Positions 1 to 40,888 of a stretch of 40,888 bases of DNA are shown piece by piece. Every line of letters starts with the position of its first letter. Positions within the stretch are counted from its first letter, which is position 1. A program made the translations under genes and the position numbers. The DNA lies in NCBI GenBank assembly GCA_019114825.1, contig DXES01000163.1, forward strand, positions 1-40,888, in the 5' to 3' direction. Origin of the DNA: Candidatus Anaerotruncus excrementipullorum. Lineage in GTDB: Bacteria > Bacillota > Clostridia > Oscillospirales > Ruminococcaceae. The notes beneath the pieces are model-generated. The model was not told the DNA's origin. It did not search any database and was given only the letters and a program-made list of their open reading frames with translations.

Positions 1-150
1 AAAAGGTGGACGAAAACTTTACTAACGCAGCCCCGCGGGCGGGTGCGCTGCCGCAAGGGCAAGCCCAACGGGCGCGAGTGGCAGCGGGCCCGGGCCCGCC
101 CGCCTTTTGGAAAAGGCGGGCGAAAACTTTACTAATGTAGCCCCGCGGGG
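1..150. repeat. Intergenic repeat, two copies with a 110-bp period
   Basis: Bases 1-40 and 111-150 are near-identical (consensus core CGAAAACTTTACTAA, then AGCCCCGCGGG). The spacer holds a CGCTGCC/GGCAGCG dyad, and bases 99-122 form a 12-bp inverted repeat (CGCCCGCCTTTT, GG, AAAAGGCGGGCG). The first copy touches the window edge, so the array may continue to the left. No coding signal is seen. It looks like a palindromic intergenic repeat family or a partly duplicated terminator region. Confidence 0.6.
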
Positions 151-155
151 GCTAC
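137..155 (-). terminator. Hairpin after the transketolase genes
   Basis: A perfect 8-bp stem (GTAGCCCC / GGGGCTAC) with a 3-nt loop lies 4 bp beyond the stop of the transketolase C-subunit gene. On the minus strand it is followed by a weak T-rich stretch (ATTAGTAAAGTTTTCG). It probably ends the tkt transcript, although the U-tract is imperfect. Confidence 0.5.
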
Positions 156-159
156 CCCG

Positions 160-1107
160 CTACTTTTTCAGCGCAATCGCCCTCTTCGCCTGCTCCGCAA
201 TCTTTGCGGCAGTCAGGCCGTAGGCCTCCAGCACCTGGGGCGCCTTGCCCGAACGGCCAAAGACATCCTCCACCCCGTGGCGGATCACCGGCACCGGATA
301 GGCCTCGCTCAGGTATTCACAGACCGCAGCCCCCAGGCCGCCCAGCACATTGGCCTCCTCCGAGGTGACAATGCACCCGGTCTCCTGGGCCGCCTGCAGC
401 ACCAGCTGGGTGTCCAGCGGCTTGATCGTGTGCATATCGATCACCCGGGCGGAGATTCCCTCCCCGGCCAGGCTCTCAGCCGCCTTCAGCGCCTCCTGTA
501 CCATCATGCCCACTGCAATGATGGTCACATCCCCGCCATCCCGCAGGGTCGCCCCCTTGCCCAGCTGGAACCGGTACCCGGGGATGGTATCGGTCACCGT
601 CTCCACCGCCAACCGGCCCAAACGCATATAGGCAGGGCCGTCATATTCCAAAAGGGCCTTCACCGCCTCATGCATCTCATAGCCATCGCAGGGGCAGAGC
701 ACCAGCATCCCCGGGATCGCCCGCATCAGGGCGAAATCCTCAATACACTGGTGGGTAGCGCCATCCTCGCCCACCGACAGCCCCCCGTGGGACCCCACAA
801 CCTTTACATTCAAATGGGGATAGGCCAGGGAATTGCGCACCTGCTCCCAAGCACGGCCGGCAGAGAACATGGCAAACGAATTGACAAATGGCAGCTTGCC
901 GCAGGTGGCCAGCCCAGCGGCTACCCCCACCATATTGGCCTCTGCAATCCCCAAATCAAAGAATTTTTCCGGAAAAGCTTTGGCAAAGGTGTTGGTCATG
1001 GTGGCGCTGGCCAGATCGGCATCCATCACCACCAGGTTGGGATATTGGCTTCCAAATTCCACCAGCGCCTTGCCATAGGCCGCCCGTGTCGCAATCACTT
1101 CACCCAT
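160..1107 (-). CDS. Transketolase, C-terminal subunit
   Basis: This 315-aa protein matches the C-terminal half of transketolase: the pyrimidine-binding domain (about residues 5-165, with GIAEANMVGVAAGLA and SHGGLSVGEDGATHQ) and the transketolase C-terminal domain (about 185-310). With the N-terminal subunit it forms the thiamine-diphosphate enzyme that moves two-carbon ketol units between sugar phosphates in the non-oxidative pentose phosphate pathway. Conserved Glu and His positions of the family are visible in IAEANM and ATHQ. It starts 4 bp after the stop of the N-subunit gene, with a GGAGGG site inside that gene, so the two are translated from one message. Split transketolases are common in Clostridia and archaea. 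Some paralogues act on other sugars, so the exact substrate is inferred. Confidence 0.93.
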   Translation of the reverse strand: MGEVIATRAAYGKALVEFGSQYPNLVVMDADLASATMTNTFAKAFPEKFFDLGIAEANMVGVAAGLATCGKLPFVNSFAMFSAGRAWEQVRNSLAYPHLNVKVVGSHGGLSVGEDGATHQCIEDFALMRAIPGMLVLCPCDGYEMHEAVKALLEYDGPAYMRLGRLAVETVTDTIPGYRFQLGKGATLRDGGDVTIIAVGMMVQEALKAAESLAGEGISARVIDMHTIKPLDTQLVLQAAQETGCIVTSEEANVLGGLGAAVCEYLSEAYPVPVIRHGVEDVFGRSGKAPQVLEAYGLTAAKIAEQAKRAIALKK

Positions 1108-1111
1108 TTTT

Positions 1112-1954
1112 TCAACCCTCCAGACCTTTTAAAGTGGCTTCCAATTCCGCCCGCGCCTGTTCATACTGTTCTGTATTGGGGGCCTTGCCATGCCAACCGG
1201 CATTGTTTTCCATAAAGGAAACCCCTTTGCCCTTTACCGTCTTGGCCAAAATCATGGTGGGCTTGCCCCGATAGGCAGCCGCCTGGTCCAGCGCATCCGA
1301 GATGGCGCACAGGTCATGGCCGTCACAGTGGAGCACATGCCAGCCAAACGCCTCCCATTTGGCATCCAACGGCTCGGAGGGCATCACCTGGGCGGTGGGG
1401 CCGTCGATCTGCAGGCCGTTTACATCGATGATAGCGCACAGGTTGTCCAAATGCCATTTGGCAGCGGCCATCCCCGCCTCCCAAACCTGGCCCTCTTCAA
1501 TCTCCCCATCCCCCAATAGGGCATAGGTGCGGTAGGCCTTCTGGTCCAATTTCCCTGCCAAAGCCATTCCAACGGCAGCGGAGATCCCCTGGCCCAGGGA
1601 ACCGGTGGACATATCCACCCCTTTTACATACCGCATCTCCGCATGGCCGGAGAGATGCCCCTTCACACTGCGGAACAGCTGCAATTCCTCCTGGGGGAAA
1701 TAGCCCCGCATGGCCAAAATCGGATAGAGGGCGGGGGTGCAGTGGCCTTTGGAGAGGACAAACCGGTCCCGGTCCGGGTCGGTGGGATTTTGGGGGTCGA
1801 TCTGCATCTTTTCAAAATAGAGCACCGTCAATAGGTCGATTGCCGACAGCGACCCTCCAATATGGCCGGAGGCGGCATGGTAGACCATATCCAGCCCCGC
1901 CAAGCGGGCCCGGGCCGCCAGGACAGCCAGCTGTTTGGCGCGTTTTTGATCCAT
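1112..1954 (-). CDS. Transketolase, N-terminal subunit
   Basis: This 280-aa protein is the thiamine-diphosphate-binding half of transketolase. It has the ASGHIGGSLSAIDLL and SKGHCTPALY motifs near the N-terminus, GSLGQGISAAVGMAL in the middle and the cofactor-binding GDGEIEEGQVWEA at about residues 148-160. The length is normal for a split N-subunit. The ATG is preceded by AGGAAAGGATG at a slightly long spacing. A good sigma-A promoter lies about 85 bp upstream, and the C-subunit gene follows 4 bp downstream, giving a two-gene operon. Confidence 0.94.
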   Translation of the reverse strand: MDQKRAKQLAVLAARARLAGLDMVYHAASGHIGGSLSAIDLLTVLYFEKMQIDPQNPTDPDRDRFVLSKGHCTPALYPILAMRGYFPQEELQLFRSVKGHLSGHAEMRYVKGVDMSTGSLGQGISAAVGMALAGKLDQKAYRTYALLGDGEIEEGQVWEAGMAAAKWHLDNLCAIIDVNGLQIDGPTAQVMPSEPLDAKWEAFGWHVLHCDGHDLCAISDALDQAAAYRGKPTMILAKTVKGKGVSFMENNAGWHGKAPNTEQYEQARAELEATLKGLEG

Positions 1955-2037
1955 GAAAAAATCATCCTTTCCTCTTCATTTGCGGGATACCGGGAAGGGA
2001 AGGGCCCCCGGCCCCTCCGGTGGATTGGCTTGCCTTT

Positions 2038-2066
2038 ATCATAATACAGATTCCCTGCCGATGCAA
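2038..2066 (-). promoter_or_regulatory. Sigma-A-type promoter for the transketolase operon
   Basis: On the minus strand there is TTGCAT (complement of 2061-2066), a 17-bp spacer and TATGAT (complement of 2038-2043), about 85 bp upstream of the N-subunit start codon and correctly oriented. Confidence 0.65.
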
Positions 2067-2110
2067 GTGCGCCCCTGGGAATTTCTTCCCCCTGGGGCGG
2101 AAAATAGGAA

Positions 2111-2139
2111 TTGACTTGCCGGGCGGATTTTGCTATAAT
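2111..2139 (+). promoter_or_regulatory. Strong sigma-A-type promoter for tRNA-Ser
   Basis: TTGACT at 2111-2116, a 17-bp spacer and a perfect TATAAT at 2134-2139. The predicted start near 2146 lies about 14 nt before the mature tRNA. This is among the best consensus promoters in the window, as expected for a stable RNA gene. Confidence 0.85.
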
Positions 2140-2159
2140 ATTTGCGCATAAATTTTTCT

Positions 2160-2251
2160 GGAGATGTACCCAAGTGGTCGAAGGGTCCGCACTCGAAATG
2201 CGGTAGGCGTCTAATCCACGCGCGAGAGTTCGAATCTCTCCATCTCCGCCA
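2160..2251 (+). tRNA. tRNA-Ser (anticodon CGA)
   Basis: The acceptor stem GGAGATG pairs with CATCTCC, followed by discriminator G and an encoded CCA (2249-2251). The anticodon arm CCGCA-CTCGAAA-TGCGG gives anticodon CGA, reading the serine codon UCG. The long variable arm (TAGGCGTCTAATCCACGCG region) is typical of serine tRNAs, and the T arm GAGAGTTCGAATCTCTC is perfect. It has its own promoter and terminator. Confidence 0.97.
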
Positions 2252-2257
2252 CCAGGC

Positions 2258-2297
2258 AAGGGCCTGGAGCCACTCGCGCTCCGGGCCTTTTGCTTTA
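2258..2297 (+). terminator. Terminator of the tRNA-Ser transcript
   Basis: A 10-bp stem GGCCTGGAGC / GCTCCGGGCC (one G-T pair) with a 7-nt loop is followed by TTTTGCTTT, starting 7 nt beyond the tRNA CCA end. Confidence 0.75.
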
Positions 2298-2349
2298 TCC
2301 AAAAATTTTCGCACGCGTCCAAAGCAGATCTAAACTGACCGCCCATCTC

Positions 2350-2385
2350 AAAAATCCCGCCACGGTGTGCCGTGGCGGGATTTTT
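2350..2385. terminator. Bidirectional hairpin terminator
   Basis: A 16-bp perfect stem (AAAAATCCCGCCACGG / CCGTGGCGGGATTTTT) with a TGTG loop, flanked by A and T runs so that it can work on either strand. Confidence 0.8.
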
Positions 2386-2386
2386 C

Positions 2387-2627
2387 CACAGGGGGCTTTG
2401 CCCCCTATGTGGCGGGAATTTTCTCCGCTTCGCTCTAAAAATTCCCTGTTTTCCCCCACAGAGGAGCGCCGGCAGATGCCTTTCGGCCTGCCGGCGGGGA
2501 ACGGGTTTCCCTTGCTCCTCCTTCTCCGCAAAAGGGCACGCGCGGCTCGCCTGCTCGACCCAAAGCGCCCTCGCGACGGCTCACAGCCGCTACCACCCTT
2601 TTGCGGGTAACAAGAATCTTAGATTCT
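2387..2627. other. Gene-free, densely structured stretch (candidate ncRNA or repeat element)
   Basis: No convincing coding frame is seen between the terminators at 2350-2385 and 2651-2688. Successive inverted repeats are present: CCACA..GGGGGC/GCCCCC..TGTGG (2387-2412), GGGAATTTT/AAAATTCCC (2414-2446), a GAGGAGC/GCTCCTC stem (2461-2467 with 2514-2520) enclosing CGCCGGCAG/CTGCCGGCG and GGGAA/TTCCC hairpins, CCGCAAAAGGG/CCCTTTTGCGG (2526-2536 with 2596-2606), and AGAATC/GATTCT (2612-2627). The nested set at 2461-2520 folds as a three-way junction. It may be a structured RNA or a non-coding repeat element. The strand and the promoter are unknown. Confidence 0.45.
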
Positions 2628-2650
2628 CGATCGAAACTGACCGCCTATCC

Positions 2651-2688
2651 CAAATAAAAAAGACACCTACGGGTGTCTTTTTTATTTG
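2651..2688. terminator. Bidirectional hairpin terminator
   Basis: A 17-bp perfect stem built on GACACC-TACG-GGTGTC and extended by A-run/T-run pairing (CAAATAAAAAA / TTTTTTATTTG). It can terminate transcription on either strand. Confidence 0.8.
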
Positions 2689-2767
2689 GTGCGTCCGCTG
2701 CGGCGGGATTCCGCGTCTCCTTCTGGGGCCGTCCCGGGCTTCCACCAAAACCGGCAGCCGTGCGGCC

Positions 2768-2806
2768 AAAAGCGGGGCCTCCCTGATTGAGAGGCCCCGC
2801 TTTTTT
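2768..2806. terminator. Hairpin terminator
   Basis: A 14-bp stem AAAAGCGGGGCCTC / GAGGCCCCGCTTTT with a 9-nt loop, ending in TTTTTT on the plus strand. It is the last of four terminator-like hairpins in the 2.25-2.9 kb gap. Bases 2807-2900 otherwise show only a short TCCCC/GGGGA dyad and no clear promoter. Confidence 0.7.
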
Positions 2807-2907
2807 AGCGCCCAGGGTGGATTTCCAGTCCCCTTTTTGGGGGAGGTTGGGTTTTTAAGGTAAGAGGTGTTTTCCCCATTTGACCGCCAAGAGAAGGAGG
2901 TTTTATC

Positions 2908-3420
2908 ATGGACAAGCTGCTGCCGTTCCTATCCGTCCTATTGGTATCGGCCCTGCTGGCGGGCTGCGGCCCAGGGGCCCCGGCCGCCCCGGCGGAGAGC
3001 TTGGCGTCCTCTGCCCCGGTATCCTCCCCGGCCGGTACCGCGCTGACCGAGACCGGCCTGACCCAGGAGGAGACCGACCAGCTGGCCGCCGCCAAGGAGG
3101 CCTACGAGGCCATGAGCCCCGAGGAACAGGAACTCGCCCGCGCTCAGGAGCGGGTTTGGTGCCCCAATTTCGACCACCTGGACTGGGAAACCCGGATAGA
3201 TACCAACCTGATCCGATATGTGGGGGCTGAGGAGTTTGACAGCTGGGCCGATGGCCGGTGGGAAGCGGGGCTCTGCACCTCCATCTACGACCTTGCCCGG
3301 GATTTTTCCATCTCCTACCAGCAGCTGGAGGGGCTGATCCAGGAAAACGGCCTGGAGGCCCTCTACCCGCTGGAGCGGGTGAAGGCCCGGTTCGCGGCGC
3401 TGGGGTTTCCGGAGGCCTGA
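2908..3420 (+). CDS. Small secreted lipoprotein, function unknown
   Basis: This 170-aa protein has a hydrophobic signal peptide and a lipobox LLAG-C at residue 20, so it should be lipid-anchored outside the membrane. A Pro/Ala/Ser-rich linker follows (about 21-50), then a mainly acidic, probably helical domain with LTQEETDQLAAAKEAYEAM and a region rich in Trp, Asp and Glu (ERVWCPNFDHLDWE). I do not recognise the family. The start is firm: AGAAGGAGG lies 7 nt before the ATG. No promoter of good quality was found. It faces the same way as the downstream cupin gene, with a 113-bp gap. Confidence 0.8.
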   Translation: MDKLLPFLSVLLVSALLAGCGPGAPAAPAESLASSAPVSSPAGTALTETGLTQEETDQLAAAKEAYEAMSPEEQELARAQERVWCPNFDHLDWETRIDTNLIRYVGAEEFDSWADGRWEAGLCTSIYDLARDFSISYQQLEGLIQENGLEALYPLERVKARFAALGFPEA

Positions 3421-3533
3421 GGGGGCCAGCCGGCAAAAAAATGCCCTATTCGTTGTAAAAACAACAGACTTTCTCCTCTGCAACGGGTATCCTAGAGAGG
3501 AGAACACCCATCCGGGGAAAGGAGGCCGTTTTT

Positions 3534-3863
3534 ATGGGTGGCATGAAAAATATTGCGAAGGGCCAGCTGCTGCGGCTGGAACAGGAGATCCAATACCAAG
3601 AGGGCCAGGTGGTGAGCAAGACGCTGGCCCAGAACCCCCATGTGAGCCTGACCCTCTTCGCCTTTGAGCAGGGGGAGGAGATCAGCACCCACCAGTCGGG
3701 CGGGGACGCCATGGTCACCGCCCTGGATGGGGTGGGGCGGATCACCATCGATGGGCAGGAATACCTGCTGAAAAAGGGGGAGACCATCGTCATGCCCGCC
3801 GGTATCCCCCACGCGGTCTACGGCCAGGAGCGGTTTAAAATGCTGCTCACCGTGGTCTTTTAA
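3534..3863 (+). CDS. Single-domain cupin protein
   Basis: This 109-aa protein is a stand-alone cupin_2-type beta-barrel. Motif 1 is recognisable around GEEISTHQSGGDAMVTALDG and motif 2 around GETIVMPAGIPHAV. The metal-binding set is partial: motif 1 has one His and no clear HxH pair, so metal binding is uncertain. Small cupins of this kind are often described as cupin-domain proteins of unknown substrate. The start at 3534 has AAAGGAGG 7 nt upstream; an internal ATG three codons later is possible. A terminator follows at 3884. The 5' region contains a TCTCCTCT/AGAGGAGA dyad around GGTATCCTAG. Confidence 0.85.
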   Translation: MGGMKNIAKGQLLRLEQEIQYQEGQVVSKTLAQNPHVSLTLFAFEQGEEISTHQSGGDAMVTALDGVGRITIDGQEYLLKKGETIVMPAGIPHAVYGQERFKMLLTVVF

Positions 3864-3883
3864 AGCCATCCCGCGCCTTTTTC

Positions 3884-3925
3884 GGGCCCCGCCGGCATTT
3901 GGCCCGGCGGGGCCCCTTCTCTTTT
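3884..3925 (+). terminator. Terminator after the cupin gene
   Basis: A 12-bp stem GGGCCCCGCCGG / CCGGCGGGGCCC with an 8-nt loop is followed by CTTCTCTTTT, 21 bp after the cupin stop codon. Confidence 0.75.
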
Positions 3926-3958
3926 GGGGCGGTGAAAAAAACAGCCGTGTTTTTCCCC

Positions 3959-3987
3959 TTGTAAACCGCCGCCCCTTCCACTACAAT
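3959..3987 (+). promoter_or_regulatory. Promoter of the hydrolase-LysR-serine hydrolase operon
   Basis: TTGTAA, a 17-bp spacer and TACAAT, with the predicted start about 33 nt before the hydrolase ATG. It is the only good promoter seen for the four genes up to 7556. Confidence 0.65.
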
Positions 3988-4026
3988 GGAGGGGGAGGCA
4001 CCCCACCAAAAAAGGAGCGAGGACGG

Positions 4027-4845
4027 ATGGACCTGTTGGAGGCCGGGCTCTCCCCAGAGGCCCGGGAGAATCTATTTGGCGATGCGGCCGGCAACATGCT
4101 TTGGAGCTGCCGGGCCGACCCGCGGTTTTGTTACTACGCCTACCTCCCCCAGAGGGAGGGGCCGCTGCCGGTGATCGTCTACCTCCACGGCACCGGCCGG
4201 GAATATCCCAGCCCGGTGCGGGAGGAGCTGGAGGCGTTTGGGCGGCGGCATGGCTGCTGTGTGCTGGCCCCCCTCTTCCCTGGCGGCATCACCCAGCCGG
4301 ACGGCTTCAACGGCTATAAGCTGCTGCGGGAGGGCGGGGTCTGTTACGACCTGGCGCTATTGGAGATGCTGCGGGAGCTGGGGGAGCGGTGCCCCGCCGC
4401 CCAGACCCGGCAGGTGTTCCTCTATGGCCACTCGGGGGGCGGCCAGTTTGTCAACCGGTTTTTCTTCCTGCACCCCCACCGGCTGCGGGGCGTCTGCATC
4501 AGCGCGCCGGGGCGGCCCACCTTCCTGGACCGGACCCGGCCGTTCTACTGGGGGACCCAGGACTGGGAGGCGGTGTTCGGCGGCCCCATCCGGATGGACC
4601 TGCTGCGCCGGGTGCCGGTGCTATTGGTGGTGGGCAGCCGGGAGCGGGCGTTTATCGGGGAGGCGTTCTGCGGCCAAAACCGGGTGGAGCGGGTACAGGC
4701 CCTCCACAAAAATTTCCTGGAAAATGGGGTCCCTGCCACCCTCGCCATCCTGGAGGGGGCGGACCACGACAGCGCCAGCCGGGAGCGGACCCGGCGGTTC
4801 TGCCAATGGCTGGAAGGGACCTTCGGAGAGGAGTTTTTGGCATGA
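4027..4845 (+). CDS. Alpha/beta-hydrolase (esterase-like)
   Basis: This 272-aa protein has the alpha/beta-hydrolase fold. It shows an oxyanion-type LHGTG loop (53-57), the nucleophile elbow GHSGGG with Ser136, and a C-terminal EGADHD with His247 as the likely catalytic histidine. It resembles dienelactone-hydrolase/poly-hydroxyalkanoate-depolymerase-like esterases in motif order, but the substrate cannot be told. There is no signal peptide, so it should be cytoplasmic. AAAGGAGCGAGG precedes the ATG. Its TGA overlaps the LysR start (ATGA), which points to translational coupling and a shared pathway with the downstream serine hydrolase. Confidence 0.85.
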   Translation: MDLLEAGLSPEARENLFGDAAGNMLWSCRADPRFCYYAYLPQREGPLPVIVYLHGTGREYPSPVREELEAFGRRHGCCVLAPLFPGGITQPDGFNGYKLLREGGVCYDLALLEMLRELGERCPAAQTRQVFLYGHSGGGQFVNRFFFLHPHRLRGVCISAPGRPTFLDRTRPFYWGTQDWEAVFGGPIRMDLLRRVPVLLVVGSRERAFIGEAFCGQNRVERVQALHKNFLENGVPATLAILEGADHDSASRERTRRFCQWLEGTFGEEFLA

Positions 4846-5777
4846 ATATCGACAGCTTTCGCTATCTCATCGCGGTGGAGGAGTATGGGAGCATCTCCTC
4901 CGCCTCCCGGCACCTGTTTATCACCCAGCCGGCGCTGACCAAACAGATCCTCAAGCTGGAATCCGAGCTGGGGGGGCGGCTCTTCAACCGGAACAGCCGC
5001 CCCATCTCCTTCACCGCCCTGGGCAAAACCGCCCTGCGGTATGCCCACCAGATGGTGCGGCTCTACAACGATATGCTGGAGGAGCTGGACGCCCAGCTGG
5101 GCCAGCAGAACCACACCATCCGCATCGCCTGCACCCTGCGGGGTAGCGGCATCCTGATGGGCCTCTTGCAGAAGCTCCAGGCGGATGAGTGGAACCTCAC
5201 CATCCTGGACGGCAGCGCCGACGAGTGCGAACAGTGGCTGCTGGAGGAGAAATGCGACTTGGCCTTCCTCACCACGCCGCTGCAGTACCGGGGGATTGAG
5301 GTCCAGGTGCTGGAGGAGGACCCCCTGGCCTTCCTGCTGCCCGAGAGCTACCAGCCCCGGGGGCCGGCGGCGCCGGAATCCCCCGAGCCGGGCCTGCTGG
5401 CGGTCTATTCCCTCCTGCCCCAGCAGCTGGAGTCCTTCCTGTTCATCATGAGCAAGGAGGGGCACAGCATGTTCCACGCCCAAAAGGCGTTTTTGGAGCA
5501 GAGCGGCATCCACCCCAAAAAGCTATTGTATGTGGACCAGATCGATGTGGGGGCGCGGCTGGCCCTGGGGGGGGTGGGCGCCGTATTGGCCCCCCAGAGC
5601 ACCGCCGTAGCCCTGGCCAAGCAGGGGCACACCTCCCGGATGTTCACCGTCCAGGGGTTTCCCCTCTCCAGGCAGGTGGTGGCGGCCAAAAAGGCCTCCC
5701 GCCAGCTGGGCCACCAGGCCCAGACCATCTGGGAGCTCTGCGTCAAACGCAGCGCAGCCAGGGGGGAGGTGGGCTAG
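4842..5777 (+). CDS. LysR-family transcriptional regulator
   Basis: This 311-aa protein (the ORF track's 462-aa version starts too early) opens with the LysR winged helix-turn-helix: YGSISSASRHLFITQPALTKQI at about 14-35, then LGGRLFNR. A periplasmic-binding-protein-like effector domain follows from about residue 90. The ATG overlaps the hydrolase stop codon and has GGAGAGGAG upstream. LysR genes are commonly divergent from their targets. Here the regulator sits inside the operon between two hydrolases, so it may regulate the whole unit from the 3959 promoter (inferred). The effector is unknown. Confidence 0.93.
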   Translation: MNIDSFRYLIAVEEYGSISSASRHLFITQPALTKQILKLESELGGRLFNRNSRPISFTALGKTALRYAHQMVRLYNDMLEELDAQLGQQNHTIRIACTLRGSGILMGLLQKLQADEWNLTILDGSADECEQWLLEEKCDLAFLTTPLQYRGIEVQVLEEDPLAFLLPESYQPRGPAAPESPEPGLLAVYSLLPQQLESFLFIMSKEGHSMFHAQKAFLEQSGIHPKKLLYVDQIDVGARLALGGVGAVLAPQSTAVALAKQGHTSRMFTVQGFPLSRQVVAAKKASRQLGHQAQTIWELCVKRSAARGEVG

Positions 5778-5778
5778 G

Positions 5779-7206
5779 ATGGCGGAGGGTTCCCCTACCT
5801 GCCCGACGGCATTCCCCCCAGCAGCCGTCCTCCGGCTGCTGGACAGCCTGGAATTGCGGGGGGCCGAGGTCCACGGCCTTCTGATTCTCCACCGGGGCCG
5901 GACGGTATTTGAGGGCTACAGCGCCCCCCACCGGATGGAGGAGCCCCACATGCTCCACTCGCTGACCAAGGTGCTGGTGAATACGGCGGTGGGGCTGCTC
6001 TACGACCGGGGGGCGCTTGGCTTGGAGGACCGGGTGCTGGACTATTTCCCCGCCTACCGCCCCGGAGCCAACGCCTACCTGCAGCAGCTGACCATCCGGG
6101 ACCTGCTCACCATGCGCAGCGGCCAGCTGCGCCGGTGCGGCGGCGGGGACTGGCGGGTGCTGCAGGGCTCCTGGCTGAAGGACTACTTTTTACGGGTCCC
6201 CTTACAGCAGCAGCCGGGGAGCCGGTATGTCTACTCCAGCGGCAACAGCTACCTGCTCTCCGCCATTGTCCAACAGATCACCGGCCGGACCTGCCACGAT
6301 TTTTTGCAGGAGGCCCTCTTCCCCCAGTTGGGGATCGGGGGGATCTGCTGGACCCTGAGCCCGGAGGGAATCAACCCCGGCGGCAACGGCGCCAGCCTCA
6401 CCCTGCGGCAGCTGGCGAGGATTGCCGCCCTCTATCTGGAGGGAGGCCGGGCGTTTGGCCGGCAGCTGCTCTCCCAGCGGTGGGTGGATCTCTCCCTGGG
6501 GCGGCTGGCCTATCCCGACGGTTTTCGGGATAAGGGGGGCTACAACTTCCATTGGCGCCGCCGGGAGGGCTGCTGGCTGGCCGGCGGCATGTACGGCCAG
6601 ACCTGTGCCATCGCCCCCCAGCTGGGGACCGCCCTGGTGATGACTGCCGCCGACCCCGCCGACCGGGTGGAGCCGGAGGTGGACCGGTTCTTCCAGGACC
6701 TGGCCGCAGGGGGCGCGAGCGGGGAGGCGCACTGGCAGGCGCTGGAGAACCGGGCCCAGCGGATGACCCTGCTCAACCGGTACCCGGTCATCCTGGGGGA
6801 AAATCCGCTGCACCGGGGGCAGGCGGTCTACCGCCCAGCGGAAAATTCCGCCGGGGTCCGCTGGTTCTCCCTCTCGGTGGAGGCGGACGCGGTCACCTGC
6901 GCCTTTTGGGAGGGGGACGGCCTGCACCGGATCACCGCAGGGCTGAACCGGTGGCGGGAGGGGACCTCCCACCTGGGGGAGTGGGGCCTCCATGACGGCT
7001 ACCCGCTGGCGGGGGCGGCGGTCTGGGCCCACGCCCGCTGGCTGGATCCCCACACCCTGGAGCTGATCTGGCGGTTCTCCGGCACCGCCTACTGGGACAT
7101 GGTCACCCTCTGCTGGGGCCCGGGGCGGGTGACCCTCACCCGCCGGTCCAACACCTGCCCCCACCGGGCGGTGACCCTGGTGGGGACGCCGGACGGCGCC
7201 CTCTGA
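5779..7206 (+). CDS. Serine hydrolase of the class C beta-lactamase/DD-peptidase fold
   Basis: This 475-aa protein belongs to the beta-lactamase (PF00144-type) family. It has the catalytic tetrad motif S61-L-T-K64, a Tyr motif YSS (152-154) in the expected position, and the local context LTIRDLLTMRSG typical of the family. GGMYGQ at about 270-275 lies where the third motif is expected. There is no signal peptide, unlike penicillin-binding proteins, so an intracellular esterase or amidase is more likely than a beta-lactamase. Residues after about 330 form an extra beta-rich C-terminal domain. The start lies 1 bp after the LysR stop, with GGGGGGAGG upstream, so it is translationally coupled. 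The substrate is unknown. Confidence 0.88.
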   Translation: MAEGSPTCPTAFPPAAVLRLLDSLELRGAEVHGLLILHRGRTVFEGYSAPHRMEEPHMLHSLTKVLVNTAVGLLYDRGALGLEDRVLDYFPAYRPGANAYLQQLTIRDLLTMRSGQLRRCGGGDWRVLQGSWLKDYFLRVPLQQQPGSRYVYSSGNSYLLSAIVQQITGRTCHDFLQEALFPQLGIGGICWTLSPEGINPGGNGASLTLRQLARIAALYLEGGRAFGRQLLSQRWVDLSLGRLAYPDGFRDKGGYNFHWRRREGCWLAGGMYGQTCAIAPQLGTALVMTAADPADRVEPEVDRFFQDLAAGGASGEAHWQALENRAQRMTLLNRYPVILGENPLHRGQAVYRPAENSAGVRWFSLSVEADAVTCAFWEGDGLHRITAGLNRWREGTSHLGEWGLHDGYPLAGAAVWAHARWLDPHTLELIWRFSGTAYWDMVTLCWGPGRVTLTRRSNTCPHRAVTLVGTPDGAL

Positions 7207-7220
7207 AGGGGGGCGGCGCG

Positions 7221-7556
7221 ATGTTGTGGCGGAGGCTGGCGGTCCTTTTCCCCCTCTGCATTTTATTGGTACCGGCGTCCCTCTCCCTGGGCTTTCGCCT
7301 GCGGCCCCCGGTAATCGGCGCTGTGACCGGGGCAGAGGCAGAGGTTTTGGTGACCGGCGGGGTGCGCTACCTGGCGGTGGACCCCGCCGAAAATGGCATG
7401 GGCGCCTATTCCTACGCCGACCGGGGGAAATTCCTGGGGATCGCCCGCAGCGGGGAGCGCACTCTGCGGGTCTATGCGGTGAAGGGGGACGAGGAGGAAA
7501 GGCTCCGCTATGTCCTGTGGGAGTGGGAGGGGCGTTTCTATGTCCGGGCGGAGTGA
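7221..7556 (+). CDS. Small exported protein, unknown function
   Basis: This 111-aa protein has an N-terminal hydrophobic segment (about residues 4-24) that could be a signal peptide or a single membrane anchor, then an approximately 85-residue polar domain rich in beta-type sequence (LVTGGVRYLAVDP, RYVLWEWEGRFYVR). I do not recognise the family. It starts 14 bp after the serine hydrolase stop with AAGGGGGG upstream and ends just before a strong terminator, so it is the last gene of the operon. Confidence 0.75.
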   Translation: MLWRRLAVLFPLCILLVPASLSLGFRLRPPVIGAVTGAEAEVLVTGGVRYLAVDPAENGMGAYSYADRGKFLGIARSGERTLRVYAVKGDEEERLRYVLWEWEGRFYVRAE

Positions 7557-7577
7557 TCTTTCCAAACCCGGCAAAGG

Positions 7578-7626
7578 GCGGTCCCGCCCCTGCGGCTGCA
7601 GGGGCGGGACCGCACACAGTTTTTTT
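7578..7626 (+). terminator. Operon terminator
   Basis: A 16-bp perfect stem GCGGTCCCGCCCCTGC / GCAGGGGCGGGACCGC with a GGCT loop, followed 6 nt later by TTTTTTT. It closes the hydrolase operon. Confidence 0.85.
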
Positions 7627-7750
7627 ACAATTTGGACGCGGCCGGTTCTCGGTTCCTCCAAACCAGGGACATATTCCCCTGGTATCCTAGGGGCATACAC
7701 AGAACATTCCCCCTTGCCGCATCCCGCGGGATGCAGAAAGGAGCGTCCAT

Positions 7751-7891
7751 ATGCTGCAAGCGTTCACCCTCCGTTTTTTCCCCCGCCTGGCCCAATGGTT
7801 GGGCGCACCCGCCCTGCTGCGGATCCATCTGCTTTTCAGGCAGATGGGACTGGCCTCGCCGCTGGCGCCCGCCTGCCGCCGGGCCCGCTAA
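7751..7891 (+). CDS. Small ORF, 46-aa cationic hydrophobic peptide
   Basis: This ORF is not in the ORF track. AGAAAGGAG (7735-7743) sits 7 nt before the ATG. The predicted 46-aa peptide has seven Arg, one His, no Lys and no acidic residue, with Leu/Phe/Trp-rich stretches (FTLRFFPRLAQWLG, LLRIHLLFRQ). This is the profile of a membrane-active or antimicrobial-like peptide or a type I toxin, but no family is recognised. A perfect 16-bp palindrome (GCATCCCGCGGGATGC, 7719-7734) abuts the ribosome binding site, and a CCCCT/AGGGG dyad lies 30 bp further up. The unit is isolated by terminators on both sides. The high GC content makes chance ORFs common, so the call rests on the ribosome binding site and the isolation. 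Confidence 0.5.
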   Translation: MLQAFTLRFFPRLAQWLGAPALLRIHLLFRQMGLASPLAPACRRAR

Positions 7892-7906
7892 AATAGACGG
7901 CACCCC

Positions 7907-7949
7907 AAAAGCCGCCCCGCCCGTCAAATTACGGGCGGGGCGGCTTTTT
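7907..7949. terminator. Bidirectional terminator
   Basis: An 18-bp perfect stem (AAAAGCCGCCCCGCCCGT / ACGGGCGGGGCGGCTTTT) with a 6-nt loop. It lies between the 46-codon ORF and the convergent RNA methyltransferase gene and can serve both. Confidence 0.85.
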
Positions 7950-7955
7950 GCCGGT

Positions 7956-9104
7956 TCAAGGGGCCTTGGGGCCGGAGGACTTGGGGGAAAAATACATATA
8001 GAGGTTGCAGCGGATCATACCGTTATACAGCTTGCGGCGGCGGGTGGCCGGGCGGCCGTACAGCTCCTCAAACCCCTCCTGGGAGGAGATGATGTAGCAG
8101 CCGGCCCCCTCCCGCTGGGGGAACACCCGCCCCAGGGTACGGCAGACCTCCTCCGCATGGGCGGCATCCATCAGCCGCTCGCCGTAGGGCGGGTTGGTGA
8201 GCAGGATGCAGGGGCCCTCCGGCGGGGTAAAGTCCGCCAGGTCCGCCTGCTTTACCCGGATGCGGGAGGCCACCCCCGCCTTGGCGGCGTTCTCCCGGGT
8301 GAGCTGCACCGCCGCCGGGTCCAGGTCGGAGGCATAGGCCACAAACGGCGCCTCCCGGCGCACCTGCTCCACCGCCTGCTGGCGCAGCCGGTCAAAGGTG
8401 CCGTCCTGGAAGCAGGCCCACTGCTGGGCGGCAAACCGGCGGCGGATGCCGGGGGCGATGTTCAGCGCCTTCAGGGCCGCCTCGATCACCAGGGTGCCCG
8501 AGCCGCACATGGGGTCGCAGACCACCGAATCCCCCCGCACCCGGGCCAGGTCCACAATGCCCGCCGCCAGCGTCTCTTTGATGGGGGCCTCGTTGGAGCG
8601 GGCCCGGTAGCCCCGTTTATGCAGGCCGGGGCCGGAGGTATCCAGCAGTAAGGTCGCCCGGTCCCGGTGGAGGGTGAACTGCACCTGGTAGACCGGGCCG
8701 GTCTCGTTGAACCACTGGCGGTGGTAGACCCCCTCCAGCCGCCGGACGATCGCCCGCTTGACGATCGACTGGCAGTCGGGGACGCTGTGGAGCTTGGAAT
8801 TCACCGACCAGCCCTTCACCGGGAACTGGCCGTCCTCCCCGATGTAGTCCTCCCAGGGCAGGGCGGCGGTCCGGTCGAACAGCTCGGAAAAGCTCTCCGC
8901 CGAAAACTCCCCCAGTACGATCCCCACCCGTTCGGCGGTGCGCAGCCACAGGTTGGCCTGGGCCACCAGGGAGAGATCCCCCTCGAAGGTGACCCGGCCG
9001 TCGGTGACGGTGATATTTTCGCCCCCCAGCTTGCGCACCTCAAAGCTCAGGACGCTCTCCAGCCCAAATAGGCAGGGGCAGAGCAGTTTGACCCGTTTTC
9101 CCAT
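7956..9104 (-). CDS. THUMP-domain class I RNA methyltransferase (RlmL/YpsC-like)
   Basis: The 382-aa protein has an N-terminal THUMP-type RNA-binding region (about 1-160) and a Rossmann methyltransferase domain containing DPMCGSGTLVIEA (SAM-binding) and LLTNPPYGERL (NPPY catalytic motif of N-methyltransferases). This matches the Firmicutes YpsC/RlmL family, which methylates a guanine of 23S rRNA; the exact site is inferred from the family. The track's 634-aa ORF starts far too early. I place the start at 9104, 6 nt after AGAGGG; an ATG two codons upstream is too close to that site. A promoter (9153-9181) lies directly upstream. Confidence 0.92.
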   Translation of the reverse strand: MGKRVKLLCPCLFGLESVLSFEVRKLGGENITVTDGRVTFEGDLSLVAQANLWLRTAERVGIVLGEFSAESFSELFDRTAALPWEDYIGEDGQFPVKGWSVNSKLHSVPDCQSIVKRAIVRRLEGVYHRQWFNETGPVYQVQFTLHRDRATLLLDTSGPGLHKRGYRARSNEAPIKETLAAGIVDLARVRGDSVVCDPMCGSGTLVIEAALKALNIAPGIRRRFAAQQWACFQDGTFDRLRQQAVEQVRREAPFVAYASDLDPAAVQLTRENAAKAGVASRIRVKQADLADFTPPEGPCILLTNPPYGERLMDAAHAEEVCRTLGRVFPQREGAGCYIISSQEGFEELYGRPATRRRKLYNGMIRCNLYMYFSPKSSGPKAP

Positions 9105-9152
9105 TGACATCCCTCTTCCCACCGGCCCAGGGCCGGGCGTTTTCCTTCTTTG

Positions 9153-9181
9153 ATGATACCACACCGGCTGGCAAATGGCAA
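9153..9181 (-). promoter_or_regulatory. Promoter of the RNA methyltransferase gene
   Basis: On the minus strand there is TTGCCA, a 17-bp spacer and TATCAT, about 40 nt before the predicted start codon. Confidence 0.65.
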
Positions 9182-9196
9182 CCGCGCCCGGGCAGC

Positions 9197-9222
9197 AAAA
9201 GGGGCGGGGGTTCCCCCGCCCC
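9197..9222 (-). terminator. Terminator after the patatin-like gene
   Basis: A 10-bp stem GGGGCGGGGG / CCCCCGCCCC with a 2-nt centre, followed by TTTTGC on the minus strand, a few bases after the stop at 9227. Confidence 0.7.
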
Positions 9223-9226
9223 TCCT

Positions 9227-9913
9227 TTAGAGCAGTTTTTCGTAGCATTCCGGCAGCAGGGCCCGGGCCTGGGCCCGGACCTCCCCGGCGGAGGGCCCCT
9301 CCACCTGGCAGAAGACATCCGCCCTTTTGGCGGTGAGGGCGGCGATGGTATCCGCCGCGATCTGGGCGGGGCGGCCGCCCCCGGCGAAGGAGGCCGCCAG
9401 CAGCTTCTCCATCCCCGCCATGCGCAGCGGGAAAAAGGGGCAGCCGTAGCGGGCCGCGAAGTCGCACAGGCGCAGCTGGGCCCACCTTTGGGGCGGACTC
9501 TCCCCATAGGGGCAGAGGGCCGCCCCCAAAGCGGCGCGCTCGTTTCCCGCAAGGGGATAGACCTTCAGGTTCCAGGCATCCGAGCGCAGGCTGTCGCAAA
9601 AGATGGCGGCGACGCCGGTCTCCACATCCACGCTGCAGAGGGCCACGGGCAGTTTGCAGCTCCCCGCCAGCGCCCCCGCCCGCTCCAGGCGGGCAAGCCC
9701 CCCATGGGGGGTGCGGGCATGGGAAAAGTCCTCCATCAGCGCCTCCACCTGGGCGGCGGCAAACCCCCGGGCCCATAAAAAGGCGGGCAGCGCCGCCAGG
9801 GAACTGGCGGAGAGCATCCCCAGGGGCAGGCCCCCCGCCTCCAGCTCCTCCAAAAAGCAATGGGCATTTGCGGCGCTCTCCCCGCTGCCGGAAAAGGCCA
9901 GGCCGAGTTTCAT
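9227..9913 (-). CDS. Degenerate patatin-like protein
   Basis: The 228-aa protein aligns by pattern with bacterial patatin-like phospholipases: an N-terminal LAFSGSGESAANAHCFLEEL where active members have a GGGxRG loop, then GGLPLGMLSASSLAALPAFL where the GxSxG elbow should be. Here the elbow reads SASSL (residues 35-39), so a Ser remains but both glycines are gone. The oxyanion loop is SGSGES. A later CDFAARYGCPFFPLR fits the place of the family's D-G-[GA] motif, with the Asp kept and the Gly lost. It is shorter than typical members. It is probably a catalytically weakened or non-enzymatic relative. A GGGAGG site precedes the ATG. It is convergent with nothing and read toward rlmL, but separated from it by a terminator. 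Confidence 0.6.
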   Translation of the reverse strand: MKLGLAFSGSGESAANAHCFLEELEAGGLPLGMLSASSLAALPAFLWARGFAAAQVEALMEDFSHARTPHGGLARLERAGALAGSCKLPVALCSVDVETGVAAIFCDSLRSDAWNLKVYPLAGNERAALGAALCPYGESPPQRWAQLRLCDFAARYGCPFFPLRMAGMEKLLAASFAGGGRPAQIAADTIAALTAKRADVFCQVEGPSAGEVRAQARALLPECYEKLL

Positions 9914-10036
9914 GGCAGACCTCCCTGTGTGAGATGCAGCCGCAGCGCGGCCGGATGGGCCGCGCCCGGGCGCCCCTCCCCGGCGGGAGGGGCTACCAAT
10001 ATCCTATGCCGCCCGCCTGTCCGGCGGCACAGCCCC

Positions 10037-11632
10037 TCAGCTCTTGGGCGGCGCCCAGGCGGCCATCAGCGCCAGGGCGGTGCGCAGGCCATCCACCGCC
10101 GCGCTCATGATCCCCCCGGCATAGCCCGCCCCCTCGGCGCAGGGGTAGAGTCCCGCCGCCCCCGGGGCCTGGAAGTTTTCCCCCCGCAGGATCCGCACCG
10201 GGGAGGAGGTCCGGGTCTCCACGCCGGTGAGCACCCCGTCCGCCCCGTCAAAGCCGGGCAGCTTGCGGCCGAACACCCGCAGCCCCAGCTGCAGCATCCC
10301 GGTGATCTGGCGGGGGAACAGCGCCCCAAAGTCGCACCCGGTCACCCCCAGGGCGTAGGTGGGGGCCACCCGCCCCAGCCGCAGGCCGGGTTTCCCCGCC
10401 AAAAAGCTGCCCACATCCTGGGCGGGGGCCCGGTAGCCGCCGCCTCCCGCCCGGAAGGCCGCCTCCTCCAGCCGCCGCTGGAGGGCCACCCCATCCAAAG
10501 GATGGCTGCCATACTGGGCGGGGGCCACCCCCACCACCAAGGCGGCGTTGGCGTTCTGCCCGTCCCGGGCAAAGTAGCTCATGCCGTTGGTGACCACCCG
10601 GCCCTCCTCCGAGGCGGCGGGCACCACCCTGCCCCCCGGGCACATGCAGAAGGTGTAGACCCCCTGCTCCCCCACCCGGTGGGAGAGCTGGTATTCCCCC
10701 ACCGGCAGGGCGGGATGCCCCGCCAACGCCCCATACAGCCCCCGGTCGATCTCGGATTGGAGGTGCTCGATGCGCACCCCCACCGAAAACGGCTTGGGCT
10801 CCAGGGCCAGGCCCCGGTCCAGCAGCATCTGGAAGGTGTCCCGGGCGCTGTGGCCGGTGGCCAAAACCAGCGCCTGGGCAGGCAGCCAGCCCCCCTCCAG
10901 CTCCACCGCCCGCAGGGCCCCATCCCGCAGGTCCAGCCCCAGCAGCGGGGTCTCGAACCGCACCTCGCCCCCCAGCCGCAGGATCTCCTGGCGGATGGCC
11001 TGCACCACCCCCCGCAGCCGGTCGGTACCGATGTGGGGCTTCTGGCGGTGGAGGATCTCCGGCGGGGCGCCAAACCGCACCAGCTCCCGCAGCACATAGC
11101 TGCATTTGGGGTCCCCGATGCGGGTGGTGAGCTTGCCGTCCGAGAAGGTGCCCGCGCCGCCCTCCCCGAACTGGACGTTGGTGGCCGGGTCCAGGACGCC
11201 GGTGCGCCAAAACGCCTCCACCGCCTGCACCCGCCGCTCCATACAGGCCCCCCGCTCCAAAATGACCGGGCGGTAGCCGTTTTTGGCCAGCAGCAGCCCG
11301 GCAAACATCCCCGCCGGGCCAAATCCGGCGATGACCGGGCGGTGTTCCAGGGGCCGCTCCCCAATTTTTACCTCCAGCGGCTCCTCCCGGCGGAGCACCA
11401 CCCGCCGGCTGGCAGCCCGGCGCACCGCCTGCTCCTCCCCCTCGTAGAGGCGGACGGAGACCGAGTGGACAAAGTGGACGTTCCCCCGGCGGCGGGCATC
11501 CAGGGAGGTCTTTGCGATGCTGGCGCTCTCCACCGCCTGGGGCGGCACCCCCAACAGGCGCAGGGCCTCCTCCACCGCCGCCTGGGCGGGCTGCTCCAGG
11601 GAGGTGACGAGATCGTTGATGAGAATTGGCAT
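10037..11632 (-). CDS. COG2509-type FAD-dependent oxidoreductase
   Basis: The 531-aa protein belongs to the uncharacterised FAD-dependent dehydrogenase group COG2509. It has an N-terminal domain of about 90 residues specific to this family, the Rossmann FAD motif GFGPAG (103-108) followed by ILERG, the family stretch VQFGEGGAGTFSDGKL, and a second nucleotide-binding-type ATGHSARD. The C-terminal GAGYAGGIMSAAVDGL is typical of FAD proteins of this group. The substrate is not established. AAAGGAG lies 6 nt before the ATG. The gene follows cdaR in the same direction, but a hairpin lies between them. Confidence 0.9.
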   Translation of the reverse strand: MPILINDLVTSLEQPAQAAVEEALRLLGVPPQAVESASIAKTSLDARRRGNVHFVHSVSVRLYEGEEQAVRRAASRRVVLRREEPLEVKIGERPLEHRPVIAGFGPAGMFAGLLLAKNGYRPVILERGACMERRVQAVEAFWRTGVLDPATNVQFGEGGAGTFSDGKLTTRIGDPKCSYVLRELVRFGAPPEILHRQKPHIGTDRLRGVVQAIRQEILRLGGEVRFETPLLGLDLRDGALRAVELEGGWLPAQALVLATGHSARDTFQMLLDRGLALEPKPFSVGVRIEHLQSEIDRGLYGALAGHPALPVGEYQLSHRVGEQGVYTFCMCPGGRVVPAASEEGRVVTNGMSYFARDGQNANAALVVGVAPAQYGSHPLDGVALQRRLEEAAFRAGGGGYRAPAQDVGSFLAGKPGLRLGRVAPTYALGVTGCDFGALFPRQITGMLQLGLRVFGRKLPGFDGADGVLTGVETRTSSPVRILRGENFQAPGAAGLYPCAEGAGYAGGIMSAAVDGLRTALALMAAWAPPKS

Positions 11633-11652
11633 AGGCGCTCCTTTGCAGCAAA

Positions 11653-11680
11653 CAGGGCGTCCGGCCAGCCGGACGCCCTG
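11653..11680 (-). terminator. Hairpin between cdaR and the FAD oxidoreductase gene
   Basis: A 12-bp perfect stem CAGGGCGTCCGG / CCGGACGCCCTG with a 4-nt loop, followed on the minus strand by only TTTGC. It may be a partial terminator at the end of cdaA-cdaR. Confidence 0.55.
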
Positions 11681-11699
11681 GCAGTTGGTTTTGCAGCGG

Positions 11700-13004
11700 T
11701 CAGCGTTCCTGGATGGTGACCACGGCGGTGTATTCGCCGATGGCCCACACCAGCCCCTTGCCCGGGGCGGAGATCTTCACCGGCAGGCTGAACGGCCCCG
11801 GCACCACATCCCGGTCGGACAGGTCCACCGTGGCCACCAGGTCGCTGCCCATGAGGGTCTCCAGCGCCTGCTGGCTGCCCACCACATGCACCCCGCTGAT
11901 GCTGGGGGTCTCCACCGTGGCGGTGTAGTTGATGGGCACGTTTACCACCCGGATGTTTTCCCCGGGAATGGTGAAGTTCGCCTGGGTCATCCCGGACATG
12001 TTCACCTCCACCGAGACGGTGTGCACATCCGACAGGTTGACACAGCCGGTGGGCAGCACCGAATCCACGTCAAACAGGAAGATGGAGTTCTCGGGGGTCA
12101 CCTCGCTGAAGTTGATAAAGCCCAGGTCCAGCCGGTCGTAGGAGTCCACCACATCCTCCGGGCCGGCCACCTGGATGGAGGCCACCGACAGCCGGTCGTC
12201 GATCTGGCTGAGGGGCAGGCCGGAGGGGACGTTGGTGTAGTCGAAGCTCAGGGCCATCGACTTCTTCTTGTAGACCGGGATGGTGATGTCCGCCGTATCC
12301 GTATCCAGGGTCAATAGCTCCTGGTCCAGCACATTGCCCTCCACATCATAGAGGACGATGGGGCTGGAGATGGTGCGGCTGCCGGTGAGCGGCTCGGTGA
12401 ACTGGGCGGAGACCACACACCGGTCGATCCGGTTGATGGCGCTCTCCGGGCCGGTGACGGTGATGGTGCGGGGGTTGAGGACGGTGTCCATCCCCACATA
12501 GTCCTCCGGCACCTGCAGGCCGTCGATGTCGGCGGTGAGGTCAAACCGGCGGCTGGTGAGCCGGGCCACCTGGATCTCCAGGGTGGCGGGGGAGATGGGG
12601 TCGATGCTCTGCAGGCGGAACCCCTTGCCATACCGGTCGCCCACATTGTAGTTGAGGGTGCGGTTGCCGTAGAGGGTCACCTCATAGGTGCCCGGCCCGG
12701 TGATGCCCGACAGGTCGGCCTGGATGTCGATATCCGCGGGGCCCACGCCCCCCACCACCGACCGGTCCCCCTCGATGGCCACCGTGGCGGTGGCGCTGCG
12801 CCCATCCACAATGGTCAGGTTCAGGGGCAGCAGCACCTCCCGCTCCGCCTGGGCCAGGTCCACCTGGACGTTGCGTATCTGGGCGGAGACGTTGCGGTCC
12901 ACCGAGCTGACCACCACCAGCCAGGAGAGCACCGCCATCACCAGGGAAAAGACGATCAAAAACCGCTTATCGTCAAACAGCTTGCCAAGGTCCAGCTTTT
13001 TCAT
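11700..13004 (-). CDS. cdaR: CdaR, YbbR-domain regulator of diadenylate cyclase
   Basis: The 434-aa protein has a short cytoplasmic N-terminus, one membrane helix (about residues 14-33, FLIVFSLVMAVLSWLVVV) and an external part made of repeated YbbR domains, probably four by the recurring pattern. CdaR binds the membrane cyclase CdaA and tunes c-di-AMP synthesis. The ATG overlaps the cdaA stop codon by 4 bp and has AGGAGGGGG upstream, so the two are coupled. The usual third gene, glmM, does not follow; a COG2509 oxidoreductase gene is next. Confidence 0.92.
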   Translation of the reverse strand: MKKLDLGKLFDDKRFLIVFSLVMAVLSWLVVVSSVDRNVSAQIRNVQVDLAQAEREVLLPLNLTIVDGRSATATVAIEGDRSVVGGVGPADIDIQADLSGITGPGTYEVTLYGNRTLNYNVGDRYGKGFRLQSIDPISPATLEIQVARLTSRRFDLTADIDGLQVPEDYVGMDTVLNPRTITVTGPESAINRIDRCVVSAQFTEPLTGSRTISSPIVLYDVEGNVLDQELLTLDTDTADITIPVYKKKSMALSFDYTNVPSGLPLSQIDDRLSVASIQVAGPEDVVDSYDRLDLGFINFSEVTPENSIFLFDVDSVLPTGCVNLSDVHTVSVEVNMSGMTQANFTIPGENIRVVNVPINYTATVETPSISGVHVVGSQQALETLMGSDLVATVDLSDRDVVPGPFSLPVKISAPGKGLVWAIGEYTAVVTIQER

Positions 13005-13858
13005 GCGTTCTTCCCCCTCCTGCGGTCAAACAGCCGGTTGGTGGGCTCCGACTCCGGAGAAGGGGCCAGCTCGGCATTTAAGTACTCCCGCAGGCGGCTG
13101 AGGGAGACGCCCCGGGTCAATTTTCCGTTGCGGCAGAGGGTGATGAGGCCGGTCTCCTCCGAGACCACCACCACAATGGCGTCGCTGGTCTCGCTCATGC
13201 CCAGGGCGGCCCGGTGGCGGGTGCCCAGCTCCCGGCTGATCTCCCGGTTGTCCGAAAGGGGCAAAAAGCACCCCGCCGCATGCAGCCGGCCGTCCCGGAT
13301 GATCATGGCCCCATCGTGGAGGGGGGAGTTGGGGAAGAAGATGTTGCCGATCAGCTCGGGGGAGGGGGCGGAGTCGATGACGGTGCCGGTCTTGATGATC
13401 TCCCCCAGCTTGGTGTCCCGCTCGATGACCATCAGGGCCCCGATCTTCTCCTGGGAGAGGACGCCGGCCTCCTCCACCAGGTCGTGGACCAGCTTTTCCC
13501 ACTTGCCCTGGCTGTCCTGTTCCGCCAGGCCGGAGGTGAACACCTGGAACTTCCCGATCCGGGAGCGGCCCACCTGCTCCAGCGCCCGGCGCAGCTCCGG
13601 CTGGAAAACCACCACCATGGCGATAAAGCCGATGGAGAGCACGTTTTCGGTGAGGAACCGCATGGTGCGCAGCGGCACCGCCTGGGCCACCGCATAGAAC
13701 ACCAACAGGACCGCAATGCCCTTCACCAGCTGGGCCGCGCGGGTCTCCCGCACCAATTTGATCGCCTGGTAGATCAGATAGGCCATCAACAGGATGTCGA
13801 TGGCGTCCCTCCACTCGAAGGTATGAAAGGTATTGAGGAACTCTGTAAATTGGTTCAT
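13001..13858 (-). CDS. cdaA: CdaA, membrane-bound diadenylate cyclase
   Basis: The 285-aa enzyme joins two ATP molecules into c-di-AMP, the second messenger for potassium, osmolyte and cell-wall homeostasis. It has three N-terminal membrane helices (about residues 18-85), a linker and the DAC domain with the DGA motif (182-184, HDGAMII) and RHR motif (214-216, GTRHRAALG). The length is normal. AAAGGAGCGG precedes the ATG. A promoter at 13922-13949 and a hairpin at the start of the mRNA lie upstream. Confidence 0.97.
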   Translation of the reverse strand: MNQFTEFLNTFHTFEWRDAIDILLMAYLIYQAIKLVRETRAAQLVKGIAVLLVFYAVAQAVPLRTMRFLTENVLSIGFIAMVVVFQPELRRALEQVGRSRIGKFQVFTSGLAEQDSQGKWEKLVHDLVEEAGVLSQEKIGALMVIERDTKLGEIIKTGTVIDSAPSPELIGNIFFPNSPLHDGAMIIRDGRLHAAGCFLPLSDNREISRELGTRHRAALGMSETSDAIVVVVSEETGLITLCRNGKLTRGVSLSRLREYLNAELAPSPESEPTNRLFDRRRGKNA

Positions 13859-13882
13859 ACCGTCCGCTCCTTTGGATTTCTG

Positions 13883-13909
13883 CCCCGCGGCTGTGGGAGA
13901 GCCGCGGGG
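13883..13909 (-). promoter_or_regulatory. Stable hairpin at the 5' end of the cdaA mRNA
   Basis: A 10-bp perfect stem CCCCGCGGCT / AGCCGCGGGG with a 7-nt loop lies between the cdaA promoter and the start codon and has no U-tract on the minus strand. It is probably a 5'-UTR stabilising element or a partial block on readthrough from the upstream gene. Confidence 0.45.
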
Positions 13910-13921
13910 CCGCCTGTCTTT

Positions 13922-13949
13922 ATTTTATCATACGCTGGCGTTAAATCAA
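13922..13949 (-). promoter_or_regulatory. Promoter of cdaA-cdaR
   Basis: On the minus strand there is TTGATT, a 16-bp spacer and TAAAAT, located just after the cysteine desulfurase stop codon. Confidence 0.6.
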
Positions 13950-13974
13950 TCCCTTTTTGTTTCCAGCCGGAAAT

Positions 13975-15105
13975 TCAGGGGGTTTGGGCCGCCTTTTCCA
14001 CCGCCTGCACCAGCAGCCGGGCCTCTTCGGGGGTGTTGAACGCCCCCACGCTGGCCCGCACCGCCCCCGTCTCCAGGGTGCCAAATTTCTGGTGGGCCAG
14101 AGGCGCGCAGTGCAGCCCGCCCCGCAGGGCGAACCCCGCCCGGTTGAGCAGCCGGGCGGTCTCCTCCGAGTGCAGGCCCTCCAGGTTGAAGCTGACCACC
14201 GGCAGCGCCCCCCGGGGCAGGAGCCGCACCCGGGGAATCCGGGCCAGCCCCGCATAGAGGACATCCGCCACCGCCCGTTCCCGCCGGGCAACCGCCTCCA
14301 TCCCCTGCTCCTTTAAAAACCGGAGCCCCGCCCCCAGGCCCAGGATGCCAGGGGTGTTCACCGTGCCCGCCTCCAGGCGGTCGGGCAGCAGCTCCGGCTG
14401 GTTGTAGTCGGCGGAGAGGCTGCCGGTGCCCCCCTGGAGCAGCGGGCGCAGCAGCCCGCCGCGGCGGGTGACCAGCAGGCCGGTGCCCGCAGGGCCATAG
14501 AGCCCCTTGTGGCCGGCGGTGCAGAGGAAGTCGATGCCCATCGCCTCCATATCCAGCGGCTCCACCCCCGCCGTCTGGGCGGCGTCCACCCCAAAGAGCA
14601 CCCCCGCCCCGGCGGCCAGCTCTGCCAGCGCCCCAATGGGCAGCCGCCAGCCCACCAGGTTGGAGCCGTGGGTGCAGAGGATCAGCCGGGTATTGGGGGC
14701 CAGGCAGCGGCGAAACGCCTCCACCGTCTCCCCGTCCTCCCGGGAGGTCCTGGCCACGCTGTAGGTGATGACCCCCTGCTGGGCCAGGGTGTGCACCGGC
14801 CGCAGCACCGAGTTGTGCTCCAGGTCGGAGATCACCACATGGTCCCCCTGGCGCAGTAGGCCATGGATCACCAGGTTCAGGGCATGGGTGCAGTTTTGGG
14901 TGAATACCACCTGCTCCGGCCCGGCGGCGCCGAAAAATTCCGCCGCCGCCTCCCGCACCCCGTACACCTGCCCGGCGGTGCGCAGGGACAGGTCGTGGCC
15001 GCTGCGGCCGGGGTTGGCGCCGTAAAGGGTGAACGCCTCCGCCACCGCCTGCCCCACCTGGGGCGGCTTGGGAAAGGTGGTGGCCGCGTTGTCAAAATAG
15101 ATCAT
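13975..15105 (-). CDS. Cysteine desulfurase family protein (class V aminotransferase fold)
   Basis: The 376-aa PLP enzyme has the N-terminal YFDNAATTFPKP, the PLP-contact VDAAQ (Asp174), the Schiff-base lysine K200 in TAGHKGLYGP and a catalytic cysteine C333 in RGGLHCAPLAH. It removes sulfur from cysteine, or selenium from selenocysteine, as a persulfide/perselenide. The track's ORF is extended; the true start at 15105 follows AGGAGGGAG and overlaps the stop of the DUF3343 gene. This pairing, common in Clostridia, suggests that sulfur or selenium is handed to the small partner protein. No isc/suf scaffold gene is adjacent, so general Fe-S assembly is less likely. Confidence 0.9.
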   Translation of the reverse strand: MIYFDNAATTFPKPPQVGQAVAEAFTLYGANPGRSGHDLSLRTAGQVYGVREAAAEFFGAAGPEQVVFTQNCTHALNLVIHGLLRQGDHVVISDLEHNSVLRPVHTLAQQGVITYSVARTSREDGETVEAFRRCLAPNTRLILCTHGSNLVGWRLPIGALAELAAGAGVLFGVDAAQTAGVEPLDMEAMGIDFLCTAGHKGLYGPAGTGLLVTRRGGLLRPLLQGGTGSLSADYNQPELLPDRLEAGTVNTPGILGLGAGLRFLKEQGMEAVARRERAVADVLYAGLARIPRVRLLPRGALPVVSFNLEGLHSEETARLLNRAGFALRGGLHCAPLAHQKFGTLETGAVRASVGAFNTPEEARLLVQAVEKAAQTP

Positions 15106-15335
15106 CGCTCTCCCTCCTGTACCTCCGCCACCGGGATGCCGGCCGACGCAAATAGGCGCAGGGCGCCCTCCAGCGGGCCAATTACCCGCACGCCATAGCC
15201 GCAGCCCTGGCGGCTGTTGGGGCGGGCCAGCCGCTCGATATAGGCGGTATAGCCATACCGCTCCAGCAGCTTCTGCCCCTTCATCGCATAGGTGATCGAC
15301 CGCACGACCACCAGGTGCGTCTCCCGATTTGGCAT
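15102..15335 (-). CDS. DUF3343 protein, putative Se/S carrier
   Basis: The 77-aa protein fits DUF3343 (putative Se/S carrier-like): a small alpha/beta fold starting with a beta strand (THLVVVRSITYAM), a helix (KGQKLLERYGY) and a single conserved cysteine C45 in SRQGCGYGVRV. The family is thought to carry persulfide or selenium for enzymes such as cysteine desulfurases. The stop overlaps the start of the desulfurase gene (ATGA), which strongly supports a functional pair. No selenium genes (selA, selB, selD) are in the window, so the cargo is unresolved. Confidence 0.82.
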   Translation of the reverse strand: MPNRETHLVVVRSITYAMKGQKLLERYGYTAYIERLARPNSRQGCGYGVRVIGPLEGALRLFASAGIPVAEVQEGER

Positions 15336-15362
15336 GAAAAGGTCCCCTTACATCAATAAAAT

Positions 15363-15400
15363 ACAGCGGCGGCGTGGGAGGTTCCCACAGCTGCCGCTGT
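15363..15400 (-). terminator. Hairpin between ispF and the DUF3343 gene
   Basis: An 8-bp outer stem ACAGCGGC / GCCGCTGT encloses an inner TGGGA/TCCCA hairpin, and the minus strand continues ATTTTATT. It probably terminates the isp transcript or attenuates readthrough. Confidence 0.55.
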
Positions 15401-15438
15401 ACCAAACTATGCATAGGGGCGCCCCGCCGTTCCGGCGC

Positions 15439-15921
15439 TCAGGGGATCCGCTCCAATAGGCAGACCGCATGGGCGGCAATCCCTTCCCCCCGGCCGGTGA
15501 AGCCCAGGTGCTCCTCGGTGGTGGCCTTCACACTCACCGCCTCCACCGGCGCGCCGCAGGCGGCCGCCAGCCGCTGGCGCATGGCGGGCAGATAGCCCGC
15601 CAGCTTGGGGGCCTGGGCGATGACGGTGGCATCCAGGTTACCCAGCCGCCAGCCGGCGGCGGCCACCCGCCGGGCCACCTGTTCCAGCAGGGCGATGGAG
15701 TCCGCCCCGGCGTAGGCGGGGTCGCTGTCCGGGAACATGCCGCCGATATCCCCCATCGCCAGCGCCCCCAACAGGGCGTCCATCACCGCGTGGGTCAGGA
15801 CATCCGCATCCGAGTGGCCCAAAAGCCCCCGCTCCCAGGGGATCAGAACGCCCCCCAGGATCAGTTTGCGCCCCGCCTCCAGGCGGTGGACGTCGTATCC
15901 GTGGCCAATACGCAGGTTCAT
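15439..15921 (-). CDS. ispF: IspF, 2-C-methyl-D-erythritol 2,4-cyclodiphosphate synthase
   Basis: The 160-aa enzyme of the MEP isoprenoid pathway converts CDP-methylerythritol 2-phosphate to MEcPP with loss of CMP. It has the metal-binding GHGYDVHRL (Asp and His ligands), [20 protein letters not shown] and the substrate loop [20 protein letters not shown]. The length is normal for this trimeric enzyme. The ATG overlaps the ispD stop by 4 bp. The track's 347-aa ORF is an over-extension through ispD. Confidence 0.97.
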
Positions 15922-16640
15922 AGGACCGGCTCCTCCTGTTCCAAAATTGCCCGGGCCACCGCCAGATCCTCCGGGGTGGTGATCTTTAGGTTCCGAGGGT
16001 CCCCCGTCGAGAGCTTGACCCGCTCCCCCACCGCCTCCAGCATCTGGCAGTCGTCGGTGTAGTCCAAGCCCTGGGAGAGGGCCTGGCGGGCGGCGGACAG
16101 GTACCTGCCCAGGGCGAACACCTGGGGGGTCTGCACCGCGAACAGCCGGCTGCGGTCCACCGTCCGGCAGATGCACCCCTCCCCGTCCGCCAGCTTCAGG
16201 GTGTCCACCACCGGCACCGCCGCTGCGGCCGCCCCGCAGCCGAGGGCGTCCAGCACCGCCCGGGCGATCACCTGCTGGCTCACCAGCGGGCGGGCCCCGT
16301 CGTGGATGGCCACATAGGCCGCCTGGGGGCTCACCGCCTCCAGCCCCCGCAGCACCGACTGCTGGCGGGTTTCCCCGCCGGCCACCACGCTGCGCAGCTT
16401 GGCCACCCCCCACTGCCGGGCCAGGGCCAGCACGTCCGCCGTGTCCTCCCGGCGGGCCACCACCACCAGCTCGTCGATCCAATCGTTCTGGGCCAGCGCC
16501 AGCATCGTCCGGGCCAGCACCGGGACCCCGCAGAGCTCCTCAAACTGTTTATCCAGCCCCCGCATCCGGGTGGAAAGCCCCGCCGCCGGGACCACCGCAG
16601 CCACATACGGCCGCCGCTCCCCTATGTGTTCCATCCCCAT
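15918..16640 (-). CDS. ispD: IspD, MEP cytidylyltransferase
   Basis: The 240-aa enzyme transfers CMP to methylerythritol 4-phosphate. It has the nucleotide-binding [17 protein letters not shown] (a variant of PAAGxGxRM...KQ), [10 protein letters not shown] and the C-terminal [14 protein letters not shown]. The start at 16640 is as in the track, but the second ATG two codons on (16634) is better spaced from AAAGGGGG. ispF follows with an overlap, so two consecutive MEP-pathway steps are translated together. Confidence 0.95.
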
Positions 16641-16707
16641 CCCCCTTTCGATGCTCCCACCCCAGTCTTATGACCCGGGCGGGGCAAAAAGACGCCTGTA
16701 GGACGAC

Positions 16708-16731
16708 AAAAGGCCCCCGTGGGGGCCTTTT
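16708..16731 (-). terminator. Terminator after pfkA
   Basis: An 11-bp perfect stem AAAAGGCCCCC / GGGGGCCTTTT with a GT centre lies 10 bp beyond the pfkA stop and is usable on both strands. The ispD start is on its other side, but no good ispD promoter was found. Confidence 0.7.
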
Positions 16732-16740
16732 GGGCATCGC

Positions 16741-17730
16741 TTAAATGGAAATCGCGTCGGCGATCTCATACAGCCGATGGTTGAACTGCTTTTGCATATT
16801 CAGGGCCTCCAGGATGTCGTAGTCCACAATCCGGTCGTTGTGGTTGACCACCACCCGGTTGCCGATCCCCTGCTCCAGCAGCTCCACCGCCCGGTAGCCC
16901 ATCTCGCTGGCCAGCACCCGCTCCCGGGCGGTGGGGGCGCCGCCCCGCTGCACATGGCCCAGCACGGTGGCCCGGCTTTCCACACCGGTGCGGCGCTCCA
17001 GCTCGGCGGCAAAGGTGTGGACATCCGGCAGGCCGCCGTTTTTCATGACCCCCTCGGCCACAATGATGATGAAGTGCTTTTTGCCGGTGCGCAGCGTCCG
17101 CCGCATCTTCTCCACGATCCCGTCCACCGAGAAGGGCATCTCCGGCAGCAGGATGGCCACCGCGCCGCAGGCCACCCCGGCGTGCAGGGCGATATCCCCG
17201 CAGCGGCGGCCCATCACCTCCACCACCGAACAGCGGTCGTGGGATTGGGAGGTATCCCGCAGCTTATCCACCATATCCATCACCGTGTTCACGGCGGTGT
17301 CGAACCCCACCGTGTAGTCGCTGGAGGCGATGTCGTTGTCGATGGTGCCGGGGATGCCGATGCAGGGCACCCCCCGCAGGGACAGGTCCCGGGCGCCCCG
17401 GAAGGAGCCGTCGCCGCCGATGACCACCAGGCCGTCGATCCCCATCTCCCGGCAGATCTGGCGGGCCCGCTGCATCCCCTCCTCCTGCTTAAATTCGGGG
17501 CAGCGGGCGGTATACAGGATGGTACCCCCCCGGTGCAGCGTATCGCTGACGCTGCGCAGGTTCATTTCGATCATATCCGGCTGTAGAAGGCCGGAATAGC
17601 CCCGGCGGATGCCCAGCACCCGGATGTTCCGGTTGAGCGCCGTACGCACCACGGCGCGGATGGCCGCATTCATGCCCGGGGCGTCGCCGCCGCTGGTCAG
17701 AACGCCGATGGTCAGCTGTTTGTTCTCCAT
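16741..17730 (-). CDS. pfkA: PfkA, ATP-dependent 6-phosphofructokinase
   Basis: The 329-aa enzyme phosphorylates fructose 6-phosphate. It has LTSGGDAPGMNAAIR at the start, the nucleotide site GGDGSFRGA (GGDGS at 105-109, the ATP-type signature rather than the GGDDT of PPi enzymes) and PGTIDNDI with catalytic Asp131. The start is at 17730 (MENKQLTIG), 8-9 nt after GGAGGG; the track begins 24 codons too early. It has its own promoter (17805-17833). Confidence 0.97.
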   Translation of the reverse strand: MENKQLTIGVLTSGGDAPGMNAAIRAVVRTALNRNIRVLGIRRGYSGLLQPDMIEMNLRSVSDTLHRGGTILYTARCPEFKQEEGMQRARQICREMGIDGLVVIGGDGSFRGARDLSLRGVPCIGIPGTIDNDIASSDYTVGFDTAVNTVMDMVDKLRDTSQSHDRCSVVEVMGRRCGDIALHAGVACGAVAILLPEMPFSVDGIVEKMRRTLRTGKKHFIIIVAEGVMKNGGLPDVHTFAAELERRTGVESRATVLGHVQRGGAPTARERVLASEMGYRAVELLEQGIGNRVVVNHNDRIVDYDILEALNMQKQFNHRLYEIADAISI

Positions 17731-17804
17731 CTTACACACCCTCCAAGATAGAAATCCCCGGGGGACCCCCCGTACATCCCATGTCCCCCCGTCGGTCCGC
17801 AACC

Positions 17805-17833
17805 ATTATAGCGGTTTTTCCGGGCTGCCGCAA
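17805..17833 (-). promoter_or_regulatory. Promoter of pfkA
   Basis: On the minus strand there is TTGCGG, a 17-bp spacer and a perfect TATAAT, about 75 nt upstream of the pfkA start codon, just after the dnaE gene. Confidence 0.7.
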
Positions 17834-17898
17834 GGGATTCCACCGGTTTTTCCCATTTTTCTCCGTTCCATGGAAAAAATGCGCCCCGGCGGCTTTGG

Positions 17899-21423
<3,525 letters not shown>

Positions 21424-21481
21424 GCCCATTGCCCTCCCCGCGGCCCCGCCGCCTGTCAAAACCCCGCTGTCCGGCCTCCGG

Positions 21482-21802
21482 TCAGCCCAGCCGCACCGCC
21501 GTGCCCGAAACGGTGACCATCAGCATCCCGTTGCCGCTGCCCAGCACCTCGTAGTCCACGTCGATGCCCACCACGGCGTCCGCGCCCAGGGCGGCCGCCC
21601 GCTGCTCCAGCTCCTCCAGGGCCTCCTGGCGGGCCTGCTGCAGCTCGTCCTCGTAGCTGCGGCTGCGGCCGCCGAAAATATCCCGGAAGCTGGCAGCCAT
21701 ATCCCGCACAAAGTCCACGCCGCTGACCACCTCGCCAAACACGATGCCCAGGTAGTCCAGGATCACCCGTCCCTCCACCGAGGGGGTTGTTGTCAAAATC
21801 AT
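21482..21802 (-). CDS. YbjQ/UPF0145 family protein
   Basis: The 106-aa protein belongs to the YbjQ family (Pfam heavy-metal-binding domain). It has the typical [20 protein letters not shown] start, the central [19 protein letters not shown] and the end [18 protein letters not shown]. Members form pentamers of unproven function. GGAAGGGAAACGC precedes the ATG, and the start overlaps the whiA stop by 4 bp, so it is coupled to whiA. Confidence 0.85.
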
Positions 21803-22740
21803 TGCGTTTCCCTTCCTTTCTGTTCCAGCCGGCTGGCAAATTCCAGGATCCGGCGCATCCGGTGGTTGACCCCCGACCGGGAGATGGGGGTGCGCAGCTG
21901 GCCGCCCAGCTCCCGCAGGGAGAGCTCCGGGTGGTCCAGCCGCAGCTGGGCCAGCTCCCGCAGCTCCTCCTCCAAAAGGTTCAGCCCGCCGGCGGCCTGG
22001 ATCGCCTGGATCGCCTGTACCTGGGCCACCCCGGCGGCCACCGTCTTGGAGAGGTTGGCGGTCTCGCAGTTGGTGGCCCGGTTGACCTTGTTGCGCAGCT
22101 CCTTGACCATCTTCACCTCCATCAGCTCCATCGAGCATTTGGGGGCGCCGATGAGGGTGAGCAGGTCCTCGATCTGCTCGCTCTCCTTGTAGTAGACCAG
22201 GTAGCTGTTCCGGCGGGTGGTGACCTTGGGGGGGGCCAGCACCCGGCCCAAAAACGCCTCCAGGTCCTGGCAGAGCCGCCGCCCGCCCACCGAGAACTCC
22301 GCCCGGTAGTCCTTCTCCGGGTCGCTGACCCCGCCGCAGGCCAAAAATACCCCGCTCAAAAAGGCCCCCTCCTCCCCGGGGGGGATCTGTTCTTCCAGCA
22401 GGCCGGCCTGGCCGCCGCCCTGGGGGGAGCAGAAGGTCTCCAGCACCGCCAGCCGGTCGGCGAGGCTGTCCACCGTGGCCACATAGACGCTCTTGCCCTC
22501 CTGGCGGCGCACCTCCCGCAGGGTGATGCTGCCGCTCAGGCCCGCCAGGTCGGCGATGCTGTCGGCATACAGCCGCGCCACCCGCCGGTGTTCGGTGTGC
22601 AGGCAGATGCTCTCGGGGGTAAAGCTGCGGCCGTAGAGCAAAAGGCCATAGGCCAGCGCCCGGCGGTGGCGCTGGCAGAAGGAGCGGTTCCCGCAGATCT
22701 CCGATTTGATCCGCTGGGCAAACGACACCGGCCCCCTCAT
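21799..22740 (-). CDS. whiA: WhiA, sporulation/division regulator
   Basis: The 313-aa protein is WhiA: an N-terminal degenerate LAGLIDADG-type homing-endonuclease fold ([13 protein letters not shown] start, [20 protein letters not shown]) and a C-terminal helix-turn-helix with [13 protein letters not shown]. In Firmicutes and Actinobacteria it is a DNA-binding protein linked to division, chromosome segregation and sporulation. Its ATG overlaps the rapZ stop codon (ATGA), the conserved rapZ-whiA order. Confidence 0.93.
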
Positions 22741-23597
22741 CCCTTTGCGATGTCCCGGTGGGTGACGGTACACCGCAGCTGCCGCTCCTGCAGGTGCTCC
22801 GCCATCAGCTGGGCGAACACCACCGACCGGTGGTGCCCCCCGGTGCAGCCCATGGCGATGGTCAGCTGGGTCTTGCCCTCCTGCTGATAGAGGGGCAGCA
22901 GGTAGTCCACCAGGTCCAGCAGCTTGTCCGCCAGCTTTTGGGACTGCTCCCACTGCATCACATACTCCCGCACCGGCCGGTCCAGGCCGGTGCGCTGTTT
23001 GAGCTCCGGCAGGTAGAAGGGGTTGGGCAGGCAGCGCACATCGAACACCAGGTCGGCCTCCTTGGGGATGCCGTACTTAAAGCCGAAGGACATGCAGCTG
23101 ATCAGCATCCCCTGGCCCTTGTCCCGCAGGAAGATGTCCACCACCTTCTCCCGCAGCTGGCGCACCGAAAGGTAGCTGGTATCGATCAGGTAGTCGGCGG
23201 AATCCCGCAGGCGGCTGAGGATCTGCCGCTCCTGGGCCACCGCCTGCTCCACCGAGGTGGTCTGCTCGTCCATCAGCGGGTGGCGGCGGCGGGTCTCCTT
23301 GTACCGCTGGATCAGCACCCCGTCGTCGCAGTCCAAAAACAGGGTGCGAAACCGGCCGGGCCCCTCCAAAAACCCCCGCACCCCCTCGTAGATGTCCCCA
23401 AATACCTCCCGGCTGCGGGCGTCCATGACCACCGCCACCCGGTCCAGCTTCCCCTCCGCCTGGCGGCAGAGGGCGGTGAAGGAGGGCAGCATCTTGGGCG
23501 GGAGGTTATCCACGCAGTAGTAGCCGATGTCCTCCATGGCGGCGATCGCCCGGGATTTGCCCGCCCCGGACATGCCTGTGATGATGACGAATTCCAT
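22737..23597 (-). CDS. rapZ: RapZ-family nucleotide-binding protein (YvcJ)
   Basis: The 286-aa protein has the Walker A motif GMSGAGKS (8-15), the family's [14 protein letters not shown] and the C-terminal [19 protein letters not shown]. In E. coli RapZ senses glucosamine-6-phosphate; in Firmicutes YvcJ is a GTP/ATP-binding protein whose role in the murB-rapZ-whiA block is less clear. The start at 23597 follows GGAGGGGG; the track's start is 36 codons too early. Confidence 0.95.
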
Positions 23598-23619
23598 ATG
23601 GACCCCCTCCGGTCTCCCT

Positions 23620-24531
23620 TTAGACAAACTTGATTTCACACTCCAGCAGGTAGCCGGTGCGGGCCTGGACGGCCGCCCGCACCTGTTCCACCAGCTCCCG
23701 CACATCGGCGCAGGTGGCGCGGCCGCAGTTGACGATAAAGCCCGCGTGCTTCTCGCTGACCATGGCGTCCCCCACCCGCAGCCCCTTGAGGCCGCAGGAG
23801 TCGATCAGCTGGGCGGCATACGCCCCCGCCGGGCGCTTGAAGGCGCTGCCCGCGCTGGGGTAGTCCAGCGGCTGTTTCTCCCGCCGGGCCCGCAGGTGCT
23901 CCTCCATTTTGGCAGCAATCTCCGCCGGGTCCCCGGGGCAAAGGGCCAGCCGCGCCCCGGCGATCAGGCAACCGGGGTGTCCGGCAAACCAGCTGTGGCG
24001 GTAGGAAAAACCCAGCGCCGCCCCCGCCAGCGTGTGGGGCCGGCCCTCCTCGTCCCAGAAATCCACCTGCTCCACCACCTGGCCCAGCTCCCCGCCATAG
24101 GCCCCGGCGTTCATAAAGACGCCGCCCCCCAGGCTGCCGGGGATGCCATAGGCGAATTCCAGCCCGGAGAGCCCCTGGGCGGCGGCAAATTTACACAGGG
24201 CAGCCAGGTTCACCCCCGCCGGGCAGTCCACCAGGCCGTCCGCCGCAAGCCGGGGGCCCTCCCCCGCGACCTCCTCCAGGGTGACCACCGCCCCCCGGAA
24301 CCCCTCGTCCGCCACCACCAGGTTGGAGCCCCGGCCCAAAAACAGCACCGGCACCCCCAGCGCCCGGGCCTGGGCGGCCAGCGCAGCCGCCTGGGCCGCC
24401 GACCGGGGGCGCAAAAACAGATCCGCCGGGCCGCCGATGCGGAAGGTGGTGTGGCGGCCCATGGGCTCCCCCTCCGCCGCCGGGCAGCCCGCCCGGCGGC
24501 AGGCGGCCGCCAGCGCCGCCAGGCCGGTCAC
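23620..24531 (-). CDS. murB: MurB, UDP-N-acetylenolpyruvoylglucosamine reductase
   Basis: The 303-aa FAD enzyme reduces the enolpyruvyl group to give UDP-MurNAc in peptidoglycan synthesis. It has NTRIGGPA-type TTFRIGGPADLFL, LGRGSNLVV (FAD), GIPGSLGGGVFMNAGAYGGE and PSAGSAFKRP containing the catalytic Ser. It starts inside the end of the ROK kinase gene with a 4-bp overlap. MurA, the preceding enzyme of the pathway, is encoded at the far right of the window in a separate locus. Confidence 0.96.
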   Translation of the reverse strand: MTGLAALAAACRRAGCPAAEGEPMGRHTTFRIGGPADLFLRPRSAAQAAALAAQARALGVPVLFLGRGSNLVVADEGFRGAVVTLEEVAGEGPRLAADGLVDCPAGVNLAALCKFAAAQGLSGLEFAYGIPGSLGGGVFMNAGAYGGELGQVVEQVDFWDEEGRPHTLAGAALGFSYRHSWFAGHPGCLIAGARLALCPGDPAEIAAKMEEHLRARREKQPLDYPSAGSAFKRPAGAYAAQLIDSCGLKGLRVGDAMVSEKHAGFIVNCGRATCADVRELVEQVRAAVQARTGYLLECEIKFV

Positions 24532-25487
24532 TGGTACTGGCGGCCCAAAAGCGCCGCGCCGATGATCCCGGCGTCGTTGCCCAGCTGGGCGGGCAGGATC
24601 CGGGTGCAGTTCTGGGGGTCGTAGTTGAAGGTCATGGGCAGCGCCCGCTGGCGCACCGGCCCGAAGAGGGTCTCCCCCTCCTTGCTGATGCCGCCGCCGA
24701 TCACCACCGCCTGGGGCTGGAAGCCGTTGATCAGGCCGCTGACCGCATAGGCGAGGTAGTCGATATACTGCTCCACCACCTGGGTGCCCGCCGGGTCCCC
24801 CGCCCGCATGGCGTCAAAGGCGGTGCGGCCGTTCACCCGGTCCAGGCTGCCCTGGGCCAGCTCCCACATCTTGGAGGTGGCGTTGAGCTGCATCGCCTCC
24901 CGGGTGATCCGGATGAGGGCGGTCACCGCGCAATAGGCCTCGATACAGCCCCGGCGGCCGCAGGTGCAGGGCACCCCCTGGTAGACCATGGGCATATGCC
25001 CCAGCTCGCCCCCCTTGCAGTTGAAGCCGGAGTAGATGCGGCCATCCACAATGATGCCGCCCCCCACGCCGGTGCCCAGGGTGATCATCACCACCGAGTC
25101 CAGCCCCCGGGCGGCCCCCGCCAGCATCTCCCCATAGGTGGCGGCGTTGGCGTCGTTTTCCAGGTAGATTTTTCCCGGCAGCCGCTGGCCCAGCAGCGCC
25201 GCCAGGGGGGTATCGTGGAACCCCAGGTTGGCCGCCAGCCCCACCACGCCGGTGCGGGGGTTGGCAGTGCCGGGGCTGCAAACCCCCACCCACCGGGCCC
25301 CCTCCAGGGGCAGGCCCGCCTGGTCCAGGGCCTGGCGGGCGGCGGCGGCCAGGTCGTCGGCAATCTCCTGCGCCGGGTGGAACGCCCGGGTGGGCAGCTG
25401 GGCCCGGCCGATGATCCGGTACTGGTCGTCCACCACCCCGGCAGCGATCTTGGTGCCGCCCAGGTCGATTCCCACATAGTATTCCAT
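24528..25487 (-). CDS. ROK-family glucokinase
   Basis: The 319-aa protein is a ROK (repressor-ORF-kinase) enzyme without a DNA-binding domain: phosphate-1 motif GIDLGGTKIAAG (7-18), catalytic END in YLENDANAATYGE, GTGVGGGII and the zinc-binding CTCGRRGCIEAY. It most likely phosphorylates glucose, as in the Firmicutes glucokinase GlcK, but ROK sugar specificity cannot be proven by motif. The true start is 25487; the track is 143 codons too long. It overlaps murB and follows the PHP gene by 2 bp. Confidence 0.92.
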   Translation of the reverse strand: MEYYVGIDLGGTKIAAGVVDDQYRIIGRAQLPTRAFHPAQEIADDLAAAARQALDQAGLPLEGARWVGVCSPGTANPRTGVVGLAANLGFHDTPLAALLGQRLPGKIYLENDANAATYGEMLAGAARGLDSVVMITLGTGVGGGIIVDGRIYSGFNCKGGELGHMPMVYQGVPCTCGRRGCIEAYCAVTALIRITREAMQLNATSKMWELAQGSLDRVNGRTAFDAMRAGDPAGTQVVEQYIDYLAYAVSGLINGFQPQAVVIGGGISKEGETLFGPVRQRALPMTFNYDPQNCTRILPAQLGNDAGIIGAALLGRQYQ

Positions 25488-25489
25488 GG

Positions 25490-26230
25490 TCAGTTTTCCT
25501 CCATTCGGGCCAGCGGGCGGCCGCTCTTTTGGCGGGCCACCTGCAAAAACCGGTCGTAATCCAGGTTCAGGATCCATTCCTGGGGGTAATCGATCTCCCG
25601 CAGCAGGGCCAGGGAGGCCTCCACCTGCCCCACCTGGGCGGAGAAGTGGGCGTCCGAGCTGCAGACCACCGGCACCCGCCACCGCTTGCAGGCCAGGGCG
25701 ATGCGGCGGCAGTTTTCCGCGGAACCGGGGCGGCAGACGAAGGAGTGGGCGTTGATCTCCACAATCTTGCCGTTTTGGGCGAAGGCGGGGATCACCGTAT
25801 CCAGGTCGAAGGGGTAGCGGCCGTCCCCGCAGTGGCCGATCACATCCACCAGGGGGTTCTGGGCCACCGCCAGCCAGCCCTGGGTGTGCTCTGCCACCCC
25901 GGAGGGCCGGATGCACACCGGGTGGTAGGAGGCGATCACCCAGTCCAGCTTCCCCAACACCCGCTCGGGCAGGTCCAGGCGGCCCTGATAGTCTAGGATA
26001 TTCACCTCGGCCCCCTTTAAGACGGTGACCCCTTCCACCCGGTCGGGGAGCACCTCGGAGATGCTGTCAAAATAGACCTCCTGGGCGGTCCCCGGCATGG
26101 CAGGGGCGTGGTCGGTGGCGCACAAAAAGCCCAGCCCCGCCTGGGCGGCCGCCCGGGCGTTCTCCTGGATGGTGCTGTAGGCGTGGCCGCTGGCCACGCT
26201 GTGGCTGTGGGTTTCCGCGATCACTGGCAT
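25490..26230 (-). CDS. PHP-domain phosphatase (YcdX-like)
   Basis: The 246-aa protein is a PHP-domain hydrolase with metal-ligand motifs ETHSHSVASGHAYST, CATDHAP, ASYHP, IGHCGDGR, EINAHS and SSDAHF in the order of the YcdX family. The family is a trinuclear-metal phosphatase group whose natural substrate is not settled here. Between hprK and the glucokinase gene it may act on a sugar phosphate, which is an inference. The start follows GGAAAGGAAGCG and ends 2 bp before the kinase gene. Confidence 0.88.
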   Translation of the reverse strand: MPVIAETHSHSVASGHAYSTIQENARAAAQAGLGFLCATDHAPAMPGTAQEVYFDSISEVLPDRVEGVTVLKGAEVNILDYQGRLDLPERVLGKLDWVIASYHPVCIRPSGVAEHTQGWLAVAQNPLVDVIGHCGDGRYPFDLDTVIPAFAQNGKIVEINAHSFVCRPGSAENCRRIALACKRWRVPVVCSSDAHFSAQVGQVEASLALLREIDYPQEWILNLDYDRFLQVARQKSGRPLARMEEN

Positions 26231-26254
26231 TTTCCGTCGCTTCCTTTCCGCCGG

Positions 26255-27214
26255 TCAAAAGTCGTTCCAATCCACGCCGCTTTCCTGCCCCGGCTCCACC
26301 ATCCCCAGCTTCTCCAAAAGCTCCTGGGCGGCGTTGTAGCCCATGCGTTTCTGGCGGCTGTTCATGGCGGCCACCTCGATGATCACCGCCAGGTTGCGCC
26401 CCGGCTTCACCGGGATGGTCAGGGAGGGGATCTGGATGCCCAGCACGTCGGTGTACTCGTCCTCCATGCCCATGCGGTCGTAGACCTTAGAGGAGTCCCA
26501 CTGCTCCAGCTGGACGATCATGTTGATCTTTTCGGTCATCTTCACCGCGCCGATGCCGAACAGCCGCCGGGCGTTGATGATGCCCACCCCCCGCAGCTCC
26601 ATGAAGTGGCGGATGTTCTCCGGGGAGGAGCCCACCAGCGTCCGGTTGGAGACCTTTCGGATCTCCACCGCGTCGTCGGCGATCAACCGGTGGCCCCGCT
26701 TGACCAGCTCGATGGCGGTCTCGCTCTTGCCCACGCCGCTCTCCCCCAGCAGCAGGATGCCCTCGCCGTAGACCTCCACCAGCACCCCGTGGCGGGTGAC
26801 CCGGGGGGCCAATTCCACATTGAGCTGGGCGATCAGTCCGGCCATGAACTGGGAGGTGGGCTCCACCGTGCGCAGCAGGGCCACCTGGTAGGTGCGGGCG
26901 GCATGGAGGATCTGGGGCCAGACCTCCAGATTGCGGGTGATCACCACCGCCGAGGGGCGGGTGGCGAAATAGGTGTTGATCCGGTGGAGCCGGTCCTCGT
27001 CCGAAAACTGGCGCAGGAAGGCAAATTCGCTCTTGCCCATGATCTGGATGCGCTGGTTGTCGTAGTAGTCGAAAAAGCCGGCCAGCTCCAGCCCCGGCCG
27101 GTTGACCTCCATGGAGGAGATGTCGATCTCCCCCGGCTCCTCCGGCAGGTGCAGGGTCTCCAGGCTGAAGTCGTGGATCAGCTTGCGCAGGGGCACGATG
27201 TACTTGGTCGTCAT
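26255..27214 (-). CDS. hprK: HPr kinase/phosphorylase
   Basis: The 319-aa protein phosphorylates HPr at Ser46 to drive carbon catabolite control. It has an N-terminal DRTGG-like region, the Walker A GESGVGKS (157-164) after EVYGEGILLL, the conserved RHGV (His142) and the HPrK signature ELRGVGIINARRLFGIGAV. The length is usual. AAGGAAGGTG lies upstream of the ATG and a good promoter lies at 27300-27327, so it heads the block down to dnaE. Confidence 0.97.
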   Translation of the reverse strand: MTTKYIVPLRKLIHDFSLETLHLPEEPGEIDISSMEVNRPGLELAGFFDYYDNQRIQIMGKSEFAFLRQFSDEDRLHRINTYFATRPSAVVITRNLEVWPQILHAARTYQVALLRTVEPTSQFMAGLIAQLNVELAPRVTRHGVLVEVYGEGILLLGESGVGKSETAIELVKRGHRLIADDAVEIRKVSNRTLVGSSPENIRHFMELRGVGIINARRLFGIGAVKMTEKINMIVQLEQWDSSKVYDRMGMEDEYTDVLGIQIPSLTIPVKPGRNLAVIIEVAAMNSRQKRMGYNAAQELLEKLGMVEPGQESGVDWNDF

Positions 27215-27299
27215 GCGGCACCTTCCTTGTCCGCCCCGGGGCGTACATGCCGCCCGGAGCCAAAGTATCTGTTGGTACAGAGGTTTTGCAGTTTGCTCC

Positions 27300-27327
27300 A
27301 TTATACCACATTTCCCCCGGCTTTCAA
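27300..27327 (-). promoter_or_regulatory. Promoter of hprK and the downstream block
   Basis: On the minus strand there is TTGAAA, a 16-bp spacer and a perfect TATAAT, about 80 nt upstream of hprK. Confidence 0.75.
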
Positions 27328-27489
27328 AGGGTTTCCCGCCAGCTTTCCGAAAGCCGCCGCGCCCCTTAGTCTCCCCCAAAAGCCGCCGGCGGCAGGTGGA
27401 AATTTTCGGGCAACCCTCCAGTATTTCCCAAATTCGAGGGGGAACGGGCGCATTTGGCGGGCAATTTTTTCCTCTCCGGCCCCCGGCGG

Positions 27490-27518
27490 TTGCAATCCGG
27501 GCGGGAATGGGGTATACT
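27490..27518 (+). promoter_or_regulatory. Promoter of the prenyltransferase-repeat protein gene
   Basis: TTGCAA, a 17-bp spacer and TATACT, about 55 nt before the TTG start at 27578. Confidence 0.65.
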
Positions 27519-27577
27519 GAAACTCCAAGAACAGCCGCCCGGGGCCGCCGCCCCGGCTTTGGAAAGGGGGAGAGGGC

Positions 27578-28738
27578 TTGCATAGACGGTTTGCCGCCGC
27601 CGCGCTGGGGCTGGTGCTGCTGGCCACCCCGGCGGCCGCCTTCGCCCAGGGGCCCCAGCCCCCCGCCGGCCCCTGGGCCGCCAGCTGGGACTACCTGGCC
27701 CAGCAGCCCCCCGGCAGCCAGAGCATCCTGGTCCATGCCCTGGGCGGCCAGCCCCAGCTGCCCGCCGCCCTGGACCAGCTGGAGCAGACGCTGGACCGGG
27801 GGACCGGCCAGGGGTTCTCCTCCGCCCAGGAGCTGGCGGAAGGGGTGGTGGCCCTGGCCAAGCTGGAGCAGGAGCCCACCGCCTACCGCCGCCAAAACCT
27901 GGTGGCCGCCCTCGCCTCCTACGGGGATATCTATGGGGAGGGGCTGGCGGGGCCCTGCGCCGTTCTGGCCGCCTACCACACCGCCGGGGCTGTGGTGGAC
28001 GCCTCCGCCCGCAACGACGAATCGGCGGTGATCGACTACCTGGTCTCCTCCCAGCAGCGGGAGGGGGGCTTCGCCCCTTCGGCCGGGCGGGACCCCAGTA
28101 TCCAGACCACCGCCCAGGCACTGATCGCCCTGGCCCCCTATGCCGGCGTGCCCTATGTGGGCAGCGCGGTGGAGCGGGGGCTGGATTGGCTGGGCCGCCA
28201 GCAGAATGACGACGGCAGCTTTTCCGCCGGGAACACCCCCAGCTGTGCTGCCACCGCCGCCGTCTGGACGGCGGTACGCACCTGCGGGCTGCCCGCCGGG
28301 GACCCCCGGTTTGTAAAGGAGGGGGGCGGGCTTCCCCAGGCGCTGGCCCGGTTTGCCCAGGGGGGCGGGGGCTACGGCGAGCAGGCGGAGGGCCCCGCCC
28401 AGGTGGCCGCCACCGAGGCGGCGCTGATCGCCCTGATCACCGATGCCTCCGGGCTCTCCCCCTACCTGCCCCCCGCCGCCTACCCCGGATATGTCCCCCC
28501 TGTGCCGGAGCCGGAGGGGCCTCCCCTCTGGCAGAGGGCGCTGGCGGGCTCAGGGATCCTGCTGGCGGCCGTCCTGGGGACGGCCCTGCTGGTCCGCCGG
28601 CGCCACAAACGCCCGCCCCAGCCCCCCATGGACGGCACCCAGACGATGGATTTCCAGATCCCCATGAAGGCCCAGATGCCCGATTTCGGCCAGATCCCCC
28701 CCACCCAGGACCCGCCCTCCTCCGGGCAGGCCCCCTGA
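27578..28738 (+). CDS. Exported prenyltransferase/squalene-oxidase-repeat protein
   Basis: The 386-aa protein starts with TTG (LHRRF...), supported by GGAAAGGGGGAGAGG about 8 nt upstream; no ATG is near. It has a signal peptide (cleavage probably after AAAFAQ), then alpha/alpha-barrel repeats of the prenyltransferase/squalene-cyclase type (LVSSQQREGGF, GLDWLGRQQNDDGSF, QVAATEAALIALI). A C-terminal helix (about 315-340, GSGILLAAVLGTALLV) is followed by RRRHKR and a Pro-rich tail. The topology suggests an outward-facing domain held by a membrane anchor. The QxxDGSF-type repeats are intact, but a catalytic acid cluster was not recognised, so it may be a binding or structural protein. Confidence 0.75.
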   Translation: MHRRFAAAALGLVLLATPAAAFAQGPQPPAGPWAASWDYLAQQPPGSQSILVHALGGQPQLPAALDQLEQTLDRGTGQGFSSAQELAEGVVALAKLEQEPTAYRRQNLVAALASYGDIYGEGLAGPCAVLAAYHTAGAVVDASARNDESAVIDYLVSSQQREGGFAPSAGRDPSIQTTAQALIALAPYAGVPYVGSAVERGLDWLGRQQNDDGSFSAGNTPSCAATAAVWTAVRTCGLPAGDPRFVKEGGGLPQALARFAQGGGGYGEQAEGPAQVAATEAALIALITDASGLSPYLPPAAYPGYVPPVPEPEGPPLWQRALAGSGILLAAVLGTALLVRRRHKRPPQPPMDGTQTMDFQIPMKAQMPDFGQIPPTQDPPSSGQAP

Positions 28739-28749
28739 GCCCCCGCCGC

Positions 28750-28781
28750 AGGCGGCCGCCCCACCGGGCGGCTGCCTTTTT
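28750..28781 (+). terminator. Terminator after the prenyltransferase-repeat gene
   Basis: A 12-bp stem AGGCGGCCGCCC / GGGCGGCTGCCT (one wobble) with a 4-nt loop, followed by TTTTT. Confidence 0.75.
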
Positions 28782-28794
28782 AGGCAAAAGCGCC

Positions 28795-28822
28795 TTGACT
28801 TTTCGGCAAAATCTGCTATGAT
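28795..28822 (+). promoter_or_regulatory. Promoter of the exporter leader
   Basis: TTGACT, a 16-bp spacer and TATGAT. The predicted start near 28829 leaves a leader of about 105 nt before the exporter gene. Confidence 0.7.
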
Positions 28823-28828
28823 AACAGA

Positions 28829-28916
28829 CATCCGCCTGCCGCCGGGTAGGCAGAAGCACTTATGGCTGCATCGTTAGGCCTTGGAAGATGCAGCCATAGG
28901 CGCTTTTTTATTTTTT
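28829..28916 (+). ncRNA. Candidate guanidine-type riboswitch ending in a terminator
   Basis: The leader holds a short hairpin (CTGCC-GCCGGGTA-GGCAG, 28836-28853) followed by a 12-bp terminator stem TATGGCTGCATC / GATGCAGCCATA (28861-28898) with a 14-nt loop GTTAGGCCTTGGAA and the T-rich run CGCTTTTTTATTTTTT. The exporter ATG is only 19 nt beyond. The loops share short complementarity (GGGT with GCCT, or GCC with GGC), so a loop-loop contact is possible. The gene it controls is of the guanidinium-exporter type, which fits a guanidine riboswitch. It does not look like classes I-III; the terminator-overlapping, two-hairpin layout is most like class IV (mepA motif), but I recall that layout only in outline. 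Confidence 0.6.
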
Positions 28917-28934
28917 GTGGAAAGGATGAGGGAA

Positions 28935-29255
28935 ATGGCGTGGTTCTATTTGGGCATTGCGGGGCTGATGGAGGTGGTCTGGTCCACCTGTATGAAGTAC
29001 TCCAACGGCTTTTCCGACCTGAAATTCTCGGCCCTTACAATCGCGGGCATGGTGGTGAGCTTCTTTTTCCTCTCCCAGGCCACCAAGGTGCTCCCCCTGG
29101 GCACCGCCTACGCGGTCTGGACGGGGATTGGGGCGCTGGGGGCGCTGGCCGCCGGCATCCTGCTCTTTAAGGAGCCGGTTTCCGCCCCCCGGCTGCTGTT
29201 CGCCGGGCTACTGCTGGCGGGCATCCTGGGGCTCAAGGCCACCTCGGGGCACTGA
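28935..29255 (+). CDS. gdx: SMR-family guanidinium exporter (Gdx/SugE-like)
   Basis: The 106-aa membrane protein has four transmembrane helices and matches the SugE/Gdx branch of the small multidrug resistance family: FYLGIAGLMEVVWSTCMKYS with the central Glu in helix 1, and PLGTAYAVWTGIGALGA in helix 3, which is the Gdx signature. Gdx proteins exchange guanidinium for protons and work as dual-topology dimers, so one gene suffices. The start at 28935 is supported by AAAGGATG 6-8 nt upstream; the track's start runs through the riboswitch terminator. Control by the upstream leader is inferred. Confidence 0.9.
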   Translation: MAWFYLGIAGLMEVVWSTCMKYSNGFSDLKFSALTIAGMVVSFFFLSQATKVLPLGTAYAVWTGIGALGALAAGILLFKEPVSAPRLLFAGLLLAGILGLKATSGH

Positions 29256-29261
29256 GGGGTG

Positions 29262-29299
29262 CAAAAAAGAGGGGGCCTTCCCGGCGGGAAGGCCCCCTC
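29262..29299 (-). terminator. Terminator after the DHHW gene
   Basis: A 14-bp perfect stem GAGGGGGCCTTCCC / GGGAAGGCCCCCTC with a GGC loop, followed by TCTTTTTTGC on the minus strand. It also separates the convergent gdx gene. Confidence 0.8.
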
Positions 29300-29308
29300 G
29301 CTGTGTGG

Positions 29309-30463
29309 TCAGCGGTTCAGATAGGTCAGGTTGCTGTCGCTGGCGAAGTTCATAAAGCTGTAGAGGATCAGCAGGTCGTCAAACTGGGTGGAGGAGACCA
29401 GCTCGGTCATGCTCTGGGTCAAAAACCGCAGGTCCACCACGTAGATCTCGTCGTAGCTGTAGGTCAAAAACGGGATCAGGCTGTTGCCGTAGCTGTCCTT
29501 CACCACCAGGATGCGGGAGGTCTCCCCCGCCCTGTGGTTCAGGTTGTTGTCCGACCGGATCACCATCAGGTCGTTGTTGCCCCAGAGGAAGGCGGCGTAT
29601 TTATCCCGCACCGGCCACTTGGAGGCATCGTAGAGGCCCTCCCGGGGTTCCCCCGCCACGGTGACCGAGGTGGTGGGGATGTCAAAGTAGGTGATGGTAT
29701 CCGGCTGGGCGGAGAACAGCTTGCATTTGCTGTAGTAGGTGCCGTAGAAGTCCTCCACCTGCCGCTCTAGAGGGGCCAGATCCTCCCAGGAGACCGCCTG
29801 CAGCCCCCGGGACTCCACAAACGCCCGGTAGGTCTGGTAGGCCCCCCAGGTGGTCCAGTGGTGGTCGGTCTTGTAGTAGAGGTCCTCCCCCTCCGCCTGG
29901 CCCTCCAGCATGGGCAGCAGGTCCAGGGTATTCACCCGGCTGGAAAACTGGCTGTAGATCCCCTGGATGGCCGCCTGCTGGTCCAGGTTGGGCAGCCCGG
30001 CGGGCAGATCATCCACATAGACCATATAGGAGCTGGGAACCAAAGCCACTGTCAGCGGAATTCGGTCCTGCCAGGTCTCTGTGAACCGGGTGAGAAACTC
30101 CACATTCATATCCAGACGCTGTTGATCGGTGGAGGGGTAGTACTCAAACATCCGATGCTCGTCCCCATAGACGATGCCGTTGTTCTCAATCTTCCCCAGG
30201 GCCGACTCGCTCACGGATTTTAAGGTGATCCAGGCGTCCCGTCCCACAAACTGGTCATTCACATATTGCTCATAGCGGTAGCTGTATTTCTGGTTCTCCT
30301 CCCGGGCCAATAGGCTCTGGAGGGTCATCTGGGGGCGCTGGGCCAGTTTCCTGTTCTCCATTTCGCTCTCCACGCGGGAGGAAAAGAGAGGATCGACCAC
30401 ACTGAGCACCACCATAAATACGGTGAATAGGAGGAGCAACGGGTATTTTTTGAAAACTGCCAC
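29309..30463 (-). CDS. DHHW-family protein (AlgX/AlgJ-like, SGNH-type)
   Basis: The 384-aa protein has an N-terminal membrane helix (about residues 8-25) and an external domain with the family signature DHHW (200-203, YYKTDHHWT) and KDSYGNS (322-328). These motifs resemble the AlgX/AlgJ group that helps O-acetylate polysaccharides together with an MBOAT protein. The MBOAT gene lies 12 bp upstream and is co-directional, so the two are probably a pair: the MBOAT protein moves acyl groups across the membrane and this protein places them on a surface polymer (inferred). Confidence 0.85.
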   Translation of the reverse strand: MAVFKKYPLLLLFTVFMVVLSVVDPLFSSRVESEMENRKLAQRPQMTLQSLLAREENQKYSYRYEQYVNDQFVGRDAWITLKSVSESALGKIENNGIVYGDEHRMFEYYPSTDQQRLDMNVEFLTRFTETWQDRIPLTVALVPSSYMVYVDDLPAGLPNLDQQAAIQGIYSQFSSRVNTLDLLPMLEGQAEGEDLYYKTDHHWTTWGAYQTYRAFVESRGLQAVSWEDLAPLERQVEDFYGTYYSKCKLFSAQPDTITYFDIPTTSVTVAGEPREGLYDASKWPVRDKYAAFLWGNNDLMVIRSDNNLNHRAGETSRILVVKDSYGNSLIPFLTYSYDEIYVVDLRFLTQSMTELVSSTQFDDLLILYSFMNFASDSNLTYLNR

Positions 30464-30475
30464 TGCGATCCCTCC

Positions 30476-31855
30476 TCAAAATCTAAAGTACAAAAACGGG
30501 TTGTAGGTGGAGTCCACCAGATAGGCCACCGAAAGCACCAGTACCAGCATCAAAAATGGTGTGGCCAAAGCTTTGGTGAATTTGGGGAACCGCTCCAGCA
30601 GCCGGTTGAGCACCGGCACCGAAAATACCATTCCCAGAAGCAGCACCACCGCGTAATTGCGCAGATAGAACATCCAATCGCTTCCGCCAGTGCCATTGAA
30701 CAACTGGCAGAACAGTGACCCCATCTGCCCCAAATCGGTGATAGCGAACAGCACCCAGCCAATCAACACCGCAAACAGCGCATATACATGGGAGATGACC
30801 CGGTGCTTGTCCAAAAATCGCTTTAAAAACAGCCGCTCCAGGGCGATGAGCGCAAAGGAGTAGAGGCCCCAGAAGACAAAATTCCAGCTTGCCCCGTGCC
30901 ACAGCCCTGTCAGTGCCCACACCACCAGCATATTCCGGTATTTTAGCAGCGGTTTCACCCGGTTCCCCCCCAAGGGGATGTATACATACTCCCGGAACCA
31001 GCCGCCCAAGGTCATATGCCAACGGCGCCAAAACTCGGTAATGCTCCGGGAAATATAGGGATAATCGAAGTTTTTGGGGAAGGTGAATCCCAAGGCCTTG
31101 CCCATGCCGATGGCCATGAGGGAATAACCAGAGAAATCAAAATAAATCTGTAGGGCATAGGCCAACAGCGCCAGCCAGGCTAGGGCAGTGGAAACGCTGC
31201 CAAATCCCAAAGCCTCCACCTGGCTCCAAAGAGCGCCCACATTGTTGGCCAACAGCACTTTGCTGCCCAATCCCAGGATAAACAGAGCGATCCCCTCCTG
31301 GATCCCCGCTAGGGTCACCGTCCTGCGTTTGAGTTCCTGGCTGATGTCAGAATATTTTACAATCGGCCCAGCGATCAACTGGGGGAAGAGCACCACAAAG
31401 GTGCCGAAATCAATGATGCTGTGTTCCGCGGTCACCTTCCGGGCATAGACATCCACCGTATAAGTCATGATCTGGAAGGTATAAAAGCTGATACCCAGCG
31501 GCAGCGTCAATTGCAGATAGGGCAACGACAGCCCGAACAGTCCATTGAGATTGGAGAGGAAAAAATTTGTATACTTAAAAAACGCCAGCCAGCCGATGCT
31601 GAACACCAGGGCCGCCACTACAATCGCCCGGCGGGCGGGCTGATTTTGGTCAAACCGTTCAATGGCCAATCCGGCGAAAAAGTTTACCAGGATCACCGCC
31701 AGCATCACCGGAAAATAGCGGACCTCCCCCCAGGAGTAAAACACCAGGCTCGCGATGAGCAACACCAGGTTCTTCAGCCGTTTGGGGGCCAGATAGTAGG
31801 CCGCAAATGTGATGGGCAGAAATCGAAATAGAAATAGCAAACTGCTAAAGACCAA
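30476..31855 (-). CDS. MBOAT-family O-acyltransferase (AlgI/DltB-like)
   Basis: The 459-aa polytopic membrane protein has the family's MVFSSLLFLFRFLPI start, repeated membrane helices and the invariant histidine in LTGLWHGASWNFVFWGL. AlgI-type MBOATs take acyl groups (usually acetyl) from a cytoplasmic donor and hand them to an outside partner. The start codon is TTG at 31855, supported by AGGAGAGAGGTGAGG a few bases upstream. The DHHW gene follows 12 bp downstream. GC content over this gene is visibly lower than its neighbours. It has its own promoter (31941-31969). Confidence 0.93.
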   Translation of the reverse strand: MVFSSLLFLFRFLPITFAAYYLAPKRLKNLVLLIASLVFYSWGEVRYFPVMLAVILVNFFAGLAIERFDQNQPARRAIVVAALVFSIGWLAFFKYTNFFLSNLNGLFGLSLPYLQLTLPLGISFYTFQIMTYTVDVYARKVTAEHSIIDFGTFVVLFPQLIAGPIVKYSDISQELKRRTVTLAGIQEGIALFILGLGSKVLLANNVGALWSQVEALGFGSVSTALAWLALLAYALQIYFDFSGYSLMAIGMGKALGFTFPKNFDYPYISRSITEFWRRWHMTLGGWFREYVYIPLGGNRVKPLLKYRNMLVVWALTGLWHGASWNFVFWGLYSFALIALERLFLKRFLDKHRVISHVYALFAVLIGWVLFAITDLGQMGSLFCQLFNGTGGSDWMFYLRNYAVVLLLGMVFSVPVLNRLLERFPKFTKALATPFLMLVLVLSVAYLVDSTYNPFLYFRF

Positions 31856-31940
31856 CGGGGCCTCACCTCTCTCCTAATTTCCAGATGGGCGGAGCCCCCT
31901 CCTTTTCAAAATGGAGGATATGGAACTCCGCCACCAGTAC

Positions 31941-31969
31941 ACTTTACCAAATCATCCCACATTATGCAA
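31941..31969 (-). promoter_or_regulatory. Promoter of the MBOAT-DHHW genes
   Basis: On the minus strand there is TTGCAT, a 17-bp spacer and TAAAGT, about 80 nt upstream of the MBOAT start. Confidence 0.6.
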
Positions 31970-32000
31970 GGGGGCATGATCCTTTTTGGGAGAAATACTC

Positions 32001-32510
32001 TCAAAAGGCATCGTCAATGATTTGGATAGCCCGTTCCATATCGCTGTCATAGGTATCCGAGCTCTCCCCCAGGATCAGCAGGAACACATAGTCCCCCCGG
32101 CGGACCACCTGGCCCTTCTGGGCCTTCTCGCTCTGGTCGGGCAGGTACTGGGCAAAGGCGTTCTGCACATCCGCCAGCCGCTGCTCCAGCGCCTCCTGGG
32201 CCGCGTCCGCCTGGCCGGATTTGGCCTGCACCGCCAGGACGTTGTCCGCGCTGGTCATGGTCATGGCCATCTTGCCCGCGTAAGCCTCCACCTCGTTGGC
32301 GTCCAGATAGAACATGTCCTTGAGGATGGTGTCGTCCACATCCGCCGGCATCTGGATGCCGATCTCGTCGGCGATCTGGTCCACCACCGTCTGGACGCTC
32401 TGCCCCTCCTTCATGGTCTCGCCGCCGGCGGCCTCCCCCTGCTGGGCGCAGCCCGCCAAAAGCCCCAGGCAGCAGGCCGCCGCCAAAATTTTCTTCATCA
32501 AACCAGTCAT
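32001..32510 (-). CDS. DUF4358 lipoprotein
   Basis: The 169-aa protein has a signal peptide with lipobox LLAGC and a domain recognised as DUF4358 (MPADVDDTILKDMFYLDANEVEAYAGKMAMTMTSADNVLAV). The start at 32510 is 9 nt after AAAGGAG; the track's GTG two codons upstream and the ATG at 32498 are alternatives. DUF4358 lipoproteins are often found beside DHHW and MBOAT genes in gut Firmicutes, as here, so it is probably an accessory factor of the surface-acylation system (inferred). Confidence 0.8.
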   Translation of the reverse strand: MTGLMKKILAAACCLGLLAGCAQQGEAAGGETMKEGQSVQTVVDQIADEIGIQMPADVDDTILKDMFYLDANEVEAYAGKMAMTMTSADNVLAVQAKSGQADAAQEALEQRLADVQNAFAQYLPDQSEKAQKGQVVRRGDYVFLLILGESSDTYDSDMERAIQIIDDAF

Positions 32511-32605
32511 GATCACAGTCTCCTTTATCCAATATGCTGCCGGCCCGGCCTTGCCCGGGCCTCCTATAAAGTATGCGCAGAGCGGCGTTTTACTTCATCC
32601 AAACT

Positions 32606-32651
32606 AAAAAAAATCCACGTTTTGGGGCGGTATGCCACCCCAAAAACGTGG
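32606..32651 (-). terminator. Terminator of the amino-acid ABC operon
   Basis: A long stem CCACGTTTTTGGGG.. / ..CCCCAAAACGTGG (one bulge), followed by ATTTTTTTTAG on the minus strand, just after the ATPase gene. Confidence 0.8.
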
Positions 32652-32667
32652 AGTGCAAAGGAGAGCC

Positions 32668-33423
32668 TTAGTTTTTGCCTGCGGCAGCCCCCAAAAAGGC
32701 CGCCACCCGGGGGTCCCGGGGGTGCAGGAACAGCTGCTGGGGGGCGGCCGCCTCGGCGATGCCGCCGTCGCAGACGAACAGCACCTTGTTGGCCGCCTCC
32801 CGGGCGAAGGACATCTCGTGGGTGACCACCACCATGGTCACATGGTCGGCGGCCAGCTGGCGCATCACTCCCAGCACCTCAGCGGTGAGCTGTGGGTCCA
32901 GGGCGGAGGTGGGCTCATCGAACAGCAGGATGTCCGGGCTGAGCATCAGCGCCCGGGCGATGGCCACCCGCTGCTTCTGCCCGCCCGAAAGGGTGGAGGG
33001 CATCGCCTCCAGCTTGTCCCCCAAGCCCACCTTCTCCAAAAGCTCCCGGGCCCGCTGGTCCGCCTGCTGCTGGGGGACCTTCTTCACCATGACCAGGGGC
33101 ATGGTCAGGTTCCGGCGCACGCTCAGGTGGGGGAAGAGGTTAAACGACTGGAACACCATCCCCATTTTGGCGGTGATCTGCCGGGCCTTCTGGGCGGGGG
33201 CGTAGGTCCCATCCCGGACCAGCGCCTCCCCCTCCACCAGGATGGTGCCCCCATCCGCCTTTTCCAGGTCGATCAGGCACCGCAGGATGGTGCTCTTGCC
33301 CGCGCCGGAGGGGCCGATGATGGCGATCACATCCCCCCGGTCCACGGTGAAGCTCACATCCTTGAGCACCTCCAGCCTGCCAAACCGTTTGCGCAGGCCT
33401 TCCACGCGCATCAATTCTTCCAT
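32668..33423 (-). CDS. Polar amino-acid ABC transporter, ATP-binding protein
   Basis: The 251-aa protein is a GlnQ/HisP-type ATPase: Walker A GPSGAGKST, Q-loop MGMVFQSFNLFPHL, signature LSGGQKQRVAIARAL and Walker B ILLFDEPTSALDP, with the H-loop VVVTHEM. It powers the importer formed with the permease (13 bp upstream) and the binding protein. The substrate is a polar amino acid by family, but not more precisely known. Confidence 0.95.
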   Translation of the reverse strand: MEELMRVEGLRKRFGRLEVLKDVSFTVDRGDVIAIIGPSGAGKSTILRCLIDLEKADGGTILVEGEALVRDGTYAPAQKARQITAKMGMVFQSFNLFPHLSVRRNLTMPLVMVKKVPQQQADQRARELLEKVGLGDKLEAMPSTLSGGQKQRVAIARALMLSPDILLFDEPTSALDPQLTAEVLGVMRQLAADHVTMVVVTHEMSFAREAANKVLFVCDGGIAEAAAPQQLFLHPRDPRVAAFLGAAAGKN

Positions 33424-33435
33424 CCTTTGCCCTCC

Positions 33436-34092
33436 TTAGTAGGCCAGCCGCTTTTCCAGCCAGTTGAAGAAGATCTGCAGCACCGTATTCAGCGCCAGGT
33501 AGATCACAAAGGCGATGGCGTAGGGCATGATGCTGCCCGTGCGGCTCACTGCCACCTTGGCGTAGTGCAGGATCTCCGGAATGGCGATGGAAAATACCAG
33601 CGAGGTGTCCTTGATCAGGGTGATCGACTCGTTGGTGATGGAGGGCAGCGCCACCCGCACCATCTGGGGCAGGATCACCCGGGTGGTGGTCTGCCAGCGG
33701 TTGAGGCCCAGCACCTTGCAGGCCTCATACTGGCCAGCATCGATGGAGAGCAGGCCCCCCCGGAAGATTTCCGCAAAATAGGCGGCATAGTTGAGGGTGA
33801 AGCCCACCAGCGCGCAGGTGATGGCGTCGAAAAACAGTGTCCGGAACGGCTCCCCCAAGAGCGGCAGCCCAAAATAGATGAAAAACAGCTGCAGCATCAG
33901 CGGGGTGCCCCGCATCACATAGATGTAGGCGTTCACCACCCAGCAGAGGGGCTTAAACCGGGAACGGGTACACAGGGTGAGCAAAAAGCCCAGCGGCATG
34001 GAGGCCGCCAGCACCACAAAGAACAGCAGCACCACCACGCCCAGCCCCTGCATCAGGGAGGAGGCGGTGGTCAAAATTTCGCTCCAGCTCAT
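33436..34092 (-). CDS. Polar amino-acid ABC transporter, permease
   Basis: The 218-aa permease has about five membrane helices and the HisM/GlnP-type family pattern, including YVMRGTPLMLQLFFIYFGLP and the EAA-loop GQYEACKVLGLNRWQTTTRVILPQ that docks with the ATPase. It is the single permease of a symmetric importer. It is separated from the binding-protein gene by a hairpin pair that probably lowers its expression relative to the binding protein. Confidence 0.94.
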   Translation of the reverse strand: MSWSEILTTASSLMQGLGVVVLLFFVVLAASMPLGFLLTLCTRSRFKPLCWVVNAYIYVMRGTPLMLQLFFIYFGLPLLGEPFRTLFFDAITCALVGFTLNYAAYFAEIFRGGLLSIDAGQYEACKVLGLNRWQTTTRVILPQMVRVALPSITNESITLIKDTSLVFSIAIPEILHYAKVAVSRTGSIMPYAIAFVIYLALNTVLQIFFNWLEKRLAY

Positions 34093-34117
34093 ATCGTCAG
34101 CCTCCAGGTTGGGGTTT

Positions 34118-34195
34118 GCGGGCTGTTTTCTGGGGCGGGGAGCGGTTCCCGGCCCACAAAACAGCCCGCATGTCCGCCCAAATGGGCGGACATGC
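34118..34195 (-). terminator. Two hairpins between binding-protein and permease genes
   Basis: Read on the minus strand, a 13-bp stem (34168-34180 with 34183-34195, GCATGTCCGCCCA / TGGGCGGACATGC) is followed by a GCGGGCTGTTTT / AAAACAGCCCGC stem (34118-34129 with 34158-34169). No long U-tract follows. Such elements commonly give partial termination or stabilise the 3' end of the binding-protein mRNA, allowing it to be made in excess. Confidence 0.55.
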
Positions 34196-34219
34196 GGCTA
34201 TGCGTGCAAAAAATCTGCC

Positions 34220-35128
34220 TCAGTAGGTGATGATCATGTCCTCCCGGCCGAACCACTTCTGGGAGATCTCGGCCACGGTGCCGTCGGCGGCCAGCTCGGA
34301 CAGGGCGTTCTCCACCGCCTCCATGAGGGCGGTATCCCCCTTCTTAAAGCCGATGCCGTACTCCTCGGCGGCCATCTTGTCCTCCAGGACCTTCATGTCC
34401 TTCTGGTTGGCGGTGATGTAGTAGTCGGCCACGATCGAGTCCATGACGATGGCGTCGCACCGGCCCAGCTCCAGGTCGCCCATGGCGGTGACATAGTCGG
34501 CGTACTCCTTGGGGGTGCCGTCCTGGATGGAGGCGCAGATCTCATCCGCCATCAGGGCTTCCAGGCCGGAGGAGTCCTTCTGGGCGGCCACGATCTTGCC
34601 CGCCAGGTCGGCTTTGGAGGCGATATCCGAGCCGTTCATCACCACGATGACCTGCTCGTTCTTCATGTAGGGGCGGCTCATCTCATAGGTCTCCACCCGC
34701 TCGTCGGTGATGGTGAGCCCGTTCCAGATGCAGGTGATCTTGCCGGTGGACAGCTCCATGTCCTTGGCATCCCAGTCGATGGGCTTGGCCTCAAAGGTCA
34801 TGCCCAGCTTTTCGCAGACCGCCTTGGCCAGGTCGATGTCCACGCCGATGATCTCGTTGTTCTCATCGGTGAAGCCCATGGGCGGGAAGGAGGCGTCCAG
34901 CCCCAGGATAAACGTCTCGGGCAGGGCGGCGTCCCCGGCGGGGGCGGCCTCGGAAGCCGCCTGGGAGGAGGCATCCCCAGCGGGAGCGGCCTCGGAGGCA
35001 GCCTCGGAGGAGGCAGCGGGGGCGGAGGAGGCGGGGGCCTCGGAGGTGGCGGCGGTGGAACCGCCGCAGCCGGCAAACAGCGTGGCGCCCATCACCAGGG
35101 CGGCCAGCAGCGCAATCGTCTTTTTCAT
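34220..35128 (-). CDS. Amino-acid ABC transporter, substrate-binding lipoprotein
   Basis: The 302-aa protein has a signal peptide with lipobox LFAG-C21, a low-complexity linker with two copies of SEAAPAGDA, and the SBP_bac_3 fold (ILGLDASFPPMGFTDENNEIIGVDIDLAKAV at about 73-103, split over two lobes) with GLTITDERVETYEMSRPYM. It binds a polar amino acid outside the cell for the importer. The tandem linker repeat may vary in copy number. Confidence 0.94.
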   Translation of the reverse strand: MKKTIALLAALVMGATLFAGCGGSTAATSEAPASSAPAASSEAASEAAPAGDASSQAASEAAPAGDAALPETFILGLDASFPPMGFTDENNEIIGVDIDLAKAVCEKLGMTFEAKPIDWDAKDMELSTGKITCIWNGLTITDERVETYEMSRPYMKNEQVIVVMNGSDIASKADLAGKIVAAQKDSSGLEALMADEICASIQDGTPKEYADYVTAMGDLELGRCDAIVMDSIVADYYITANQKDMKVLEDKMAAEEYGIGFKKGDTALMEAVENALSELAADGTVAEISQKWFGREDMIITY

Positions 35129-35182
35129 GGTCTTTCTCCTAATCCTAATATTACAATCTTTGCGGTGGAAAACCGCCCTTCT

Positions 35183-35211
35183 ATTTTACAATTTATTAAG
35201 GTAAAATACTA
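35183..35211 (-). promoter_or_regulatory. Weak candidate promoter of the amino-acid transporter operon
   Basis: On the minus strand there is TAGTAT, a 17-bp spacer and TAAAAT. The -35 element is poor. A GCGGT/ACCGC dyad downstream in the leader could be an operator. Confidence 0.35.
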
Positions 35212-35235
35212 CTCCTTTAATAGACCGTTTTATGA

Positions 35236-35272
35236 AAATACCGGGGGAATCCTTGGGATTCCTCCGGTATTT
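35236..35272 (-). terminator. Terminator after birA
   Basis: A 17-bp stem with one mismatch (AAATACCGGGGGAATCC / GGATTCCTCCGGTATTT), followed by a TATTTTC run on the minus strand, ends the birA transcript before the transporter promoter. Confidence 0.65.
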
Positions 35273-35299
35273 AAAGGTTTTCACAGTTTTTCCCACAAA

Positions 35300-36079
35300 T
35301 CAGCCCCACTCCCCCGCCAGCCGGACCTCCCCGGCGCAGAGGGTGTGCAGCCGCCCGTCCGGGGTTTCCACCACCAGCCGGGCCCGGCTGTCGATCTGCC
35401 GGGCCACCGCCTCGTAGCCCCCGCCGGCCCCCGGCTGCACGGTTACCCGCCGGCCCAGCACGCAGGACCGGGCCCGGTACTCCTCCAAAAACACCTCCGG
35501 CCGCTGGGCACACACCCATTCCAGCCGGTCCAGCAGGGCGGCGGCCAGCCGGTTGGGGTCGCAGGGGGCCCCCTCCTGGGCCAGGGAGGTGGCCCGCCCG
35601 GCCAGCTCCGGCGGGAACCCGGCGTCCAAAAGGTTCACCCCGATGCCCACCACCGCGTAATCCGGGGCGGCATCCGGCCCCAGGGCGGCCTCGGTGAGGA
35701 TGCCGCAGAGCTTTTTGCCCCGGCGGTAGAGGTCGTTCACCCATTTGATCTGTACCGAAAGGCCGCAGGCGTCCTCCACCGCCGCCGCGGCGGCCACCGC
35801 CGCGGCGGCGGTGAGCAGCTCCAGCTGGGGGGCGGTGGGCCGGACCACCACCGTCAGATAGAGGCCCGCCCCTGGAGGGGAGAAGAACGCCCGCCCCTGG
35901 CGGCCCCGCCCGGCGGTCTGCCCACGGGCCAGCACCGCCGTCCCCTGGGGGGCGCCGCACCGGGCCAGCAGCTTGGCGGTGTCGTTGGTGGAGGGCAGGC
36001 GGTCGTAGACCGCAAGCTGGCGCCCAAAGCCCCCCTGCAGGTTCCGGCGGATGGCCGCCGGCTCCAGGCGGGGGGTCAC
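35300..36079 (-). CDS. birA: BirA-type biotin-protein ligase, no HTH
   Basis: The 259-aa protein attaches biotin to carrier proteins such as acetyl-CoA carboxylase. It shows the substrate loop GRGRQGRAFFSPPGAGLYLT, the biotin-binding KWVNDL and the C-terminal SH3-like domain (GRRVTVQPGAGGG). There is no N-terminal helix-turn-helix, so it is a group I ligase, not a repressor. The start codon is GTG at 36079, overlapping the HAD gene stop (GTGA), with GGAGGGGACGGC upstream; the track's ORF begins 79 codons too early. Confidence 0.93.
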   Translation of the reverse strand: MTPRLEPAAIRRNLQGGFGRQLAVYDRLPSTNDTAKLLARCGAPQGTAVLARGQTAGRGRQGRAFFSPPGAGLYLTVVVRPTAPQLELLTAAAAVAAAAAVEDACGLSVQIKWVNDLYRRGKKLCGILTEAALGPDAAPDYAVVGIGVNLLDAGFPPELAGRATSLAQEGAPCDPNRLAAALLDRLEWVCAQRPEVFLEEYRARSCVLGRRVTVQPGAGGGYEAVARQIDSRARLVVETPDGRLHTLCAGEVRLAGEWG

Positions 36080-36873
36080 GCCGTCCCCTCCCGGCCCAGG
36101 ATGAACCGCTCCACAATCTCCGCCACCGCGTCCTCCAGGTTGGTGCGGGCGGTGACATAGTCCGCCTGGGCCTGCAGGTCGGCGGGGGCGTTGCGCACCG
36201 CCACGCCGGTGCCCGCCCCCAAAATCAGCTCCAGGTCGTTGTAGTAGTTGCCCGCACCGATCACCCGCTCCCGGGGGATCCCCTCCAGCTGGGCCACCCG
36301 CCAGGCGCCGTACCACTTGTTCACCTGGCCGGGCATCACATCCATCGTCAGCGGGTCGGAGACCATGCAGTGCAGGTCCAGCCCCTCCCGGCGGACAAAC
36401 TCCTGCACCAGGTCGCTGTGGCCGGTGGTGACAAAGCCGTCCACCGTCTCAAAGGGCAGGTCGTCGGCGGAGCGGTAGAGCACCGGCCGGTTCTGGTAGC
36501 GGCGTTCCAGCTGGGGCAGCTCGGGGCGCACCAGGTTGATCCCCCAGTAGCCGTCCCGGATCATGTGGAGCATCACATCGTGGCTGTTGCAGAACGCCAA
36601 CAGCCGCTCCAGGTCCCGGCGGCGCACCAGGGTGGTATACACCTGCTCCCGCTGGGGCATTTTCAGCAGGGTACCCCCGTTATTTAAAAGGATGTAGTCC
36701 GCCAGGCCGGTGATGTGCTCGATCCGGCGCAGGTTTTTGCGCCCCGAGACAAAACAGACCACCGCCCCCGCCCCCCGGGCGGCCTCCAGCGCCCGGCGGT
36801 TGCCGGGGGAGAGCACCCCATGCTCCCCGAAGGTGGTGCCGTCCAGGTCCAGGGCCAACAGTTTCTTTTCCAT
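36076..36873 (-). CDS. HAD-superfamily (Cof-type) hydrolase
   Basis: The 265-aa protein has the motif I DLDGTTFG (Asp nucleophile), motif II FVSGR, a lysine in VNKWYG and motif IV GAGNYYNDLELI, followed by a typical IIB cap domain. The motif IV reads GNYYND where most Cof proteins have GDxxND, so the first acidic ligand is replaced by Asn, and activity is somewhat uncertain. The start is at 36873 after AAGGAGGGGG. It is coupled to birA and has its own promoter. Confidence 0.85.
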   Translation of the reverse strand: MEKKLLALDLDGTTFGEHGVLSPGNRRALEAARGAGAVVCFVSGRKNLRRIEHITGLADYILLNNGGTLLKMPQREQVYTTLVRRRDLERLLAFCNSHDVMLHMIRDGYWGINLVRPELPQLERRYQNRPVLYRSADDLPFETVDGFVTTGHSDLVQEFVRREGLDLHCMVSDPLTMDVMPGQVNKWYGAWRVAQLEGIPRERVIGAGNYYNDLELILGAGTGVAVRNAPADLQAQADYVTARTNLEDAVAEIVERFILGREGTA

Positions 36874-36894
36874 CCAACCCCCTCCTTCCCGGCT

Positions 36895-36924
36895 ATTGTA
36901 GCACATGGGGGAGAGCCCGGTCAA
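36895..36924 (-). promoter_or_regulatory. Promoter of the HAD-birA genes
   Basis: On the minus strand there is TTGACC, an 18-bp spacer and TACAAT. Its start lies about 15 nt before the ATG, giving a very short leader. Confidence 0.65.
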
Positions 36925-36953
36925 TTTCCGCCGGACTTTTTTGCGGAAAAAGG

Positions 36954-36962
36954 TGGTATACT
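36954..36962 (+). promoter_or_regulatory. Extended -10 promoter of the ECF operon
   Basis: TGGTATACT is an extended -10 element; no good -35 (TTGACA-like) is seen at the right distance. The start near 36969 gives about 50 nt of leader before the four-codon ORF. It may instead respond to another sigma factor. Confidence 0.5.
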
Positions 36963-37020
36963 TGAAGCTGAGGGGCGGGCTCGGTCGTTATAGGGGTGTA
37001 AGGCTTTGAAGGTGGTGAGT

Positions 37021-37035
37021 ATGCGCCGGAGATGA
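37021..37035 (+). CDS. Four-codon leader ORF (MRRR) coupled to the sigma gene
   Basis: ATG CGC CGG AGA TGA encodes M-R-R-R. It has the best ribosome binding site in the area (AAGGTGGTGA, 37009-37018, one mismatch to the ideal AAGGAGGTGA) and its TGA overlaps the sigma-factor ATG (ATGA, 37032-37035). The sigma gene's own upstream purine stretch touches its ATG, too close to serve as a normal site, so ribosomes probably reach it after reading the leader. Three arginine codons of three types are used. Confidence 0.5.
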   Translation: MRRR

Positions 37036-37541
37036 CAAATGAACAGTTCCAATGTCTAATTGAGCGGTATGAGCGGCTGGTATTCACCGTCTGCTACCAG
37101 CTGGTGCGGGATTACCACGAGGCGCAGAATCTCGCCCAGGACACCTTTGTTTCGGCCTACGCCCACCGGGAGCAGGTGGCCGAACAGAACCTCAAGGGGT
37201 GGCTCACACGGATCGCGGCCAACAAGGCCAAGGACTACCTCAAGAGCGCCTACAACCGGAAGGTCTGCCTCTCCCAGGATATGAGCGAGCTGGACCTGGT
37301 GCGGGCGGAGAGCTCCCCCGAACGCCTCTACATCCACGGAGAGGATGCCCAGCGCATCCGCCAGGAGATCCTCAATCTAAAAGAGCCTTACCACAAGGTC
37401 GCCGTCCTGTTTTTCCTGGAGGAAAAATCCATCGATGAGATTGCAGACGCCCTGCGCCGCCCCAAAAAGACGGTCCAGACACAGCTCTACCGGGCGCGGG
37501 GCAAGCTGCAGGAGCGATTGAGAGAGGAAGTGAAGAGATGA
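37032..37541 (+). CDS. ECF-type RNA polymerase sigma factor
   Basis: The 169-aa protein has sigma region 2 (LVFTVCYQLVRDYHEAQNLAQDTFVSAY) and region 4 (KSIDEIADALRRPKKTVQTQLYRARGKLQERL) with no region 3, as in extracytoplasmic-function sigma factors. It directs RNA polymerase to a small stress regulon. The 5' end has no in-frame alternative start: TAA lies 33 bp upstream in frame. It overlaps the anti-sigma gene by 4 bp (ATGA). Confidence 0.93.
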   Translation: MTNEQFQCLIERYERLVFTVCYQLVRDYHEAQNLAQDTFVSAYAHREQVAEQNLKGWLTRIAANKAKDYLKSAYNRKVCLSQDMSELDLVRAESSPERLYIHGEDAQRIRQEILNLKEPYHKVAVLFFLEEKSIDEIADALRRPKKTVQTQLYRARGKLQERLREEVKR

Positions 37542-38011
37542 ACGAGCTATTTGACCGGGAGGGGTGCCTCACCGATTTTGCCCTGCGCACGCTGATGGAG
37601 GACGGCCAGCTGGAGGAGCTGGAGCGGCTGGAGATTGCCGAGCATCTCTCCTTCTGCGACCGGTGTGTGGCCCGCTACGGCCAGCTGCTGGAGCAGGGGC
37701 CGCTGGAGGCCCCGCCGGAGCCGCTGGCCCCCACCGTCTGGCAGCGGATAAAGCGCCAGGCCCGGCGGCTTTTGCTGAACCGGTACGCCACCGCGGCGGC
37801 GGCCGCCTGTTTTGCCATCCTGTTTTGGAACCTGGGGGTGTTCACCTTCGACCTTCAGAAGGCCCGCCCCGTTGACCAGCTGCTCACCCAGAGCTCCATC
37901 CGCTTCCAGCAGCACAGCGCCGCCATCACCCAGGAGCTCACCGACACGTTAAACCAAATCTTCCAACGCTTTTCCATTGAGAGGGGTTTTGCCGCATATG
38001 AGAAAGAGTAA
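37538..38011 (+). CDS. Membrane anti-sigma factor with zinc motif
   Basis: The 157-aa protein has a cytoplasmic N-terminus with the zinc-associated motif H36-x3-C40-x2-C43 (EHLSFCDRC), one membrane helix (about residues 85-105, YATAAAAACFAILFWNLGVF) and a small external tail. This is the ZAS architecture: it should hold the sigma factor inactive until released. Its gene overlaps the sigma gene start-to-stop. Confidence 0.87.
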   Translation: MNELFDREGCLTDFALRTLMEDGQLEELERLEIAEHLSFCDRCVARYGQLLEQGPLEAPPEPLAPTVWQRIKRQARRLLLNRYATAAAAACFAILFWNLGVFTFDLQKARPVDQLLTQSSIRFQQHSAAITQELTDTLNQIFQRFSIERGFAAYEKE

Positions 38012-38555
38012 GCTATTGACCTTCCTGTTTGCCTTCATCCCCGGCTGCGGGGAGATGTACCTGGGCATGATGCGCAAGGGCGTCTTTTTGATGGTGCTCT
38101 TCTGGGGGGTGAACGCCCTGTCCCTCTTCTTCCAGATGGGGGTCCTGCTCTGCCTGCAGCCGGTGATCTGGTTCTATTCCTTCTTTGAGACGTTCAACAT
38201 CCGTTATCTTGCCCCGGAGGTGATCCGGGAGAACGACCTGCTCTTTTTCCAAAAGCTCACCGGCAGCTTTAGCGCCGGGGAGCTGCCCCAGCTGCTGGGG
38301 CGCCGCCACCTGTGGGCCGGTGTGGCGCTGATCCTCTTCGGCGGCTGGGTGCTGTTCCGCAACTTCCTGATCCCCGCCCTGGAGGCCCTCTTCCCCACCC
38401 TGTCCGAAAGCTGGTATTTCCAATACTTCCTCAGCCAGATCCCCTCGGCGGCGGTGGCGGTGGCGGTGGTCCTGCTGGGGGTCCACCTGGTGCGGGGCAA
38501 GCGCAAGCCCAAGGAGGAGGAGTATGTGGAATACCGAGGTGAGCGCCATGACTGA
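37998..38555 (+). CDS. Polytopic membrane protein with TM2-like N-terminus
   Basis: The 185-aa protein begins at the internal ATG (MRKSKLL); the track's TTG start, seven codons earlier, is inside the anti-sigma gene. The first 30 residues (FLFAFIPGCGEMYLGMMRKGVFLM) look like a TM2 domain, followed by about three more helices and a short charged tail (GKRKPKEEEYVEY). It overlaps the anti-sigma gene by 14 bp. The function is unknown; by place it is a target or accessory of the sigma system. Confidence 0.75.
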   Translation: MRKSKLLTFLFAFIPGCGEMYLGMMRKGVFLMVLFWGVNALSLFFQMGVLLCLQPVIWFYSFFETFNIRYLAPEVIRENDLLFFQKLTGSFSAGELPQLLGRRHLWAGVALILFGGWVLFRNFLIPALEALFPTLSESWYFQYFLSQIPSAAVAVAVVLLGVHLVRGKRKPKEEEYVEYRGERHD

Positions 38556-39309
38556 ACAGAACCAAGCGGCCTCCCAGGCAGCCCAAGCGCCCGCCCAGCC
38601 CCCGGCCCCGAAGCGCCCCTTCCGCCGGGTGGGCACCTTCACCATGGGGGTGGCGCTGGTGGCGGCGGGCCTGGTCGCCCTGGCGGCCATGTTCGTCCCC
38701 GGCTTCGATCCCACCCTGGCCTTCCGCCTCTCCCCCCTCCTCTTCCTGCTGCTGGGCGGGGAGCTGATCCTCTCCCACTTCCAGTTCCCCGCCGCCCGGC
38801 TGCGGTACGACTTTTTGAGCACGGTGGTCTGCTTTTTCCTGCTGGGCGCCGCCGCCTGCATGGCGGTGGTCCCCGCCCTGTGGAACTACCTGGGCCCCCC
38901 GGCCATGGAGGCCCGGGCCCAGCTGCAGGGCCAGCTGGAGGCCCAGCTGCGCCAGGAGCTGGCGGACCAGGCGCAGATCGCGGGCATGTACCTGCACACC
39001 GAGCTGCCCTACTATGAGCAATACACCGCCGCCGACTCCTATGAGGCGCTGCTGGATCAGGCGGACATCCGCCTGCACTTCGCCCTCTTTGGGCCCTACG
39101 GGGATGCCCAGGCGTTTTCCCAGGACTGCGCCCCCATCCTGGCAAAGCTGGAGGGGCTGGAGGAACAGCTGGTCTATGTGGAATTCTCCTGCCGCCAGGG
39201 GCCGGACTACCAGCTCTACCTCAATTCCCCCTTCCGGCTGGACTTTCCGCCGGAGCAGCTGGCCGCCCTGGTGGATTCCCCGGAAGCCGAGGCCCTGGAG
39301 CTGGCGTAA
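38548..39309 (+). CDS. Uncharacterised membrane protein of the ECF operon
   Basis: The 253-aa protein starts at the ATG at 38548 (MTEQNQAAS), 7 nt after GAGGTG; the track's ATG eight codons upstream is within the preceding gene. It has an Ala/Pro/Gln-rich cytoplasmic N-terminus, three membrane helices (about residues 34-115) and a 130-residue C-terminal domain with a predicted helical stretch (ARAQLQGQLEAQLRQELADQAQ). I do not recognise a family. It ends the operon before the terminator at 39326. Confidence 0.75.
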   Translation: MTEQNQAASQAAQAPAQPPAPKRPFRRVGTFTMGVALVAAGLVALAAMFVPGFDPTLAFRLSPLLFLLLGGELILSHFQFPAARLRYDFLSTVVCFFLLGAAACMAVVPALWNYLGPPAMEARAQLQGQLEAQLRQELADQAQIAGMYLHTELPYYEQYTAADSYEALLDQADIRLHFALFGPYGDAQAFSQDCAPILAKLEGLEEQLVYVEFSCRQGPDYQLYLNSPFRLDFPPEQLAALVDSPEAEALELA

Positions 39310-39325
39310 CCCCTCTCTGGACAGC

Positions 39326-39354
39326 AAAAATCCCCCGCGGCGCGGGGGATTTTT
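39326..39354. terminator. Bidirectional terminator of the ECF operon and rlmH
   Basis: An 11-bp stem (AAAAATCCCCC / GGGGGATTTTT) with a 7-nt loop lies between the convergent ECF operon and rlmH. Confidence 0.8.
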
Positions 39355-39358
39355 CCGT

Positions 39359-39841
39359 TTATTTGTGGTATTTGCCGTGGGCGGCGATGGACAGCGCCCG
39401 GTAGAGCTGTTCCAGCACCAGCACCCGGGCCAGCTGGTGGGGGAAGGTCATGGGGGAGATGGACAGCCGCAGGTCCGCCGCCTGCTTTACCGCCGGGGAG
39501 AGGCCGTAGGACCCGCCGATCACAAAGCAGAGCTCCCCCCTCCCCGCCGAGGCCGCCCGCTGGATCCACTGGGAGAGCTGCTCGGAGGGCATCTGCCGCC
39601 CCTCAATACACAGCGCCACCACCGCCGCCCCTTTGGGCACCCGCTCCAGCAGGCGCTCCCCCTCCTTCTCCAGGCAGGCGGCGATCTGGGCGGCAGAGGG
39701 GTTTTCCGGCAGGCGGTACTCCTCCACCTCCACCACCTGGGGGCGGCTCCACAGCCGCAGCCGCTTTAAGTATTCCCCGCACCCCTCCCGCAGCCAGGGC
39801 TCCTTGAGCTTGCCCACCGCCAGCACCGTCAGCCCGATCAC
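39359..39841 (-). CDS. rlmH: RlmH, 23S rRNA pseudouridine-1915 N3-methyltransferase
   Basis: The 160-aa SPOUT methyltransferase has LAVGKLKEPWLREGCGEYLKRL near the start, LCFVIGGSYGLSPAV (SAM knot) and the C-terminal HGKYHK-type end. It methylates the pseudouridine in helix 69 of the 50S subunit. The length is normal. It overlaps the preceding WalJ-like gene by 4 bp. Confidence 0.96.
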   Translation of the reverse strand: MIGLTVLAVGKLKEPWLREGCGEYLKRLRLWSRPQVVEVEEYRLPENPSAAQIAACLEKEGERLLERVPKGAAVVALCIEGRQMPSEQLSQWIQRAASAGRGELCFVIGGSYGLSPAVKQAADLRLSISPMTFPHQLARVLVLEQLYRALSIAAHGKYHK

Positions 39842-40632
39842 AGGGCCACCATCCGGGAGGGGCCGTGGCGGGGAGCCACCTCCAGCGTGTAGTCCAGCCC
39901 CTCCCGCAGGCCGTTCAGCTCCAGGGCGCAGGCGGAGGCCTGGTAGGCGTTTTCCGGGGTGTTGCTGTTCTCCGACAGGTGCCCCAGGATCAGCCGGGTG
40001 CTGCCGGTGCGCACCAGCCGCACCAGCTCCTGGGCGCAGCTGTCGTTGGAGAGGTGGCCGGTATTGGAGGCGATCCGGCGCTTGAGGTAGTAGGGGTAGT
40101 CACACAGGCTCAACAGGCTGGACTCGTAGTTGGACTCCAGCAGCACCAGGTCGCTGCCGGTGAGCACCTGGCGCACCTGCTCGCTGATGTAGCCCATATC
40201 GGTGGCCACCGCCAGCCGCAGCCCGTCGGGGGTGGTGATCCGGTAGCCCAGGCTGTGGACGCTGTCGTGGGGGGTGTCGAAGCACTCCACCCCCAGGGAG
40301 CCCACCGTAAACGGCTGGGCCGGGTCCACGGCGTGGGTCTCCTGCCCCTCCGGCAGGCGGCCGTCCCACCGCAGCTTCTCCAGCACCTCCGGGGAGGCAT
40401 AGACCGGGATCTTCAGCTTTTTGAGCAGCACTTTCAGGCCGCTGACGTGGTCCACATGCTCGTGGGTGACCAGCACGGCCGCCAGCGAACGGGGGTCGAT
40501 CTGGCGGGCCTCCATCGCCTGTAAAAGCTGCTTGCAGGAGCGGCCGGCGTCCACCAGGACCGCCGTGTCCGACCCGCTCAGATAGGTGCTGTTCCCGCTG
40601 GAACCGCTGAACAGGGTGCAAAATCGCGCCAT
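39838..40632 (-). CDS. WalJ/YycJ-like metallo-beta-lactamase-fold hydrolase
   Basis: The 264-aa protein has the metal motif THEHVDH, DTPHDS and the family start MARFCTLFSGSSGNSTYLSG. It fits YycJ/WalJ, a 5'-3' exonuclease-type MBL-fold protein encoded near walKR in many Firmicutes. The walKR genes are not in the window, so the link to cell-wall signalling is not shown here. The ATG at 40632 is about 13 nt from GGGAGGGG, a rather long spacing. Confidence 0.9.
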   Translation of the reverse strand: MARFCTLFSGSSGNSTYLSGSDTAVLVDAGRSCKQLLQAMEARQIDPRSLAAVLVTHEHVDHVSGLKVLLKKLKIPVYASPEVLEKLRWDGRLPEGQETHAVDPAQPFTVGSLGVECFDTPHDSVHSLGYRITTPDGLRLAVATDMGYISEQVRQVLTGSDLVLLESNYESSLLSLCDYPYYLKRRIASNTGHLSNDSCAQELVRLVRTGSTRLILGHLSENSNTPENAYQASACALELNGLREGLDYTLEVAPRHGPSRMVAL

Positions 40633-40672
40633 GCTGTCAAAAACCCCTCCCAAGATGCAAAATCCGCCGGGC

Positions 40673-40701
40673 AAAAAGGATGGGCCGCCTTGCGGCGGCC
40701 C
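40673..40701 (-). terminator. Terminator after murA
   Basis: An 8-bp stem GGGCCGCC / GGCGGCCC with a 4-nt loop, followed by ATCCTTTTT on the minus strand, 15 bp beyond the murA stop. Confidence 0.7.
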
Positions 40702-40715
40702 TACTGGCTACAGCC

Positions 40716-40888
40716 TCAGAGCGCCTCCCGGAAGGCCGCCCCGTCCGGGACGGTCCGCTTCTGGATGGCGGCGCCCAGCCCGCGGAGCTTCTCCACAATG
40801 TCCTCGTAGCCCCGCTCGATATACTCGATGTCCTCGATCTCGGTGACCCCGTCGGCGGTCATGGCGGCGATGAGCATGGCCGCGCCCC
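40716..40888 (-). CDS. murA: MurA, UDP-GlcNAc 1-carboxyvinyltransferase (partial)
   Basis: Only the C-terminal ~57 residues are in the window; the rest lies beyond the right edge. The translated end shows GAAMLIAAMTADGVTEI and RGYEDIVEKLRGLGA, the conserved tail of MurA, which makes UDP-GlcNAc-enolpyruvate as the first committed step of peptidoglycan synthesis. The frame ends at a stop at 40716-40718. The ORF track misses this gene because its start is outside. Confidence 0.92.
   Translation of the reverse strand, partial: GAAMLIAAMTADGVTEIEDIEYIERGYEDIVEKLRGLGAAIQKRTVPDGAAFREAL

Follow-up and report, generated by a model that had tools for sequence, protein, structure and literature searches.

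Genomic context of the gdx gene

The stretch of DNA analyzed here (the window, 40,888 nucleotides of Candidatus Anaerotruncus excrementipullorum) carries on its plus strand a gene, gdx/sugE (28935–29255), for a guanidinium exporter of the SMR family comprising 106 amino acids. This assignment is based on a match to PF00893 (1e-31), on SugE (PRK11431) as the top NCBIfam model (110 bits, slightly below the cut-off of 126) and on proteins of known structure, among which the PDB chain 6wk5 is nearest (identical sequence in 6wk8, 6wk9, 7szt and 8tgy; E 1e-37). Another of the nearest solved relatives is 8vxu (E about 1e-37), and EmrE lies far behind (2e-12 versus about 1e-37 for the nearest chains), which agrees with the Gdx signature noticed in the initial annotation. 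The PDB title of the nearest chains reads 'Multidrug resistance protein, SMR family'; in the literature, 6wk5/6wk8/7szt and 8vxu are known as Gdx-Clo, an exporter of guanidinium, and a mutant form of this protein. In the source genome, which is incomplete (79% complete), gdx is the only SMR gene detected.

Upstream, a terminator-like hairpin on the plus strand (28751–28781, GGCGGCCGCCC-CACC-GGGCGGCUGCC followed by T5) was spotted by eye and is absent from the pattern-scan list; as a weak call, it may close the upstream prenyltransferase-like gene. On the other side, a strong hairpin (29269–29299) lies between gdx and a convergent gene for a DHHW protein, and its T run serves this minus-strand gene. 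At 29312–31855 (minus strand), the DHHW/AlgX-like protein adjoins an MBOAT acyltransferase, and the two are probably a pair for polysaccharide O-acetylation.

Architecture of the leader

The whole arrangement from promoter to start codon spans 28795–28937, and all of its elements are located on the plus strand. It starts with a sigma-70-type promoter (28795–28822, TTGACT and TATGAT separated by 16 nt, 10 of 12 consensus positions), the sole sigma-70-like site within 28600–29350, where shuffled sequences lead one to expect 0.1. In minimum free energy folding, the promoter is followed by hairpin P1 (28834–28851, GCCUGCC-GCCG-GGUAGGC) with the tetraloop L1 (GCCG, 28841–28844), and the base of a second, much longer hairpin, P2 (28852–28907), abuts P1 directly. 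P2 is an intrinsic terminator: it contains 14 uninterrupted pairs (28859–28872 with 28887–28900) within an interrupted stem of 20 pairs and runs into a U6 tract (T6 in the DNA, 28904–28909). Its loop L2 (GUUAGGCCUUGGAA, 28873–28886) has 14 nt. A purine-rich ribosome-binding region lies between the terminator and the exporter ATG at 28935. The order of promoter, small hairpin, terminator and exporter start is therefore the one given in the initial annotation, and its terminator of 12 bp has to be corrected to 14 bp, or 20 when interruptions are included. The minimum free energy of the leader is -45.2 kcal/mol (z = -6.6), a value as low as this being reached by 0 of 200 shuffled sequences.

Conservation and covariation in related leaders

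Among 53 SugE loci sampled from named genomes, eight exhibit the architecture found in the window: an uncultured Anaerotruncus (L009), Firmicutes CAG:176 (L010), four Enterococcus loci (L029, L036, L037, L048) and two from Anaerovibrio (L055, L056). Counting the window, this common design is thus seen in nine leaders of SugE/Gdx genes (Oscillospiraceae, Enterococcus and Anaerovibrio), and the uncultured Anaerotruncus even has TTGACT/TAAAAT at the position equivalent to the window promoter. Across these relatives the stems vary and the loops barely do, loop 1 reading rCCG and loop 2 being close to (g)TTAGGyCTTnGAA; conservation of the loops, the lack of which had been named beforehand as speaking against a riboswitch, is thus present. 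On the viral contigs one SMR relative was found, the sequence of which starts just before the gene, such that there is no leader to compare.

When P1, P2 and the kissing pairs between the two loops (rCC/GGy) are considered jointly, 90% of the cells are paired in the nine SugE leaders and 12 of 18 pairs are changed on both sides; over 38 leaders, these values are 94% and 13 of 18. Pairing falls below 40% when the partners are slid by one to three columns. Five of the seven P1 pairs change on both sides in the 38 leaders, and for P2 the covariation backs the upper eight pairs. L2 is highly conserved across the leaders and holds the kissing bases G28877, G28878 and C28879 as well as the conserved G28884. 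The kissing side of L1 is made up of G28841, C28842 and C28843 (28841–28843), which pair with 28877–28879. Conservation in relatives together with covariation places the leader element far beyond chance.

With a first covariance model, built from the nine leaders including that of the window, the element was detected in 129 out of 394 genomes belonging to the same order as the window. Among 129 members that could be parsed by script, 98 have A-U as the first kissing pair, 25 have G-C and two G-U, with A-C in apparently four cases, the last being a script error in which the wrong AGG was chosen in the loop. The remaining two kissing pairs (C-G) are invariant in the 38 leaders. A second model was calculated from 36 leaders, with both the window and its close relative L009 left out. 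It retrieves 28832–28910 with 73.2 bits (E 2.4e-16), 8.1 bits being the highest score elsewhere in the window; as its alignment had been fitted with the first, window-containing model, the letters are independent and the register is not wholly so. Two elements (L154 and L191) have deviating letters in loop 2 (e.g., GAUAGGCUUCGCA in L154) and may be degenerate or variant-ligand forms.

These data also bear on the question of whether the structure is just a plain terminator or attenuator, or a leftover terminator, that does not sense any ligand. A strong hairpin with a U tract would indeed terminate transcription unaided. However, conservation is higher in both loops than in the stems, and the pair that joins the loops shows covariation in about 130 leaders, which precede transporter genes of several unrelated families. 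Neither feature would be required of a bare terminator, and we regard this explanation as highly unlikely.

Comparison with known guanidine riboswitches

An Rfam 15 scan of the window at the gathering score matched no guanidine family, and at E values up to 10 it returned chance matches only, chiefly to miRNA families, whose models accommodate the long hairpin. The models for guanidine-I, -II and -III remained without a match in the window at either setting, and the initial annotation had correctly placed the fold outside classes I to III. Guanidine-I (ykkC, RF00442) has the ligand and the gene family in common with the window but a quite different fold; the same scan detects it in ten other SugE leaders. 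In a relative from the same family (L003/L040), guanidine-I is located before sugE, as read by eye. Class IV, on the other hand, is not matched by this Rfam copy even where the motif is present, as in SugE leaders from Enterococcus and in leaders of PnuC genes, and the copy appears to lack a guanidine-IV family. Since it overlooks clear examples of the motif, its silence says nothing about this class, and an Rfam scan without a guanidine hit should not be equated with a new class. The absence of any such hit, put forward in the initial annotation as a reason to abandon guanidine sensing, was formally observed and is void, as true carriers of class IV are missed too. A search of plasmids for a SugE leader assigned by name to Lactococcus or Clostridium botulinum yielded distant SugE genes only and no validated guanidine-IV sequence. 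Comparison with the RNAs from L. lactis and C. botulinum was therefore made via described positions and spacing and is not a letter-by-letter alignment.

A guanidine-IV riboswitch has reportedly been described by Salvail et al. in 2020. The class is identical with the mepA motif and GGAM-1 (Lenkeit et al. 2020, PMC7736828), takes the former name from mepA (PMC12186494) and is associated with transporters of the SugE, PnuC and MATE classes (PMC7736828). The window leader shares with it two hairpins, the 3' one of which is a Rho-independent terminator (as evident from folding, U6 and covariation of both stems), an rCC/GGy loop-loop pseudoknot (GCC/GGC in the window), a position upstream of SugE/Gdx genes (in relatives also of PnuC and MATE genes) and occurrence in Firmicutes. 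The full set of gene partners is found when Gdx in the window is taken together with PnuC, MATE and SMR proteins in the survey. In the guanidine-IV RNA from L. lactis, mutation of G66, U67 or G72 in loop 2 abolishes guanidine binding (PMC7736828), while the kissing loop of the C. botulinum RNA contains A29-U72 and C30-G71, and G77 has also been mutated as a key position (PMC11611296). Judged by spacing, G28878, C28879 and G28884 in the window are the counterparts of L. lactis G66/U67/G72 and C. botulinum G71/U72/G77, with G28841 and C28842 in loop 1; the two conserved Gs, G28878 and G28884, are six apart as in guanidine-IV. The window has GUUAGG in loop 2, whereas the numbering of the L. lactis RNA implies GUAGG, which is one base shorter, as is the case in one of the Enterococcus leaders (L048).

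A further difference is that the first kissing pair is G-C in the window and A-U in the commoner form. The equivalent of U67, which is 97% conserved in the class, is C28879, and loop 1 carries the compensating G28841; about a fifth of the members in the window's order have this G-C pair. Since an A29G-U72C double mutant of the C. botulinum RNA restores the kissing loop (PMC11611296), the G-C pair, as read from the sequence, is a natural counterpart of this mutant, in which the departure from U to C is compensated. Natural G-C kissing pairs are ready test cases for the binding pocket. That they mark a functional sub-variant of guanidine-IV that differs in its guanidine threshold or, slightly, in its ligand seems improbable to us.

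A related idea is that the leader resembles guanidine-IV and responds to a different ligand, being either the Gd4v motif or some further variant, and that this ligand is what the exporter transports. Gd4v has the same architecture of two pseudoknot-joined, terminator-linked hairpins (PMC9788692) and is enriched in the gut, and the G-C kissing pair of the window is the less common form. However, in the subsets compared, the Gd4v terminator invariably bears an additional hairpin (D2) (PMC9788692), whereas loop 2 of the window is open and 14 nt long. Position D1 is never G in those subsets (PMC9788692), in contrast to G28884 in the window, provided that D1 is the G72 equivalent, as we infer from the text of that paper. 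Furthermore, Gd4v never precedes COG2076/SugE genes (PMC9788692), and the gene in the window is of the SugE type. On these three grounds, assignment to Gd4v was rejected, and we consider a guanidine-IV-like RNA for another ligand very unlikely.

Taken together, these likenesses lead us to conclude, with a probability of about 0.93, that the leader (28832–28910) is a guanidine-IV (mepA/GGAM-1) riboswitch acting as a transcriptional ON switch, with ligand binding and switching inferred by analogy. It is a previously uncatalogued member of the class, which is well supported and not surprising. The suggestion that the terminator itself contributes to the aptamer, a class-IV trait, is supported. 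The same cannot be said of the alternative offered alongside it, namely a guanidine riboswitch of a new class, which would be the fifth. In its favor is that no Rfam guanidine model matches the leader. Against it, the Rfam copy also overlooks carriers of class IV, and the element agrees with this class in its architecture, the letters of its loops, the covariation of the kissing pair and the genes that it precedes. A new class was rejected on these grounds, and we give it next to no credence.

Proposed mechanism of switching

Guanidinium binding, the direction of switching and the steric role of the linker are transferred to the window from the class-IV literature. The transcript would begin near 28830, and P1 would be the first structure to fold, with loop 1 (GCC) exposed. 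The upper part of P2 would form next and expose loop 2 (GGC). At this stage the kissing pairs G28841-C28879, C28842-G28878 and C28843-G28877 could join the loops while a single-stranded linker still parts the hairpins, and guanidinium would sit in a pocket formed by both loops. If the kiss is held by guanidinium, P2 should be unable to zip to its base, and the polymerase would read into gdx such that the exporter is made. In the absence of guanidinium, P2 would extend until it abuts P1, the kiss would be sterically lost, and the stem of 20 pairs with U6 would terminate transcription. The riboswitch would thus most likely allow the cell to turn on its guanidinium pump upon guanidine build-up.

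When the leader was folded stepwise, P1 was stable by 28854, upper P2 was present by 28894 (-26.6 kcal/mol) with a free linker of about 10–13 nt to P1, and the full stem was reached by 28909 (-45.2 kcal/mol), at which point the linker was gone. According to the published model, the linker becomes shorter as P2 extends, and the kiss is broken if it has not been stabilized by guanidinium (PMC11611296); the computed folding path of the leader fits this model.

Genes following related elements

Guanidine-IV is common in the window's order and mostly precedes genes for PnuC-type and MATE transporters. The 133 proteins encoded after the elements include 72 PnuC-type NMN_transporter, 34 MatE and nine SMR proteins, six PNPOx-like flavoproteins and five SfLAP proteins. 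To our knowledge, guanidine transport by PnuC-type and MATE transporters is still unproven. An EamA/DMT-like protein follows the element in one genome (L081:1605–2051) and is probably the single EamA match.

Proteins resembling the six PNPOx-type flavoprotein matches (Pyridox_ox_2/PNPOx_N) are encoded directly under the element in six genomes (L087, L114, L142, L168, L170, L186), and SfLAP-like membrane proteins (PF11139) in five (L094, L102, L140, L146, L189). Loci were assigned to the PNPOx and SfLAP matches by the look of the sequences, the SfLAP loci being read from the sequences. A similar protein is also encoded 3' of sugE in Anaerovibrio (L055/L056), and these placements hint at a role of PNPOx-type flavoproteins in guanidine biology. 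The SfLAP-like proteins are possibly a further family of guanidine exporters.
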